From Candidatus Hydrogenedentota bacterium (lineage in GTDB: Bacteria > Hydrogenedentota > Hydrogenedentia > Hydrogenedentales > JAEUWI01), in the NCBI GenBank assembly GCA_016182605.1, contig JACPGE010000076.1, positions 1 through 54,977 on the forward strand: 54,977 nt of DNA. The letters run 5' to 3'. Within the stretch, counting starts at the first letter, position 1. Each line of letters opens with the position of its first letter. Shown in pieces: positions 1 to 54,977 of the stretch. The notes under the pieces were generated by a model. The model did no database searches and was not told where the DNA came from. It saw only the letters and a program-made list of their open reading frames with translations. Made by a program: the position numbers and the translations under genes.

Positions 1-35
1 AAAAGGAAAAATCATGACCAAAACGGAGGGGCAAG

Positions 36-122
36 ATGAAATCGAAAAAACGAAACGTGTCACCTAATATATTGCTCAGCAATGACTTGGGGCAGAACGA
101 GAAAAACTCAACCGGACACTAG
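36..122 (+). CDS. possible 28-residue small protein
   Basis: A short ORF begins MKSKKRNVSPN and ends at a TAG. It is preceded by GGAGGGG about seven bases before the ATG, a good ribosome binding site. The surrounding sequence is AT-richer than the rest of the window. I recognise no family. A second ATG at 14 gives an overlapping 17-residue ORF. Only the Shine-Dalgarno and spacing support translation, so this is a weak call; it could be the end of a control region for something to the left of the window. Confidence 0.2.
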   Translation: MKSKKRNVSPNILLSNDLGQNEKNSTGH

Positions 123-229
123 TGAACCCGCATATTTCACCACTTCAAAGCTTTCTGGCAACGAGTTCATCTTGGAACATGGTGAACTATCCTCAGCGTG
201 ACGATGGTGCTGGCGTTCACTGGGCAGGC

Positions 230-325
230 TAAATCACGGGCTGTCTGTTATTTCCGGATCCAAGGTTTGGGCAACAACAAGTGTGAGTGAGAGTTATGGC
301 TCCGTCGGCTGGAGCCCGTGATTTA
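230..325. repeat. 13-bp perfect inverted repeat in intergenic DNA
   Basis: Arms taaatcacgggct (230-242) and its exact reverse complement (313-325) are separated by 70 bases. No gene lies between them. They could be ends of a small non-autonomous element or arms of a structured transcript. The rest of 123-520 holds nothing else I can support. Confidence 0.4.
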
Positions 326-520
326 TCCGGGTTAACGGGGGTTGGATTCGAGTTGACTTGGCAGTCTGCCGCAAAACTCAAGCATGGGCTGTGAAGGGGT
401 CTTTGGGCCGGATTTTGCGTTGCGAGACCTTGAGAATAGCCGCGTTTCCGGCGGCCTCACGCTTTGATTCCGGCCAAGATGGGCCTGCTCTCGTCATCGC
501 GCGACTTCTGCAACGGGCTG

Positions 521-1165
521 TCAGGATGCGGATTTGACGACGACGCACATGCTGTAGAGGTTGAGGAGCTGTTTGTAACGGGGGTCCGTGATGACGTGTT
601 CGTTGTAGAAGCGCGTCACGCCTTCCCATTCGCCGATGTCGTGAAAGACGATGATTCCCCCGGGGACGACAAAGGGGGACCACAAGTCGAAATCCAGTTT
701 CGAGGCTTCGTAGGAATGGTCGCCGTCGATAAAGAGGAGGCGAATGGGGCCGTGCCAGTCGCGCGCCGCGTCTTCGGAGCGGGCAACGATCGGGACCACC
801 TGCTCCAGCACGCCCAGCGCGCGGATATTCTGTTCGAACATGGGAAAGGTGGAGCCGTCTTCTGCGATTACGGAGACTTCACAGATGCCGCCGCTCTGAT
901 GTTCTGGCGACCCGGTGAAGGGGTCGATCGCATAGACCTTTTCGCGTTGCGCGCGTTTTGCGCCGCGCGCGAGCCAGCAGGTGGACTTGCCCATGAAACT
1001 GCCGATCTCGACGATGCTGCCGGCGCCGGGGCCCTCCTCGGCCAGCAACATGAGGGTGTACCCCTGCAGGTCCAGCAGGAATCCTTGCACGGGTTTGATT
1101 TCTTCGACGAGTTGCAGGTATTCCGCGGTCGCTTTCAATCGAATCAGGGCCCAATCGATGGACAT
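521..1165 (-). CDS. class I SAM-dependent methyltransferase (Methyltransf_24-like)
   Basis: 214 residues. The SAM-binding motif I is seen as VEIGSFMGKSTCWLA, followed by an acidic motif II (YAIDPF) and the motif FIDGDHSYE, which is characteristic of the CmcI/TylF/Methyltransf_24 type of small methyltransferase. These act on sugars, antibiotics or surface polysaccharides, but the substrate cannot be read from sequence. The start at MSIDWALI is chosen because GGAGG lies 10 bases upstream; a longer ORF with a start at 1210 has no such signal. It stands alone, transcribed leftward, with no cell-wall or glycan neighbours to help define its substrate. Confidence 0.8.
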   Translation of the reverse strand: MSIDWALIRLKATAEYLQLVEEIKPVQGFLLDLQGYTLMLLAEEGPGAGSIVEIGSFMGKSTCWLARGAKRAQREKVYAIDPFTGSPEHQSGGICEVSVIAEDGSTFPMFEQNIRALGVLEQVVPIVARSEDAARDWHGPIRLLFIDGDHSYEASKLDFDLWSPFVVPGGIIVFHDIGEWEGVTRFYNEHVITDPRYKQLLNLYSMCVVVKSAS

Positions 1166-1370
1166 GGGGCGTGAACCTCCGGTGCGCTGCGGGGCGGCAT
1201 GCGGAAGCATAGCACGGCATGCCGGATGGGCGTGAACACGATTTGCGTTGGAAGGAGTGGTTCTCGGGGTTGGTAGGGTGGAGATCCCTCAGCGGTGAAG
1301 CGAGGGTGGAGTGGGCGCGACCGGGGCGGCGCAGTACTGTGACCGACAGGTTGCAGTTGATCCGGGAGAC

Positions 1371-1820
1371 CTAGAACTGGGGCGGGATCTTGGCGAGGGG
1401 ATCGACGCCGGTCTGGCGCATGGCCTGCTGCTGGATCTGCTGAACGCGGGCCATGAAGGCGCCTTCGAGTTCGCGCGCTGCCGTGTCGAGGCTGGTCTTT
1501 TCGTCGGGCGTGAGGTTGCCGGCGGTCTTTTCCTGCAGGGACTTGAGGAAGATGATGGAGACCTGGGCCTGCTCCAGATCCACGTGGACCTGCTGGGCGT
1601 CGGGCGGGGCGATGAGCCCCAGGGCGTACATGGCCTGCGTGGCGAGGGTGCCCACGAGCATGTTGAAGGGAGTGTCCTCGCCTTCAGGTTCGCCTTCTGC
1701 GGCGGGGGGCTCGGGTTCGGCCGGTTTTTCGGCGAGCTTGCGGGCCAGCTCTTCCTTTTCCCGTTGAACCTGGCTCTTCCAGCCCTCGTCAATGAAAATT
1801 TTGGGTTCATCGCCAGGCAT
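1371..1820 (-). CDS. DUF1844 domain-containing protein
   Basis: 149 residues. The N-terminal third is charged and low-complexity (REKEELARKLAEKPAEPEPP), followed by a helical domain with the DUF1844 pattern FNMLVGTLATQAMYALG and a later VDLEQAQVSIIFLKSLQEKT. The family is of unknown function and is widespread in Planctomycetes, Acidobacteria and relatives, often encoded near translation or nucleotide genes. Here it lies downstream of the bS22-like gene and ndk on the same strand, but a terminator-like hairpin at 1862-1899 separates them. The C-terminus is Q-rich (ARVQQIQQQAMRQ). No signal peptide or membrane segment is seen. Confidence 0.8.
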   Translation of the reverse strand: MPGDEPKIFIDEGWKSQVQREKEELARKLAEKPAEPEPPAAEGEPEGEDTPFNMLVGTLATQAMYALGLIAPPDAQQVHVDLEQAQVSIIFLKSLQEKTAGNLTPDEKTSLDTAARELEGAFMARVQQIQQQAMRQTGVDPLAKIPPQF

Positions 1821-1861
1821 GCGCAGGGTCTCCCTCGGTTAAACGGATGCGGGACAAGCCG

Positions 1862-1899
1862 AAAAGTCTCCTGCAGCGCACGGGGGCGCTGCAGGAGAC
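1862..1899 (-). terminator. intrinsic terminator downstream of the bS22-like gene
   Basis: Perfect 13-bp arms gtctcctgcagcg (1866-1878) and its complement (1887-1899) with an 8-base loop. Read on the minus strand, the GC-rich hairpin is followed at once by TTTT. It lies 35 bases beyond the stop of the small gene at 1934. The T tract is short, so termination may be partial. Confidence 0.65.
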
Positions 1900-1933
1900 C
1901 GGAAAGATCGACAACAAAGACGGCGCGCGAAGA

Positions 1934-2026
1934 CTACTTCTTGTTCTTGTGCCGGTTGCGGCGGCTTTTCTTTTTGCGCTTGTGCTTGTTGATTTTTGCT
2001 TTTCTTGCTTTACGTCCACCAGCCAC
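1934..2026 (-). CDS. AURKAIP1/COX24-domain small ribosomal protein (bS22/mS38-like)
   Basis: A 30-residue, extremely basic protein starting at GTG: it begins VAGGRKARKAKINKHKRKK and ends SRRNRHKNKK. The KINKHKRKK...RNRHK pattern matches the C-terminal COX24 domain found in mitochondrial mS38 and in bacterial 30-residue ribosomal proteins such as mycobacterial bS22, which sit on the small subunit. The ribosome binding site GAGGAGG is eight bases before the GTG, which fixes the start. It is encoded 51 bases downstream of ndk and followed by a hairpin terminator. Genes this short are often missed by automatic annotation. The family assignment rests on pattern recognition of a short basic peptide, so it is good but not certain. 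Confidence 0.75.
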   Translation of the reverse strand: MAGGRKARKAKINKHKRKKKSRRNRHKNKK

Positions 2027-2077
2027 GCTGATTTCCTCCTCATTCACCGGGACACGGGCCGCGGCCCGATCCATTGC

Positions 2078-2527
2078 TTATTTGAGCCACTTTTCGTCGG
2101 GAAGGGTATAGTCGAGCAGTTCGCCCGGCGCAAAATACAGGGCAATCTCACGCACGGCGGTTTCGGGTGCGTCGGATGCATGAATGATGTTGCTTTGCAG
2201 GCTGAGCCCGAAATCGCCGCGGATCGTGCCGACTTCGGCCTTGAGGCAGTGGGTGGCGCCGTTCATTTTGCGCACTTGCGCGACGGCGTCGGTGCCTTCC
2301 CAGACCATCTGTACGGTGGGGCCCGCGGTGATGAAGTTCACGAGTTCGCCGAAAAAGGGCTTTTCCTTGTGTTCTTCATAGTGCTTCTGGGCGGTTTCCT
2401 GGGCGATGACCTGAATTTTCAGGCCGACCAGCTTCAGGCCGCGCGCTTCGAAGCGGCGGATGCACTCGCCGACCAGGCGCCGTTCGACGCCATCGGGCTT
2501 GACCATGACAAAAGTACGTTCGCTCAC
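2078..2527 (-). CDS. ndk: nucleoside diphosphate kinase
   Basis: 149 residues. NDK transfers the gamma-phosphate of ATP to other nucleoside diphosphates through a phosphohistidine in the cytoplasm. The opening ERTFVMVKPDGVERRLVG and the active-site block SNIIHASDAPETA, with the catalytic histidine, are diagnostic. The start is the GTG at 2527 (VSERTF), which places the family's usual N-terminus correctly; AGGA lies upstream, and the longer ORF running to 2842 has unrelated low-quality sequence. A promoter-like TTGCAC/TATAGT pair lies about 120 bases upstream. It is probably cotranscribed with the bS22-like gene downstream. Confidence 0.95.
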   Translation of the reverse strand: MSERTFVMVKPDGVERRLVGECIRRFEARGLKLVGLKIQVIAQETAQKHYEEHKEKPFFGELVNFITAGPTVQMVWEGTDAVAQVRKMNGATHCLKAEVGTIRGDFGLSLQSNIIHASDAPETAVREIALYFAPGELLDYTLPDEKWLK

Positions 2528-2647
2528 GATGTCACCATTCCTGTAGCCGCCCCCGGACATACCGCAGGCGTGCCCGCAGCCGGGAGGACAAGTTGTTCGT
2601 GCATGAAGATAGACGGCCCCAGCGGGCCCGGTCATGCAGAGCACAGA

Positions 2648-2677
2648 ACTATAGCAAACAGCCGCGGGCCGGTGCAA
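2648..2677 (-). promoter_or_regulatory. sigma70-type promoter for ndk
   Basis: On the minus strand, TTGCAC (2677-2672) and TATAGT (2653-2648) are separated by 18 bases and point at ndk. The leader would be about 115 bases. No other gene starts between. Confidence 0.45.
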
Positions 2678-2822
2678 CCGGAAGGCGGCGGGCGCATTTG
2701 GCGTTGGTGTGAAGGGGGCCGGGGAAGGGGGTGTTTGGGGCTTGCCGGATACAAGATGCTTGCCAGAACGCCCGAACAAGAGTATCTTAAGGGTGGCGAC
2801 CTTGGGCAGGAATGTGCGCGCA

Positions 2823-3749
2823 ATGCCGGAGCCTATTGACACGTCCGCTTTGGAGCGGAACCGTATCCTCGACTATATGCAGCAGTGCGATGGGCTGTCA
2901 CGCGATTGGCGTCAGCTTCGGGAGCTCGTGTCGAGCTATCCCGGGGAAGACGGCGACCGGAAACAGCACGACATGCAACTGGTGTATGTGAAGGGGCGCA
3001 TCTCGTGCGACTACCCGATCGTGCAGGCGTGGCGCAGCGGCGAGTACGCCATCGGATCGGACATCCATGCCGTCGTGGCGGATCTTTCGGACTTGCAGGA
3101 GATGGCCGCGCGGCGCAATGGCGCGGCGCAGGTATTTTCGGCGCGCTGGGATCGGGTGAACGGGCGGCTGAGCGCGGCGCAGAAAGTGCTTTCGGACACG
3201 CACGAGAAGCTGGAGCGCGGCGTGCCCGTGCAAGTACCGGAAACGTTCCGGTACACCACGCGCCGGATCGTGATTCCGTGGAAGAAGATCTTCAAGTATG
3301 GCGCGGTGGCGGCGACGGTGACGATACTGGCGGGCACCGCGTGGGTGTTGCGCAACTTTCTGGGTGTGGGCGCGCCCGGCGAGGGGGACGGGATCGCGTT
3401 TGCGATAGACATGCCGCCGCGCGAGCAGGTGGAATTGTGTCTGAAGACCATGAGTGAGGCGATGGAAGCCGATAATCTCGATCGGTTCATGACGATCTTT
3501 GCCGATGACTTCACCGTGCCCGATGGCAGCGGGAAACGGGAGTTGCGCGCGCTGCTGCAAACGGCGCGTACCGCCGGCGAATTCGCGCGATCGCGCGTCG
3601 ACATCAGCGAAGCGCAGTTCAATTACCTCGACGAAGGCATTCGGGTGAGTCCGCTGAAGACCACGGGAGAAGACTTCAGCATGACGTTTTACTTGCTCTT
3701 CTCGCTGCGGAACGGGAAATATCTCGCCGTTGCGGGCGATGAGCTGTAA
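2823..3749 (+). CDS. membrane-anchored protein with NTF2-like C-terminal domain, unknown function
   Basis: 308 residues from the ATG at 2823 (MPEPIDTSALERNR); an AGGA lies 11 bases upstream. Residues about 1-155 form a cytoplasmic, mostly helical region with no recognised motif. A single membrane segment follows basic residues (KKIFKYGAVAATVTILAG). The remainder (RDQVELCLKT-like start, MEADNLDRFMTIFADDF, then a beta-rich end) has the length and helix-then-sheet pattern of a SnoaL/NTF2-like domain, which would face the periplasm. It is convergent with the ECF-sigma fusion gene, 11 bases away. The domain suggestion is tentative and no function can be assigned. Confidence 0.6.
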   Translation: MPEPIDTSALERNRILDYMQQCDGLSRDWRQLRELVSSYPGEDGDRKQHDMQLVYVKGRISCDYPIVQAWRSGEYAIGSDIHAVVADLSDLQEMAARRNGAAQVFSARWDRVNGRLSAAQKVLSDTHEKLERGVPVQVPETFRYTTRRIVIPWKKIFKYGAVAATVTILAGTAWVLRNFLGVGAPGEGDGIAFAIDMPPREQVELCLKTMSEAMEADNLDRFMTIFADDFTVPDGSGKRELRALLQTARTAGEFARSRVDISEAQFNYLDEGIRVSPLKTTGEDFSMTFYLLFSLRNGKYLAVAGDEL

Positions 3750-3760
3750 GACGGCATCGA

Positions 3761-6550
3761 CTAGTACGCCAGTTCCTCCTCCATGTCTTCCCCTTCTCGC
3801 AAATCCACGTTCAGGGTTTCCACGGTGCTGACGCCGGGTGCGGGCGCGGGGTATAGGGCGAGTTGCCAGGCGCCGGGGGGCAGGCCGGTGACGTCGATGT
3901 GCCCGGAGCTGCTGGTGTGGCCGTTGTAGTAGAAGGCAGGATCGCCCGCCTGCGCGAGGGTGTAGTAGAGGCCGGGCTGGGCTTTGCCGTCTGCCGTGAC
4001 CGCGATCCGCAGCGCGGTATCGTAGTCTTGAAACTGCACCGTCAGTTCGCGATCTTTCGCTTCCCCCAAACTTAACGCAAGACACTGCGTCCATTCATCG
4101 TCGTCCGGCTGGGACTTCGGCAGTGCGGCGACGAGCGTGGCGCCTTCCCGGGGCGCGTGCTCCAGGATAAAGCGGCCATCGCCATCAGTGCGGGTACCGG
4201 CCAGGGGCCGTGGTGTGGCGCCCGTGAAATCGAGGAGGAGACTCAGCGAGGCGCCTTCGACCGGGGCGCCGTTGTGCAGGACTTGACCGGTGATGCGCGC
4301 GCCCGGGTCCAGCACGACGTTCAACGGCGCATCCACCGTGTTCACGGGGACGATGGTGTGCGTGTAGTTGTAGTGCCACGCCGTGAGCTGCTTGAGGGCC
4401 GGGTCAAAGGCGGCGATCTCAAAGTGTCCCTGCGCGCCGCTTTTTGCCACGGCGAGACGATCGCGATCATGCGCGTCGGGCAGTGGCCCGTCGAAGAGCA
4501 GCGCGCCCACGACGGCCTCGCCCTGCGTGTCGACGACCTCTCCCCGCAGGGGCGTGCCCGGTTTCAGGGCCACGAGCAGATCCGAGAGGGTTTGACCGGC
4601 AGCCACGGTGACGGGGATTTTGCCTTCCACGTAGCCGGTTGCACGCACGGCGAGGTTGAATTCGCCCTGGGGGAGATCGGTTACGGTGAAGTGTCCCTGC
4701 GCGTTCTCCTCGGGATGCCAGTCCCACTGCACACTGTCGGGATGCGAATCGCTCACGGGCACGGCGCGGTAGACTTCGAAGCGGGGTATGGGACGCCGGG
4801 TTACCGCGTCGACCACAGCGCCCTCGATGCCGCCGCGGGGCGCCATGACAAGGGTGCACGAATCGCTTCCCGCCGTCACGCGGTTACCGCCGATGCTGGA
4901 ATAGGCGCGGTGGGCGGTCTGGAGGAGGTACTCGCCCTCTTCCAGCCCCTCGATCATGAACGTGCCATCGGGCCCGGACCACGCCGAGTCCGTGTTGGTG
5001 TATCCGGGCAGGAGGTGGGCCTCCACGCGCGCGTGGTCGATGGGCTGTCCATCCGGATCGACGACGATGCCGGCGATAGTGCGCCCCACGAGGTCGGGAT
5101 AGACCAGGCGCAGGCCCTGCACGGTCTCGTTGGCGGCCAGTTCAATGGACGTGTTCACGTCGCGCCAGTCTCCCTCGCCGAGTTGCACGTGAAACTTGAA
5201 CGCGCTCGCGTGGAGGCCTTGCACAGTGAAGCGGCCCGCGGCATTGGCGCGCGCCGTGGGCAGGCCGAAATGCCAGGGCGTCACCGGCGCAGCCATAATC
5301 TGGGCTTCCGGCAGGGCCTGGCCCGCAGCGTTCACGACGACGCCGGAGACTTCGCCGGCATAGGCGACGAGATCCACGCGGTAGTGCCGGCCCGCTTCCA
5401 CCGTTTCGAGCACGGTTTCAGCGGTGCGCAGATCGGGTGAGGAGCGCCTGGCCGCGACGTAGTAGAGGGGCGCGGGTTCCACGTCGATGGCGTAGTTGCC
5501 GCCGGCATCGGTGAGTGCGGCGCCACCACCCTGGAAGCCGGCGCCGTTCGAGACGTCAATCTGGATGCGTTCCACGGGCAAGTCCGCCGTCGAGCGTATG
5601 TGTCCGTGGATACGTGCGAATCCGTCGGCGAGCGGGCGGGAATCCGCGGGTGGGTCTGGCGGGGCAGTGATGGGGGACTGCGGTGTTTGTTGCGCCGGGG
5701 TGGCGGGGATCGTTGCGGGAGAGGGCTGGGGCGTGCCGGGCGCTGCGGTGCTGACTATGACCGGTGTTGCGTCAGGCGCCGGAGGGGCGTTGTGCGTGGT
5801 GTAGCGATTGAAGGCGAATCCCGCGCCCAGCCCCAGGAGCAACAGCGGCAGGAGCACGCGCGTGGCGGCGAAGGGAATGGAGAAGGGAATGAAAGACGCC
5901 GCGGCGGGCGGTCCGGAGAGGGCCAGTTTGCCCAGCGCTGCCGTGAGGAGGGGCGGCGTGGCCCCGGCCTTCGCGTTGGCAAGGAGTTCAGTGAGGAGGA
6001 GGGCGGACAGGGTGATGCCTTTGCGTCCCAAGTGGGCGCGGATTTCGTCCACACCGCGCGCGATGCGGCTGCTGAGGGTGGTGCGCGGAATCCCGAGCAC
6101 GGCGGCGCATTCCTGGTGCGATTTGCCTTCGAGGAAATGCAGCACGATGGGCCCGCGCAGGCGGTCAGGGAGGGCGTTGATCGCCGCGTCGATGTGGGGC
6201 TGCAAGTCGTCCCAGGAAACGGTGTCGGCGTGGGGGCGTGTGCGGGCGAAGGCGTCTTCGCGGTGGCGCCTGCGGGACTCGGAGCGCAGGCGGTTGATCG
6301 CGCGGTTCGTGGCAACGCGATGGAGCCATGCGCCGAGGGAACGCGCGTTTTTGGGGTGCAGGGCGGCCAGTGCGAGAAAGCATTCCTGGGCCACCTCTTC
6401 GGCCTGGCCGTCGCTGCCGAGGACGCGGCGGCACGCAGTGTAGGTGAGGGCGGAATAGCGGTGGACGAGTTCGGCGAAGGCCTCGGCGTTGCGATCCTGG
6501 CGCCAGCATTGGAGCAGGACGGCATCGGTGGCATGGTGGAGGTCGGTCAT
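3761..6550 (-). CDS. ECF sigma factor fused to a membrane segment and carboxypeptidase-regulatory-like repeats
   Basis: 929 residues. Residues 20-95 are sigma region 2 (AFAELVHRYSALTYTACRR, AEEVAQECFLAL, WLHRVATNRAINRLR). Residues 122-175 are region 4 with its helix-turn-helix (LPDRLRGPIVLHFLEGKSH, IPRTTLSSRIARG). A hydrophobic segment at about 231-249 (RVLLPLLLLGLGAGFAF) is followed by a P/A/T-rich linker and then several beta-sandwich carboxypeptidase-regulatory-like repeats to the end, with the usual GxxxDxxGxF pattern (ANAAGRFTVQGL, SGPDGTFMIEGL, GTRTDGDGRFILE). An ECF sigma normally ends near residue 180, so this is a fusion in which the extracytoplasmic half could sense a signal and hold the sigma domain at the membrane. 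The AAGGAAG ribosome binding site supports the start. No separate anti-sigma gene is next to it. Confidence 0.85.
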   Translation of the reverse strand: MTDLHHATDAVLLQCWRQDRNAEAFAELVHRYSALTYTACRRVLGSDGQAEEVAQECFLALAALHPKNARSLGAWLHRVATNRAINRLRSESRRRHREDAFARTRPHADTVSWDDLQPHIDAAINALPDRLRGPIVLHFLEGKSHQECAAVLGIPRTTLSSRIARGVDEIRAHLGRKGITLSALLLTELLANAKAGATPPLLTAALGKLALSGPPAAASFIPFSIPFAATRVLLPLLLLGLGAGFAFNRYTTHNAPPAPDATPVIVSTAAPGTPQPSPATIPATPAQQTPQSPITAPPDPPADSRPLADGFARIHGHIRSTADLPVERIQIDVSNGAGFQGGGAALTDAGGNYAIDVEPAPLYYVAARRSSPDLRTAETVLETVEAGRHYRVDLVAYAGEVSGVVVNAAGQALPEAQIMAAPVTPWHFGLPTARANAAGRFTVQGLHASAFKFHVQLGEGDWRDVNTSIELAANETVQGLRLVYPDLVGRTIAGIVVDPDGQPIDHARVEAHLLPGYTNTDSAWSGPDGTFMIEGLEEGEYLLQTAHRAYSSIGGNRVTAGSDSCTLVMAPRGGIEGAVVDAVTRRPIPRFEVYRAVPVSDSHPDSVQWDWHPEENAQGHFTVTDLPQGEFNLAVRATGYVEGKIPVTVAAGQTLSDLLVALKPGTPLRGEVVDTQGEAVVGALLFDGPLPDAHDRDRLAVAKSGAQGHFEIAAFDPALKQLTAWHYNYTHTIVPVNTVDAPLNVVLDPGARITGQVLHNGAPVEGASLSLLLDFTGATPRPLAGTRTDGDGRFILEHAPREGATLVAALPKSQPDDDEWTQCLALSLGEAKDRELTVQFQDYDTALRIAVTADGKAQPGLYYTLAQAGDPAFYYNGHTSSSGHIDVTGLPPGAWQLALYPAPAPGVSTVETLNVDLREGEDMEEELAY

Positions 6551-6796
6551 GGGGGCTTCCTTTCGATATTCTACCCTTAAAACACCGCTGCGGCGGAAGT
6601 GGACGAAAGGGAGGGGTGCGGGGGTGCCACCCGCTTCGCGGATTCATCTTGGTGGATACGGGGGACCTGGGGCTTACGCCGCCAGGCTTTCGCTCCTTCG
6701 GAGCTGGGGCGGAGCGATTTTGTAGCGTGCATGGTGCGTTCAGGCGTTCTTGTAGAGGCGGGATCTTGACTGGCTTCTGGAACTGGTTTCGTTGGT

Positions 6797-6876
6797 TTCC
6801 GGGGACAGCCCCTCGCCGGTGTGGGATGGTGCCGCGGAATTGTGGTTTGTATCGCCGGCGGGGACAGCCCCCTTGG
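6797..6876. repeat. GGGGACAGCCCC paired repeat, copy 1
   Basis: Two GGGGACAGCCCC motifs (6801-6812 and 6860-6871), 59 bases apart, bracket a partly conserved core (tcgccggtgtgggatggtg). The same pair with the same spacing recurs at 8801-8880. Each motif can fold as a GGGG/CCCC hairpin. A single further motif lies at 6957-6968. This resembles a REP-like dispersed family. Confidence 0.6.
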
Positions 6877-6956
6877 ATCTTGCTTCGTTTGAGCAGACAA
6901 GAGGGGTGGGAGAGGATAGCGATGTTTGAGATGAGGCGTTGTTGGGTGTGCTTACC

Positions 6957-6968
6957 GGGGACAGCCCC
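6957..6968. repeat. solitary GGGGACAGCCCC motif
   Basis: A single copy of the 12-base motif, preceded by ACC and followed by TCGCC as in the left half of the paired elements, but without the right half. It is probably a truncated copy. The 6551-7331 stretch holds no gene I can support: only these repeats, the 142-bp tandem duplication, and a short perfect palindrome ggactgacagtcc at 7296-7308. Confidence 0.45.
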
Positions 6969-6990
6969 TCGCCTACTACCTGTTAGCTGG

Positions 6991-7274
6991 GGTTCAGACG
7001 GGTACTTCGACGCGGAATGCCTACGCTCGGCGAGCGAAGGCCTACTTGGGTGGCGTGCCTAAAGGGTAGCGCGCTGCTCGCCGAGCGGCGTGATTGGGGT
7101 GAGTGTGCAAGAGTTAGCGCCATTCGGGAGAGGGTTCAGACGGGTACTTCGACGCGGAATGCCTACGCTCGGCGAGCGAAGGCCTACTTAGGTGGCGTAC
7201 CTAAAGGGTAGCGCGCTGCTCGCCGAGCGGCGTGATTGGGGTGAGTGTGCAAAAGTTAGCGCCATTCGGGAGAG
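6991..7274. repeat. 142-bp tandem duplication with internal hairpin
   Basis: Units 6991-7132 and 7133-7274 are directly adjacent and differ at only about three positions. Each unit carries a 12-base inverted pair, cgctcggcgagc and gctcgccgagcg, about 40 bases apart, so each can form a stem-loop. ORFs through it have no family features and restart in each copy, which argues against coding. The near-identity implies a recent duplication. Confidence 0.8.
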
Positions 7275-7331
7275 TTCGTTGTCCTGGTGTTACTCGGACT
7301 GACAGTCCCCGGGGGAGGGAGGTAGCGGGGA

Positions 7332-8708
7332 TCAGGGCGGGAGGGAGAGGTCGACTTCGTAGAAGCCTGGTGTGTCGAGGGTGAGTTCTTTCCAGACGCT
7401 GGCGATGGAATCGTATTGTGTGGGGGCATCTGCGTTGCGGCGGAAGCTCATCAGGGCGATCTTGTAGTGGCCCGGTTCTATGCCGTCGAAACGGAAGCGC
7501 GGGTCGGCCCCGAGTGTGATGTTGGCGATTTCCTGTGTGCGGAGTGCGACGGCTTCGTCGAAGGTCTTGGGGTCGATGTCGAGGTCGCCGGGAAGCAGGG
7601 AGACGATGGTGGAGTCGGTCTCGATGTAGCCGCTGGCCTGGCCAACAATGTGCACTGTGGGATCGAAGTTCACGGGCAGCATGGTGGTGGTGTCCACGGA
7701 GAGTTCGAGGGAGAAGTCTTGTTGCATGCCCTCGGGATCGCCGGGGTCGAGGCGAACGGTGACGGTGACCGGGCCGGGAGGCAGGTTGTCGATGGCATAG
7801 CTGCCGTCCACATCGGACATTGTCCCGATGCTGGGTGGCTCCATGCCGGTCGGGAGGGCCACTTCGATCTCTGCGCCGGGATGCGGCGTACCGGCGAGGG
7901 AGATGACGCCTTCGAGTCGCGCCGAAGTGCGCGGGAAATGGAAATCGAGCAGGCTGTTGACGCCGGGGTCCACAGTGAGCGTTTGTTCCATGCTGCGAAT
8001 CGCGTGCCCGGTGATGTCTGGTCCCGCACCTTCCGTAAGCAGGAGCACCGTGATCTCCCCGGGCGGAAGGAGGTCGAGCGCATAGGCGCCGTCTGGGCCG
8101 GTCACGGTTTCAAAGACTTCATTGGCGCTTTGTCCGGTGACGCTGGCTGTAACCTGCGCATTGGGTAGCGGCGTATCGTCGAAGTAGACCGTGCCCTTCA
8201 GTGCGGCGCTTCCCTGGAGCGTGATGGTGACGTGCGCGGTCTCTCCGGACCGCACCTGGACGACCGTCACGCGTGGCAGGAAGGGCGGACGGGAGGCCCA
8301 GAGTTGGATGCTGCCGGAGGGGATTCCAGTGATTTCGAAGCGTCCCATTTCGTCGGAGTAGGCGAGGGGAGGGCGATTTTCGTCGTTGGCGCCCACGCGG
8401 ATGGCGGCGTTGCCCACAGCGTCGCCTTTGAAGAGGACGCGCCCCTTGATGGTGGCGTCGGGGAGCGTGCCGTTCACGCTGGCGAGGGAGGCCGGATCCG
8501 GTGGAGGAGCCTGTGGCGGGTCTGTGGCGGGCGGGGGTGGGGCGGGGCGTTGCGTGGTTTCCACAACCGGCGTGTTGTCCGGGAGGCTGGGAGGCGTGCT
8601 TTCCCGGGGGTGTGGCGGGGTGGTGGGGCCGCGTTGGGTGGAGAGCAAAGCCACGAGCAGTGCCAGCAGCGCGCCCATGGCGGCCAATAGGATGAGGCGT
8701 TTGCTCAT
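7332..8708 (-). CDS. membrane-anchored carboxypeptidase-regulatory-like domain protein
   Basis: 458 residues. An N-terminal anchor (KRLILLAAMGALLALLVALL) is followed by a P/T-rich linker to about residue 80, then four or so beta-sandwich repeats of the CarboxypepD_reg type, seen as ATIKGRVLFKGDAVGNAAI, ALKGTVYFDDTPLPNAQV and RLEGVISLAGTPHPGAEI, each with a DxxGxY/F turn (SDEMGRFEITGI, TGPDGAYALDL, SDVDGSYAIDNL). Such domains bind partners or carbohydrate rather than catalyse. The architecture equals the extracytoplasmic half of the ECF-sigma fusion upstream on the same strand, and the two may be related in origin or in function; that is inference from proximity and likeness. Confidence 0.75.
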   Translation of the reverse strand: MSKRLILLAAMGALLALLVALLSTQRGPTTPPHPRESTPPSLPDNTPVVETTQRPAPPPPATDPPQAPPPDPASLASVNGTLPDATIKGRVLFKGDAVGNAAIRVGANDENRPPLAYSDEMGRFEITGIPSGSIQLWASRPPFLPRVTVVQVRSGETAHVTITLQGSAALKGTVYFDDTPLPNAQVTASVTGQSANEVFETVTGPDGAYALDLLPPGEITVLLLTEGAGPDITGHAIRSMEQTLTVDPGVNSLLDFHFPRTSARLEGVISLAGTPHPGAEIEVALPTGMEPPSIGTMSDVDGSYAIDNLPPGPVTVTVRLDPGDPEGMQQDFSLELSVDTTTMLPVNFDPTVHIVGQASGYIETDSTIVSLLPGDLDIDPKTFDEAVALRTQEIANITLGADPRFRFDGIEPGHYKIALMSFRRNADAPTQYDSIASVWKELTLDTPGFYEVDLSLPP

Positions 8709-8800
8709 TTCATTGTTCCAGACGGCGCTCCGTTTTTGTGGCGGTGCGGTTCAGGAGGATACGGTGCAGCAGCCGCGCGCGGTTTGTCAACGCGGGTGGT

Positions 8801-8880
8801 TCCCGGGGACAGCCCCTCGCCGGTGTGGGATGGTGCTGCGTCATTGGAGATTGCAGCGCCGGCGGGGACAGCCCCCTGGG
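8801..8880. repeat. GGGGACAGCCCC paired repeat, copy 2
   Basis: Motifs at 8805-8816 and 8864-8875 with the same 59-base spacing as copy 1 at 6797-6876, sharing the flanks and the sequence tcgccggtgtgggatggtg. It sits between the divergent ends of the carboxypeptidase-regulatory-like gene and the SRPBCC gene. Confidence 0.6.
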
Positions 8881-8929
8881 TTGAGGGGGACGCCTTTTTG
8901 CTTCGAACGGTATGTGGTTCTTGAGTGCG

Positions 8930-9766
8930 TCAGGGCTCGGGCGCTTCGGGGGCCATGGGGTAGTGGGTGTCCATCCAGGCCTGCCATTTCGGCTGTTCGC
9001 TTGCGGCAATGGCGTTTCCTTGCTCCCCGTAGAGATAGAAGTCGATCACGAGATAGGTCATGCCGCCCATGGGCAGGGCGAAGACCGACGCGATGCCGGG
9101 GCCGGGCTGGTGGATGCGGAGGAGGTAACCGTGCGCGTGGTTGCCATCTCCCAGGAAATCGACCCGGCCGGCCAGGGCAGGTACCGCAGGGGTTGCCGTG
9201 CGATCCTCTCCGGCGGCGGCGTTGCTCAGGCCCAGTGCCGCTTCGTAGGCGGGCCAGACTTCCGCGGCGGACGCGGGAGAGGAGCCCATAACGCGGAACG
9301 CGGCGCAGGTCTGTCCGGCAAATTGATCCAGATAGAGGCGCAGAATGCGGAAGAACCAGGGCCAGCCGTTTTCCCAGGCGCCGAGCTGGCTGTCCCAGTC
9401 GTCGCCACTGGCGAAGAGGCTGTGGACCACGCGCACGGTGCAGGTGCCGCCATCGCGCGTTTCGACGATCCATTCCGTGGCAATGATGGGCGCGTCCGGG
9501 CCTAGGTCGGCGCTCTCCGCGGCGAAGCGGTGGGGAGGATCCCACGCGGTCACGTTCGCGATGGAGTCCATGCTGTTGCCGGGACCGAAGTGGGAGACGA
9601 TCCGGACGGGCTTGCCGTCGCCGTCGAACTCGACTTCGGTGGGCACAAACCAGGCCGACACGCCGGGTCCGGTGGCGATGGCGTTCCAGACGGCTTCCGG
9701 TGTGCCCGGCACATCGATTTCGACGTGGACCGATCTGCGTCCGTCCGGGTGTTTCTCGAAGCTCAT
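8930..9766 (-). CDS. SRPBCC/AHSA1-like domain protein
   Basis: 278 residues. The first 160 residues follow the AHSA1-type START-like fold: EIDVPGTPEAVWNAIATGPGV, then WFVPTEVEFDGDGKPV and VVHSLFASGDDWDSQLGAWENGWPWFF. Such domains bind hydrophobic ligands in a deep pocket. A second, less conserved half (residues about 190-278) has a similar predicted strand pattern and may be a divergent second copy. GGAGG precedes the ATG by eight bases. The ATG overlaps the stop of the ArsR-type gene by four bases, so the pair is translationally coupled; ArsR-SRPBCC pairs are a common two-gene arrangement. Ligand unknown. Confidence 0.8.
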   Translation of the reverse strand: MSFEKHPDGRRSVHVEIDVPGTPEAVWNAIATGPGVSAWFVPTEVEFDGDGKPVRIVSHFGPGNSMDSIANVTAWDPPHRFAAESADLGPDAPIIATEWIVETRDGGTCTVRVVHSLFASGDDWDSQLGAWENGWPWFFRILRLYLDQFAGQTCAAFRVMGSSPASAAEVWPAYEAALGLSNAAAGEDRTATPAVPALAGRVDFLGDGNHAHGYLLRIHQPGPGIASVFALPMGGMTYLVIDFYLYGEQGNAIAASEQPKWQAWMDTHYPMAPEAPEP

Positions 9767-10389
9767 GGGGATTCCTCCGTAGGCACATGGGTTGAATTGG
9801 CAGTGGCTGGGGGTTCCGCCAGAGGGTGGGCCAGCACGACGAGGCGATGGGGGCGGCCGCCGGGTGCGGATTCGTCGTGATAGCGCGCAACGAGGCCCGC
9901 AACGGCAAGGGTGAGCTCCTGGGTGAAGGCGGCGCGTTCGGCGGGGGAGCGGAAGCGGATCATGGTGTCGAGCGAGAGCGTGGCCAGGCGCTGGTTCGTT
10001 TCGCGGGAGAGGCGCATGAGCGCGCCTGCCTCCCGGACGACGCGGGCGGCCAGGGCCACGAGGTAGCCTGCGGAGAGGTGGTCCCCGGTGCGGCCGGGAT
10101 CGGAGGCGGCCTGACCCATGGCGCCGGGGGAGATTACATACGAGGCGGCCGTGGCCACGAGCAGGCGCTCGGTTAGTCCGCCCCACCGGCGTTCTCCGTT
10201 GACGGACACCAGCCCGTGGGCCTCGAGGGCGCGGAGGTGGTAATTGACTTTCTGGCGGGTCAGGCCGAGGCGTGCTGCCAGGGCCGCTGCGGAGGCCGGC
10301 GACGCGAGTTCGGCGAGGAGCCGGCTTCGGACGGGTTCGAGGGCGACGGCGGCGGCGGCGGGATTTTCGATGACTTCGATGTCGTGCAT
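9763..10389 (-). CDS. ArsR-type HTH transcriptional regulator
   Basis: 208 residues. A winged-helix domain occupies residues about 15-70 (VRSRLLAELASPASAAALA, then ARLGLTRQKVNYHLRALEAHGLV). The remaining 130 residues are helical and probably form a dimerisation or effector domain, as in the longer ArsR-like regulators paired with SRPBCC proteins. No cysteine pair typical of metal-sensing ArsR is present in the recognition helix, so a metal ligand is unlikely. It heads a two-gene operon whose promoter is overlapped by a palindrome (10403-10426), fitting autorepression. The ATG is only six bases from the -10 box, so the mRNA is probably leaderless or nearly so. Confidence 0.85.
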   Translation of the reverse strand: MHDIEVIENPAAAAVALEPVRSRLLAELASPASAAALAARLGLTRQKVNYHLRALEAHGLVSVNGERRWGGLTERLLVATAASYVISPGAMGQAASDPGRTGDHLSAGYLVALAARVVREAGALMRLSRETNQRLATLSLDTMIRFRSPAERAAFTQELTLAVAGLVARYHDESAPGGRPHRLVVLAHPLAEPPATANSTHVPTEESP

Positions 10390-10395
10390 GGCGGG

Positions 10396-10424
10396 ATCGT
10401 AGCATTGACAACTTTATTTGTCAA
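10396..10424 (-). promoter_or_regulatory. promoter of the arsR-SRPBCC operon
   Basis: On the minus strand TTGACA (10424-10419), a 17-base spacer and TACGAT (10401-10396) form a near-consensus sigma70 promoter. The start codon follows six bases later, so transcription would begin at or very near the ATG. Confidence 0.7.
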
Positions 10425-10426
10425 TG
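10403..10426. promoter_or_regulatory. palindromic operator overlapping the arsR promoter
   Basis: Perfect 9-bp arms cattgacaa (10403-10411) and ttgtcaatg (10418-10426) flank a six-base AT-rich centre. The palindrome covers the -35 box and most of the spacer, so a bound dimer would block RNA polymerase. The ArsR-type protein encoded just downstream is the likely ligand-responsive repressor; this is inference from position. Confidence 0.65.
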
Positions 10427-10443
10427 GTTGGGATGACGATTTT

Positions 10444-10549
10444 CGTTCCCACGGTCTTCCGGGGGAGCGTGTAATTGTATGTGAAAATCGTATGCATTCC
10501 AACGGAGGACCGTGGGAACGAGAGCTGAACGGGGGACCATGGGAACGAG
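10444..10549. repeat. inverted and direct repeats of cgttcccacggtc
   Basis: cgttcccacggtc at 10444-10456 is exactly inverted at 10508-10520. The latter unit, 10501-10522, recurs directly at 10528-10549 with two changes (aacgg[a/g]ggacc[g/a]tgggaacgag). The arrangement is REP-like. It lies in the 10390-10775 gap, which otherwise holds only the promoters described. Confidence 0.5.
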
Positions 10550-10674
10550 TGTTGGCTTGGGCGGGGCTCTTGACGGGGCGTAAGGCGCGTGGATTGGGGG
10601 GATTGCATTGAGGGCGGCGACCGGAGTATTTTGTCCGGGTCGGGGCTTGGCCGACAGGTGTTTGTCCAAGGGGC

Positions 10675-10703
10675 TGGACAACCTACCTACCGTTTGGTAT
10701 AAT
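10675..10703 (+). promoter_or_regulatory. promoter of the etf operon
   Basis: TGGACA (10675-10680), a 17-base spacer and a perfect TATAAT (10698-10703) lie 72 bases before the etfB start. This is the strongest sigma70-like promoter seen in the window. Confidence 0.75.
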
Positions 10704-10775
10704 TCCGAAGTCAGTGGCTTGAAGGCGTTGCGGTGAAGGCTGGGCGGGTGCCCGGTGTGTCCATAAGGAGGTCTT

Positions 10776-11552
10776 GTGAAGATAGCAGTATTGATTAAGC
10801 GGGTGCCGGATACGGCATCGGTTTTCGCGATCAACCCGGACCAGAAGTCCGTGGCGACAGACAAATTGAAGTTTGTGATGAGCCCGTACGACGAGCATGC
10901 GGTGGAGGAGGCGATCAAGCTGAAAGAGGCGAATGGTGCGGATGTGGTGGTGGTGAGTCTGGGGCCCGACTCGGCGAAGGAAGTGATGCGCACGGCGCTG
11001 GCTATGGGGGCGGATGAAGGCCTCCTGGTTACGGGCGCGGGCACGGACAGCCTGACGAGCAAGGGCGTGGCGGAAGCGCTGGCGGCGGCAGTGAAGTCGA
11101 TCGGTGCGGAACTGGTGTTTGCGGGGAAGCAGGCGGTGGATGACGATGCGTCGCAGGTGGCGGAGCGCGTAGCGGAGTTGCTGGAGATGGCGCACGCGTC
11201 GGTGGTGACGAAATTTGAATTGAACGGCGGCACGGCGGTGGTGAACCGGGAAATTGAAGGCGGGAGCTACACGCTGGAACTGCCCTTGCCGGCGGTGATC
11301 ACGATTGAGAAGGGTATCAACACGCCGCGCTATCCGACGCTGCCGAACATCATGAAGGCGAAGAAGAAGCCGATCGCGGAGAAGAGTCTGGCCGATCTGG
11401 GGCTGAGCGCGGAAGCGCTGGCGCCGGGGGTGGTGCTGGAGAGTCTTTCGCTGCCGCGGCAGAACCGGCGCAACCACATTATTGATGGCGACACCCCGGC
11501 GCGGGTGAACGAGTTGATCCGGCTTCTGAAAGAAGAAGAGAAGGCGCTCTAG
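10776..11552 (+). CDS. etfB: electron transfer flavoprotein subunit beta
   Basis: 258 residues, starting at GTG with AGGAGGT six bases upstream. EtfB forms a heterodimer with EtfA and carries electrons from acyl-CoA and related dehydrogenases. The opening KIAVLIKRVPDTA, the MSPYDEHAVEEAIKLKE block and GADEGLLV.GAGTDSL-like pattern followed by FAGKQAVDDDASQV are typical of EtfB; the later RNRRNHIIDGDTPARVNELI-type tail is seen as RQNRRNHIIDGD. It is the first gene of a five-gene operon with etfA, a membrane Fe-S oxidoreductase and two acyl-CoA dehydrogenases, which implies a respiratory rather than bifurcating role. Confidence 0.95.
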   Translation: MKIAVLIKRVPDTASVFAINPDQKSVATDKLKFVMSPYDEHAVEEAIKLKEANGADVVVVSLGPDSAKEVMRTALAMGADEGLLVTGAGTDSLTSKGVAEALAAAVKSIGAELVFAGKQAVDDDASQVAERVAELLEMAHASVVTKFELNGGTAVVNREIEGGSYTLELPLPAVITIEKGINTPRYPTLPNIMKAKKKPIAEKSLADLGLSAEALAPGVVLESLSLPRQNRRNHIIDGDTPARVNELIRLLKEEEKAL

Positions 11553-11644
11553 GCGCGCGCAGGGGGAGGCGCCCCTTGCACCGAGGACCGAAACAACGAA
11601 CTGCATTCACACCCGCGCGGGGTTGATGGATAAAGGAGCCTGGA

Positions 11645-12610
11645 ATGAGCGTGTTGGTATTGCTGGAACAACGGGGCGAGTTGAAGCCGTGTGCGCTGGA
11701 AGCCGCGACGATTGCGGGGCAGATCGCAAAGGCCTCGGGCATGGCGCTGAATGCGTGCTACATCGGGCAGTCCCTGAGCGATCAGGCGGAGTCCCTCAAG
11801 GGCTTCGGCATTGAGAAGGTCTACGCGTACGAGAACGCCAGCCTCTCGCACTACTCCAACGACGGCTATGTGCCGATTGTGCGCGACCTGGTGAACGAAC
11901 TGGGCGCCAAGGTGATCATTGGCAGTTCGTCCGCGCTGGGCAAGGAATTTTGCGCATCGGTGGCGGCGCGTCTTGGCGCGGAACTGGTGCAGGATGCGAT
12001 CGGTCTGGGCTGGGACGGCGGATTGAAGGCGACGAAGCCGCTCTACGCGGGCAAGGTGATCAGCGAGACGAAGATCACGACCTTTCCGGCGATGGCCTCT
12101 GTACGTCCGAACGTGATATCGATCGAGCGCAATGGCGACGGCGCGCCCGAACTGGTGAAGCGCGACATGCCGCAGGTATCGCTGCGCACGGTGCTGAAGG
12201 AGGCGGCGCAGGCCACTGCGGGCACGATAGAGTTGACCGAAGCGAAGGTGGTGGTATCCGGCGGGCGCGGCATTGGCGGCCCGGAGAACTGGCCGGTGAT
12301 CGAAGATCTGGCGAAGGCCCTGGGCGCGGCCGCGGGTGCGAGCCGTGCGGTGGTGGATGCGGGCTGGGTGCACCATTCGCATCAGGTGGGTCAGACCGGC
12401 AAGGTGGTGAGCCCGGACATTTATGTGGCGTGCGGCATATCGGGTGCGATCCAGCACCAGGCAGGGATGCGCACCTCGAAGATTATTGTAGCGATCAACA
12501 AGGATCCCGAGGCCAACATTTTCAAGATTTGCGATTATGGCATTGTGGGCGATTTGTTTGAAGTTTGTCCGCTGCTTGCGGCGGAAGTACGGAAGGTGCG
12601 CGCCTCATGA
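11645..12610 (+). CDS. etfA: electron transfer flavoprotein subunit alpha
   Basis: 321 residues with an AAAGGAG ribosome binding site. It opens VLVLLEQRGELKPCALEAAT, and the C-terminal FAD domain carries the signature VVVSGGRGIGGPENW and then GASRAVVDAGWVHHSHQVGQTG and PDIYVACGISGAIQHQAGM, where the FAD is bound. EtfA pairs with EtfB from the gene 92 bases upstream. Its stop overlaps the start of the membrane Fe-S oxidoreductase gene by four bases (ATGA), so electrons from Etf are most likely passed directly to that enzyme. Confidence 0.96.
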   Translation: MSVLVLLEQRGELKPCALEAATIAGQIAKASGMALNACYIGQSLSDQAESLKGFGIEKVYAYENASLSHYSNDGYVPIVRDLVNELGAKVIIGSSSALGKEFCASVAARLGAELVQDAIGLGWDGGLKATKPLYAGKVISETKITTFPAMASVRPNVISIERNGDGAPELVKRDMPQVSLRTVLKEAAQATAGTIELTEAKVVVSGGRGIGGPENWPVIEDLAKALGAAAGASRAVVDAGWVHHSHQVGQTGKVVSPDIYVACGISGAIQHQAGMRTSKIIVAINKDPEANIFKICDYGIVGDLFEVCPLLAAEVRKVRAS

Positions 12611-14610
12611 CGCTGGACGGGTTTGTACTGCTGACGCTGATCATTGTAGCCCACCTGATTTTCGCGATCCGGTTGATCAATGTGTATCAGTGGGTGAACC
12701 TGGGTCAGGGCAGCCTGGCTTGGGATCGCATTCCCGAACGCATGAACGATTTGTTCGTGAAGGGCTTTGGCCAGAAGCTCGTATTGAGGAAGAAATCGGG
12801 CATCGGCCATGCGCTCATCTTCTGGGGATTCTTCGTACTGACCTTTGGAACCATTGAGGGCCTCGTTAGCGGGGTCCTTTTTGATTTCTCTTTTGCGTTT
12901 CTTGGGCCGATCTGGTGGTTCATGAACACCTGCCAGGATTTCTTTGGCGCGCTGGTGATGATCGCCTTGGGGGCGGCGCTCTACCGGCGGCTGATTATCC
13001 GCCCGAAGCGCCTTGAAGGGCCGTTTTCCCACACGCTGGACGCGCTCTTTATCATCGGCCTGATCGCCCTGCTGATCGTGGCCTTTTATGCGATGCAGAT
13101 CATCGCGCCGAAGCCCGGTTTCACGCCGGTGGCGGATGGCCTGCGCGCGATGCTCGGCATCACGGGTCCGCTCGGCAAGGAAGCCTACCCGGTGGCGTTC
13201 CACAGCTTTCACTGGCTGCACAACCTGATAGTGCTCGGCTTTCTCGTGTACATTCCGTTCTCCAAGCACCTTCACATTATCACCGCATTGCCGAACCTGT
13301 TTTTCCGGCAGGAGCGCGTGCGTGGCCGCATCCCGAATCTCGACATGGAGAATGAGAGCGCGGAGAGCTTTGGCATCGTGAAGATTACGGACTTCACGAA
13401 GAAGGAACTGCTCGACCTGGCCTCGTGCACGGAGTGCGGTCGCTGCCAGGAGGCCTGCCCGGCCTACAACACGGGCAAGCCGTTGAGTCCGAAGAAGGTT
13501 GTGCTCGACCTGAAAGACTATCTTTTTGAAGTGGGTCCGAAGTTGTTGCACCATCCCGGGGCCGAGCTGGAGAAGCAGCTCTACGGCGATGTGATTGCGC
13601 ACGACGTGCTTTGGGCCTGCACGTCCTGTTTTGCGTGTGAGGAGGCGTGTCCGGTGGAGATCCAGCCGATGAGCAAACTGCTCGGGATCCGTCAGGCGCG
13701 CGTGCTGATGGAAGGCGATTTTCCGGAAGAGGCGCAGAATGCATTGCGCAATATCGAGACGCAGAGCAATCCTTGGAACCTGCCCCAGGAAGAGCGCGGG
13801 AAATGGGCCGAAGGGCTCGATATCCAGACCCTCGCGGAGAACGCGGAGGTGGAGTATTTGTTCTTCACCGGTTGCGCGGGCGCCTACGATCAGCGGTACA
13901 TCAACGTGACCCGATCGCTGGCGCTGCTTTTCCGTCACGCGGGCGTGTCCTTTGGAATTCTGGGCAACGAGGAATGCTGCACGGGCGATTCGGCGAAGCG
14001 CGTGGGCAACGAGTACCTCGCTCAGACGCTTGCGCAGCAAAACGTGGACACCTTCAACGGCTACGGCGTGAAGAAGGTGGTGACGGCGTGTCCGCACTGC
14101 TTCAATGCGATCAAGAACGAATTCCCCCAGTTGGGCGGCCACTATGAGGTGATTCATCACAGCGAGTTGATCAACGACCTCATCAAGGAGGGCAAGTTGA
14201 AGCCCGATGCGAAGGCGCTGGCGGACGGCGGCTACACCTACCACGATTCGTGTTACCTCGCGCGCTACAACGGCGTGATGGATGCGCCGCGCGACGTGGT
14301 GGCCCGGGTTACCGGCAAGCCGGTGACGGAGATGGAGCGCACGCGGAGCAACGGCTTCTGCTGCGGTGCGGGCGGCGGGCGCATGTGGATGGAGGAGAAG
14401 ATCGGCAAGGCCATCAACCAGGAGCGCGCGCAGGAAGCCCTGCGCACGGGCGCGAAGACCATTGCGACGGCCTGTCCCTTCTGCATGACGATGATCACGG
14501 ATGGGGTGAAGCACGAAGGGCGCGAAGATGTGCAGGTGAAGGATGTGGCGGAGATCCTGGCGGAGGTGATGCATTTGGAGACGGGTCAGCGGAAGACGAC
14601 AGACGCGTAA
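12607..14610 (+). CDS. membrane Fe-S Etf:quinone oxidoreductase
   Basis: 667 residues. The N-terminal 230 residues contain about five to six membrane helices (LLTLIIVAHLIFAIRLI, HALIFWGFFVLTFGTIEG, LDALFIIGLIALLIVAFY, LHNLIVLGFLVYIPFS) of the nitrate-reductase-gamma type that binds heme b in relatives. Two 4Fe-4S sites follow (CTECGRCQEACPAYN and CTSCFACEEACPVE), then two cysteine-rich CCG domains (NEECCTGD, SNGFCCGAGGGRMW). This architecture is the EtfAB:(mena)quinone oxidoreductase that passes electrons from Etf to the membrane quinone pool in bacteria lacking the classical single-chain EtfQO. Position directly after etfA, with a four-base overlap, supports that partner. The quinone type is not known. 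Confidence 0.88.
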   Translation: MTLDGFVLLTLIIVAHLIFAIRLINVYQWVNLGQGSLAWDRIPERMNDLFVKGFGQKLVLRKKSGIGHALIFWGFFVLTFGTIEGLVSGVLFDFSFAFLGPIWWFMNTCQDFFGALVMIALGAALYRRLIIRPKRLEGPFSHTLDALFIIGLIALLIVAFYAMQIIAPKPGFTPVADGLRAMLGITGPLGKEAYPVAFHSFHWLHNLIVLGFLVYIPFSKHLHIITALPNLFFRQERVRGRIPNLDMENESAESFGIVKITDFTKKELLDLASCTECGRCQEACPAYNTGKPLSPKKVVLDLKDYLFEVGPKLLHHPGAELEKQLYGDVIAHDVLWACTSCFACEEACPVEIQPMSKLLGIRQARVLMEGDFPEEAQNALRNIETQSNPWNLPQEERGKWAEGLDIQTLAENAEVEYLFFTGCAGAYDQRYINVTRSLALLFRHAGVSFGILGNEECCTGDSAKRVGNEYLAQTLAQQNVDTFNGYGVKKVVTACPHCFNAIKNEFPQLGGHYEVIHHSELINDLIKEGKLKPDAKALADGGYTYHDSCYLARYNGVMDAPRDVVARVTGKPVTEMERTRSNGFCCGAGGGRMWMEEKIGKAINQERAQEALRTGAKTIATACPFCMTMITDGVKHEGREDVQVKDVAEILAEVMHLETGQRKTTDA

Positions 14611-14644
14611 ATCAAATCTGAACGGGCAGTCAGGAGAGCGCGAA

Positions 14645-15787
14645 ATGCCAAAGGCCTTCTTTGAAGAAGAGCACAAGATGTTTCGCGAAAGCGTGCGGCG
14701 CTTTTGCGAGACGGAAATTGTGCCGTACCATGCTCAGTGGGAGAAAGACGGCCAGGTATCGCGCGAGGTCTGGCGCAAGGCCGGAGAAAACGGATTCCTG
14801 TGCATGCAGGCTCCGGAGGCCTACGGCGGGATCGGGCTCAACGATTTCCGCTACAACCAGATACTCGGCGAGGAACTGATCCGCGTCGGCGCGCACGGCC
14901 CGGGCTTCTCGCTGCAGAACGACATCATCCTTCCCTATATTCTCAATTATGGCACGGAAGAGCAGAAGCGGAGCATGCTGCCCGGCATGATATCCGGCGA
15001 GATGATCGTGGCGATTGCCATGAGCGAGCCGAATACCGGCAGCGATCTGGCGGGGATCCAGACGACCGCGAAGAAGATGGGCGATCGCTATCTCATCAAT
15101 GGTCAGAAGACCTTCATCACAAACGGGATACTCTCCGATGTGGTGATTGTGGTCTGCAAGACGGACTTGGAGGCGGGCCATGCGGGAACGAGTCTGATCC
15201 TCGTTGAGAAGAGCCGCGAAGGCTTCGCGCCGCCGCGCAAGCTTGAAAAGATGGGCATGGCCGCGCAGGACACCTCGGAGCTTTTCTTTGAAAACGTGGA
15301 GGTGCCGGTATCCAACCTGCTGGGCACGGAGAACCACGGCTTTTTCCATCTTATGACGCAGTTGCCGCAGGAGCGGCTTTCGATAGCGTGCGTGGCCGTG
15401 GCCGCGTGCGAGTGTGCGCTGGAGATGACGGTAAAGTATTGCCACGAGCGCAAGGCGTTTGGCCGCGAAATTGGCAAGTTTCAGCACAACCGCTTTACCC
15501 TCGCGGAGATGAAGACGGAGACCGAGATTGCGCGGGTATTCCTGAACCATTGCGTGGAGTTGCTGAACGAAGGGGAGTTGAGCACGGAGAAGGCGGCGAT
15601 GGCGAAGTGGTGGACGACGGAATTGCAGAAGAAGGTGATCGATCAGTGCGTGCAGTTGCACGGCGGCTATGGCTACATGATGGAGTATCCCATCGCGAAG
15701 GCCTACATAGACAGCCGTGCGCAGACGATCTATGCGGGCACGACGGAGATCATGAAGGAGATTATCGGCCGCGCCATGGGCTTCTAG
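14645..15787 (+). CDS. acyl-CoA dehydrogenase
   Basis: 380 residues, the normal length for a four-helix-bundle FAD acyl-CoA dehydrogenase that introduces the alpha-beta double bond and hands electrons to Etf. The flavin motif is AIAMSEPNTGSDLAGIQTTA, the middle-domain block is FFENVEVPVSNLLG, and the CoA/FAD region RKAFGREIGKFQHNRFTLAEMKTE. At the place where medium-chain enzymes carry the catalytic glutamate it reads IYAGTTEIMKE, so the base must come from elsewhere; long-chain and isovaleryl-CoA enzymes use a glutamate in the helix before RKAFG, and here CECALEMT offers one. Long- or branched-chain substrates are therefore more likely. It is 34 bases after the Fe-S oxidoreductase gene. Confidence 0.92.
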   Translation: MPKAFFEEEHKMFRESVRRFCETEIVPYHAQWEKDGQVSREVWRKAGENGFLCMQAPEAYGGIGLNDFRYNQILGEELIRVGAHGPGFSLQNDIILPYILNYGTEEQKRSMLPGMISGEMIVAIAMSEPNTGSDLAGIQTTAKKMGDRYLINGQKTFITNGILSDVVIVVCKTDLEAGHAGTSLILVEKSREGFAPPRKLEKMGMAAQDTSELFFENVEVPVSNLLGTENHGFFHLMTQLPQERLSIACVAVAACECALEMTVKYCHERKAFGREIGKFQHNRFTLAEMKTETEIARVFLNHCVELLNEGELSTEKAAMAKWWTTELQKKVIDQCVQLHGGYGYMMEYPIAKAYIDSRAQTIYAGTTEIMKEIIGRAMGF

Positions 15788-15894
15788 CCGGGCGCGTGGA
15801 GTTCGGTCCGCCACTTTGGCGTCCCGAGTGTAGAACGAACGGTAAATAGGATCGGCGCCGTGGCGGCGCTGTGAACCCGGGAGAGCACAGTATC

Positions 15895-17676
15895 ATGAGC
15901 GATCGTCTGGCTGACATGCGGCACATCCGTTTCTTGTTGTACGAGATATTCGATGTTGAGTCCCTGACCCAATACGAACATTTCGCCGATCACTCGAAGG
16001 AGACCTTCGAGATGGCGCTGGAGACCGGCTACAAACTGGCGCGGGAGGTATTCTGGCCGGCCTACCAGCCCTTTGATCGCGAAGGCATCCATTTCAAGGA
16101 TGGCCATGTCACCACGCCCGCGGGCATGAAAGAGATCTGGAAGCAGTGCAAAGAAGGCGGCTGGTTTGCGCCGGGGGCGGACTACGACTATGGCGGCCAG
16201 CAATTCCCGCATCTGCTCACGGCCACGACCTCGTACCTCTTTAACTGCGCGAACACGTCGGCGTATATGTATGTGGGATCGGCGGCGGGCGCGGCCTTGC
16301 TGATCGAGAAGTACGGCACGGACGAGCAGAAGGCGGAGTATCTGGAGAAGCTTTACAGCGGCACGTGGGGCGGCACGATGTGTCTGACGGAGCCGCAGGC
16401 GGGGAGTTCGCTCGGGGACATCACGACGACGGCGGTGCCCGAGAACGGCCACTTCAAGATCCGCGGCGTGAAGCGCTTTATCTCCTCGGGCGATCACGAT
16501 CTTGCGGAAAACATTGTCCACCCGGTGCTGGCGAAGCTTCCGGGAGCGCCCCCCGGGGTGAAGGGGATCAGCCTTTTCCTGGTGCCCAAGTACCGGCTGG
16601 ACGGCACGTACAACGACGTGGCGACGGCGGGCGTGGAGCACAAGCTGGGGCTTCGTGCACAGGCGACCGCGACGCTGAACTTTGGCGAGAAAGACGACTG
16701 TCACGGCTGGCTGCTGGGCGCGGAAAACCGCGGTCTGGAGTGCATGTTCGCGCTGATGAACGGCGCGCGCATCCACACGGGCATCCAGGCGGTGGCGGGC
16801 GCTTCCGCCGCGTACCAGTGCGCGCTGCAATACACGCAGGAGCGGCTTCAGGGGCGCAGCGTTTCCTCCAAGGATCCGTCGGCCGAGCAGGCGGCGATCA
16901 TCAAGCACCCCGACGTGCGCCGCATGCTGCTGCACCAGAAGGCCTTTGTGGAAGGGAACCTCTCGCTGCTGCTGTTCACGGCGAAGCTTTCCGACATACG
17001 TCACGCCTCCACCGATGAAGCGGAGCAGCAGCGCGCCCACCTGCTGCTGGAGATACTCACGCCCATTGCGAAGGCCCACTGCTCCGACGGCGCCTTCGAA
17101 TCGATCCGGCTCGCGCTGCAATGCTACGGCGGTGCGGGCTTCTGTGAAGAGTTCCCCGTGGCGCAGATGCTGCGGGACAACAAGGTGTACTCGATCTATG
17201 AAGGCACCAACGGCATCCAGGCGATGGACTTGCTTGGCCGCAAGGTGCCGATGAACGGTGGGGAAGCCCTGCGCGCCCTCATCCAGGAAATCAGCGAGAC
17301 CATCGACGCGGCGCGCAAGCTGGAGCCGTTGAAGGAAATGGCGCAGTCGGTCGAAGACATCCAGAACACGGTAGCGGAAGTGACGATGCATCTTGGCGCG
17401 ATTGGCATGTCCGGCGATCGCGAGATGTATATTTGCAACGCGAGCGACTATCTGGATATGTTCTCCGCCATGGTCATTGGCTGGCAGCACCTGCAAATGG
17501 CCACGGCCGCGCAGAAGGCGCTGGACGCCGGTTCGGACGACAAGGATTTCTACACGGGCGTGGTGAAGACGGCGTCGTACTACTGCCGCCGATCGATCCC
17601 GAAGGCGCTCGCGATAGCGACGATCCTGAAGAGCAACGAACGCACGGCCCTCGACTATGAAGAGGCGTGGTTCTAA
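15895..17676 (+). CDS. acyl-CoA dehydrogenase, large form with C-terminal extension
   Basis: 593 residues, about 200 longer than ordinary acyl-CoA dehydrogenases, matching the large class with an extra C-terminal helical domain that includes DmdC-like and medium/short-chain enzymes. Seen: MCLTEPQAGSSLGDITTTA (flavin site), EHKLGLRAQATATLNFGE, CYGGAGFCEEFPVAQMLRD and IYEGTNGIQAMDLLGRKV, which includes the catalytic glutamate. The start is taken at MSDRLADMRH (15895) because a family-like N-terminus begins there; a longer ORF start at 15871 adds nothing recognisable. It is the last gene of the etf operon and is followed by a strong terminator. Confidence 0.92.
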   Translation: MSDRLADMRHIRFLLYEIFDVESLTQYEHFADHSKETFEMALETGYKLAREVFWPAYQPFDREGIHFKDGHVTTPAGMKEIWKQCKEGGWFAPGADYDYGGQQFPHLLTATTSYLFNCANTSAYMYVGSAAGAALLIEKYGTDEQKAEYLEKLYSGTWGGTMCLTEPQAGSSLGDITTTAVPENGHFKIRGVKRFISSGDHDLAENIVHPVLAKLPGAPPGVKGISLFLVPKYRLDGTYNDVATAGVEHKLGLRAQATATLNFGEKDDCHGWLLGAENRGLECMFALMNGARIHTGIQAVAGASAAYQCALQYTQERLQGRSVSSKDPSAEQAAIIKHPDVRRMLLHQKAFVEGNLSLLLFTAKLSDIRHASTDEAEQQRAHLLLEILTPIAKAHCSDGAFESIRLALQCYGGAGFCEEFPVAQMLRDNKVYSIYEGTNGIQAMDLLGRKVPMNGGEALRALIQEISETIDAARKLEPLKEMAQSVEDIQNTVAEVTMHLGAIGMSGDREMYICNASDYLDMFSAMVIGWQHLQMATAAQKALDAGSDDKDFYTGVVKTASYYCRRSIPKALAIATILKSNERTALDYEEAWF

Positions 17677-17698
17677 GACCGGTAAACCAATAAAAATA

Positions 17699-17740
17699 GG
17701 ACCTATAGGTCATATGCGACCTATAGGCCCTTTTTGTTTT
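17699..17740. terminator. bidirectional intrinsic terminator
   Basis: Arms ggacctataggtc (17699-17711) and gacctataggccc (17718-17730) pair over 12 of 13 positions around a six-base loop. TTTTTGTTTT follows on the plus strand, and on the minus strand the hairpin is followed by TATTTTTATT. It ends both the etf operon and the convergent SDR gene. Confidence 0.85.
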
Positions 17741-17761
17741 CAGGCAAATTTTCTCTTTCGA

Positions 17762-18526
17762 TCAGGCGGTGCTGCCGCCATCGACCACGATCACGGCGCC
17801 GGTGGTGTAGGAGCCCGCGTCCGAGGCGAGGTAGAGGGCCGCGCCCGCGATCTCGTTGGGCTGGGCGTGGCGTCCGAGGGCGGTCATGCCGACGATGCGG
17901 TCGTGGATTTCTTCGGTGTCGATGAGGACCTGGGCGAACTTGGTTTCCACGACGCCGGGGGCGATGGCGTTCACGCGGACATTGGCGGAGCCGAGTTCCT
18001 TCGCGAAGCCCTTGGTCATGTTGATGACGGCGCCCTTGGTCATGGAGTAGACGACCTGCATGGGGCCGGGGCTGATGCCCGCGATGGAGGCGACGTTGAT
18101 GATGGAACCGCCGTTCTGCTCGACCATCATGGGGGCGGCGTGCTGCATCATGAGGAAATAGCCCTTCACATTGACTTCCATGGTCTTGTCGAAGGCGCTT
18201 TCGGAGATGTGCATGGCGGGGCCGAAATAGGGGTTCGTGGCGGCGTTGTTCACGAGGATGTCGAGGCGACCGAAGCGCTCTTTGATTTGGGCGAAGAGCG
18301 CGGCGATGGAATCCGACTGGCCCGCGTGACAGGCAATGGCCACGGCCTTGCCGCCCGCGCCGTTGATGGCGGCTGCGACGGTGTCGAGGCCTTCCTGCTT
18401 GCGCGCGGTGAGGATGACCGTGGCGCCGTTTTCGGCGAAACAGCGGGCAATGGCCTCGCCAATACCGCGGCTGGCGCCGGTGACGAGGGCGATTTTATCT
18501 TTCAGGCTGAAGCTTACGATGGCCAT
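17762..18526 (-). CDS. short-chain dehydrogenase/reductase (SDR)
   Basis: 254 residues, classical SDR length. The NAD(P) site is VTGASRGIGEAIA, the NNAATN motif is present, and the catalytic Ser/Tyr/Lys are in VASIAGISPG and YSMTKGAV. The C-terminus carries the usual YTTGAVIVVDGGSTA. The start is the ATG at 18526 with GGAGAG upstream; a much longer ORF extending to 19117 would run through the promoter region and into the cbiO gene on the other strand. It lies beside a fatty-acid oxidation operon, so a 3-hydroxyacyl or similar alcohol substrate is possible, but substrate cannot be deduced. Confidence 0.9.
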   Translation of the reverse strand: MAIVSFSLKDKIALVTGASRGIGEAIARCFAENGATVILTARKQEGLDTVAAAINGAGGKAVAIACHAGQSDSIAALFAQIKERFGRLDILVNNAATNPYFGPAMHISESAFDKTMEVNVKGYFLMMQHAAPMMVEQNGGSIINVASIAGISPGPMQVVYSMTKGAVINMTKGFAKELGSANVRVNAIAPGVVETKFAQVLIDTEEIHDRIVGMTALGRHAQPNEIAGAALYLASDAGSYTTGAVIVVDGGSTA

Positions 18527-18721
18527 GGTGGGACTCTCCGCGTTGCGACTGGTGTAATGGGGCGGCCCAGGAAAGCGACCATGATGCCGCATGCGGGCGG
18601 GAAACGCAAGCGCCCGAATTGCCGCCAGATTGACCCGCTTTCGGGCAGTAGCATAAACTGAGCCCCGCCTGAGCACCACCGAATCAGGACCTTCCCGGAA
18701 AGAACCCGCACAGAGTGTCCC

Positions 18722-19381
18722 ATGCCCGCACCGTTGATTGAATTGAATGGAATCGTGTTCCGCTATCCGCACGGACCGGAGGTCTTCCGTGACCTGCGGC
18801 TGGCGCTGTGCGCGGGCGAGCGGATCGGCATCACGGGGTCGAATGGGAGCGGGAAATCCACGCTCCTGCAACTGGTCGTGGGGCTGATGCGGCCGGAGGG
18901 CGGCACGATCCGGCTTTTTGGGGAGGCGCCGGCCGGCGAGCCGGGATTCGTTTCCGCGCGCCGGCGTATTGGGTTTCTTTTTCAGGATTCCGACGATCAG
19001 TTGTTTTGTCCGACGGTGCTGGAAGACGTGGCCTTTGGTCCGTTGAACCAGGGCCATAGCCAAGCCGCGGCCCATGGCATTGCGGCGGCGAAACTGGAGG
19101 AGATGGGCCTGACCCACCTTGCGGAGCGCGTGATCTACCGGCTATCCGGGGGGGAGAAACGCATGGTGGCGCTGGCGGGCGTGCTCGCGATGTCGCCGGA
19201 GGTGCTGCTGCTGGATGAGCCGACGGCGGGACTCGACAGCGCGGCGGTGCGCCGTATCGAGTCGCAACTGGGGATGTTGAATCACGAGATGATCGTGGTA
19301 TCGCACGACAACGATTTTCTGGAGCGCGCCTGCAACGCCATATACGTGTTGCACGAGGGTGTGCTCGTGCGGACGGTATAG
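18722..19381 (+). CDS. cbiO: energy-coupling factor transporter ATP-binding protein CbiO
   Basis: 219 residues. It has Walker A (GSNGSGKST), the Q-loop (FLFQDSDDQLF, with the DDQ typical of ECF ATPases), the signature LSGGEKRMVALAGVL and Walker B plus D-loop (VLLLDEPTAGLD). It powers uptake by the CbiMQO cobalt or nickel transporter encoded in the next three genes, which start two, eleven and seven bases after one another. The ATPase family is clear; cobalt versus nickel cannot be decided. I looked for a cobalamin riboswitch in the 195 bases upstream and did not recognise one. Confidence 0.9.
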   Translation: MPAPLIELNGIVFRYPHGPEVFRDLRLALCAGERIGITGSNGSGKSTLLQLVVGLMRPEGGTIRLFGEAPAGEPGFVSARRRIGFLFQDSDDQLFCPTVLEDVAFGPLNQGHSQAAAHGIAAAKLEEMGLTHLAERVIYRLSGGEKRMVALAGVLAMSPEVLLLDEPTAGLDSAAVRRIESQLGMLNHEMIVVSHDNDFLERACNAIYVLHEGVLVRTV

Positions 19382-19383
19382 CG

Positions 19384-20013
19384 ATGCACATTGCCGATGG
19401 GATATTGCCCCTGCCCGTGGTTGCGGGCGGCATGGCGGTCATGGCGGCCGGGGTGGCGCTGGGCATGCGCAAGCTCGATCTGGAGGCCATACCGAAGACG
19501 GGGGTTGTGACCGCGGGCCTGTTCGTCGCGTCGCTGGTGCATATTCCCGTGGGGCCCGGCAGTGTGCACCCGCTGATGATTGGCGCGGCCGGTATTCTGC
19601 TGGGCTGGCCAGTGTTTCCGGCGTACCTCATTGCGCTGTTGCTCCAGGTGCTCTTCTTTGGTTTCGGGGGGCTCTTCATGCTGGGGGTCAACACGGTGAT
19701 TATGGCGTGCCCCGCGCTGATCATCCATTATGTGTTCCGATTCTTCCACGCGCCCGGGCAGGGTCCACGCAGCTTCATGCTCCTGGGCGGGCTCTGCGGG
19801 GGGGCGGGCATCCTGTTGAGTGGTCTCGCCGCGATGAGCGTGCTGCTGACGGTGGGCCGCAGCTATGCCGCCACTGCGCAATGGATACTCGCGGCCCATA
19901 TCCCTGTTATGATTGGGGAGGCGTTTATAACGGCGGCGCTCCTGCATTTTGTGCGGCAGGTGCGACCCGATTTGCTGCCGCAACCGCTTTACCGCGGCAA
20001 CGCAACGGTATAG
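19384..20013 (+). CDS. cbiM: cobalt/nickel ECF transporter substrate-binding membrane protein CbiM
   Basis: 209 residues. It begins MHIADGILPLPVVAGG; the free N-terminus with His2 is the metal ligand in CbiM/NikM and fixes the start. Membrane helices follow, with SLVHIPVGPGSVHPLMIGA carrying the further conserved metal-site histidines, then LLLQVLFFGFGGLFMLGVNT and a long C-terminal helix pair. It is the S component that captures Co2+ or Ni2+ at the outer face of the inner membrane. It lies directly after cbiO. Confidence 0.93.
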   Translation: MHIADGILPLPVVAGGMAVMAAGVALGMRKLDLEAIPKTGVVTAGLFVASLVHIPVGPGSVHPLMIGAAGILLGWPVFPAYLIALLLQVLFFGFGGLFMLGVNTVIMACPALIIHYVFRFFHAPGQGPRSFMLLGGLCGGAGILLSGLAAMSVLLTVGRSYAATAQWILAAHIPVMIGEAFITAALLHFVRQVRPDLLPQPLYRGNATV

Positions 20014-20023
20014 GGAAGTTGTA

Positions 20024-20548
20024 GTGAGCATTCATCGACCAAAGCTTAGTTCATTGGCCGGGGCAGTCTGCGTGATGCTGGTGTGCGGCCTTGCGTCCGC
20101 GCATACCATCCAGTTGTTCGTCTATGTCGATGGCCCGGTGGTGAAGGGTGTGGCCACCTACTTCGGGGGAGCGCCGGTGGTGGACAACGCCATCGTGGTC
20201 AGCACGGCGAAGGGCGAGGCAGCGCGCTTGCAGACGGACAGCGAAGGCCGGTTCACGTATACGCCCACGGAGCAGCAGGATTACGTCTTTACACTGGAGA
20301 CCGTCGATGGGCACCGTGTGGAGTATGAGATCAAGGCGGCCTGGCTGGCCACGCTGGGCACCCCGGACGGAGGGGCGCCGGCTGCGCCTGCGCAAGCGGG
20401 CGGGGTCGATCTGTCGCGTCTCGAAGAGCGCATCGATCGTCTGGAACACACCCTGCGACTGCGCGATGTGCTTGGCGGTGTGGGCTACATTGTGGGCGTG
20501 ATGGGCCTTCTGTTCTGGTGGAAAGCCCGCCAGCAGATGAAGGGATAG
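20024..20548 (+). CDS. CbiL/NikL-like accessory component of the Co/Ni ECF transporter
   Basis: 174 residues from GTG at 20024 with AGGGAAG upstream. A signal peptide (LAGAVCVMLVCGLASA) ends before HTIQLFVYVDGPVVKG; a beta-sandwich follows with the TDSEGRFTYTPTEQQDY turn seen in DUF4198/NikL-like proteins. After a coiled stretch (RLEERIDRLEHTLRLRD) there is one C-terminal membrane helix (GVGYIVGVMGLLFWWKA). Short accessory proteins of this design (NikL, CbiL) replace CbiN in some Co/Ni ECF transporters. Its position between cbiM and cbiQ makes this role likely. The mature N-terminal histidine could bind metal. Confidence 0.75.
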   Translation: MSIHRPKLSSLAGAVCVMLVCGLASAHTIQLFVYVDGPVVKGVATYFGGAPVVDNAIVVSTAKGEAARLQTDSEGRFTYTPTEQQDYVFTLETVDGHRVEYEIKAAWLATLGTPDGGAPAAPAQAGGVDLSRLEERIDRLEHTLRLRDVLGGVGYIVGVMGLLFWWKARQQMKG

Positions 20549-20554
20549 CGGGCC

Positions 20555-21304
20555 ATGTGGCATCCGGTGTCTCAGGGCAATTCCCCCGTGCATCGGGTGG
20601 AGCCGCGCGTGCGCATTCTGGTGGCCGTGGCCGTCACGATGACCGTCTACGCGATTACCCAGGCGTGGGTGCTTGGCGGGGTTTTCGTTGCATCGTGTGC
20701 CCTGGTGCTTGCCGCGCGCATTCCCTACCGGGATTTGAGAGATCGGTTGCTCGCGTTGAACGTATTTCTGGTCTTGCTTGTGCTCACGCTGCCGTGGAAC
20801 GCTCCGGGTGAGGCCTTGTTCTGCGTGGGTGGCGCACAGTATTCGCGGGAGGGGCTCTACCGCGCGCTGGTGCTTTCGCTGAAGGCCAACGCGCTGCTTT
20901 TTGTGGTCACGTCGCTGGTCAGCACGATTGAAGTGACGCGCTTCGGCGCGTCGCTGGAGTCGATGGGCATGCCGGTGAAGCTGACGCGGCTCTTGCTTTT
21001 TGCGGCGCGCTATCTTGAGATTATTTCTCTGGAATACACGGCATTGCGGCGCACGCTGCTTGTGCGCGGGTTCAAGATGGCCTTTACGCGGCACGGCCTG
21101 CGCACGGTGGGCTATCTGCTCGGGATGCTCTTCGTGCGTTCTTTCGAGCGCGCCGAGCGCATTACCGCGGCGATGAAGTGCCGGGGCTTCGACGGCCACT
21201 TTCCGCGCGCGGCTGCCACGCCCGTGCGCAGTGCGGATCTGCTATTTGGCGCGGTGTGTGGCGCGGCCTGCGCGTACGCGCTGTTGTTGCAGTACGGGCG
21301 CTGA
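20555..21304 (+). CDS. cbiQ: energy-coupling factor transporter transmembrane protein CbiQ
   Basis: 249 residues. The T component couples the ATPase to CbiM. Hydrophobic helices (ILVAVAVTMTVYAITQAWVL, LLALNVFLVLLVLTLPW, LLFVVTSLVSTIEVTRF) are followed by the two conserved coupling motifs with an Ala-Arg-Gly pattern, seen as RRTLLVRGFKM and RITAAMKCRGFDG. It ends the transporter operon. No terminator is obvious after it. Confidence 0.9.
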   Translation: MWHPVSQGNSPVHRVEPRVRILVAVAVTMTVYAITQAWVLGGVFVASCALVLAARIPYRDLRDRLLALNVFLVLLVLTLPWNAPGEALFCVGGAQYSREGLYRALVLSLKANALLFVVTSLVSTIEVTRFGASLESMGMPVKLTRLLLFAARYLEIISLEYTALRRTLLVRGFKMAFTRHGLRTVGYLLGMLFVRSFERAERITAAMKCRGFDGHFPRAAATPVRSADLLFGAVCGAACAYALLLQYGR

Positions 21305-21418
21305 GGGCGGGAACCGTTGGGGCAGGGTCCGGTTAGGCGGCTTGGGTCCTGCGCTTGACGGGCACACGAATGCGCGTTTCGCGCAATCGCGTGGCACGGG
21401 TAAGGGTGGGAGGAGGGC

Positions 21419-21447
21419 GGGAGATCTCTCACTTCGTTCGAGATGAC
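21419..21447. repeat. dispersed gagatctctcacttcgttcgaga-type repeat
   Basis: A stretch with short arms atctc and gagat around a cttcgttc centre, continuing into atgaca. Closely similar sequences (agatccctcgcttcgctcgggatgaca-like) recur in intergenic DNA of many unrelated high-GC bacteria. Only one good copy is in this window. Confidence 0.4.
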
Positions 21448-21488
21448 AAAGAGGTTTCTTTCGTTGAATCCCCGCCTTGGCGCTGTGG

Positions 21489-22178
21489 CTAGTTGGCTCC
21501 GCGTGCGGGGCGCTTGTGAAAGACGAAGAGGTGCTGGGAGGGGAGAAACTCCTGAAGGTCGATCAATTCGAAGCCCGCAGCGTTCCACTCGGCCAGCACC
21601 TGTTTGACGGACATGCGGTGTGCCTTCAGGATGTGCGCTGCCGATTCTCCCTCCAGGCGGTACTCGAGGAGCGCCACCTTTCCGGTGGATTTCAGTGCCT
21701 GGAGCATCTTCGCCAGCATGGGCTGCGGATCCTGAAACTCGTGATAGACATCGGCCAGAATCATCCAGTCGGCGCTTTCACTGGGCAACTTCGGATCGGC
21801 TTCTTCGCCGAGGATGATTTCGACGTTCTTGATGCCCTCGGCTGCGCACTTCTCTTCGAGGATCGCGTTCATTTCCGGCTGGATGTCCACGGCGAGCACT
21901 TTTCCCTCGGTCACCACTTTGGCGATGCGCCGCGTGAAGAATCCCGAACCCGCGCCAATATCCGCCACGACATCCGTGGGCTTCAATTCCATCGCCGCGA
22001 TGACCTCGTCGGGCCGTTCTTCCTCTACGCGTTCGGGCCGTTCCAGCCAGTCGGCGCCCTCGAAGGACATGACGTTGGAGGGCTTGCGTCCGTGATCGTG
22101 CCCCTCTTCCGCGGCGGTTGTGGTGGCCGTGGCCAGCAGGCAGAAACAGAGAATGCTTCGCACAGTAAAAGCGCCCAT
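21489..22178 (-). CDS. exported SAM-dependent methyltransferase-like protein
   Basis: 229 residues with AAGGAG before the ATG. The N-terminus looks like a cleavable signal peptide (RSILCFCLLATATTTAAEE). The mature protein starts with HDHGRKPSN and has a methyltransferase Rossmann fold: VVADIGAGSGFFTRRIA (SAM motif I), VLAVDIQPEM (motif II), then NVEIILGEEADPKLP and ADWMILADVYHEFQDPQPML. The substrate is unknown. SAM is not normally available outside the cytoplasm, so either the N-terminus is not a true export signal, the protein has another ligand, or it acts before export. The sequence around AEE fits an SPase I site. Confidence 0.75.
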   Translation of the reverse strand: MGAFTVRSILCFCLLATATTTAAEEGHDHGRKPSNVMSFEGADWLERPERVEEERPDEVIAAMELKPTDVVADIGAGSGFFTRRIAKVVTEGKVLAVDIQPEMNAILEEKCAAEGIKNVEIILGEEADPKLPSESADWMILADVYHEFQDPQPMLAKMLQALKSTGKVALLEYRLEGESAAHILKAHRMSVKQVLAEWNAAGFELIDLQEFLPSQHLFVFHKRPARGAN

Positions 22179-22275
22179 GAAGATGCTCCTTGGATTGGTT
22201 TGGCTCCAGCATAGAGGGTAGACTGGGTACTGTCAATGCGCGGGCAGTCGACGCGCGGGAGGGAAGGTGGAATCG

Positions 22276-22692
22276 ATGGGCATTATTTCCGGGCGGCTCG
22301 ATCATGTGGCGCTTCAGGTGGCCGATCTGGAGCGCGCGTTGGCCTTTTACACGGGTGTATTGGGGCTGAAACTTCAGTTCCGCAAGCGGGACGAGGCGCA
22401 CGGGGAGGCCTTTGCGTTTCTGGAACTCGAAGGCGGGAACCTGGAGTTGCTACAGTTGCTGGGTGCGGAAGACGGCGCAGAGCGGGCGGCGCCCCGGGAA
22501 CCCTGGTGTCCCCACGTGGCGCTGGCGGCGGAAGACGTGGATACGGCGATCGCCGCAGTGCGAGCGGCAGGCGCGACGGTGCTTAAGGGCCCGCTGGAGA
22601 TAGCGGGTCTGGTGCGCTGGGCGTACATCGCGGATCCGGACAACAATGTGATCGAATTTGTGCAATGGCTGGGTGCGGAAGACACCGAATAG
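22276..22692 (+). CDS. VOC/glyoxalase-fold protein
   Basis: 138 residues. Two beta-alpha-beta-beta-beta modules are visible: LDHVALQVADLERALAFYTG with VLGLKL in the first, and HVALAAEDVDTAIAAVRAAG with YIADPDNNVIEFVQ in the second. The histidine in HVAL of the first module, the glutamate in LELLQLLG-type strand and the glutamate in NVIEFVQ fit the usual metal ligands of glyoxalase I and extradiol-type VOC proteins. The substrate is unknown. ATG at 22276 with GGTGG upstream is preferred to the GTG at 22267. Confidence 0.85.
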   Translation: MGIISGRLDHVALQVADLERALAFYTGVLGLKLQFRKRDEAHGEAFAFLELEGGNLELLQLLGAEDGAERAAPREPWCPHVALAAEDVDTAIAAVRAAGATVLKGPLEIAGLVRWAYIADPDNNVIEFVQWLGAEDTE

Positions 22693-22727
22693 GTACGTGC
22701 GGGAACACAAATGGCAGGAGCAAGGCA

Positions 22728-23705
22728 ATGCAGGCTTGGCAGGTAACGGAGTTTGGCGATTTTTCAACGGCGCTGCAATGGACGGAGATCGCGCCGGGTG
22801 CGATGGGTCCCGATGAGGTGCGGATACGCGTGCACGCCGCGGGCATCATGTTTGCCGATTTGCTCATGGTTGCCGGGCTCTATCAGGTGAAGCCGCCGCT
22901 GCCTTTTACGCCCGGTGCGGAAGCCGCGGGCGTGGTGCTGGAGGCGGGCGCGAACACATCGTTCAAGCCGGGCGACCGCGTGCTCGTGGCGAACACGGTG
23001 GGCGCCTTTGCCGAGGAAGTGGTCGCGCCGGGGTCGGTGGTCTATACCTTCCCCGAGGGCATGTCGTTCCCAGAGGCCGCGGCGCTTACGGTGAACTACC
23101 AGACCTCGTACTTCGCGCTGGCATACCGCGCCGCGCTTCAGCCTGGGGAGACCCTGCTTGTGCATGGCGGCGCGGGCGGTGTGGGGACGGCCGCGATTCA
23201 ATTGGGCAAGGCGATAGGCGCGACAGTGATTGCCACGGCCTCCTCGCCGGAGAAACTGGCGGCCTGCACCGATTGCGGCGCGGACCACGCGATCGACTAT
23301 TCGAACGAGGACTTCGTGCAGGTGGTCAAGGGTCTCACGGGTGGCCGGGGCGCGGATGTGATTCTGGATCCGGTGGGCGGGGAGGTCTTCGACAAGAGCA
23401 CCAAGTGCATTGCCTTTGAAGGGCGGCTCCTGGTGATTGGGTTTGCCGATGGGCAAATACCGTCCATCCAGGCCAACCGCATCCTGCTCAAGAACATGTC
23501 TGTCGTGGGGCTGTACTGGGGCAATTACCAGCTCTACAATCCGGCAAAGATCGCCGCGACGCAGCCGATACTGTTCAAACTTTACGAAGAGGGCAAGATC
23601 AAGCCCCTGGTGGATGTGCATCCCATGGCCAATCTGCCCACGGCGATGGACCTGCTCCGATCGCGCAAGGTTATCGGTAAGGCCATCGTGACGAACACCT
23701 TTTGA
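22728..23705 (+). CDS. zinc-independent NADPH:quinone oxidoreductase (MDR family)
   Basis: 325 residues. An N-terminal GroES-like domain (MGPDEVRIRVHAAGIMFADL) is followed by a nucleotide-binding domain with GGAGGVGTAAIQLGKAIGA and then RGADVILDPVGGEVFDKSTKC. The zinc ligands of alcohol dehydrogenases are absent, as in QorA-type quinone oxidoreductases and related reductases. It begins 35 bases after the VOC gene with GGAG upstream, so the two are probably cotranscribed. The precise substrate is not known. Confidence 0.88.
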   Translation: MQAWQVTEFGDFSTALQWTEIAPGAMGPDEVRIRVHAAGIMFADLLMVAGLYQVKPPLPFTPGAEAAGVVLEAGANTSFKPGDRVLVANTVGAFAEEVVAPGSVVYTFPEGMSFPEAAALTVNYQTSYFALAYRAALQPGETLLVHGGAGGVGTAAIQLGKAIGATVIATASSPEKLAACTDCGADHAIDYSNEDFVQVVKGLTGGRGADVILDPVGGEVFDKSTKCIAFEGRLLVIGFADGQIPSIQANRILLKNMSVVGLYWGNYQLYNPAKIAATQPILFKLYEEGKIKPLVDVHPMANLPTAMDLLRSRKVIGKAIVTNTF

Positions 23706-23777
23706 GGCATTCGCCGGGAACGCGCGAAGATTTTCACAGATTTCGGGTTTATATCGGGGGGAGACGGCGGGTGCGCC

Positions 23778-23806
23778 TTGACATGCCGCGCCGTTTCACC
23801 GATGAT
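23778..23806 (+). promoter_or_regulatory. promoter of the 23932-39220 operon
   Basis: A perfect TTGACA (23778-23783) is followed by 17 bases and GATGAT (23801-23806). It lies about 125 bases before the peptidase-MA gene, the first of a long overlapping gene series. Confidence 0.55.
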
Positions 23807-23931
23807 TGAGTCAGGTCCATGCGCCGGACCGGGAGGGGACCGGCGCGTGGAAGTTTCGAGACCGGCAACGCGGTGCGGCGCTTGGGCGGAGAAAGCAGCA
23901 CGCCGCTTGACCTGCGACGGGATGCGTGCCG

Positions 23932-26475
23932 ATGCGGTTTGTGTGCAGACCAGCCTGGTTTCTGGCCCTGATGGGGCTGTGCGCCACGGGTATGATCCGG
24001 GCACAGGAGACGGCGGCGCCCACGGTGCGGGATTACCGCACGGCCTGGCGCGCGGGGGACTATGCGGAGGCGGCCCGGCTGCTGGACGCGCTGGTTTCGG
24101 GATACGAGCACTTTGTGCCGCTCTCGCTGAGCGAGGATCAGGCCAAGCTCTACACGGAGATTGGGCGGATCGACGAAGCCATCACGATCTACGAGACGCT
24201 GGTGCGCCGCTATGGCGAACTCTACCACCGTGTGGAGCTTGTGGAACTTCTCCGATACCGCGGCCGTCTAGAGGAGGCCAGCCAGATCGTTGCGGACGCG
24301 ATCTCCTATGCGCTGCGCGACGGCAAAATGGGCTTCACCGAGGAGAACTGGCTGGCGCTGTCTCAGCTTTCGGAGATGGGGGGCGAGAATCCCAAGGACA
24401 TCCTCAATGCGCGCATGAAGTCGCTGATCAGCGTGCGTCCCGATTTCGTTCCGGCGTATCTCTATGCGGGGTCCGTGGCCTACCGGAACTACGGGTATGC
24501 CCAGGCAGCGAACTATTTCGATCAGGCGCTCTTGCTGGAGCCGGAGAATCAGGAGGCCCTTGCCGGGCTTGCGCGGTGCTATGCGCGGTCGAGCGATCCG
24601 CGGCTGGAGGCGCTGCTCAAGGCACTCACGCAGATCAATCCGAACAATCCGGATGCGCGGCTGATCCAGGCGGAGGAACTGCTGGCGAGCGACCAGTTTC
24701 AGGAGGTGGTGGCCTTGTGCGATGCGGTGCTGGGGATCAATGCCAATCACCTGGATGCGCTTGCGCTGAAAGGGGCGGCGCTTTTTCTGCTGGACGACAC
24801 GGAGAGTCTGGAACGCGTATTTGAGATCTCCAAGGCGTTTAATCCGGTGAGTTGCCGGGCGGAATATCAGGTGGGGCGCTTCGCGTCGTTGCACTACCGT
24901 TTCGCGGAGGGGGCCGCGTGGCAGGAAAAGGCCCTGAGCATCGATCCTGCGAACCGGGATGCGAAAGCGCAGCTCGGACTCGATCAATTGCGGCTGGGCA
25001 ACAACGAAGCGGGCCGCGCTACGCTTGAGGCGGCGTTTCAGACGGATCCCTATAATGTGCAGGTCTTCAACATGCTTGAAGTGCTTGACTCGCTGGAGAA
25101 GTTTGAGCGGCTCAGCTCGCCCAATTTTGAAGTGCATCTTCCGGAGAAAGAGGCGGTGTTTCTGGGTGGTGAGGTGCGCGCCCTATTGGAAGAGGCGATC
25201 GCACGCTATGAGACCGCCTATGCCGTCACGCTTGCGCGGCCGGTTGCCGTGCAGATCTTTGATGATCACGACGAGTTCATGGTTCGATCCGTGGGCCTGC
25301 CCGGGAATCCGGGACACCTGGGCATTTGCTTCGGGCAGTTGGTCACCATGGATTCTCCGGGTGCGCGCAAGCCCGGGGCGATGAACTGGGAATCGGTGTT
25401 GTGGCACGAGTTTGTGCACTGCGTCACGCTCCAGAAAACGAAGAACCGCATGGCGCGCTGGCTCTCGGAGGGGATATCGGTTTATGAAGAGACGCGCCGT
25501 AATCCTGCATGGGGCCAGGCGCTGGAGCCCGAGTTTGCCGCGCTGATCGATATGGAGGCGCTGCCTGGAATGGGGGAACTCGGCGGGTACTTCACGAACC
25601 CCGAGACGCCCGGCCACCTTATGCTTGGGTACTTTCTCGCGGGCGAACTGGCTTCTTGTTATGTGGCGCAGTATGGCCAGGCGGCCTTGAACGCGGCGCT
25701 CGACGCCATCGGCGCCGGGGAGAAGACGGAGATCGCACTCCTGAATGCGGCGCAGAAAAGTGCGGAGGAACTGGACGCGGTTTTTCGCGAGCACCTGCGT
25801 ACACGATGCGCGCCGTTGCAGAACTTGCCGCCTGCGCTGCCGGTGGCGGATGCCACGGCACTGCCTGAACTGACCCCCTGGATGGAACGGCCGAGCCGGT
25901 TCACCAATGCGCTTGCGGCCGCTGCGGCGGCGGTGGAAGCGGGAGACCTGACTTCCGCGGAGACCTATTTGCGCGAGGCGCACGCGCTGTACCCCGACTA
26001 CAGGGCGCACGACGCGCCGCTCTACCGGTTGGTCCAGCTTCACAAGGACCATGGAAAGGCCGCGGAGCAGGAGGCGGTCTTGCGCGAGATCGTGGCGTGG
26101 GATCATCTCGCGTTGCACGCCGCGAAAGAGCTGGCCGGGATGCAGGCGGCCTTGGGCGACTGGGAGGGCGTGCAGGAGAGCACGGCGCTCGCGCGCGCCA
26201 TCGATCCCTTCGATCTCGAGATGCTTGCGTTGCGGAAAGACGCCTTCCGGCATCTGAACGATCCTGCTTCCGCGCTTGCGTTGGTGGAGCGCCTCATTGC
26301 CGCGGCGCCCGCGGCGCCGCTATCGCATGAGGTGGAGCGGATACACCTGTTGCGGGCCCTGGGACGAACGTCCGAGGCGCGCCACGCCGCAGTGCGGCTG
26401 CTCGAAGCGTACCCGCAATTCGCCGCGGCACAGGACGCACTTCTCGAAGCGGTGGGGGCGCCCGATGAAAGCTGA
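23932..26475 (+). CDS. exported TPR protein with a peptidase-MA-like metalloprotease domain
   Basis: 847 residues after a signal peptide (FLALMGLCATGMIRA). The N-terminal 360 residues are tetratricopeptide repeats (YTEIGRIDEAITIYETLV, AYLYAGSVAYRNYGYAQ, LDALALKGAALFLL). At residues 492-496 there is HEFVH, with E513 in WLSEGISVYEE as the expected third zinc ligand of a gluzincin. More TPR-like repeats follow to the end (HAAKELAGMQAALGDWEGV). The domain order and spacing match the Peptidase_MA-like family in TPR proteins. It heads the operon with MoxR and DUF58, so it probably acts on the cell envelope. Start chosen at the ATG (23932), six bases into a GTG-initiated ORF. Confidence 0.8.
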   Translation: MRFVCRPAWFLALMGLCATGMIRAQETAAPTVRDYRTAWRAGDYAEAARLLDALVSGYEHFVPLSLSEDQAKLYTEIGRIDEAITIYETLVRRYGELYHRVELVELLRYRGRLEEASQIVADAISYALRDGKMGFTEENWLALSQLSEMGGENPKDILNARMKSLISVRPDFVPAYLYAGSVAYRNYGYAQAANYFDQALLLEPENQEALAGLARCYARSSDPRLEALLKALTQINPNNPDARLIQAEELLASDQFQEVVALCDAVLGINANHLDALALKGAALFLLDDTESLERVFEISKAFNPVSCRAEYQVGRFASLHYRFAEGAAWQEKALSIDPANRDAKAQLGLDQLRLGNNEAGRATLEAAFQTDPYNVQVFNMLEVLDSLEKFERLSSPNFEVHLPEKEAVFLGGEVRALLEEAIARYETAYAVTLARPVAVQIFDDHDEFMVRSVGLPGNPGHLGICFGQLVTMDSPGARKPGAMNWESVLWHEFVHCVTLQKTKNRMARWLSEGISVYEETRRNPAWGQALEPEFAALIDMEALPGMGELGGYFTNPETPGHLMLGYFLAGELASCYVAQYGQAALNAALDAIGAGEKTEIALLNAAQKSAEELDAVFREHLRTRCAPLQNLPPALPVADATALPELTPWMERPSRFTNALAAAAAAVEAGDLTSAETYLREAHALYPDYRAHDAPLYRLVQLHKDHGKAAEQEAVLREIVAWDHLALHAAKELAGMQAALGDWEGVQESTALARAIDPFDLEMLALRKDAFRHLNDPASALALVERLIAAAPAAPLSHEVERIHLLRALGRTSEARHAAVRLLEAYPQFAAAQDALLEAVGAPDES

Positions 26476-27301
26476 GCGCAGTATCGCACTAACGATCGGC
26501 CTGGGCCTCGCGCTGCTCCTGTGTGTGCCGCCGGACGACGTGTTTGCGCAGCGTGGGCGGGGTGGCTGGGACCCCTACGAGCCGCCAGCACGGGATATTT
26601 ATCCCAGCAACACGTTTACGTTCTGCCGAATCGAATACACCAGCAAGTGGGGCTGGGGCCGTCGCGGCGGGCGCTGGCGCACGGATTATCCCGACAGCGA
26701 TCTGAATTTCAGTGAACGGCTCAGCGAGTTGACGACCATTGCCGTGAACCGCACGCGCGACGGCCGCGTGGAACACGTGGTCGTGCGGCTGGAGGACGAG
26801 GATCTCTATCATTATCCCTTCATCTACATGATTGAAGTGGGCGATCTCGATCTTGCGAATGCCGAGGCGGACCGGCTGCGCGACTATCTGCTGCGGGGCG
26901 GCTTTCTGATGGTGGACGATTTCTGGGGCGAGGACGAGTGGCAGAACTGGGAGATGGAGTTTGCGAAGGTCTTTCCGCCGGAGGAGTATCCCATGTTTGA
27001 GATACCGCTGAGCCACCCAATCTACAACTGCGTATTTCCCGTTCACGAGGCGCCGCAGATCCCCTCGATTCACGCCTGGTTGAATTCGGGCGAGACCTTC
27101 GAGCGGTGGGACGGGCAGAAGCCGCACTATTGGGGAGTGAACGACAAGGACGGGCGGCTGATGGCGGTGATCTGCCACAACACCGATCTTGGCGATGGGT
27201 GGGAGCGTGAATCGGAGAACCACCAATACTTCGAGGAATTCTCGGTGAAGAAGGCCTATCCCATGGGCATCAACATCGTGGTCTATGCCATGACCCATTA
27301 A
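26465..27301 (+). CDS. DUF4159 domain protein (first copy)
   Basis: 278 residues, overlapping the end of the peptidase-MA gene by 11 bases. A signal peptide (IALTIGLGLALLLCVPPDDVFA) precedes an aromatic, acidic domain with FTFCRIEYTSKWGW, the acidic motif GGFLMVDDFWGEDEW and the C-terminal NTDLGDGWERESENH and YPMGINIVVYAMTH. These are the marks of DUF4159, a family encoded near MoxR-type ATPases in Planctomycetes, Verrucomicrobia and relatives; its role is unknown. A second DUF4159 gene closes the same operon at 38378, and the two share the VDDFWG and NTD.GDGWERE motifs. Confidence 0.85.
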   Translation: MKAERSIALTIGLGLALLLCVPPDDVFAQRGRGGWDPYEPPARDIYPSNTFTFCRIEYTSKWGWGRRGGRWRTDYPDSDLNFSERLSELTTIAVNRTRDGRVEHVVVRLEDEDLYHYPFIYMIEVGDLDLANAEADRLRDYLLRGGFLMVDDFWGEDEWQNWEMEFAKVFPPEEYPMFEIPLSHPIYNCVFPVHEAPQIPSIHAWLNSGETFERWDGQKPHYWGVNDKDGRLMAVICHNTDLGDGWERESENHQYFEEFSVKKAYPMGINIVVYAMTH

Positions 27302-27333
27302 CCCGGGCGTGAGAGCGCCCCACGAGGTGAAGC

Positions 27334-28365
27334 ATGACGGACAACAATGGCGCGCAGACGCATCCCTTTGAACAGGCGGCCCTGGAGCGCCTGCAAGGCG
27401 GGCACGAGGCACTGCGCGCGTCGCTGCGTCAGGTAATTGTGGGCCAGGATGCGGTGATCGAATCGCTGATGATCCTGCTCTTCTCGGGGGCCCACGGCCT
27501 GATCACAGGCGCGCCCGGACTGGCGAAGACCCGGCTGATCCGCGCGCTGGCCAACCTGATGGATCTTCAGTTCAAGCGCATTCAGTTTACGCCCGACCTC
27601 ATGCCCTCGGACATCCTTGGCACGGAGCTGCTCGAAGAGGATCACAGCACGGGCCATCGCGCGATGAAATTTGTTGCGGGGCCGGTTTTTACCAATATTC
27701 TGCTTGCGGACGAGATCAACCGTACGCCGCCGAAGACGCAGGCGGCGCTGTTGGAAGCGATGGAGGAGAAGCAGGTCACCGTGGCGGGGCGGGTGCAGTA
27801 TTTAAACAAGCCGTTCTTCGTTTTTGCCACGCAGAATCCGATTGAACTGGAGGGCACCTATCCGCTGCCCGAGGCGCAACTCGATCGCTTCATGCTCAAC
27901 ATCCACATCAACTATCTCAGTGAAGACGAGGAATTGGCCGTGGCCACGCGCATGGGCGCGCTCGAAGACTCCGGGCTCACATCCATATTTTCAGGCGAGG
28001 ATCTCCTCAGTTTTGCGCGGCTGGTGCGGCTGGTGCCCGTGGCTGAGCCGCTTGCGCGCTATGCCGTCCGCCTGGTGCAGTCGAGCCGCCCCGGCAACGA
28101 AGGCGCGCCGGCCTTTGTGAAGGAGTTTGTGGGCTGGGGGGCGGGCACGCGCGGCAGCCAGAACCTCATACTTGCCGCGAAGGCGCGCGCGCTCCTGCAC
28201 GGACGCGTTCACGTGGCGTTGGAAGACTTGCAGGCGCTTGCATTGCCGGTCCTGCGCCACCGCGTGCTGACGAATTTCCGCGCCGAGGCCGAGCGGGTCA
28301 CGGTGGCGGAATTGATCAAGCGCCTTATTGAGCACGTGCCCGCACCCACGGGGAGCCTTGTATAG
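27334..28365 (+). CDS. MoxR family AAA+ ATPase
   Basis: 343 residues. It has Walker A GAPGLAKTRLIRAL, Walker B with the MoxR-typical LLADEINRTPPKTQAALLEAME, and FVFATQNPIELEGTYPLPEAQLDRF with the sensor residues. MoxR ATPases work with von Willebrand A proteins and DUF58 proteins as chaperone-like machines, in known cases for metal insertion or envelope stress. Its immediate neighbours are a DUF58 protein and a BatA-like VWA protein, the canonical set. It starts 32 bases after the DUF4159 gene and is cytoplasmic. Confidence 0.94.
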   Translation: MTDNNGAQTHPFEQAALERLQGGHEALRASLRQVIVGQDAVIESLMILLFSGAHGLITGAPGLAKTRLIRALANLMDLQFKRIQFTPDLMPSDILGTELLEEDHSTGHRAMKFVAGPVFTNILLADEINRTPPKTQAALLEAMEEKQVTVAGRVQYLNKPFFVFATQNPIELEGTYPLPEAQLDRFMLNIHINYLSEDEELAVATRMGALEDSGLTSIFSGEDLLSFARLVRLVPVAEPLARYAVRLVQSSRPGNEGAPAFVKEFVGWGAGTRGSQNLILAAKARALLHGRVHVALEDLQALALPVLRHRVLTNFRAEAERVTVAELIKRLIEHVPAPTGSLV

Positions 28366-28367
28366 CG

Positions 28368-29297
28368 ATGCCCGATCCCGCCACGCCCGCCACAATGGAT
28401 ATGGAGACCCTGTCGAAGATAGGGGATCTTGATCTCATTGCGCGCACGGTGGTACACGGCATGGGCGTTGGAATTCACACGGGACTGCTCAGCGGCACCT
28501 CCGCCGAGTTCAAGCAATACCGCCCGTACAGCCAGGGCGACGATATCCGCTGGATTGACTGGCGCGCCTATGGCCGGTCGGATCGGCTCTACGTGAAGGA
28601 GTATCAGGAAGAGAGCAACCTCCGCGCCATGATTCTGCTCGATTGCAGCGCCTCGATGGACTACGGCACGCTGGGCTGGACCAAGTTTGCCTATGCGCGC
28701 ATTCTTGCGGCTGCGCTCTGCCTTATCCTGCAGCACCAGCACGATCGTGTGGGCCTGTTGAACTACCACCATCAGGTGATCGATCACATTCCACCGAAGA
28801 GCGGCCCGCGCCAGAGCCGCCTTATCTGGAGCGCGCTGCACAATGTGAAGCCCGCCGGGCACACCGATCCCGGCCCGACACTGAGCCTGCTGGGCGAAAT
28901 ACTCCCCGCACGCGGCATGGCGATCCTCATTAGCGATCTGCTCCATCCCCTTGACGCGGTCTTGCGGCAGCTTCGATCGCTGCGCGCGCGCCGGCACGAC
29001 GTCATGGTGCTCTCCATTGCGGATCCCGCGGAGATCGGCTTTACGTTTACGCGCCCGGTGACGCTGGTGGATATGGAACACAACAGCGAGGTTAAGGTGA
29101 TTCCCGAGGACGCGCGCGATGCCTATCTGGAGAACCGGCGCCGTCATTTCGAGGCGATACGGCAATCGTGTCTTGAATCGGAGATGACGCTTACGGAGAT
29201 TTCGACAGAGACGCCGCTTCCGCAGGTGTTGCGCGCCGTCATGCAGCACCGGCTTCACCTTGTGCGCACGTCGAGCCGCCGCGGCGGGGGAGGCTGA
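28368..29297 (+). CDS. DUF58 domain protein
   Basis: 309 residues, no signal peptide or membrane helix. The DUF58 block is clear: GTSAEFKQYRPYSQGDDIRW, IDWRAYGRSDRLYVKEYQEE and a VWA-like metal-site motif ILLDCSASMDYGT. DUF58 proteins are regular partners of MoxR. It follows moxR by two bases and precedes the BatA-like gene by two bases. The C-terminal RRGGGG tail is basic and short. Role in the complex is inferred from its partners. Confidence 0.92.
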   Translation: MPDPATPATMDMETLSKIGDLDLIARTVVHGMGVGIHTGLLSGTSAEFKQYRPYSQGDDIRWIDWRAYGRSDRLYVKEYQEESNLRAMILLDCSASMDYGTLGWTKFAYARILAAALCLILQHQHDRVGLLNYHHQVIDHIPPKSGPRQSRLIWSALHNVKPAGHTDPGPTLSLLGEILPARGMAILISDLLHPLDAVLRQLRSLRARRHDVMVLSIADPAEIGFTFTRPVTLVDMEHNSEVKVIPEDARDAYLENRRRHFEAIRQSCLESEMTLTEISTETPLPQVLRAVMQHRLHLVRTSSRRGGGG

Positions 29298-29299
29298 TC

Positions 29300-31318
29300 A
29301 TGGGATTCACCCTGCTGAGCCCGCTCCTGCTCGCCGCCATCGGGCTGGCTGCCGTGCCCTGGATACTGCACCGCATGCAGCGCCCCGAGCGCAAACCGGT
29401 CGCCTTCAGCAGCCTGATGTTTGTGCCGCCGCCCAACCGGGAGATTGTGCGGCGCAAACAGATTCAACACTGGATCCTGCTCCTCATGCGCATTGCCGCG
29501 CTGATATTGCTTGCACTCGCCTTTGCGCAGCCCGCATGGCGCACGGTGAAGGCGCAGACCATTCAGGATCAGGGCGGCGCCCGCCATGTCTTCGCGATCG
29601 ACACCTCGGCGAGCATGCAGGTCCTGGACCATTTCGACCAGGCCCGCCGGGAACTCACTGCGGCACTTGATGCCCTGGGCGGGGAGGAAGATTTTGCGCT
29701 GCTTGCCTTTGACGAAACGGCGGAAACGCTGTTGCCCTTCCGCGCGGCAGAGGAAACTTTGTCCAGCCGCGTTGCCCTGGCGAAGGAGCGCCTGGCGGCT
29801 TTGGTCCCTGGCTGGCGCGCCACGCACCACGTGCCCATGATGCAGCTCGCGGAGCGGCTCCTGCTGGATACGCAGACCGACCGGGCGATGCATGTGCATG
29901 TCTATTCCGATTTGCAGCGCACGGGGCTCGCGGAGGCCCTGGAATGGCGCGCGCCCGTGGCGATACAGGTTCATGCGCACCGTGTTGGCGCTGCGGTGGA
30001 CAATGGACGCGTGGAAGCGGTGGCGATCGATGGCGGTGCGCCCGAAGCGACGTTGCGCGCACGAGTGCGCCATCTTGGCGCGGAGAAGATCGAACGGACG
30101 GTGCAGCTTCAGCTCGACGGGCAGCCGATGCAGGAGAAGTCCGTGCAACTTGAGCCGGGCACGGCGCGCACGGTGGTCTTCACGATTCCCCTTCCTGAGT
30201 CCGCTCCCGCGCGGGGCTATCTTCGCATTACCCCCGACGCGATGAGTGCGGACGACACGTTTTATTTTGCGTACAATCCGCAGCCGGCCACGCGTGTGCT
30301 GCTGCGCACGGGCACCGGTGCGGCGGTTGTGCTTGGAAAGATCGTGGAACTCGCCCTGATGAATTCGGGCCCGCTCCGATGGGATCTTACGGCGGGTCCG
30401 GAGGACTATGATGTGGCGTTGATCGTGGGCAGCGAAGGTCTGGAGGCCTCGTTGCTGGCGCAGGTGGAGGCCGGTGTGCGCGCGGGAAAGGCGGCCATGC
30501 TCATTCCCGGCAGTGCGCGCTTGCAGCCCGAGCTGGCGGCGCTGCTGGCGTCGGGGCGCGCGCGCGTGGCTCCAGGGGCCGAATCCCAGGGCGCGTTCGC
30601 CTTGCATTGGCTGAATTTCCAGCATCCCGTGCTGCGCCCTTTTCGATCCGCGGAACACAACGATTTTTCCGCATTGCGTTTCACCCGTGTGCACCCGATA
30701 GAGCCGGGCCTGGCGCAGGAGCAGATCATATTCACGTTTGAAGAGAGCGGAAATGATGCCGGCATTCCCGGCGCGGTGGATATCCCGCTGGATGCCGGGC
30801 GCATGCTCTTCTGGGCTTTTTCGCCGGAGCTGGACGCGTCCAACCTGACGAAGAGCACGCGATTTGTGCCGCTTGTTCAGGAATGCATGGCCTATCTGCA
30901 TGTTCCGGTGCGCGCCGTGGCGGAGCAGACGATAGGCGCCACGAGCCGTTTCCCCGCGACAGACGACGCGTGGCGCATCGTGCATGCTGACGCCGCCAAG
31001 GAGGAGGCGCCTCACGGCGGTGTGGAATTCACCGCCACCACGCCCGGCTGGACGGCGTGGCACGAGGGGGATTCTGCGGCGCCGCGCTGGATACAGGCCG
31101 CGAACCTCGCGGTGGAGGAGAGCAATCTGGAGCAGGTGAGCGAGGCGGAGTATGTGTTGCGCCTTTCCAGTCAGAACATGGTGGCGGCGGCAGATGGCGT
31201 GCCAGGTACAGCGAAGGACGAGGAAGAAACCGAGACGTGGCCGCTTGGACCCTATGCGTTGATGGGATTTGCCTGCATGCTCGTAATGGAAAACTCTTAT
31301 GCGGCGAGAACCCGGTGA
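29300..31318 (+). CDS. BatA-like membrane protein with VWA domain
   Basis: 672 residues. The N-terminus carries the BatA/aerotolerance-regulator motif: LLSPLLLAAIGLAAVPWILH with RMQRPERKPVAFSSLMF, a second helix (LLLMRIAALILLALAFA), and a VWA domain with the metal-site sequence HVFAIDTSASMQVLDHF. A middle beta region and a second Rossmann-like part follow, and a last helix sits near the C-terminus (LGPYALMGFACMLVMENS). As in other MoxR operons, the VWA part would face the periplasm. It shares the operon with the DUF58 gene before it and the 1210-residue gene after it. Confidence 0.85.
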   Translation: MGFTLLSPLLLAAIGLAAVPWILHRMQRPERKPVAFSSLMFVPPPNREIVRRKQIQHWILLLMRIAALILLALAFAQPAWRTVKAQTIQDQGGARHVFAIDTSASMQVLDHFDQARRELTAALDALGGEEDFALLAFDETAETLLPFRAAEETLSSRVALAKERLAALVPGWRATHHVPMMQLAERLLLDTQTDRAMHVHVYSDLQRTGLAEALEWRAPVAIQVHAHRVGAAVDNGRVEAVAIDGGAPEATLRARVRHLGAEKIERTVQLQLDGQPMQEKSVQLEPGTARTVVFTIPLPESAPARGYLRITPDAMSADDTFYFAYNPQPATRVLLRTGTGAAVVLGKIVELALMNSGPLRWDLTAGPEDYDVALIVGSEGLEASLLAQVEAGVRAGKAAMLIPGSARLQPELAALLASGRARVAPGAESQGAFALHWLNFQHPVLRPFRSAEHNDFSALRFTRVHPIEPGLAQEQIIFTFEESGNDAGIPGAVDIPLDAGRMLFWAFSPELDASNLTKSTRFVPLVQECMAYLHVPVRAVAEQTIGATSRFPATDDAWRIVHADAAKEEAPHGGVEFTATTPGWTAWHEGDSAAPRWIQAANLAVEESNLEQVSEAEYVLRLSSQNMVAAADGVPGTAKDEEETETWPLGPYALMGFACMLVMENSYAARTR

Positions 31319-31337
31319 GCCGGGCGGAGCAGCGACG

Positions 31338-34300
31338 ATGAAAGACCTGAAACATCTGCCCGTGGCCTTGCGCATCCAATTGGAAGATGTTGCGCGGCGA
31401 TTCACGCAGTACCGCAATCAGTGCGCGGTACTGCGCGCCACGTTGCGTCTCTTTTTCCTCGCGCTGCTCTATGTGCCCGCGGCCTGGTTTGCCCTGCGCT
31501 ATGAACAGGGACTGCCTTGGTGCACGGCGGTCTTTGCGGTTGCCGGCGTCGCCGTCTATGTGCGCTGGGGGCTGCTGCCGCGCCTGCGTCCGCTGGATGC
31601 GAAGGAACTCGCCCTCTACCTCGACGCGCACTATCCCGAATTGCAGAACCGGCTGATCACGATTCTGGAGCATCCGGATCCGTCGGGTTCGGCCTGGATT
31701 GCGGAGCGGCTCATCCGGGAAACGGAGGGCATCACGGTGCGCCTGCCGTTGCACCAGGCCCTGCCGCGCCTCTCCCTGCCCAAACGTTTTTTTTCCTTTG
31801 CGGTGCTCTCGGGCATTCTCCTCGCGGCGATTTATTTCGTCGAGTTGGGCCTGCCCCGCCCGTTGCCGCAGGACGCCTCGCTGATCCCTGGAACGGTCAA
31901 GCGCATGTACGAGGTGCAGCCGGGCAATGTCCGGGTGCGCACGGGCGCGAATCAGATGGTGTGGGTATCGGCGCCGATCGACGAGGCGGCGGGCGCGGTG
32001 CAATGGCGTCCGGGCGGCGGCAGTTGGACCACGGCCGCGCTCACGAGCAGCACGGCGAAGGATGTGCAGTTCTTCGAGTTTCAACAGATTACGCTACCTA
32101 TTGAATATCAGATGCAGGCAGGGCGCTGGCAGTCGGAGATCTACACCATTTCGGTGTGGACACCGCCGGAGGTGGAGCAGATCCAGCTGGCCTACCACTA
32201 TCCGCAATACTTGCAGATGCCGATCAAGGAGGTGCCCGATGGCGGCGACATCAGCGCCATCGAAGGGACCACGGTGCAACTCAGTGTCGCGGTGAACAAG
32301 CCGCTGGAGCGTGTGTCGCTGGCGCTGGACTCGGGCGAAAGCGTGCCCCTGACCGCGGGCGAGAACGGGGAATGGGTTGGCGCGCTTACGCTATCGAAGG
32401 ACGATGGCTACGCGGTGCACTTGCTGGATGCGGAGGGCAACGCGGAGGACTATGCGCCGCACTACAAGATACACGTGCAGGAAGACAAGCCCCCCTCGAT
32501 ACAGATCGAGTTTCCGCGCGGCGACAACGAGGCGAATCCGCTGGAGGAGGTGCCGTTCACGTTCAGCGTGAGCGACGATTTCGGGCTTGCCGCATTTGGG
32601 TTGCAGTATGAGATTGCGGGGCGCGACGAGCCCTTGCGTATCGCGCTGAATGAGTCGCCCGAGGATCCGCTCGCCACCCTGGAAGAAGAGCACCTGCTTG
32701 CGCTCGAGGAACTTCAGGTAAGCCCGGGCGATTTTATAACGTGGACGGTTTGGGCGGAGGATCGGAAGCCCGATCGCGCGGACTTCGAATCGCTCGGCGA
32801 TCCGTACTTTCTTGAGATTCGCCCGTTCAAACGCATGTACCGTGAGGCGCTGTCGAATCAGGGTGGCGGTGGCGGCGGCAATGCCGAAGCTGCGGATCAG
32901 AAGCAGTTGATGATTGCGATTTGGCAGTTGCGCCGCAATTTCAAGGGTATGGACGAAGCGTCGTTTCGCACGGATGCCGATGCCATTGCCGAAGAGCAGC
33001 GCAAGCTGGCCGAGCGCGCGGGTGGGTCCCTGATGGGGGCCGGCGCGAAACAGATGCTGCTGATCAATGAGATGCTCCAGCACATGGAGCGTGCGGCCGG
33101 AGCGCTGGATCGCGCTGCGTTGCCCGACCCGTCCGGGGCGCTGAGCGAAGCGCTGGAAGCGGCCCAGAACGCGCACCGGCTTGCGCTGCGCCTCCAGCCG
33201 GACGAGGCGCAGGTTACGCAGCAGCAGCAGGGACAGGGAGGCGGGGGCGGCAGCACGCCGCCCGACGTGGAGGCGCTGGAGCTTGCGCGCCGCAAGGATT
33301 TTCATGAAGAGCAGACGACGATGGAACAGCAGGAGGCGGAGACCGACGCGTTGTTGAACAAGCTGAAGGAGCTTGCGCGCCGCCAGGAATTGATGAACGA
33401 AGATATCGCGAAACTTCTTTCGGAGCTGGAGCAGGCGAAGGAGGACGACGAAGAATTGCGCCGCAAGCTGGAGCAGTTGAAGGAAGAACAGCGCCGCAAC
33501 ATTGAGCAGCTCGATCGGATGGCCGGGGAACTCGCCACGTCGTCCCTGGAGAACGAGCAGGTGCGCGCCGGGCAAGAAGAACTGGACGAGGCGCGTCAGT
33601 CCATGGCGCAGAGCCAGCGCAGCCTGGAAGCGGAGTCACTGCAACAGGCGCGCAGTTCCGGCCAGCGTGCGCTGAACAACCTGCGCGACATGGAGGAACA
33701 GTTGCGCCAGATGTCGCAGGGCGCGGTGCAGGCCCAGTTGGAGCGTCTGGAGGAGGCGTGGTCCGGGATTCAAAAGGAACAGCAGGCCATCGACCAGGCC
33801 ATTGAGGCGGTGAAGGAGGCGGAGGAAGCGCCGGGCCTGGACGGCTTGGAAGAAGCGGAGCAGAAGAAAGACGCGATGATCGCGCAGCGTGAGGCCCAGA
33901 TAGAGGCCATGGAGCGTTTCATGGAAGAAGCGGGTGAGGCCGCGGAGCATATGGACGAGGCGCAGCCTGTTGCGGCGCGGAAGCTCAACGACTGGCTCCG
34001 CGAAACGAGTGGCGCGGGTCTCCATGAAGAGATGGAGAAGAGCGCGGAGATGATGCGCTACGGCATCTGGGAGAGCGCTGCCGCGCACGAAGAACAGATT
34101 GCGGAAACGCTGGAGGCGGCGGGAGAGAAACTTGCGGGGCTCCGGCAGGTGGTGGTGGAGGACGAGGTGGACGCGCTGGAGAAGGCGCTGAATCAATTGG
34201 AGCAGATCGCCGCTGCCGCGCAGGCCGCTGCGCAAGAGCAGCAAGCGGGCACGCCGCAAGAGGGCCAAGAGAGCGGTGGCGAGGAACAGACTCCCGGCAC

Positions 34301-34970
34301 GGAGCCCGGCTCCTCCCCCGGCGCCGAACAAGCGGACGGGACGCCGGGTGCAGCGCAAGAAGGACCAGAAACTCCCCAGCAAGGGCAAGGCACTTCGGCC
34401 GGTGCTCAAGGCAGTCCAGGACAGGAGCAAGTCGCCCCGCAATCGGGTGACGGCGCAGCACCGCAGGAGCAAGCGTCTGCGCAGGCGGGACGCGGTGGTT
34501 CCCCGGCCAGTCCCGCGCATTCCTGGGGCGGTCCGGGCGGCGCGTCGGGCCCGATGGATCAACTGCGCGATTTTGGCGCCGCAGGCCCCTGGAGCGGCGA
34601 GCGCATGAACGATTTCATGGAACAGGATGCCGCGCAGTGGTCGGAAATGTTGCGCGATGCGAATGGGCTGCTGCCCCAGGACGCAGCCGGCCGGGAGCCG
34701 CTGGAACGCGCGCAGGCGGGCCTGGAGCGCCTGCGCAACGTGCACCGCCGCGATCGTCTTGCGCCCCGTTTCGACCTCTTTCTGCAAGACACGATCACGC
34801 CGATAGCGGAAGCCGCGGCGGCGATTTCGGAGGAACTCGCGAAGCGGCGCGGAGAACTGATTACGCTGGTGCAGGACAACAGCAAGGTGCCCGCGCAGTA
34901 CCAGGCAGACGTGGACCGTTACTTTGAGTCGCTCGCGGAACTCCCCCTCGGCGTGCAGGAGCAGCCATGA
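31338..34970 (+). CDS. large coiled-coil membrane protein of the MoxR operon (DUF4175-like)
   Basis: 1210 residues, starting at MKDLKHLPVALR. Two N-terminal helices (LRLFFLALLYVPAAWFALR and LPKRFFSFAVLSGILLAAI) frame a short loop; then a beta-rich region with IVQ-type sandwich folds to about residue 520. From there to about residue 960 it is a charged coiled coil (KLKELARRQELMNEDIAKLL, LRRKLEQLKEEQRRNI). Residues about 970-1065 are low-complexity, rich in Q, G, E and A. The C-terminal 130 residues are helical again (RRDRLAPRFDLFLQDTIT). The domain order resembles DUF4175 proteins found with MoxR and DUF58. The stop overlaps the next gene's start by four bases. Confidence 0.65.
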   Translation: MKDLKHLPVALRIQLEDVARRFTQYRNQCAVLRATLRLFFLALLYVPAAWFALRYEQGLPWCTAVFAVAGVAVYVRWGLLPRLRPLDAKELALYLDAHYPELQNRLITILEHPDPSGSAWIAERLIRETEGITVRLPLHQALPRLSLPKRFFSFAVLSGILLAAIYFVELGLPRPLPQDASLIPGTVKRMYEVQPGNVRVRTGANQMVWVSAPIDEAAGAVQWRPGGGSWTTAALTSSTAKDVQFFEFQQITLPIEYQMQAGRWQSEIYTISVWTPPEVEQIQLAYHYPQYLQMPIKEVPDGGDISAIEGTTVQLSVAVNKPLERVSLALDSGESVPLTAGENGEWVGALTLSKDDGYAVHLLDAEGNAEDYAPHYKIHVQEDKPPSIQIEFPRGDNEANPLEEVPFTFSVSDDFGLAAFGLQYEIAGRDEPLRIALNESPEDPLATLEEEHLLALEELQVSPGDFITWTVWAEDRKPDRADFESLGDPYFLEIRPFKRMYREALSNQGGGGGGNAEAADQKQLMIAIWQLRRNFKGMDEASFRTDADAIAEEQRKLAERAGGSLMGAGAKQMLLINEMLQHMERAAGALDRAALPDPSGALSEALEAAQNAHRLALRLQPDEAQVTQQQQGQGGGGGSTPPDVEALELARRKDFHEEQTTMEQQEAETDALLNKLKELARRQELMNEDIAKLLSELEQAKEDDEELRRKLEQLKEEQRRNIEQLDRMAGELATSSLENEQVRAGQEELDEARQSMAQSQRSLEAESLQQARSSGQRALNNLRDMEEQLRQMSQGAVQAQLERLEEAWSGIQKEQQAIDQAIEAVKEAEEAPGLDGLEEAEQKKDAMIAQREAQIEAMERFMEEAGEAAEHMDEAQPVAARKLNDWLRETSGAGLHEEMEKSAEMMRYGIWESAAAHEEQIAETLEAAGEKLAGLRQVVVEDEVDALEKALNQLEQIAAAAQAAAQEQQAGTPQEGQESGGEEQTPGTEPGSSPGAEQADGTPGAAQEGPETPQQGQGTSAGAQGSPGQEQVAPQSGDGAAPQEQASAQAGRGGSPASPAHSWGGPGGASGPMDQLRDFGAAGPWSGERMNDFMEQDAAQWSEMLRDANGLLPQDAAGREPLERAQAGLERLRNVHRRDRLAPRFDLFLQDTITPIAEAAAAISEELAKRRGELITLVQDNSKVPAQYQADVDRYFESLAELPLGVQEQP

Positions 34971-37393
34971 CCGGTTTCTTCCAGCGATTCTTCGGGATAG
35001 CGAACGGCGAGATCGCGGATCCCGGACTCGCCCTTGCGCCCGTGCCCGGCTGGCCGCTTGCGCTGTTTCCGATCGCGGTGCTGCTCGCATGCGGGCTGAT
35101 CGTGTTGCGCCATGCGCACCGGAATGCGCTGCCGGCCGTGAAAGGCCGGCTGCTCGCGTTGCGCATTGCCATCCTGGTGATTCTGCTCCTGTTGCTGCTC
35201 AATCCCGTGCTCACGGGCCACCGCATCGAGCCTGGCACCCAATTCCTCGCCGTGCTCTACGACAACTCGCAGAGCATGACGCTTCCCGGCGCCGATGGAC
35301 AGAGCCGCGGCAGCAAACTGGACGCGTGGCTTCTCGCCAACCGCGCGGATTTCATCAAGCGCCTTGAAGAGAAGTGGCACGTGGTGCAGTACAGCGTCGG
35401 GCAGGGCCTGCGCCGTCTACCGGATGCCGCGAGCCCGGGCTACACGGAACGCGAGAGCAACCTGCAACCGGGCATCGCCCAGGTGGCGCGCGATCTCCAG
35501 GGGGCAACCCTCGCGGGCATCGTGCTCTTCACCGATGGTGTGGCGCAGCCTGGCGATGCTCCGGCGGCACTGCCTGCGCCGGCGGTTCCGGTGCACACCG
35601 TGAGTGTCGAGGAGGCCGCGTCCGAACACGATCTGGCGGTGGCGAATGTCGCCGTCGCACCGACCCATTTCGACGAGAATCCCTTCGCGGTGACCGTGCG
35701 GGGCCAGGCCCTCGGTGCGGCGGGGGAGACGGTTATGGTTGAGGTGGTGGAAGGCAACAAGATCCTCGCGTCGCGCCCGCTTCCGGTGAATGGCGACGCG
35801 TTTCAGTTTCAGACCCGACTCGAGGTGCATCCGGACAAAAAAGACTGGACGGTGTGCACGGCGCGCGTCTGGCTTGCCCGTGCCGGGCAGCCCGCTGCTG
35901 ACGCTTCGCCAGAAAAGCTTGCCGTGCCGGGCTACGACGCGGTATATCAGAACAACACGCGCCCGCTGCTACTGGACAACCGCGAGAAGATCTTCCGCAT
36001 CCTCTATTTCGGCGGGCGGCCGAACTGGGAGCACAAGTTTTTGCAGCGCGCGCTCGCGGCGGACAAGCAGCTCGCGTTCTCCAGCGTGATCCGCATCTCG
36101 GGAGCGGATCGCAGGTTCGAGTTTCGTGCCGGTAAGGCGTCACTTCACAATCCGCTTTTCGAGGGTTTCGATCCGCACGAGGTCCAGGCGCCGCGCTATG
36201 ACGAGGCGGTCTTTGTGCGACTGGGTCTGGAGGCCGACGAGCTGAAAGAGGGCTACCCCATGGAGCCGGAGCCCCTCTTTCCCTACCACCTCATTATCCT
36301 CGGGGAAGTGGAGCACGATTTTTTCACCAGCACGCATCTGGAGACGACGCGGGAGGCGGTCACACGGCGCGGGGCATCGCTGCTGCTGCTCGGCGGCGCG
36401 GACGCCTACACCGACGGCGGCTACCGGGGCTCGCTTCTGGAAGACATGATTCCGGTGATGCTGCCCGGCAACGCACGCGCCGAGGCCGGCCGGGAGCAGG
36501 CCTATTCCGTCACGCCCACCACCGATGGATTTCTTTCCGGGGTGTGGTCGCTGAACCCCGACCCGGACGAGAATGCGCGCCAATGGGCGGAGCTTGCGCC
36601 GCTCTTCGGGCTCCATCAATTTCCGATGACCCGCATTGGCGCCACGGTGTGGGCCGACGCACGCGCCGGAGACACGGCGGACGAGCGCAACACGCCCTTC
36701 TTTGCCGTGCAACGCTATGGCGCGGGGAAGGTGGCGGCGATCGCGGCGGGCGAGACGTGGCCGTGGAAGCTGGAATCGGAAGCGGACGACACGCGCCATG
36801 AACGGTTCTGGCGGCAGGTTATTCGCGCGCTTGTGCACGACGCCCCCGAGCAGCTTGCCCGCCAGGTATCCGGCGTTCAACTCACCGAGTGGAAGCCGGC
36901 GCCGTTGCGCTATCAGATTCGTGACGCGGCCTACCGCTCACGCAGCGATCTGCTCGCCGCCGCCACGGTGACCGCACCGTCGGGCGAGATTTTCGAGCTG
37001 GGTCTGGAAGAAGTGCTCGAACAGCCCGGTGTATATACCTCCACGCTGGAGCCGGCAGAGGCGGGTCTCTATCGCATGCATCTTGCGGCGCGCGATGAAG
37101 CGGGCGCACCCGCCGGCACGCTGGAGGACGCTGTTTACGTTTATCCGGACACCCGCGAGTTCGAGGAGATCTCGCCTGACCCCGCATTTCTCCGGGAGCT
37201 TTCCGAGAGCACGGGCGGATTCCATGCCTCACTGGAAGATGCGGCCTCCCTGCCCGGGCGCATCCCCTATATGCCCGGTGAACACAGCACCCGCGTGACC
37301 TTTCCCCTGTGGCACCACGCCCTCTGGCTCGTGCTGCTTGCCGCACTTCTCTGCACGGATTGGTATCTGCGCCGCACCCGGGGAATGCCATGA
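34967..37393 (+). CDS. membrane protein with VWA-like and glutamine-amidotransferase-fold domains
   Basis: 808 residues. Two N-terminal helices (ALFPIAVLLACGLIVLRH; LALRIAILVILLLLLLNPVL), then a region starting FLAVLYDNSQSMTLPGADG that matches a VWA metal-site motif DxSxS with asparagine/serine in place. The second half contains ILYFGGRPNWEHKFLQRALA and LIILGEVEHDFFTSTHLE, followed by RGASLLLLGGADAYTDGGY, resembling the class I glutamine-amidotransferase-like fold of this family; no catalytic cysteine is in the expected place. A helix near the end (HHALWLVLLAALLCTDWYL) anchors it. It sits between the coiled-coil gene and the C13-like gene with four-base overlaps on both sides. Confidence 0.75.
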   Translation: MTGFFQRFFGIANGEIADPGLALAPVPGWPLALFPIAVLLACGLIVLRHAHRNALPAVKGRLLALRIAILVILLLLLLNPVLTGHRIEPGTQFLAVLYDNSQSMTLPGADGQSRGSKLDAWLLANRADFIKRLEEKWHVVQYSVGQGLRRLPDAASPGYTERESNLQPGIAQVARDLQGATLAGIVLFTDGVAQPGDAPAALPAPAVPVHTVSVEEAASEHDLAVANVAVAPTHFDENPFAVTVRGQALGAAGETVMVEVVEGNKILASRPLPVNGDAFQFQTRLEVHPDKKDWTVCTARVWLARAGQPAADASPEKLAVPGYDAVYQNNTRPLLLDNREKIFRILYFGGRPNWEHKFLQRALAADKQLAFSSVIRISGADRRFEFRAGKASLHNPLFEGFDPHEVQAPRYDEAVFVRLGLEADELKEGYPMEPEPLFPYHLIILGEVEHDFFTSTHLETTREAVTRRGASLLLLGGADAYTDGGYRGSLLEDMIPVMLPGNARAEAGREQAYSVTPTTDGFLSGVWSLNPDPDENARQWAELAPLFGLHQFPMTRIGATVWADARAGDTADERNTPFFAVQRYGAGKVAAIAAGETWPWKLESEADDTRHERFWRQVIRALVHDAPEQLARQVSGVQLTEWKPAPLRYQIRDAAYRSRSDLLAAATVTAPSGEIFELGLEEVLEQPGVYTSTLEPAEAGLYRMHLAARDEAGAPAGTLEDAVYVYPDTREFEEISPDPAFLRELSESTGGFHASLEDAASLPGRIPYMPGEHSTRVTFPLWHHALWLVLLAALLCTDWYLRRTRGMP

Positions 37394-38373
37394 TGAAGCA
37401 CCGCCACCCTGTTCTCCTTTCGTGCCTGCTGGCCGCCTTCGTGCTTTTTCCCGCACACGCGTCCCACGCGCGCGACCAGCACGTGATCGTCTGCGGGGCC
37501 GGGGGCGAGGCGGCGTACGAGGAACGCTTTCAGGATTGGTCTACGCGCCTGCGCGACGTGCTCTTGCAGCGCTGCGGGGTGGCGCAGGAAGACCTGCATT
37601 ATCTGGGCACATGGGCGGAGGGCGAGAAGAATGCCCTGGAGACCGTTCGCGGCGTGCTTGCGGCCGCATGCGCGGAGCTGGGCGAAAGCGGCACGCTCTA
37701 TCTCTATCTGATCGGTCACGGCAGCGCCCAGCGCAACGAGGCGAAATTTATTCTCCCTGGCCCCGATCTGGAGGTGTCGGCATTGCTTGCGGTTTTACAG
37801 AGTGCGCCGCCGCCCGCCCTGGTGCTTGTCAACGGCGCGAGCAGCAGCGCCGCGTTCATCAATGCGCTGAGCGGAGCCGCGCGCACGATTGTGACGAGCA
37901 CAAATTCGGTGGAAGAGCGCAATGCGACGGAGTTCATGGAGTATTTCATCGGCGCAATTGAGAGCGGCGATGGGGATCGCAACCAGGATGGTCAAATCTC
38001 CGTGCTGGAAGCCGCGGATCAGGCCGCCACGGCAGCACAATCGTGGTATGAGTCCCAAGGGCTGATCGTTTCCGAGCATGCCTTGATCGACGACAACGGC
38101 GATCGGCTCGGCACGCGGCTTCCCCTGGCGGGCGCGCCTGCCGCGGCATCGGACGATGGCACGCTGGCCGCCGCCCTGCTCCTTCAGCCCAAGATATACA
38201 GTGCCGCAGTGCCCAAAGAAGCGATCGAGGCCTACCGTGCGGCGGTCGAGTCCGTCGAGGTGTGGAAGGCACAGAAAGCGACGCAGGACGAAGATACCTA
38301 CTATACGGAACTGGAGAAGCGTCTCCTTGTTATGGCCAGGGCGGGCCGGGTTGTCCGCCGTGCGCAGGAATGA
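37390..38373 (+). CDS. caspase/peptidase-C13-fold protein lacking the catalytic cysteine
   Basis: 327 residues, with ATGATG start overlapping the previous stop. A signal peptide (LLSCLLAAFVLFPAHASHA) precedes a clan CD fold: strand HVIVCGAGGE, strand GTLYLYLIGHGSA with catalytic-type His110, and strand PALVLVNGASSSAAF. In active members the last motif reads D-x-C-x-S; here it is N148-G149-A150-S151-S152, so the nucleophile is alanine. Two later parts (RTIVTSTNSVEERNATEFME and RNQDGQISVLEAADQ, an EF-hand-like loop) match C13-like proteins in envelope operons. It is most likely a binding protein, not a protease. Confidence 0.7.
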   Translation: MMKHRHPVLLSCLLAAFVLFPAHASHARDQHVIVCGAGGEAAYEERFQDWSTRLRDVLLQRCGVAQEDLHYLGTWAEGEKNALETVRGVLAAACAELGESGTLYLYLIGHGSAQRNEAKFILPGPDLEVSALLAVLQSAPPPALVLVNGASSSAAFINALSGAARTIVTSTNSVEERNATEFMEYFIGAIESGDGDRNQDGQISVLEAADQAATAAQSWYESQGLIVSEHALIDDNGDRLGTRLPLAGAPAAASDDGTLAAALLLQPKIYSAAVPKEAIEAYRAAVESVEVWKAQKATQDEDTYYTELEKRLLVMARAGRVVRRAQE

Positions 38374-38377
38374 ACCG

Positions 38378-39220
38378 GTGTTACGGCGCAGGCTGCACAT
38401 CGCGATCTTCTGTTGCGTTGCGCTTTGTCTTGTTTTCGCGCATCCTGCCGCGCAGGCGGACACTGGGCCGCCGCCGCCACAGGTTCCGGAAGGCGGCCGG
38501 GACGCGTTTACCTTTGTGCGCGTTCAATACGACTCCATGGGCGGCTGGGGCGAGGCGCGATACAACTACGACGGCCGCATCTGGGAGCGATGGGAGACGG
38601 ACTTCCCCGAGGCGGAGGAGAATCTCATTTTCCGCTTGCGGCAACTGACGACCCTGCGCCTGGCGGATCGGCCCATTTCCCTGCGATTGAACGACAAACG
38701 GCTCTTCCAATATCCGTTTCTTTACATGGCCGATCCCGGCTGGCAGGATCTCAAGAAGGATGAGCAGGATGGGCTCCGGGAGTATCTGACGCGCGGCGGT
38801 TTCCTCTGGGTGGACGATTTCTGGGGCGACGCAGAGTGGGACAACTTTGCGTTCAACATGGCGCAGATCTTTCCCGATCTGCCCTGGACCTCCATTCCCG
38901 ATGAGCACCCGGTACTCTCCATGGTCTTTCCCCTCAAGACCTGCCCGCAGGTGCCCGCACACATTTTCGCCTTTCAATATCCCGGCCAGGACTGGGATTC
39001 CCCCTATGGGCACCGGGGGGAGCCGCCGGAGCAGGAATTGATGACGGTACATTTCAAGGGCCTCTTTCTTGAGGGACGCCTGATAGCGCTTGCCACGCAT
39101 AACACGGACATTGGAGATGGCTGGGAGCGCGAGGCGAATGATCGGCGCTATTTCGAGACCTACAGTATCAAGGCGTATGCCCTGGCAGTCAACATCATCG
39201 TGTACGCGCTGACCCATTAG
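38378..39220 (+). CDS. DUF4159 domain protein (second copy)
   Basis: 280 residues from GTG at 38378, four bases after the C13-like gene and with AGGA eight bases before it. A signal peptide (IAIFCCVALCLVFAHPAAQA) precedes the DUF4159 domain: FTFVRVQYDSMGGWGEAR, GGFLWVDDFWGDAEW, HNTDIGDGWEREANDRR and ALAVNIIVYALTH. It is clearly a paralogue of the first copy at 26465 and closes the operon. The N-terminal linker is proline-rich. Function is unknown. Confidence 0.83.
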   Translation: MLRRRLHIAIFCCVALCLVFAHPAAQADTGPPPPQVPEGGRDAFTFVRVQYDSMGGWGEARYNYDGRIWERWETDFPEAEENLIFRLRQLTTLRLADRPISLRLNDKRLFQYPFLYMADPGWQDLKKDEQDGLREYLTRGGFLWVDDFWGDAEWDNFAFNMAQIFPDLPWTSIPDEHPVLSMVFPLKTCPQVPAHIFAFQYPGQDWDSPYGHRGEPPEQELMTVHFKGLFLEGRLIALATHNTDIGDGWEREANDRRYFETYSIKAYALAVNIIVYALTH

Positions 39221-39291
39221 GCTGGCCGTTTCGCGGCATCGGGAGGGGAATTGCCCGGGTGAGATTCAAGTTTGCGCTCTTCCAAAGGGGG

Positions 39292-39320
39292 TTGTAATTT
39301 TCATTACAATCGTTTAGGAT
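39292..39320 (+). promoter_or_regulatory. promoter of the histidine kinase gene with overlapping palindrome
   Basis: TTGTAA (39292-39297), 17 bases and TAGGAT (39315-39320) form a sigma70-like promoter. The -35 box lies in a palindrome ttgtaat/attacaa (39292-39298 and 39303-39309), suggesting an operator. The untranslated leader to 39500 would be about 170 bases. Confidence 0.45.
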
Positions 39321-39499
39321 GCCTTCGCTGTTGAAGACGCGAAGCTATTCATGCAGACTGTGGGTAAGCTTGGCGCCTTGAACTGGACGCGCACGTGATG
39401 GATGGGACACGTGGCTCGTGTCCAGAGACCGTATTTTGATTCGCCGGCGCCCGTAGGCCACACAAGTTGGCAGTATGTTTAACACGCGGGGAAGAAGTA

Positions 39500-41959
39500 G
39501 TGCACGAGCGGATAGTATTCGGGGGAACCCCCCCAAAAAGCCTGGAGCCGGCGGAGAATCCGGCACGGAGCACCGTCGTGCTGGTGGATTGGCTCCGGGC
39601 CGATCTCGAACCCATGATTCCGTTGCTTGAACGGCGATCGCTGAAAGTGGCATCGTGGAACCGTGCGGAGCTGGCCGCAGGCGCCGTGTCCCCAGAAAAT
39701 GTGTGCGCTGTTCTTGTACGTATCTGGAAAAGCACGGACAACGAAGAGCTGGCCCAAATACTGACTTCGATCGGAGGGGGGAAAGTCCCGGTCTTGATTC
39801 TCGCGGACCCCAACGTGCTGTTGGATTTGGACACGCTGTCCGCGCAGGCCCATGTCGAGGCGCTCCCGCTGAACACACCGGTGCAGGGACTGCTCAAACG
39901 CATCGATTTGCTCGCCGCTCTGCATTGGCAATGGCGCATGCTGAGCCGGCAGGAGACCGAGATCCAGGCGTTGCGTTCCATACTGCCAGCGTCGCTGGTG
40001 CGGCTGGAGCGCAGCGGGCACGTGACCGAGTATCGGCCCGGGAAGGGCACCCCGTTCCTTGCGGAATCCGAATGCGGTCTCGGAAATCACATGGAGCAGC
40101 TCTTTGGCCAGGACGGCGCCTTCCATATCGCGGCATTGCTTCCGCAGGTGCTGGACACGGGCACACCGGCCAACTGCCTATGTGTCCGGGAGCAGGCGGG
40201 AGCGGCCCGCGTATTTGAAGGGCGTCTGGCCCGTTTGGATGAGAACAGCGCCTTGCTGCTCATCCGGGAGCAGCAAGAGGCCGCGGGCAGCGCGGCCGCA
40301 CTGGCGCTGCACGACGGCGAATTGCGGCCGCAGGCGCTTGCCTTGGCGGCAAAGCTTTCGGAGGCGCGTGCGGAAGCGCAGCGCATTGGGGAGGCGGCCG
40401 CGGCGCGGACCCGCTACTTCGCCCAGTTGAGCCATGAGATTCGCACCCCGCTGAACGGCGTGATCGGCATGGCCGAAGTGCTCGAAGAATCGGAACTTTC
40501 CGCGGATCAGCAGGAATGCGTTGAGGTCATCAAGCTTTCGGGCGCTGCGCTGCTATCCGCCGCCAACGATATTCTCGATTTCAGCAAGCTTGAAGCCGGC
40601 GGGCTCGAACTGGAGAACATTCGATTCGATGTGCGCGCCTGTCTCGAAGGGGTGGCCGCGATCCTCCGGAGCAAGGCCCAGAAGCAGGGGCTCGATCTCT
40701 CCGTCATGGTGCATCATCGCGTGCCGGTCCGTGTGCTGGGGGATCCCAGCCGTCTGCGGCAGGTTTTGCTCAATCTCATCAACAACGCGCTCAAGTTCAC
40801 GCCGGCGGGAGAAGTGACGGTGGGGGTGGACGCCGCGGAAGAAGACGCAGCACACACCCGCTTGACCGTGACCGTGGCGGACACGGGCATCGGGATTGCC
40901 CCCGAGGCTCTCGGGCGCATCTTCGATCCGTATGTGCAGGCGGAGGCCGCAACGGCCCGGCGCTTCGGCGGCACCGGTCTGGGCCTCGCCATCTCGCGTG
41001 AACTGGTCAGCGCCATGGGAGGGACCATACGCGCCGAGAGCACGCCGGGCAAGGGCAGCCGCTTCATCTTCGACATTGTGCTTGGATTGCCGCCGTTGCC
41101 GCAGGAGGCCCTGGCAGCCAGCGATTTCACATCGCTCAAGGGCACGCGGGTGCTGCTGGTCAGCGGCACACGGCGCGGAAAGAAATTGCTCGCCATGGCG
41201 GCGCTTGCTGGTTGTCTCGTTACCGAAGCGGAGGACGAACGCAGCGCCTTGCGTCTGTTGCGCGTCGCGGCGGGAAAGGGAATCCCCTTCGAACTCGTCC
41301 TGCTGCATGCGGATCCGCCCTGCCCGGACTGTATCGCGCTGGCCAGGCGCATCCGTGGGGAGGGCTTGCTACGCGCGGCACGGCTTGTGCTTCTCACAAC
41401 GACGCCGCTCCGGGGCGACGGCCGCAACGTTGCCGCCGCCGGTATCGATGCTTATCTACCCCTGCCCATTGCGCAGGAGGAACTTGTGAAGTGTCTTGCC
41501 TCCGTGATGGCGCGGTGCGGCGGCAGCCTGATTACCCGCCACACCTGGAATGAAGGCCAGGGGGATATTCGCATACTGGTGGTGGACGACAGCCCGGTCA
41601 ATCAGCGCGTCGTGTTGCGCATGCTCAACCGGCTTGGCCTTCGCGGGGATGTAGCCAGTGACGGCCGCGAGTGTATCGAGGCGGTCACATCGAAGCAGTA
41701 CGCGCTCATCCTGATGGATTGTCAGATGCCGGTTATGAACGGCTTCGAAGCCACCCGCGTGATCCGGGAGCGCGAAGGCGAGGGCAGGCAACTGCCCATC
41801 GTCGCTTTCACGGCGGGCGCCATGGCCACGGATCGGCAGGACTGCCTGGCCGCGGGGATGAACGATCACCTTGCCAAGCCTGTATCCATGGCCGCGTTGA
41901 CGGAAGTGCTGGAGCGGCACCTGACCGAGGCCGGCGCCGGCAAGCCCTACCGCACGTAG
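39500..41959 (+). CDS. hybrid sensor histidine kinase with receiver domain
   Basis: 819 residues from GTG (TTG at 39467 is an alternative); GGGGAAG precedes it. Order: a receiver-like N-terminus (STVVLVDWLRADLEPMIPLL) without a phospho-acceptor Asp; a sensor region of about 150 residues without membrane helices; a kinase core with H312 in FAQLSHEIRTPLNG, the N box NLINNALKF, and G boxes DTGIGI and GGTGLGLAIS; a second degenerate receiver where the Asp position reads LVLLHADPP; and a real C-terminal receiver with VVDDSPVNQR, acceptor D740 in LILMDCQMPVMNG, and LAKPVS. It is cytoplasmic. No cognate regulator gene is adjacent. Its last 13 bases overlap the convergent gene. Confidence 0.9.
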   Translation: MHERIVFGGTPPKSLEPAENPARSTVVLVDWLRADLEPMIPLLERRSLKVASWNRAELAAGAVSPENVCAVLVRIWKSTDNEELAQILTSIGGGKVPVLILADPNVLLDLDTLSAQAHVEALPLNTPVQGLLKRIDLLAALHWQWRMLSRQETEIQALRSILPASLVRLERSGHVTEYRPGKGTPFLAESECGLGNHMEQLFGQDGAFHIAALLPQVLDTGTPANCLCVREQAGAARVFEGRLARLDENSALLLIREQQEAAGSAAALALHDGELRPQALALAAKLSEARAEAQRIGEAAAARTRYFAQLSHEIRTPLNGVIGMAEVLEESELSADQQECVEVIKLSGAALLSAANDILDFSKLEAGGLELENIRFDVRACLEGVAAILRSKAQKQGLDLSVMVHHRVPVRVLGDPSRLRQVLLNLINNALKFTPAGEVTVGVDAAEEDAAHTRLTVTVADTGIGIAPEALGRIFDPYVQAEAATARRFGGTGLGLAISRELVSAMGGTIRAESTPGKGSRFIFDIVLGLPPLPQEALAASDFTSLKGTRVLLVSGTRRGKKLLAMAALAGCLVTEAEDERSALRLLRVAAGKGIPFELVLLHADPPCPDCIALARRIRGEGLLRAARLVLLTTTPLRGDGRNVAAAGIDAYLPLPIAQEELVKCLASVMARCGGSLITRHTWNEGQGDIRILVVDDSPVNQRVVLRMLNRLGLRGDVASDGRECIEAVTSKQYALILMDCQMPVMNGFEATRVIREREGEGRQLPIVAFTAGAMATDRQDCLAAGMNDHLAKPVSMAALTEVLERHLTEAGAGKPYRT

Positions 41960-43329
41960 ATTGGATTGGCGTAGATCCAGGGGCGGAATTCGCCATCGAT
42001 TTCCAGCCAGGCTTCGAGGCGGTAGACGCCTGGGCCCGGCACGGCATACTCAAACTGGCGCGTGCCGGCTTCGTGCGTTAACACACCGTCCTTGATGATG
42101 CGCACGTGGCAGGCCGTGGGGAATTCCGCGTGGATGGCGAGTCCCTCTTCGAAAGGTATCTCATCCCCCAGGACCACGGTTTGGCTTTTGCTTTTGGCCA
42201 TCACGGCGGCGCCGCGCGGATCGCAGAGCCAGTCGTGGCTCACGTAGGCGTGGCCTGCGAGCAGCGCTTGGCGGATCGCCGTTTCGGTGAGTTCCGGCGC
42301 CAGGATGTGCGTGCTCAGATCCATGAAGGAAACCCAATAGGGATCGAGATTCAGTTGCGCCACGATGTCTCCAGGCTGGTGGCCTTCAAAAAGTTTTTCA
42401 AGGCCCGGCACTTGCTTCGCGGGCAGCTTGCGCATGTCTTCGTCTTTGTCCACAATGGTGCCAATCAACACATTTTCCGCGTCGAACATCTTCGCGATGA
42501 AAATCTGGTTGTGGTGACAGTCGTTCGCGCCCACGCCCACGGAACGCATGGTTTTCAGTTCCGTGTCCCACTTGTTGATGTAGATGGTCTGGTAGTCCTG
42601 TTGCGCCCCGAGAAAGGCGCTCGGATTCTCATAGATGGCCGGTTCCATCTTCGCGAACAGATCGGTGTCGGTCAGGATCCGCATGAGGTGCATCATCGAG
42701 GGAATATCGTCCATCGCGTCCGCGTGCCGGTTGTAGATCTCCTGTCCAATGAGGCCTTCCATCGAGTAGTTGGGCCGGCTTTCCACGTGGCACAGAAAGG
42801 CGAATCCGCCGGCCTCCTCCAGCGCCTGGAGCAATTCGCCTTCGCGCTCGTCTTCCGGCTTGCTGCCGTCGAAGCGGTGCATCACCGATTTCTCGGGGTA
42901 GTACAGGAATCGCTGCGACTCCGCGCCGGGAATGAACAAGACGCCGTCGTGCAGGCCCCGCCAGGTCTCGGTGATGAAATCGAGCGGCGGCCGGATGTGG
43001 TTGCTCAGCATGATCACGTCCACGCCCGTCTTCTTCGCGTCGATCAGCATCTCCGGGCGGGTGCCGCCGGTGTGGGAGGAGTCTTCGGCGTGGGCGTGCA
43101 GGATGCCCTTGTAGTCGTTCAGCCCGGTCTTCAGCGCCACGGGCTGGCGTGATTCGTTCAAACGCTTTGCGTCGGCGGCCGCCGCGCGCAAATGCTCCGG
43201 ATCCATGCGCACGATGGTCGAGCGTTCCCGCTTCGGCCACTGCTGACCGGTGATGTCCGCGGCAAAGCCCGCTGTGCAGGAAGCCAGTGTCAGGGTAAGT
43301 GCAATAACGGGGGTTGTAAAAGCGCGCAT
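41947..43329 (-). CDS. exported PHP-domain metal-dependent hydrolase-like protein
   Basis: 460 residues. A signal peptide or lipoprotein signal (FTTPVIALTLTLASCTAGFA) comes first; C18 could be a lipid anchor. The PHP fold is seen as the HxH in YKGILHAHAEDSSHTGG, then VDVIMLSNHIRP, FIPGAESQRFL and FLCHVESRPN, with further metal-type histidines in NDCHHNQIF. The C-terminal 90 residues are a beta domain (FPTACHVRIIKDGVLTHEAG). PHP enzymes hydrolyse phosphoesters or act on sugar phosphates, but the substrate is not deducible here. Start chosen at 43329 so that the signal sequence begins properly; 43368 and 43341 are alternatives. Confidence 0.7.
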   Translation of the reverse strand: MRAFTTPVIALTLTLASCTAGFAADITGQQWPKRERSTIVRMDPEHLRAAAADAKRLNESRQPVALKTGLNDYKGILHAHAEDSSHTGGTRPEMLIDAKKTGVDVIMLSNHIRPPLDFITETWRGLHDGVLFIPGAESQRFLYYPEKSVMHRFDGSKPEDEREGELLQALEEAGGFAFLCHVESRPNYSMEGLIGQEIYNRHADAMDDIPSMMHLMRILTDTDLFAKMEPAIYENPSAFLGAQQDYQTIYINKWDTELKTMRSVGVGANDCHHNQIFIAKMFDAENVLIGTIVDKDEDMRKLPAKQVPGLEKLFEGHQPGDIVAQLNLDPYWVSFMDLSTHILAPELTETAIRQALLAGHAYVSHDWLCDPRGAAVMAKSKSQTVVLGDEIPFEEGLAIHAEFPTACHVRIIKDGVLTHEAGTRQFEYAVPGPGVYRLEAWLEIDGEFRPWIYANPIYVR

Positions 43330-43445
43330 GACCGTGCCCATTCCTTCGTGTTCAATACGGGATCCCATGTAACGACTTCATAAGACTTGAAATTCCGCGC
43401 CAAGGTGTCAAGAAGCCCCAAGCAACGGGCGGGCGATTCCGGTGT

Positions 43446-43991
43446 TCACGTATCGGAACAGCCTTCCTGCTCCGCCTGCGCTTCCCGCATCTTTGCTGTC
43501 CGTCCCAGCGCGCCAAAATGCTCGATGGGCTGCTTGATAAACAGGCCCTCCGCATCCGCAAAGATCCGGTCTTTTCCGGGATGAAAGATTTTGCCCCGCG
43601 TGTAGACTTTGCGATCGTCCACCCGGTCCACCCAGGTTTCGACGAAGAGCACCGTCTCCAGGGGCAGCTTCTTTTGGAAGTTGATGGTGATCGTTGCCGC
43701 CACGACGGGATGCCCCGCCACCCAAGCCGCAAAACCCATCGCCTCGTCCAGCACGGCGGCCATGCTGCCGCCGTGGGCGTGTCCCGGCGGGCCCTCGGCG
43801 CCCATGCCGAACCAGACTTTCGCGCACAGCACCTGGTCCGATTCGCGCTGAAAATAGTGAATGCGAAGCCGATCCCCCTCGGGCTCGCCCGAGACGAAGG
43901 ACCGCCCTTTGCCAAAGTTGCGCGGCATGTTGAGCGGCAGCCAGCCGTCCTCCGGCGTGCCGAGTTCCTGGGGATCTACTTCTGTCCGCAT
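43446..43991 (-). CDS. PaaI family hotdog-fold thioesterase
   Basis: 181 residues. The hotdog core has GPPGHAHGGSMAAVLDEAMGF, where HAHGG and the aspartate are the PaaI/acyl-CoA thioesterase signature, and VAATITINFQKKLPLETVLF. It would hydrolyse an acyl-CoA. It begins two bases after the stop of the ceramidase-like gene (TGAGCATG), so the two are coupled on the minus strand. The C-terminus (MREAQAEQEGCSDT) is hydrophilic. A second PaaI-type protein lies at 51344. Confidence 0.85.
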   Translation of the reverse strand: MRTEVDPQELGTPEDGWLPLNMPRNFGKGRSFVSGEPEGDRLRIHYFQRESDQVLCAKVWFGMGAEGPPGHAHGGSMAAVLDEAMGFAAWVAGHPVVAATITINFQKKLPLETVLFVETWVDRVDDRKVYTRGKIFHPGKDRIFADAEGLFIKQPIEHFGALGRTAKMREAQAEQEGCSDT

Positions 43992-43993
43992 GC

Positions 43994-45709
43994 TCAGTTC
44001 CGATCTGTCTGGTGGGCCGCCAGCATGCGAATCGCCATGTCGCGCACCTGCACCGCCGTTGCCGGTCCGACGGAGACCGATTCTTCATAGTAGTTGTCGC
44101 GGAAATCGTAGGGGGGAATCATGTAGCCGATCTGATCGTTGCCGAGCCCCACCAGCATCCGCGGGTAACCCGCCATCTGTTCTAGGATTTCAAAGCTTAC
44201 TTCGGGCAGCAATTCGCCCGGCAGGCTGATGAACTGGGCCTCGCCAATCTCAATGTAGGTCATGTCGGTCACCATGCGGCCCCGATGCAACCCCCTGGTG
44301 CTGTCCTTAAACAGCGCGATGAAGGTTGGATTGGTCAGGGGCAACTCCAGGGCACGCGCTTCGGCGGCGAAGCGGAATGTGGCGCCGGGCTGCACTGCCG
44401 CAGCGAGATCCTTCACGATTCCCGCGAGGGTGATGCCCATCTCCTGGGCCGATTCCGGGGTGCGCTCCGCGTTGTCGCCGCTCACCATACCACCCAGCGC
44501 GCCGTTCAGGAAGATGGGCTGTCCACCGCCATCCGCCTTGATCCGATCGCACATGAAGCCGGGAAAATCCGCGCTGATGATCTCGCCTCCCTTGTCTATG
44601 GATTCCACGTGACACGCGAAATGCACGAGCGTCGCCAGCGTCTTGCCGGACGCGCCTTCCACGATGATCGCCGAAATCGTGGGATCCAACACCGCGGGGT
44701 TGCGCGCATTGCGGAAGAGGCCCATGACCCGCGAGCCATCCATCGGCATTTCGCGGTTCGCGCTCTTCAACGCGCCCACCGGCTCCAGGTGCGCCAGCGC
44801 ATCGCTGATGCCGTCGATCACCTGGTCATGAATGTGCGCGATGTATTTTTCAGGATAATAGCCGTAGAAGCCGGACGTGTCCCCGCTCGCGTGGTTGTGC
44901 GCCATGCCGAAGATCATCTGGTCCACCCCCAGCGCCTTCGCGCTGTCGCGCATCGCCTTCACCTCCATATAGCCCATGCCAAACACATCCGCGCCCACCA
45001 GGGCCACCGTGAGTTCCGCGTTGCGGAAAACCGCCAGACGCACCTTCAACGGATCGTGCACCGTGAACGGCAGGGCCAGCCAGTCCGCCGCCTGTGGGGT
45101 AATGTCCCGCTCTGCCGTGCCCACTTGCAGGCCCTTCAGATCCGCCGCCTTGGCCGGCGCGGGCTGCGGACCCTCCCGCAGTTGGCTCAGGTCCACGAGA
45201 TCCCGTTCGCCTTCCGGAACGCGCCGGTAGGTGTGCGGCACGTAAGCGACCCCGGTCGTCTTGCCTGCCGCGTCCAGCGTGAAGCGCACGCCCTGCTCGC
45301 TGTAGTCCAGCAGCTTCCACGTGACCATGCGCAGTTCGTATTCCGGCGCCCCCAGCTTTTCACGGATGGCCGCATCGCTCTCAAAGCCCGCGGGAACGGA
45401 AGCCGCCTCAACACTCGCGAGGGTCGCCTGCGGCGAGTCGTTGGTCATATGCGCGATGTCGTACATGCCCGCACGGCCCTCCGAGGGGTAGTAGAGCTTG
45501 TAGTTGTACCAGCGCGTCGCGCGTTCGGGCTCCCCCAAGGCCTTTTTCACATCCGCCATGGGGCTCTTTCCGGGAACGAGCCCGTGGTACATGATCGGGG
45601 GCGCGGGGGCGCCTTCCGGCACTTTGTACTTGACGGCCTGGGCCTGGGTCTTGAAGGCGCAGAGCAGGGCAACAGCAAGAAAGAGTCGTTGCAGCGATTT
45701 TGAGGACAT
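43994..45709 (-). CDS. neutral/alkaline ceramidase-like exported protein
   Basis: 571 residues with a signal peptide (LQRLFLAVALLCAFKTQAQA). The N-terminal 150 residues are a region unlike ceramidase; the ceramidase N-terminal domain begins near VGTAERDITPQAADWLALP. The zinc-site histidines are in FGMAHNHASGDTSG and in LVHFACHVESID, and PIFLNGALGGMVSGDN is near the nucleophile position of the family. It lacks the family's C-terminal immunoglobulin-like domain. Substrates other than ceramide are likely in a bacterium of this type. It is followed by the PaaI-type thioesterase. Confidence 0.8.
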   Translation of the reverse strand: MSSKSLQRLFLAVALLCAFKTQAQAVKYKVPEGAPAPPIMYHGLVPGKSPMADVKKALGEPERATRWYNYKLYYPSEGRAGMYDIAHMTNDSPQATLASVEAASVPAGFESDAAIREKLGAPEYELRMVTWKLLDYSEQGVRFTLDAAGKTTGVAYVPHTYRRVPEGERDLVDLSQLREGPQPAPAKAADLKGLQVGTAERDITPQAADWLALPFTVHDPLKVRLAVFRNAELTVALVGADVFGMGYMEVKAMRDSAKALGVDQMIFGMAHNHASGDTSGFYGYYPEKYIAHIHDQVIDGISDALAHLEPVGALKSANREMPMDGSRVMGLFRNARNPAVLDPTISAIIVEGASGKTLATLVHFACHVESIDKGGEIISADFPGFMCDRIKADGGGQPIFLNGALGGMVSGDNAERTPESAQEMGITLAGIVKDLAAAVQPGATFRFAAEARALELPLTNPTFIALFKDSTRGLHRGRMVTDMTYIEIGEAQFISLPGELLPEVSFEILEQMAGYPRMLVGLGNDQIGYMIPPYDFRDNYYEESVSVGPATAVQVRDMAIRMLAAHQTDRN

Positions 45710-45853
45710 GGGTGGGGGGCCTCCAAGAGGGGTTGTACCGTCCGGTCAGTATAGTCCCGGAAGCGCCAAGGGGGCAATCCGGCGACGGGCATTCACGGTT
45801 TGGGGCATGGACGCTGAAGGAACGGGCGTGTAATTCGTTGCGTTGGCCGGACC

Positions 45854-45883
45854 TTGACGCCCTACAAGTTGTAAGCGTATTGC
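45854..45883 (+). promoter_or_regulatory. possible promoter at the left edge of the accessory island
   Basis: TTGACG (45854-45859), an 18-base spacer and TATTGC (45878-45883). The downstream DNA is AT-rich and soon reaches a terminator-like hairpin (45922-45950), so the transcript would be about 60 bases unless it reads through into the relic genes. Confidence 0.3.
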
Positions 45884-45921
45884 TGATTGATGAAAGATGC
45901 AATACTCCCAATGAGGGTGCT

Positions 45922-45950
45922 ACCATCCGATCAAATCGGTGGTTTTTCGT
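45922..45950 (+). terminator. terminator-like hairpin upstream of the defence relics
   Basis: accatccgat pairs with atcggtggt around a three-base loop, with one bulged T, and TTTTTCG follows. There is no plus-strand gene just before it, so it either ends a short RNA or is a leftover from the locus that once stood here. Confidence 0.4.
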
Positions 45951-45990
45951 GTTTTGCACCCAAAGAAGGCCAATTTTCTTGACGTTGTAG

Positions 45991-46218
45991 AGGGGTCCGT
46001 TTTTCCTGCCACGGATTCTTGACAATATCGAACTTGGACTTCTGTCTGCATTGAGTCAGACACTCGCCATTTCCTATCGGGCGGATTTCTGTGTGGGCTA
46101 TATCAACCCCCCGGGGCTGGAAAAAGCCGCCCCGCTGGCCGATCAATGGGAAGGAGGGGCGGACAAGCAGTGCAGGCTTCTCGTGGGTATGCAGCGTTTG
46201 CCCCAAGACGAGTTGCGG
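45991..46218 (+). pseudogene. N-terminal relic of a PLD-type helicase
   Basis: An open frame after a TAG at 45988 encodes a segment that looks like the N-terminal phospholipase-D-like domain of helicase-related defence proteins: RILDNIELGLLSALSQTLAI, SYRADFCVGYINPPGLE, CRLLVGMQRLPQDELR. The match stops at 46218. Beyond it the frame runs into unrelated sequence (HSVSTSPNRLLTRS). The helicase motor part is missing. There is no plausible start codon at the right place; a GTG or ATG could initiate a fragment but not a functional protein. Family assignment rests on recognising the FCVGY and CRLLVGMQ motifs. Confidence 0.55.
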
Positions 46219-46220
46219 CA

Positions 46221-46373
46221 TTCCGTATCAACGAGTCCAAACCGGCTATTGACGAGATCGATCATGCTCTCGCGCGCCACTATGGCTTCACGGAGGAAGA
46301 GATGGATATCATCATCAATTGCGGGATCAAGTACCGCATGGGACGGGATGCAGACGAGGAGGGCAGTGATTGA
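46221..46373 (+). pseudogene. C-terminal relic of an Eco57I-like restriction-modification methylase
   Basis: In the frame next to the helicase relic, the text AFRINESKPAIDEIDHALAR, then HYGFTEEEMDIIINCGIKY and RMGRDADEEGSD, matches the very end of large Eco57I/type IIG-like or N6-adenine methylase proteins (SKPIIDEIDRVLA, HYGFTDEELDFIINYDIKY, RMG). Everything N-terminal to it is gone; it is fused directly to the helicase relic at about 46218. Its own stop codon is intact. Confidence 0.65.
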
Positions 46374-46614
46374 AGCGCGGGGTCTTTTAGAGCTTCACTA
46401 CATTACGCCCATGGAGAATGTGGCAAGCATACTCCAGCGGGGCATACTGTCCCATGTTCGTTCGGCGAAGGTGGAGCACGTAGATATCGCCATGGAAGAG
46501 ATTCAGGCCAAGCGATCAGACAGGCAAATACCCGGTGGGCGCCGCTTGCATGGCTGGCTCTTGCTTTGGAGGAATTGGAGTTTTCGGATGAGAGGAGTTC
46601 ACTGGCATGATTGA
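46348..46614 (+). pseudogene. N-terminal relic of a DarT-like (DUF4433) ADP-ribosyltransferase
   Basis: The frame starts inside the methylase relic (ATG 46348), the usual overlapping arrangement of an operon. Residues LELHYITPMENVASILQRG, ILSHVRSAKVEHVDI and EIQAKRSDRQIPGGRRLH follow the DUF4433 pattern of DarT, the toxin that modifies thymidine in single-stranded DNA. The match ends after LH at 46551, where DarT continues with a LYFNPRNPM-type stretch; here 21 unrelated residues end at TGA. The catalytic core is therefore missing and the fragment cannot be an active toxin. A DarG antitoxin is not found. Confidence 0.6.
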
Positions 46615-48103
46615 TGGACCGGACTTGGTGTTGCCGATCTTGACGCTGGATGACGATACGGGCTGGGAGTTCCTGCTGGATCTTGCGGGGACGCATCTGG
46701 ATCGCCGCGGATTGGATCGGTTGAAATCCGCACTGGAGCACACGGTCAAGACGATCCTGGTGGAACGTCACTATATTGACAAGGATTACCGCGAAACTTT
46801 TTCAAGCTATCATTCCAAGAAGTTTCATACGCCTGATGCACGGTGCATCCGTCTGCATTTCTTCTCCGATACCATCGAACGGAGCGCGTTGCATTCTGCA
46901 AATGAAATGGTTGCGAGGTCCTATCTTGGATACAGTGTATTGCGGCCGACGCGGCCGAACTGTATAGGCCGGACCCTGCTGCGCCCCGAGGCGCGGCCAG
47001 GGTGGGCTGGGCATCTATGCCTGTGTGAGGAGAGTGTGTACATTCAGGGGTTGGAGTTGCGGGTTTCGGGCTTTCCGTTTATCAGCCAGGATGGGGACGC
47101 CACCGTGTGCGCCCAGGCCACCCTGTGGATGCTGATGCGTTACTTCAGCAACCGCTATCCGGCTTACCCGGAAGTTTACCCGGTCGAAATTGGCAATCTG
47201 ACGCGGGATTACTCTGTCGGACGACTGTTGCCTACGGCCGGCCTGTACGTTTGGCAAATGGCCGAGGCTCTTCGCCAGGTCAAGTTCGCGCCCTTGGTCT
47301 ATGATAGGGGGAGTTTTCCCGTGTCATTCGATCACCTGCTCTACACTTACATCGAATCGGGTATTCCCGTGCTGGCCGCATTCGAGAAACACGTTGTGAT
47401 GCTCTTTGGGCACCAGTCGGATTTTTCTGAGGCGGGTTCAACTCTTCCGGTTGCGCCTTCGCCATTTGTGTTTTCCTCGCAGTTCAATCGTTCCTTTATA
47501 GGCAACGATGATAATGGCATCCCTTATCAGTTCCTGCGGCAGACCCCCCTTGGAGTCGCTTGGGAAGAAATGAGTGGTGGAGACGCGTCTTACGGCGTTG
47601 AAGACATCCGGCATTTCATAGCGCCGCTGCCGGAGAGGGTGTTTCTACCCGCGGAGAGCTTTCAATCATTGGTGCATAAGCTCTTGGTAAGCGATGAATT
47701 CGGGTTCGCAACGCTTTCGCCGCGGATTCTTGCGGAGCCACCGGTGTTGCGCCTGTTCCTGACAACAGGGCGAGGATTCAAGAAGCGTCTATCTGACCGC
47801 GATAACATGGGGCATCTCGGAGTGATTTCCGCCTACCGGGACCTGCCGCTTCCGCATTTCATCTGGGTTTGTGAAATCAGCCACGGTTCACTTTACCCTT
47901 GGAAGGTGTTGGGCGAAGTTATCTGGGACGCCACCAGAAACCCTTATGAGGAGAACGCCTTCCTCGCTGTACACTATCCTGAACTACTGATCGTTGACAT
48001 GGGCACGGCTTTAAATCGCGAGTCGGACGTGATAGAATTGGCTCTTGGCGGAAGTGTGCCGTACCCCATCTACGAGCATAATTTGAGGGAGAGAACCACA
48101 TGA
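46607..48103 (+). CDS. unknown protein with possible papain/C39-like Cys-His core
   Basis: 498 residues; GAGAGGAG lies ten bases before the ATG. I do not recognise the family. Residues 150-280 look like a papain-like or C39-like peptidase core: FPFISQDGDATVCAQATLW with C168 at the start of a helix, LMRYFSNRYPAYPEV, then IESGIPVLAAFEKHVVMLFGH with H262 on a strand. No signal peptide or membrane segment is seen. The codon use is less GC-rich than in the neighbours, suggesting transfer. Its stop overlaps the start of the 59-residue gene (ATGA), and a SLOG/DprA-like gene follows. Function is unknown; the protease idea needs structural confirmation. Confidence 0.7.
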   Translation: MIDGPDLVLPILTLDDDTGWEFLLDLAGTHLDRRGLDRLKSALEHTVKTILVERHYIDKDYRETFSSYHSKKFHTPDARCIRLHFFSDTIERSALHSANEMVARSYLGYSVLRPTRPNCIGRTLLRPEARPGWAGHLCLCEESVYIQGLELRVSGFPFISQDGDATVCAQATLWMLMRYFSNRYPAYPEVYPVEIGNLTRDYSVGRLLPTAGLYVWQMAEALRQVKFAPLVYDRGSFPVSFDHLLYTYIESGIPVLAAFEKHVVMLFGHQSDFSEAGSTLPVAPSPFVFSSQFNRSFIGNDDNGIPYQFLRQTPLGVAWEEMSGGDASYGVEDIRHFIAPLPERVFLPAESFQSLVHKLLVSDEFGFATLSPRILAEPPVLRLFLTTGRGFKKRLSDRDNMGHLGVISAYRDLPLPHFIWVCEISHGSLYPWKVLGEVIWDATRNPYEENAFLAVHYPELLIVDMGTALNRESDVIELALGGSVPYPIYEHNLRERTT

Positions 48104-48279
48104 GACAAGGGGATGTGCTCCGGCTCTCGGGCATGGAGCAAGCAAAGCTCTTCATGACTGCCCAACAGTACCGCGCCTTTACAGAAAAATTTCTGGAACA
48201 GGTTCGGCCGGAGTTGGACAAGCAGCGAGAAGCCCGCTTGCTCAGCGAAGAGGCTGCCAAGCGGCACTTGGTCAGATGA
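48100..48279 (+). CDS. 59-residue helical protein of the accessory cassette
   Basis: It starts with ATGA overlapping the preceding stop, and GGGAGAG lies upstream. The protein reads MRQGDVLRLSGMEQAKLFM, then AQQYRAFTEKFLEQVRPELD and ends REARLLSEEAAKRHLVR. It is predicted almost wholly helical and charged. No family is recognised. The strict overlap with the 498-residue gene argues that both are made together. The frame continues open after its TGA into the N-terminal part of the DprA-like protein (see 48338-48435). Confidence 0.7.
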   Translation: MRQGDVLRLSGMEQAKLFMTAQQYRAFTEKFLEQVRPELDKQREARLLSEEAAKRHLVR

Positions 48280-48337
48280 TGGATTGGCCCCTGCTGGTCT
48301 GCAGGGAGTGGCGCCAATGCCGTCAATGGTGCAGGGC

Positions 48338-48435
48338 ATGCCATTCCAGAGCGCCCGCTTTTTTCGGCTGACCAGGCGTTTTCTGTCACTCTTTCGGCGC
48401 GACTTGGCGATCAATATCCAGCGCAGTTAAATGCC
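48338..48435 (+). other. displaced N-terminal coding stretch of the DprA-like gene
   Basis: In the frame of the gene at 48436, this segment encodes LFSADQAFSVTLSARLGDQY and PAQLNAVG, which looks like the normal start of DprA/SLOG-like proteins. There is no ATG, GTG or TTG in that frame between the upstream TGA (48277) and 48436. An ATG at 48338 in another frame gives MPFQSARF up to a run of six T (48359-48364); a one-base slip there would join it to the correct frame. Confidence 0.5.
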
Positions 48436-48882
48436 GTGGGAGAGACAGCGCTATTTTCCGCGCCGAAAACGGCCCTCCTCTGTTCGACCCGTTGTCCAGG
48501 CGATCCCATCCTTGCTGCGTGCGACCAGGCAGTCCGATGGCGCGACGAGGGCCGTTGTGTTATCAGCGGCTTCCATTCACCGGTTGAGAAGGAATGCCTC
48601 CGCATCCTGCTTGCCGGAAAACAGCCTATTGTCATTCGCCCTGCCAGGTCGTTGGACGGCGTGCGCATCCCCGCCGCTTGTCGCGACGGCATCGAAAGTG
48701 GAAGGCTCCTGTTACTTTCGCCCTTTCCGGCTGCAAATCGCCGCCAAACCACCGCCCTCTGCCGTCAACGCAATGAATTTGCGGCCGCGCTTTCGAATGA
48801 AATTTACATAGCTTTCGCCACTCCCGGTGGCAGTCTGGATCAATTACGCAGTCTGGCTCGCGATTGGGGCCTGAACGCCTGA
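48436..48882 (+). CDS. DprA/SLOG-like nucleotide-binding domain protein
   Basis: 148 residues in the intact frame from GTG. The Rossmann-like SLOG core is seen: ALLCSTRCPGDPILAACDQA, CVISGFHSPVEKECLRILL, GKQPIVIRPARSLDG, then LLLLSPFPAANRRQTTALC, RRNEFAAAL-like RQRNEFAAALSNEIYIAFAT and PGGSLDQLRSLARDWG. This resembles DprA-related proteins of about 170-200 residues found beside uncharacterised accessory genes; DprA itself binds single-stranded DNA and RecA, whereas small SLOG proteins may bind nucleotides. The expected 35 N-terminal residues lie just upstream, out of frame for any start codon. It may therefore be frameshifted, truncated or expressed through slippage. Confidence 0.7.
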   Translation: MGETALFSAPKTALLCSTRCPGDPILAACDQAVRWRDEGRCVISGFHSPVEKECLRILLAGKQPIVIRPARSLDGVRIPAACRDGIESGRLLLLSPFPAANRRQTTALCRQRNEFAAALSNEIYIAFATPGGSLDQLRSLARDWGLNA

Positions 48883-48913
48883 TTTACGGGGCGTTCACCC
48901 CATGACGACTGCC

Positions 48914-49984
48914 TCACCCGAACAGCGTCAACTGCTCCGGGCCGGGACGGCGGAAGTTGGCTGAATTCAGCGTGACGGATCGGTTGAGGCCGTGGCGGCG
49001 CTGGGCAATGGTGAACATCGCCCGGATCTGTTCCGCGAAGGCGCCCGTGCCGCGCATGCGCACGCCGAAGGCGCTGTTGTAGGCCCTGCCCCCGGATATC
49101 TCGTGGATGCGGTTCATGATCTTCTGCTTCCGATCCGGGTAGTGCTGTTCGAGCCAGTTCTCGAAGAGGGGCGCCACGGCGTGGGGCAGGCGCAGCATGA
49201 TGTAGCCGGCCATGCTTGCGCCGCGTTTCGCCGCTTCTTCCAGGATCTGCGGCATCTCGTGATCCGTCAGGCCGGGGATGAGGGGTGCGGTCATGACGCC
49301 CACGGGAATGCCCGCTTCGGCGAGGGCTTCGATGGCCTGCAGGCGTTGCGCCGGGGCGGAGGAGCGGGGCTCCAGGCGGCGGTTGAGACTCAGGTCCAGT
49401 GTGGTCACCGACAAGAAGACGCCGATGCCGTTGTAGGCGGCCATTTCCCGAAGCACGTCGATGTCCCGGGTGACCAAGCGGTTCTTCGTAATGATCCATG
49501 CCGGATTGCGGTAGCTTGCCAGCACTTCCAGGCAGCCCCGCGTCAGTTGTAGCCTATTTTCCACGGGCTGGTAGGGGTCGGTGACGCCGCTGAACGCGAT
49601 GGGCTGGGGCTCCCAGCGCGGCGACTCCAGGGCCTGTTGCAGCAATTGGGGGGCTTCCACCTTGTACATGATTTTCGATTCGAAGTCGAGGCCCGCAGAA
49701 TAGCCCAGATACTCGTGCGTCGGCCGCGCATAACAATAGATGCACCCGTGCTCGCATCCGCGGTAGGGGTTTACGGAGTAGTTGAAGCCCAGGTCGGGGC
49801 TGTCGTTTTGGCTGAGGATGGACCGGGACTGGTCGGGCAGGAACTCGGTCGGGCACCGCGCTCCGAGGGCCTCGTCCCGTGCGGTCTCGTCTTCCCATTC
49901 TTCGGGCGTGGGCGTGCTGTCGAAGCGGTTGGCGGGATTCCACAGGGTGGCCCGGCCCTTTTTCTGGTCGGATCGGATGAACAT
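48914..49984 (-). CDS. PA0069-family radical SAM protein
   Basis: 356 residues. The radical SAM cluster motif is C77-x3-C81-x2-C84 in RGCEHGCIYCYARPTHEY, preceded by GFNYSVNPY and followed by PIAFSGVTDPYQPVE and WIITKNRLVTRDIDVL. This is the PA0069/SplB-related family, which resembles spore photoproduct lyase and binds a 4Fe-4S cluster and SAM; the reaction is unknown. A promoter and a LexA-type palindrome overlap its start (49983-50034), so induction by DNA damage is likely. The C-terminus ends with the FRRPGPEQLTLFG tail common in this family. Confidence 0.9.
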   Translation of the reverse strand: MFIRSDQKKGRATLWNPANRFDSTPTPEEWEDETARDEALGARCPTEFLPDQSRSILSQNDSPDLGFNYSVNPYRGCEHGCIYCYARPTHEYLGYSAGLDFESKIMYKVEAPQLLQQALESPRWEPQPIAFSGVTDPYQPVENRLQLTRGCLEVLASYRNPAWIITKNRLVTRDIDVLREMAAYNGIGVFLSVTTLDLSLNRRLEPRSSAPAQRLQAIEALAEAGIPVGVMTAPLIPGLTDHEMPQILEEAAKRGASMAGYIMLRLPHAVAPLFENWLEQHYPDRKQKIMNRIHEISGGRAYNSAFGVRMRGTGAFAEQIRAMFTIAQRRHGLNRSVTLNSANFRRPGPEQLTLFG

Positions 49985-50010
49985 GATACTGCTCTTTTAT
50001 TCAGTATCAT
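49983..50010. promoter_or_regulatory. LexA-type operator at the radical SAM gene
   Basis: Perfect palindrome atgatactg (49983-49991), ten AT-rich bases, cagtatcat (50002-50010). The inner part TACTG-N10-CAGTA equals the half-sites and spacing of the enterobacterial SOS box. It lies between the -10 box and the ATG and even includes part of the start codon, so a bound LexA dimer would block transcription. Confidence 0.6.
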
Positions 50011-50034
50011 AGCCTGCCCGTGGCGGCACGTCAA
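50006..50034 (-). promoter_or_regulatory. promoter of the PA0069-family radical SAM gene
   Basis: On the minus strand TTGACG (50034-50029), 17 bases and TATGAT (50011-50006). The -10 box is inside the right arm of the LexA-type palindrome. The start codon lies 22 bases beyond the -10. Confidence 0.65.
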
Positions 50035-50068
50035 GGGCAACGCCGCGCCCTGAGTCGACCGCCCACAC

Positions 50069-51130
50069 TCAGCCCGGAATGAAGCTCTGGTTCGCTTTCA
50101 AATCCAGCACCCACTGGGCGATGAGCTTCGAGGCGTTCTCCACGTCCTTCAGAGAGACCAGTTCCACGGGCGTATGCATGTAGCGGTTCGGAATGCCGAC
50201 GAGCGCGGTGGCCACGCCGCCCCGGCTCAGTTGCATGGCGTTCGCATCGGTGCCCGTGCCGCGTGGCATGGCGAAATGTTGAATCGGCACCTTGGCTGCC
50301 TTGGCGGCCTTCACGATGCCCTCGCGCACCACCGGGTTGATGTTGGGTCCGCGGCTGATGATGGGTCCCTGCCCGATCGAGGTGAATCCATAGCGCTCGC
50401 CCTCGCCGCAGGGGTGATCGGTGGCCCAGGCCACATCCACCGCGAGCCCCGCGTGGGGATTGCAGCCATAGGCGGAGGTGGTCGCGCCACGCAATCCGAT
50501 TTCCTCCTGCACGGTGGTCACGCAATAGACGGCCGCGTTCAGCTTCTTGCCCTGGAGGAGGCGCATCGCTTCCATGATGACAAAGGCGCCGATGCGGTCG
50601 TCCAGGGCGCGCGAAACCACCATGTCATTGCGCAGTTCCTGAAAGCCCACATCGATCGTGATGGGATCGGCCACCGACACCACGGATTCCGCGTCCTTCT
50701 TGTCGAGCGCGCCAATGTCAATCCAGAGCTTGTGGATCGGCAGGGCCTTGTGGCGATCCTCTTCCGGTGTGAGGTGGATGGCCTTGCGGCCGATGACCCC
50801 CTTGACCGGGCCCTTTGCGCCGTAGATCACGACGCGCTGTCCGCCCAGCACCGCCGCGTCCACGCCGCCAATCGGCACGAATCCGATGAAGCCTTTTTCG
50901 TCGATGGTGTTCACCATCAGGCCGATCTCGTCCACGTGTCCCGCGAGCATGATGCGCAACGGGGCCTTGGGATTGCGCACGTGGTATTGGTTCCCGTGGA
51001 CGTCCTTGTAGATCTCGTCCGCATAGGGCTTCATGTACTGTTTGCAGACCTTCTGGATCTGCTCCTCGAATCCGGAGGGGCTCGGCGTGTCGAGAAGTTT
51101 CTTCAACAGGGCCAGCGACTCTTTGCGCAT
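50069..51130 (-). CDS. M42 family metallo-aminopeptidase
   Basis: 353 residues; GAGGAAG precedes the ATG at 51130. Metal-ligand motifs of the M42 (PepA-like, tetrahedral aminopeptidase) family are visible: LAGHVDEIGLMV, VSRALDDRIGAFVIMEA, TTVQEEIGLRGATTSAY with the catalytic EE, and PNRYMHTPVELVSLKDV. The dodecameric enzymes of this family remove N-terminal residues from short peptides in the cytoplasm; members were once called endoglucanases. The ORF extends to 51211 but the extra residues are not family-like. It stands alone, 84 bases from the radical SAM gene. Confidence 0.92.
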   Translation of the reverse strand: MRKESLALLKKLLDTPSPSGFEEQIQKVCKQYMKPYADEIYKDVHGNQYHVRNPKAPLRIMLAGHVDEIGLMVNTIDEKGFIGFVPIGGVDAAVLGGQRVVIYGAKGPVKGVIGRKAIHLTPEEDRHKALPIHKLWIDIGALDKKDAESVVSVADPITIDVGFQELRNDMVVSRALDDRIGAFVIMEAMRLLQGKKLNAAVYCVTTVQEEIGLRGATTSAYGCNPHAGLAVDVAWATDHPCGEGERYGFTSIGQGPIISRGPNINPVVREGIVKAAKAAKVPIQHFAMPRGTGTDANAMQLSRGGVATALVGIPNRYMHTPVELVSLKDVENASKLIAQWVLDLKANQSFIPG

Positions 51131-51343
51131 TGCGTTCTTCCTCTTCTTGCAGCCCCGGGGGCGCAGACGCGATCCAAACAACTGGGCCGGCGGGCCGCAT
51201 ACGAAGGCCACCGTTCTGGCGGCTATTGTTCACGATAGGCGCGCAGCATTTCCAGCGAAGATGCAAGCGGCGCCTGGAAGTCTCTATCATAGCGGACCAG
51301 AAAGCCTGCGTGCGTGCGGCACGCCTAAACCCCGGGAGTTTCC

Positions 51344-51772
51344 ATGACCACAGACGATCCCCGCCTTAGCGGCTATGAACAATGGGGGGACCACGACCCC
51401 TTCGAAACCCTCACCGGCCCCCTTTACTTAAAGCGGGAGCCTGACGGCCGCCACCGTTGCGCTTTCGCGGTCTTGCCGCACCACATGAACGGTCAGGGGG
51501 CCATCCACGGCGGCATGCTCATGACCTTCGCGGACTTTGCGCTTTTTTCCTTCGCCCGCGATATTTTGAACGGGCCCACGGTCACCGTCTCGTTCAATTG
51601 CGACTTCACCGCGCCGGCCTATGCGGGGGATTTTCTCGAAGCCACGGGCGAAGTGGTGCATCAGTCGCGGAAGATGATCTTTGTTCAGGGCGTTCTCCGC
51701 CGCGGGGAAACGGTCGTGCTGCGCTTCTCTGGCCTGCTCAAGCGCGTCACGGTGCGCAGCGCCGCGGAGTAA
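51344..51772 (+). CDS. PaaI-type hotdog thioesterase
   Basis: 142 residues. The hotdog signature NGQGAIHGGMLMTFADFALF carries the HGG and Asp of PaaI-type acyl-CoA thioesterases, and TVSFNCDFTAPAYAGDFLEA follows. It would hydrolyse an aromatic or medium-chain acyl-CoA. It is monocistronic as far as can be seen: the next gene starts 100 bases later with its own signal peptide. It is distinct from the PaaI-like protein at 43446. Confidence 0.85.
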   Translation: MTTDDPRLSGYEQWGDHDPFETLTGPLYLKREPDGRHRCAFAVLPHHMNGQGAIHGGMLMTFADFALFSFARDILNGPTVTVSFNCDFTAPAYAGDFLEATGEVVHQSRKMIFVQGVLRRGETVVLRFSGLLKRVTVRSAAE

Positions 51773-51871
51773 TCTTCTCCGGCGCCGCATTGCTCCGCCC
51801 CAAGGGATCGATCTACCATGATCGCACTGTGACTTCATCGAACGGCATCTGCCCCAACAAGGATTGAACCC

Positions 51872-52783
51872 ATGAAACGCATGATCTGCTACGCCGCCCT
51901 CGCCTGCGCGCTATCTTGCGCGCCTGTCTCCTCCGCCGCGGAGGACGCCGAGGCGGTCATCATCGCGCCCAAAGGCGCGCCCGCCGCGGAAGCCCTCGAC
52001 TGGCACGTGGGCAGCCAGGCCTACACCTTCAACCACTACACCTTCTTCGAGGCGGTCGACAAGGTCAAGGCCCTCGGCCTCCACTACATCGAAGCCTACC
52101 CCGGCCAGACGCTGAGCAAGGAAGACGGCGACGCAAAGTTTGAGCATGGCATGTCCGCCGAACTCCAGAAGAAGGCCCTGGACTACCTGAAGGCCGCCGA
52201 CGTAAAGCTGATGAACTACGGCGTCGTGGGCATCGAGAACAAGGAAGTGGAAGCCCGCAAAGTATTCGACTTCGCCAAGGCCATGGGCATCGAAACCATC
52301 GTTTCCGAGCCCACCTTCGACAGTTTTGATCTTCTCGACACGTTGACGGAGGAATACGGCATCAACATCGCCATCCACAACCATCCCGAGCCCTCCCGCT
52401 ACTGGAATCCGGACATTCTTCTGGAGCATGTTAAAGATCACAACAAGCGTATCGGCGCCTGTGCCGACACGGGCCACTGGCAGCGCTCCGGCATCGACCC
52501 CGTGGAAGCGCTGAAGAAACTCGAAGGCCGCGTCATCTCCTTTCACGTGAAGGACCTCAATGAATTTGGCGTGCACGAAGCCCACGACGTGCCTTGGGGC
52601 ACGGGCGTTGGCAACCTGCGCGGCGTTCTCGCCGAAATGCAGCGCCAGGGCTTCAAGGGCGTCTTCTCCGCGGAATACGAACACAAATGGACCGAGTCCC
52701 TGCCGGACCTGGCCCTCTCCGTGGCGAATTTCAATGCCATCGCGGAATCGCTCACCGAACTGCAGCAGGCCAAGAAAAACTAG
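51872..52783 (+). CDS. exported sugar phosphate isomerase/epimerase-like protein
   Basis: 303 residues. A signal peptide (ICYAALACALSCAPVSSAAE) precedes a xylose-isomerase-like TIM barrel: AYTFNHYTFFEAVDKVKALG, NIAIHNHPEPSRYWNPD, and GACADTGHWQRSGIDPVEAL, followed by VISFHVKDLNEFG. These are the metal-binding segments of the AP_endonuc_2/TIM-barrel family. Exported members are frequent in Planctomycetes and Verrucomicrobia and probably act on sugars in the periplasm. A hairpin (52794-52839) follows the stop and may end its transcript. Confidence 0.85.
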   Translation: MKRMICYAALACALSCAPVSSAAEDAEAVIIAPKGAPAAEALDWHVGSQAYTFNHYTFFEAVDKVKALGLHYIEAYPGQTLSKEDGDAKFEHGMSAELQKKALDYLKAADVKLMNYGVVGIENKEVEARKVFDFAKAMGIETIVSEPTFDSFDLLDTLTEEYGINIAIHNHPEPSRYWNPDILLEHVKDHNKRIGACADTGHWQRSGIDPVEALKKLEGRVISFHVKDLNEFGVHEAHDVPWGTGVGNLRGVLAEMQRQGFKGVFSAEYEHKWTESLPDLALSVANFNAIAESLTELQQAKKN

Positions 52784-52793
52784 CGCAGCCATC

Positions 52794-52842
52794 GGGGCAG
52801 CCGCTTGCGTGTCTACCATGGACACGCGAGGGCTGCCCCTTC
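52794..52842 (+). terminator. long hairpin after the isomerase-like gene
   Basis: Arms from 52794-52813 and 52821-52839 pair over most of 19-20 bases, starting ggggcagcc and ending ggctgcccc, with a seven-base loop. Only TTCT follows, so it is a weak intrinsic terminator or a processing signal ahead of the beta-helix gene. Confidence 0.45.
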
Positions 52843-52856
52843 TCACAGGAGGCGCC

Positions 52857-54662
52857 ATGCCCACGTTTCTCATCCGCAACGCAGGCGCACTCGCATGTGC
52901 GCTGGGTTCTCTCCTCGCGGCGGCGTCTGGCGCCACCGAATACCATGTGGCCCGCAACGGATCCGATCAGGCCGCAGGCACAGTCGAGGCCCCGTTTCAA
53001 TCTCTGGGACACGCCGCCACCGTCTTGCAACCTGGCGACGCTTGCGTTGTCCGCGCGGGCGTCTACCGGGAAACCTTCCGCCCGGCCCATTCGGGCACCC
53101 CGGAGCAGCCCATCGTCATCCGCGCATTCGAAGGGGAGCGCGTTACGATCAGCGGTGCGGATGAAGTCACCGGGTGGATCGTGGGGGAGGGGGGACGCAT
53201 TAGCGTGCCCCTGGATGCCCCGGTGCGGCAGGTCTTCGCGAATGGCGCCATGTTGCACGAGGCGCGCTGGCCCAACATCGCGCCGGGAAGCGTGTGGCCC
53301 GAATGGGCCGAAGCTGGTGAAGGCAGCGATGCGCAGGGCATTAACGCCAGCGGACTTCCCGCGATGGATCTCAGCGGCGCCACCATCCACGTGCTCCCCG
53401 GAAGCCAATGGGTCACCTGGACCCGGCCCGTCACGGGCATCGATGCGGACGCGGCCAATGCGAAGATCCGTTTCGACGGATCCTGGCCCCAGGAGGACGC
53501 CTACCGCATTCAGCCCGGCACGCGCTACGCCCTGTTTGGCGCCGCAAGCCTGCTTGATGCCCCTGGCGAATGGCACTACGACGCGGCCACCCTGCAACTG
53601 GCAGTGCTGCCGCCAACCGGTGCAGCGCCTGATGCGACGCTCTTCGAGGTCAAGCGGCGCGATCTCGCCATCGATCTCCGTGGCCGCAGCCACGTCATCG
53701 TCGAAGGATTGCAGATCGTTGCGGCCACCGTGCACCTCGGCGATGCCACGCAGTGTGTGGTGCGCAATTGCCACCTGCGCTATCCCACCCACCTCACCGC
53801 AGCCGACGGCTGGGTCATCCCCGAGAGCGGACTCGTGCTCGGCGGCACGGCCAACCGCGTCTGTGATTCCTCCATCCAATACAGTGCGGGCAATGGCGTG
53901 GGCCTCAGCGGCACGGATAACACCATTGAAAACTGCCTCATCCGCTACGTGAACTATCTTGCGTCCGACTGTGGCGCCATCTTCGCCGGCGGCACAGGCC
54001 ACGTCATTACGCACAACACCCTTTCCGACGGCGGCCGCAGCATTCTGCTCCACCGCACCCTTAAGGCGGGCCGCATTACCCACAACGATATTTTCAATGC
54101 GGGCCTGCTTACCACCGATCTCGGCAGCACCTATTGTTTCGCCACGGACGGCGCCGGCACGGAGATCGCCTGGAACTGGGTGCACGACAACCAGGCCCGC
54201 CACGTCGGCGTGGGCATTTACATCGACAACGATTCCCGCAATTTCATCATCCATCACAATGTGTCCTGGAACAACCCCGACAGCGGCATCCGGCTGAACA
54301 CACCCTCCCACAACAACCTCGTGGCGAACAACACGGTCTTCAACAATGGCAACAGCCTCAGCTACTGGGGCGCGGACAACAACCGGGATCAGGCTGGGTG
54401 CCGCGTGGTGAACAATATCTTCACAGACAAGGTTGAAACGGGTGATGGTATCGTGCTGGAAAACAATCTGGCGGTGGAAGGTGCGGAATCCCTGGGATTG
54501 CGTCCCGAACACCTTGAGCTTGACGCCAGTTCTCCCTGCATCGATGCGGGCGTGCCGGTAGACGGGGTCACCGGAGAGATCACCGGGCAGGCCCCCGATC
54601 AGGGTGCATACGAGTTTGGCGCCGCGCCCTGGAAACCTGGCCACACCTGGGGCGAGCCCTGA
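52857..54662 (+). CDS. exported right-handed beta-helix protein
   Basis: 601 residues from ATG at 52857 with AGGAGG upstream. A signal peptide (NAGALACALGSLLAAASGA) is followed by TEYHVARNGSDQAAGTVEAP and FQSLGHAATVLQPGDACVV, the DUF1565-like entry of pectate-lyase-type proteins, and by many beta-helix turns rich in Asn and His (TDNTIENCLIRYVNYLASD, GHVITHNTLSDGGRSILL, RNFIIHHNVSWNNPDSGI). Such proteins bind or cleave polysaccharides. The C-terminus ends DASSPCIDAGVPVDG and DQGAYEFGA, common in this group. No catalytic residue set can be named. Confidence 0.85.
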   Translation: MPTFLIRNAGALACALGSLLAAASGATEYHVARNGSDQAAGTVEAPFQSLGHAATVLQPGDACVVRAGVYRETFRPAHSGTPEQPIVIRAFEGERVTISGADEVTGWIVGEGGRISVPLDAPVRQVFANGAMLHEARWPNIAPGSVWPEWAEAGEGSDAQGINASGLPAMDLSGATIHVLPGSQWVTWTRPVTGIDADAANAKIRFDGSWPQEDAYRIQPGTRYALFGAASLLDAPGEWHYDAATLQLAVLPPTGAAPDATLFEVKRRDLAIDLRGRSHVIVEGLQIVAATVHLGDATQCVVRNCHLRYPTHLTAADGWVIPESGLVLGGTANRVCDSSIQYSAGNGVGLSGTDNTIENCLIRYVNYLASDCGAIFAGGTGHVITHNTLSDGGRSILLHRTLKAGRITHNDIFNAGLLTTDLGSTYCFATDGAGTEIAWNWVHDNQARHVGVGIYIDNDSRNFIIHHNVSWNNPDSGIRLNTPSHNNLVANNTVFNNGNSLSYWGADNNRDQAGCRVVNNIFTDKVETGDGIVLENNLAVEGAESLGLRPEHLELDASSPCIDAGVPVDGVTGEITGQAPDQGAYEFGAAPWKPGHTWGEP

Positions 54663-54841
54663 ACGAGGCTTGCAGTGTAATAGCGAGAGAGCCGGAGTTC
54701 CGATATGTCCTCGCGAACGCGACTTCCATTCGAGTCCGTTTGGGGCGCCGCCATTTTACGGCCGCGAATGTTCGCTGCGGAATCCGTCCCTTTCTGGAAG
54801 GCCCCGGAGTTAATGATTTGAAGCATTTCATGTTACACTAA

Positions 54842-54977
54842 GGGTCTGTGACAAAATAACTCGACTATATTTATTCTGTTGTGCGATACTGTTATCCATG
54901 AAAACAGTAACCGATATCGCGCGACAATATAAGCAACTGCAGGGCTCGTTGGACGAGCGCGGCCGTCGTGAGTGGGC
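54842..54977 (+). mobile_element. left end of an insertion sequence resembling ISAzo13
   Basis: After a change to AT-rich sequence, gggtctgtgacaaaataac begins an element whose end resembles the gggtc...caaaataa termini of ISAzo13-type elements. The transposase gene begins 56 bases inside. The right end, and so the target duplication, is beyond the window. 54663-54841 holds no gene I can support. Confidence 0.5.
54898..54977 (+). CDS. transposase, ISAzo13-like (partial, runs off the window)
   Basis: The frame starts MKTVTDIARQYKQLQGSLDE and goes on RGRREWA to the last base. ISAzo13-family transposases open with a similar IAxxYxxLxxxLDERxRRxWA stretch. Only the first 26 residues are visible, so the call is by pattern only. 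Confidence 0.55.
   Translation, partial: MKTVTDIARQYKQLQGSLDERGRREW

What the first reader, a model, noticed from the sequence alone, without database searches (positions are those of the whole stretch)
3761..6550. Sigma factor, membrane helix and sensor-like domains in one chain
A complete ECF sigma (regions 2 and 4) continues through a membrane segment into several carboxypeptidase-regulatory-like repeats. If the sigma half must be released to act, regulation would need proteolysis or a conformational signal across the membrane. No anti-sigma gene is next to it.
Basis: partly seen in the sequence, partly recalled or inferred. Interest (0 to 1): 0.6.

Follow-up and report, generated by a model that had tools for sequence, protein, structure and literature searches.

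The report
Membrane-tethered sigma factor with β-sandwich ectodomain
One intact gene in a Hydrogenedentota bacterium joins a transcription-starting sigma factor, a membrane anchor and an outside-facing chain of β-sandwich domains, and at least 160 copies of the same design occur in about half of the phylum's sampled genomes, so it is probably a one-protein receptor that switches on genes from the membrane.

Summary
A single 929-aa ORF with a good Shine-Dalgarno encodes a complete ECF sigma (σ2 28-94, σ4 120-171), a conserved 44-aa juxtamembrane linker, one membrane segment (220-249), a Pro/Ala/Thr-rich stalk, and five to seven CarboxypepD_reg/CnaB-like β-sandwiches. It is neither frameshift nor misassembly. 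The same genome has nine further single-TM sigma fusions, and a profile across the σ4-linker-TM junction finds ≥160 copies in 35 of 68 Hydrogenedentota genomes. All 46 long members inspected have the TM at residue 216-246. Most of their sigma domains form a distinct clade (SH-aLRT 100) with planctomycete sigmas fused to multi-TM regions. No anti-sigma lies beside the gene: the genome's four zf-HC2 hits sit beside soluble ECFs, and the linker has no zinc anti-sigma motif. The best model is a one-component receptor-sigma held at the membrane and released by regulated intramembrane proteolysis (RseP, S41 and HtrA homologues are present), as shown for Pseudomonas putida IutY and proposed for Streptomyces ECF52. 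Proteolysis itself is inferred, not shown. This is a new, strongly expanded variant of a known kind: same plan, different phylum and ectodomain, and a conserved non-zinc linker in place of a recognisable anti-sigma domain.

The parts
6558..6561 (-). Shine-Dalgarno AGGA, 7 nt before the ATG
   Evidence: read from sequence
3761..6550 (-). whole fused gene, 929 aa
6269..6469 (-). sigma region 2 (residues 28-94)
   Evidence: PF04542 1.2e-12; closest solved chains are ECF sigmas
6038..6193 (-). sigma region 4 (residues 120-171)
   Evidence: PF08281/PF04545
5894..6025 (-). conserved juxtamembrane linker (residues 176-219), two predicted helices 183-192 and 200-211; G178, L186, L190, P199, L202 invariant in 16 main-lineage members; no zinc-type anti-sigma motif
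5804..5893 (-). single membrane segment (residues about 220-249)
   Evidence: hydropathy
5618..5803 (-). Pro/Ala/Thr-rich low-confidence stalk (residues about 250-311)
   Evidence: sequence; pLDDT about 30 to residue 300
5369..5611 (-). CarboxypepD_reg repeat 1
5174..5350 (-). CarboxypepD_reg repeat 2
4868..5080 (-). CarboxypepD_reg repeat 3
4565..4828 (-). CarboxypepD_reg repeat 4
4106..4294 (-). CarboxypepD_reg repeat 5
   Evidence: two further beta-rich units (about residues 665-748 and 846-928) in the model

Best explanation
It is a one-component transmembrane signalling protein. The N-terminal ECF sigma faces the cytoplasm and is kept at the membrane by its own TM helix; the conserved juxtamembrane linker probably folds against the sigma or the membrane and keeps it from RNA polymerase. 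The C-terminal beta-sandwich chain stands outside the cytoplasmic membrane and senses an envelope condition or binds a ligand. The signal exposes the flexible Pro/Ala/Thr-rich stalk to a site-1 protease (S41/Prc-like or HtrA-like); the shortened stump is cut in the membrane by RseP, and a fragment of about 23 kDa (sigma2-sigma4 plus linker) is released to start transcription. Shown here: the intact fusion, its conservation and constraint, the universal TM, absence of an adjacent anti-sigma, presence of the protease classes. Inferred: topology (with charge support), inhibition in the tethered state, cleavage, signal and target genes.
For: Intact ORF and domains. 46/46 long members have a TM at residue 216-246, and none has a second segment as hydrophobic as 1.8. 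Soluble ECFs of the same genome mostly end within 33 residues of sigma4 (one runs 126 on) while the fused ones run on for hundreds. At least 160 copies in 35/68 genomes of the phylum. Net charge is more positive on the sigma side of the TM (p=3e-6, n=46, from fewer acidic residues; K+R alone do not differ), fitting N-in/C-out. dN/dS in close pairs about 0.04-0.32 for sigma, 0.13-0.34 for linker+TM, 0.12-0.47 for ectodomain; pairs with saturated synonymous sites were scored as pN/pS only, up to 0.75 for one ectodomain. Four zf-HC2 anti-sigmas, all beside soluble ECFs. No partner-like neighbour family recurs, as expected of a self-contained module. RseP homologue with HELGH beside a dxr-like gene, S41 proteases, many trypsin-type (HtrA-like) proteases. 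Precedents with the same plan: IutY, cleaved by Prc and RseP (PMC5411451); ECF52 SCO4117 (PMC5826349); review PMC8999054.
Against: No cleavage site, protease or fragment is shown, and the proteases are general household enzymes not linked to the gene. K+R content does not differ across the TM. AlphaFold models are shallow (9 rows; pTM 0.37 and 0.46), do not render the TM helix and do not establish whether the linker docks on sigma. No ECF-type promoter upstream of 44 family members exceeds shuffles, so autoregulation is unsupported.
Confidence: 0.62

Rival explanations
1. ToxR/CadC-like action: the sigma works while still tethered. Signal-induced change or clustering of the ectodomain passes through the TM and linker and frees the sigma to recruit RNA polymerase at the membrane, without proteolysis.
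For: Same N-cytoplasmic effector, single TM, C-outside sensor layout as CadC/ToxR (general knowledge); the linker between sigma4 and TM is conserved, as expected if it transmits a conformational signal.
Against: The nearest architectural precedent, IutY, needs RseP and Prc (PMC5411451); I know of no sigma factor shown to work while anchored; the stalk looks unstructured, poor for passing a conformational change.
Confidence: 0.18
2. The extension is mainly structural or an envelope adhesin, and fusion to sigma only keeps the sigma low or membrane-localised; regulation happens elsewhere (expression, phosphorylation, turnover).
For: The ectodomain resembles stalk/adhesin domains and such domains are abundant in this genome (104 matches).
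Against: Retention of sigma plus TM in at least 160 copies with exchange of ectodomain type (CarboxypepD_reg in 36 of 42 scanned; STN in L084) looks like receptor diversification.
Confidence: 0.12
3. The sigma half is degenerate and no longer starts transcription.
For: None found.
Against: Sigma regions 2 and 4 pass Pfam thresholds in the window protein and match in all 42 members scanned; region-2 and region-4 residues are conserved among paralogues about 25-30% identical overall; sigma dN/dS is low, down to 0.04.
Confidence: 0.04
4. Frameshift or misassembly joining two genes.
For: None; the genome is a 130-contig assembly.
Against: Open frame without stop and the same junction in dozens of assemblies.
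Confidence: 0.01

Closest known systems
IutY of Pseudomonas putida (ECF243; sigma/anti-sigma hybrid; PMC5411451, PMC8999054)
   Same: Cytosolic ECF sigma, one TM, periplasmic C-terminal domain in one chain; no separate anti-sigma.
   Different: IutY has a periplasmic anti-sigma domain of the cell-surface-signalling (FecR) type and works with the TonB receptor IutA; here the ectodomain is CarboxypepD_reg/CnaB-like, with no TonB receptor adjacent, in another phylum and in up to 15 copies per genome.
ECF52 of Actinobacteria (SCO4117; PMC5826349)
   Same: Sigma, TM, Pro-rich stalk, extracytoplasmic C-terminal domain.
   Different: ECF52 has a zinc-finger anti-sigma domain before the TM and a carbohydrate-binding module; neither was found here.
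ECF48 and ECF53 (PMC8999054)
   Same: ECF fused C-terminally to TM segments acting as anti-sigma.
   Different: Actinobacterial, with zinc-type anti-sigma domain.
Planctomycete ECFs with C-terminal WD40 repeats (PMC8567305)
   Same: Expanded ECF families with long C-terminal extensions in another phylum.
   Different: WD40 repeats; no WD40 match here. Three planctomycete (Schlesneria) sigmas that group with this family carry multi-TM regions instead.
ECF41 (fused SnoaL_2 domain; PMC8999054)
   Same: On-board regulatory C-terminal extension.
   Different: Soluble SnoaL extension, no TM.

Membership tests
ECF (group 4) sigma factors | sigma2 and sigma4 present, no other sigma domains | tested here: met
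   solved relatives SigE/SigW/RpoE
ECF (group 4) sigma factors | Binds core RNA polymerase and starts transcription | not testable with these tools
   sequence conservation only
A named ECF group of the 2021 classification | Best match to a group-specific profile | not testable with these tools
   ECF group profiles not available; among the NCBIfam matches shown only the superfamily TIGR02937 is over its cut-off
IutY type (ECF243) | Sigma, single TM and extracytoplasmic domain in one chain | tested here: met
   (extracytoplasmic location inferred, charge support)
IutY type (ECF243) | FecR-like periplasmic anti-sigma domain | tested here: not met
   no FecR or STN match in the window protein; one relative, L084, has STN
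IutY type (ECF243) | Neighbouring TonB-dependent receptor gene | tested here: not met
   nearest neighbours are a CarboxypepD_reg protein, a SnoaL-like membrane protein and NDK; no receptor family recurs at other loci
IutY type (ECF243) | Activation by Prc and RseP cleavage | not testable with these tools
   protease homologues present
ECF52/ECF48/ECF53 | Zinc-finger anti-sigma domain between sigma4 and TM | tested here: not met
   no C..C or H...C..C motif in 46 members; no zf-HC2
ECF52/ECF48/ECF53 | Pro-rich stalk after the TM | tested here: met
   residues 250-311; P/A/T/S/E/Q 59% in 46 members
ECF52 | Carbohydrate-binding module | tested here: not met
ECF41 | SnoaL_2 extension | tested here: not met
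Planctomycete WD40 ECFs | WD40 repeats | tested here: not met
   not among the families listed

The most novel reading that the evidence does not exclude
A whole phylum uses an expanded set of single-protein transmembrane sigma receptors in which the conserved two-helix, non-zinc juxtamembrane linker is a new type of built-in sigma inhibitor or signal relay, and interchangeable ectodomains give each copy its own signal; sigma may even act while still anchored.
Probability: 0.27. Interest if true: 0.75.

Novelty: new variant of a known kind. Interest (0 to 1): 0.52.

Why it matters
Sigma factors fused to their own receptors are known from few cases, and only IutY has an experimentally characterised proteolytic mechanism according to the 2022 review PMC8999054. 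Here is a phylum where this layout is common (up to 15 copies per genome), with a conserved linker and exchangeable ectodomains. It makes testable whether a sigma can be controlled in cis without a recognisable anti-sigma domain, and offers natural plug-in modules for engineered membrane-to-promoter signalling.

Tried and rejected
Frameshift/misassembly: rejected. Zinc-type anti-sigma hidden in the linker: rejected. Conserved partner gene next to the family: no family recurs in more than 4 of 34 loci, and those that do are common types (simple length-based gene calling). Shared ECF-like promoter upstream of 44 members: no excess over shuffles. AlphaFold of the full protein and of residues 1-257: sigma domains, linker helices and beta-sandwiches appear, but domain arrangement is uncertain and the TM is unmodelled; Foldseek gives ECF sigmas and pilin/adhesin stalks. 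One origin of all fused sigmas: not rejected (p-AU 0.186); the C18 and C117 copies fall outside the main clade, so one or more origins remain open. Phage and plasmid records: only partial, sigma-domain matches. The phylum search could not be centred on Planctomycetota. Main classification papers (Casas-Pastor 2021, Jogler 2012, Wiegand 2020) are not in the library, so an existing group number cannot be ruled out.

Full report
What is there. ORF 3761-6550 (-) is a single open frame of 929 aa starting at an ATG with AGGA 7 nt upstream. Pfam puts sigma region 2 at 28-94, region 4 at 120-171 and five CarboxypepD_reg stretches in the C-terminal part. The closest solved chains are ECF sigmas SigE, SigW and RpoE. 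Hydropathy gives one membrane segment, about 220-249. Between sigma4 and this segment is a 44-residue linker; after it a Pro/Ala/Thr-rich stalk to about 311. AlphaFold models, shallow and of modest confidence, show the sigma helices, two linker helices (183-192, 200-211) and a chain of about seven beta-sandwiches, which Foldseek relates to pilin and adhesin stalk domains.

It is a family, not an accident. The genome (6.76 Mb; Hydrogenedentota by its nearest relatives) has 37 region-4 matches. Ten genes, ours included, are sigma plus one TM plus a long C-terminal part, and one (C43) is sigma plus several TMs. The soluble ECFs examined end 0-33 residues after sigma4, with one exception at 126. 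A profile of sigma4-linker-TM built from 16 members finds 160 matches at E<=1e-15 (my sum of the table) in 35 of 68 genomes of the phylum, up to 15 per genome, some in tandem; candidates scored per genome were capped, so this is a lower bound. All 46 long members examined have a TM of hydropathy >=1.8 starting at residue 216-246 and no second such segment. CarboxypepD_reg is found in 36 of 42 scanned; L084 carries an STN domain instead, others no known ectodomain, so the ectodomain is exchangeable while sigma and TM are not.

Ancestry and constraint. In a tree of 52 sigma domains, 24 fused sigmas plus three Schlesneria (Planctomycetota) sigmas fused to multi-TM regions form a strongly supported group (SH-aLRT 100); two other fused copies of this genome (C18, C117) fall with the multi-TM C43 protein outside it (quick method, long branches present, one origin of all fused copies not rejected, p-AU 0.186). 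In close pairs sigma, linker/TM and ectodomain are mostly under purifying selection, with sigma strongest in most pairs; pairs with saturated synonymous sites were scored only as pN/pS. G178, L186, L190, P199 and L202 of the linker are invariant in the 16 main-lineage rows; the two second-lineage copies lack the motif.

Regulation. No anti-sigma gene is adjacent. The genome's zf-HC2 matches number four and each lies next to a soluble ECF. No zinc-type motif is in any linker. No neighbouring family recurs in a way that suggests a partner. Net charge across the TM is more positive on the sigma side (p=3e-6), though K+R alone do not differ; with a sigma domain that must be cytoplasmic to work this fits N-in/C-out. 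An RseP homologue with HELGH motif beside a dxr-like gene, S41 proteases and trypsin-type HtrA-like proteases are encoded, which is permissive only.

Mechanism. The most likely reading is a one-component receptor-sigma: tethered and kept off RNA polymerase by membrane and linker, released by site-1 cleavage in the stalk and then RseP. IutY shows that the same plan can work this way (PMC5411451), and the same is proposed for ECF52 SCO4117 (PMC5826349). Action while tethered, ToxR/CadC-like, is the main rival. Neither is shown here.

Novelty. The kind is known (IutY, ECF48/52/53; PMC8999054). New, as far as the searched library shows (no paper holding ECF with carboxypeptidase regulatory-like, or sigma factor with Hydrogenedentota), are the phylum, the scale, the beta-sandwich ectodomains and the conserved non-zinc linker. 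Key classification papers were not available, so a group number may already exist.

Noticed in passing
window 7332-8708 (-): The gene upstream of the sigma gene, same strand, is an N-terminal TM plus Pro-rich stalk plus CarboxypepD_reg repeats: the same ectodomain design without a sigma domain. It may be a partner, a target or a relative that lacks the sigma.
   Followed up: partly
window 6990-7273: Tandem duplication of 142 nt (98% identical) in the gap between the two genes.
   Followed up: no
window 6793-6876 and 8797-8880: 84-nt repeat (88% identical) with GGGGACAGCCCC near both ends, upstream of both CarboxypepD_reg genes; looks like a dispersed intergenic element.
   Followed up: no
L057 5732-7414 (-) (G000:C43): Second type of membrane sigma: sigma domain followed by about five TM segments, 522 aa.
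   Followed up: partly
L061 2517-6942 (G000:C112): A soluble ECF gene followed on the same strand by a separate 999-aa TM + CarboxypepD_reg protein and ABC transporter genes: possibly a split counterpart of the fused design.
   Followed up: no
L084 6056-8137 (+): Family member with an STN domain in the ectodomain instead of CarboxypepD_reg; STN-like domains also occur in FecR/TonB signalling (general knowledge).
   Followed up: partly
L043 6186-11678, L086 2974-10732, L087 6199-12023, L088 5838-11946, L093 5836-9034: Tandem pairs of fused sigma genes, suggesting local duplication.
   Followed up: partly
window 2709-3749 (+): Convergent neighbour with one TM-like segment and a weak C-terminal SnoaL-like match; no relative of it recurs beside other family members.
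   Followed up: partly
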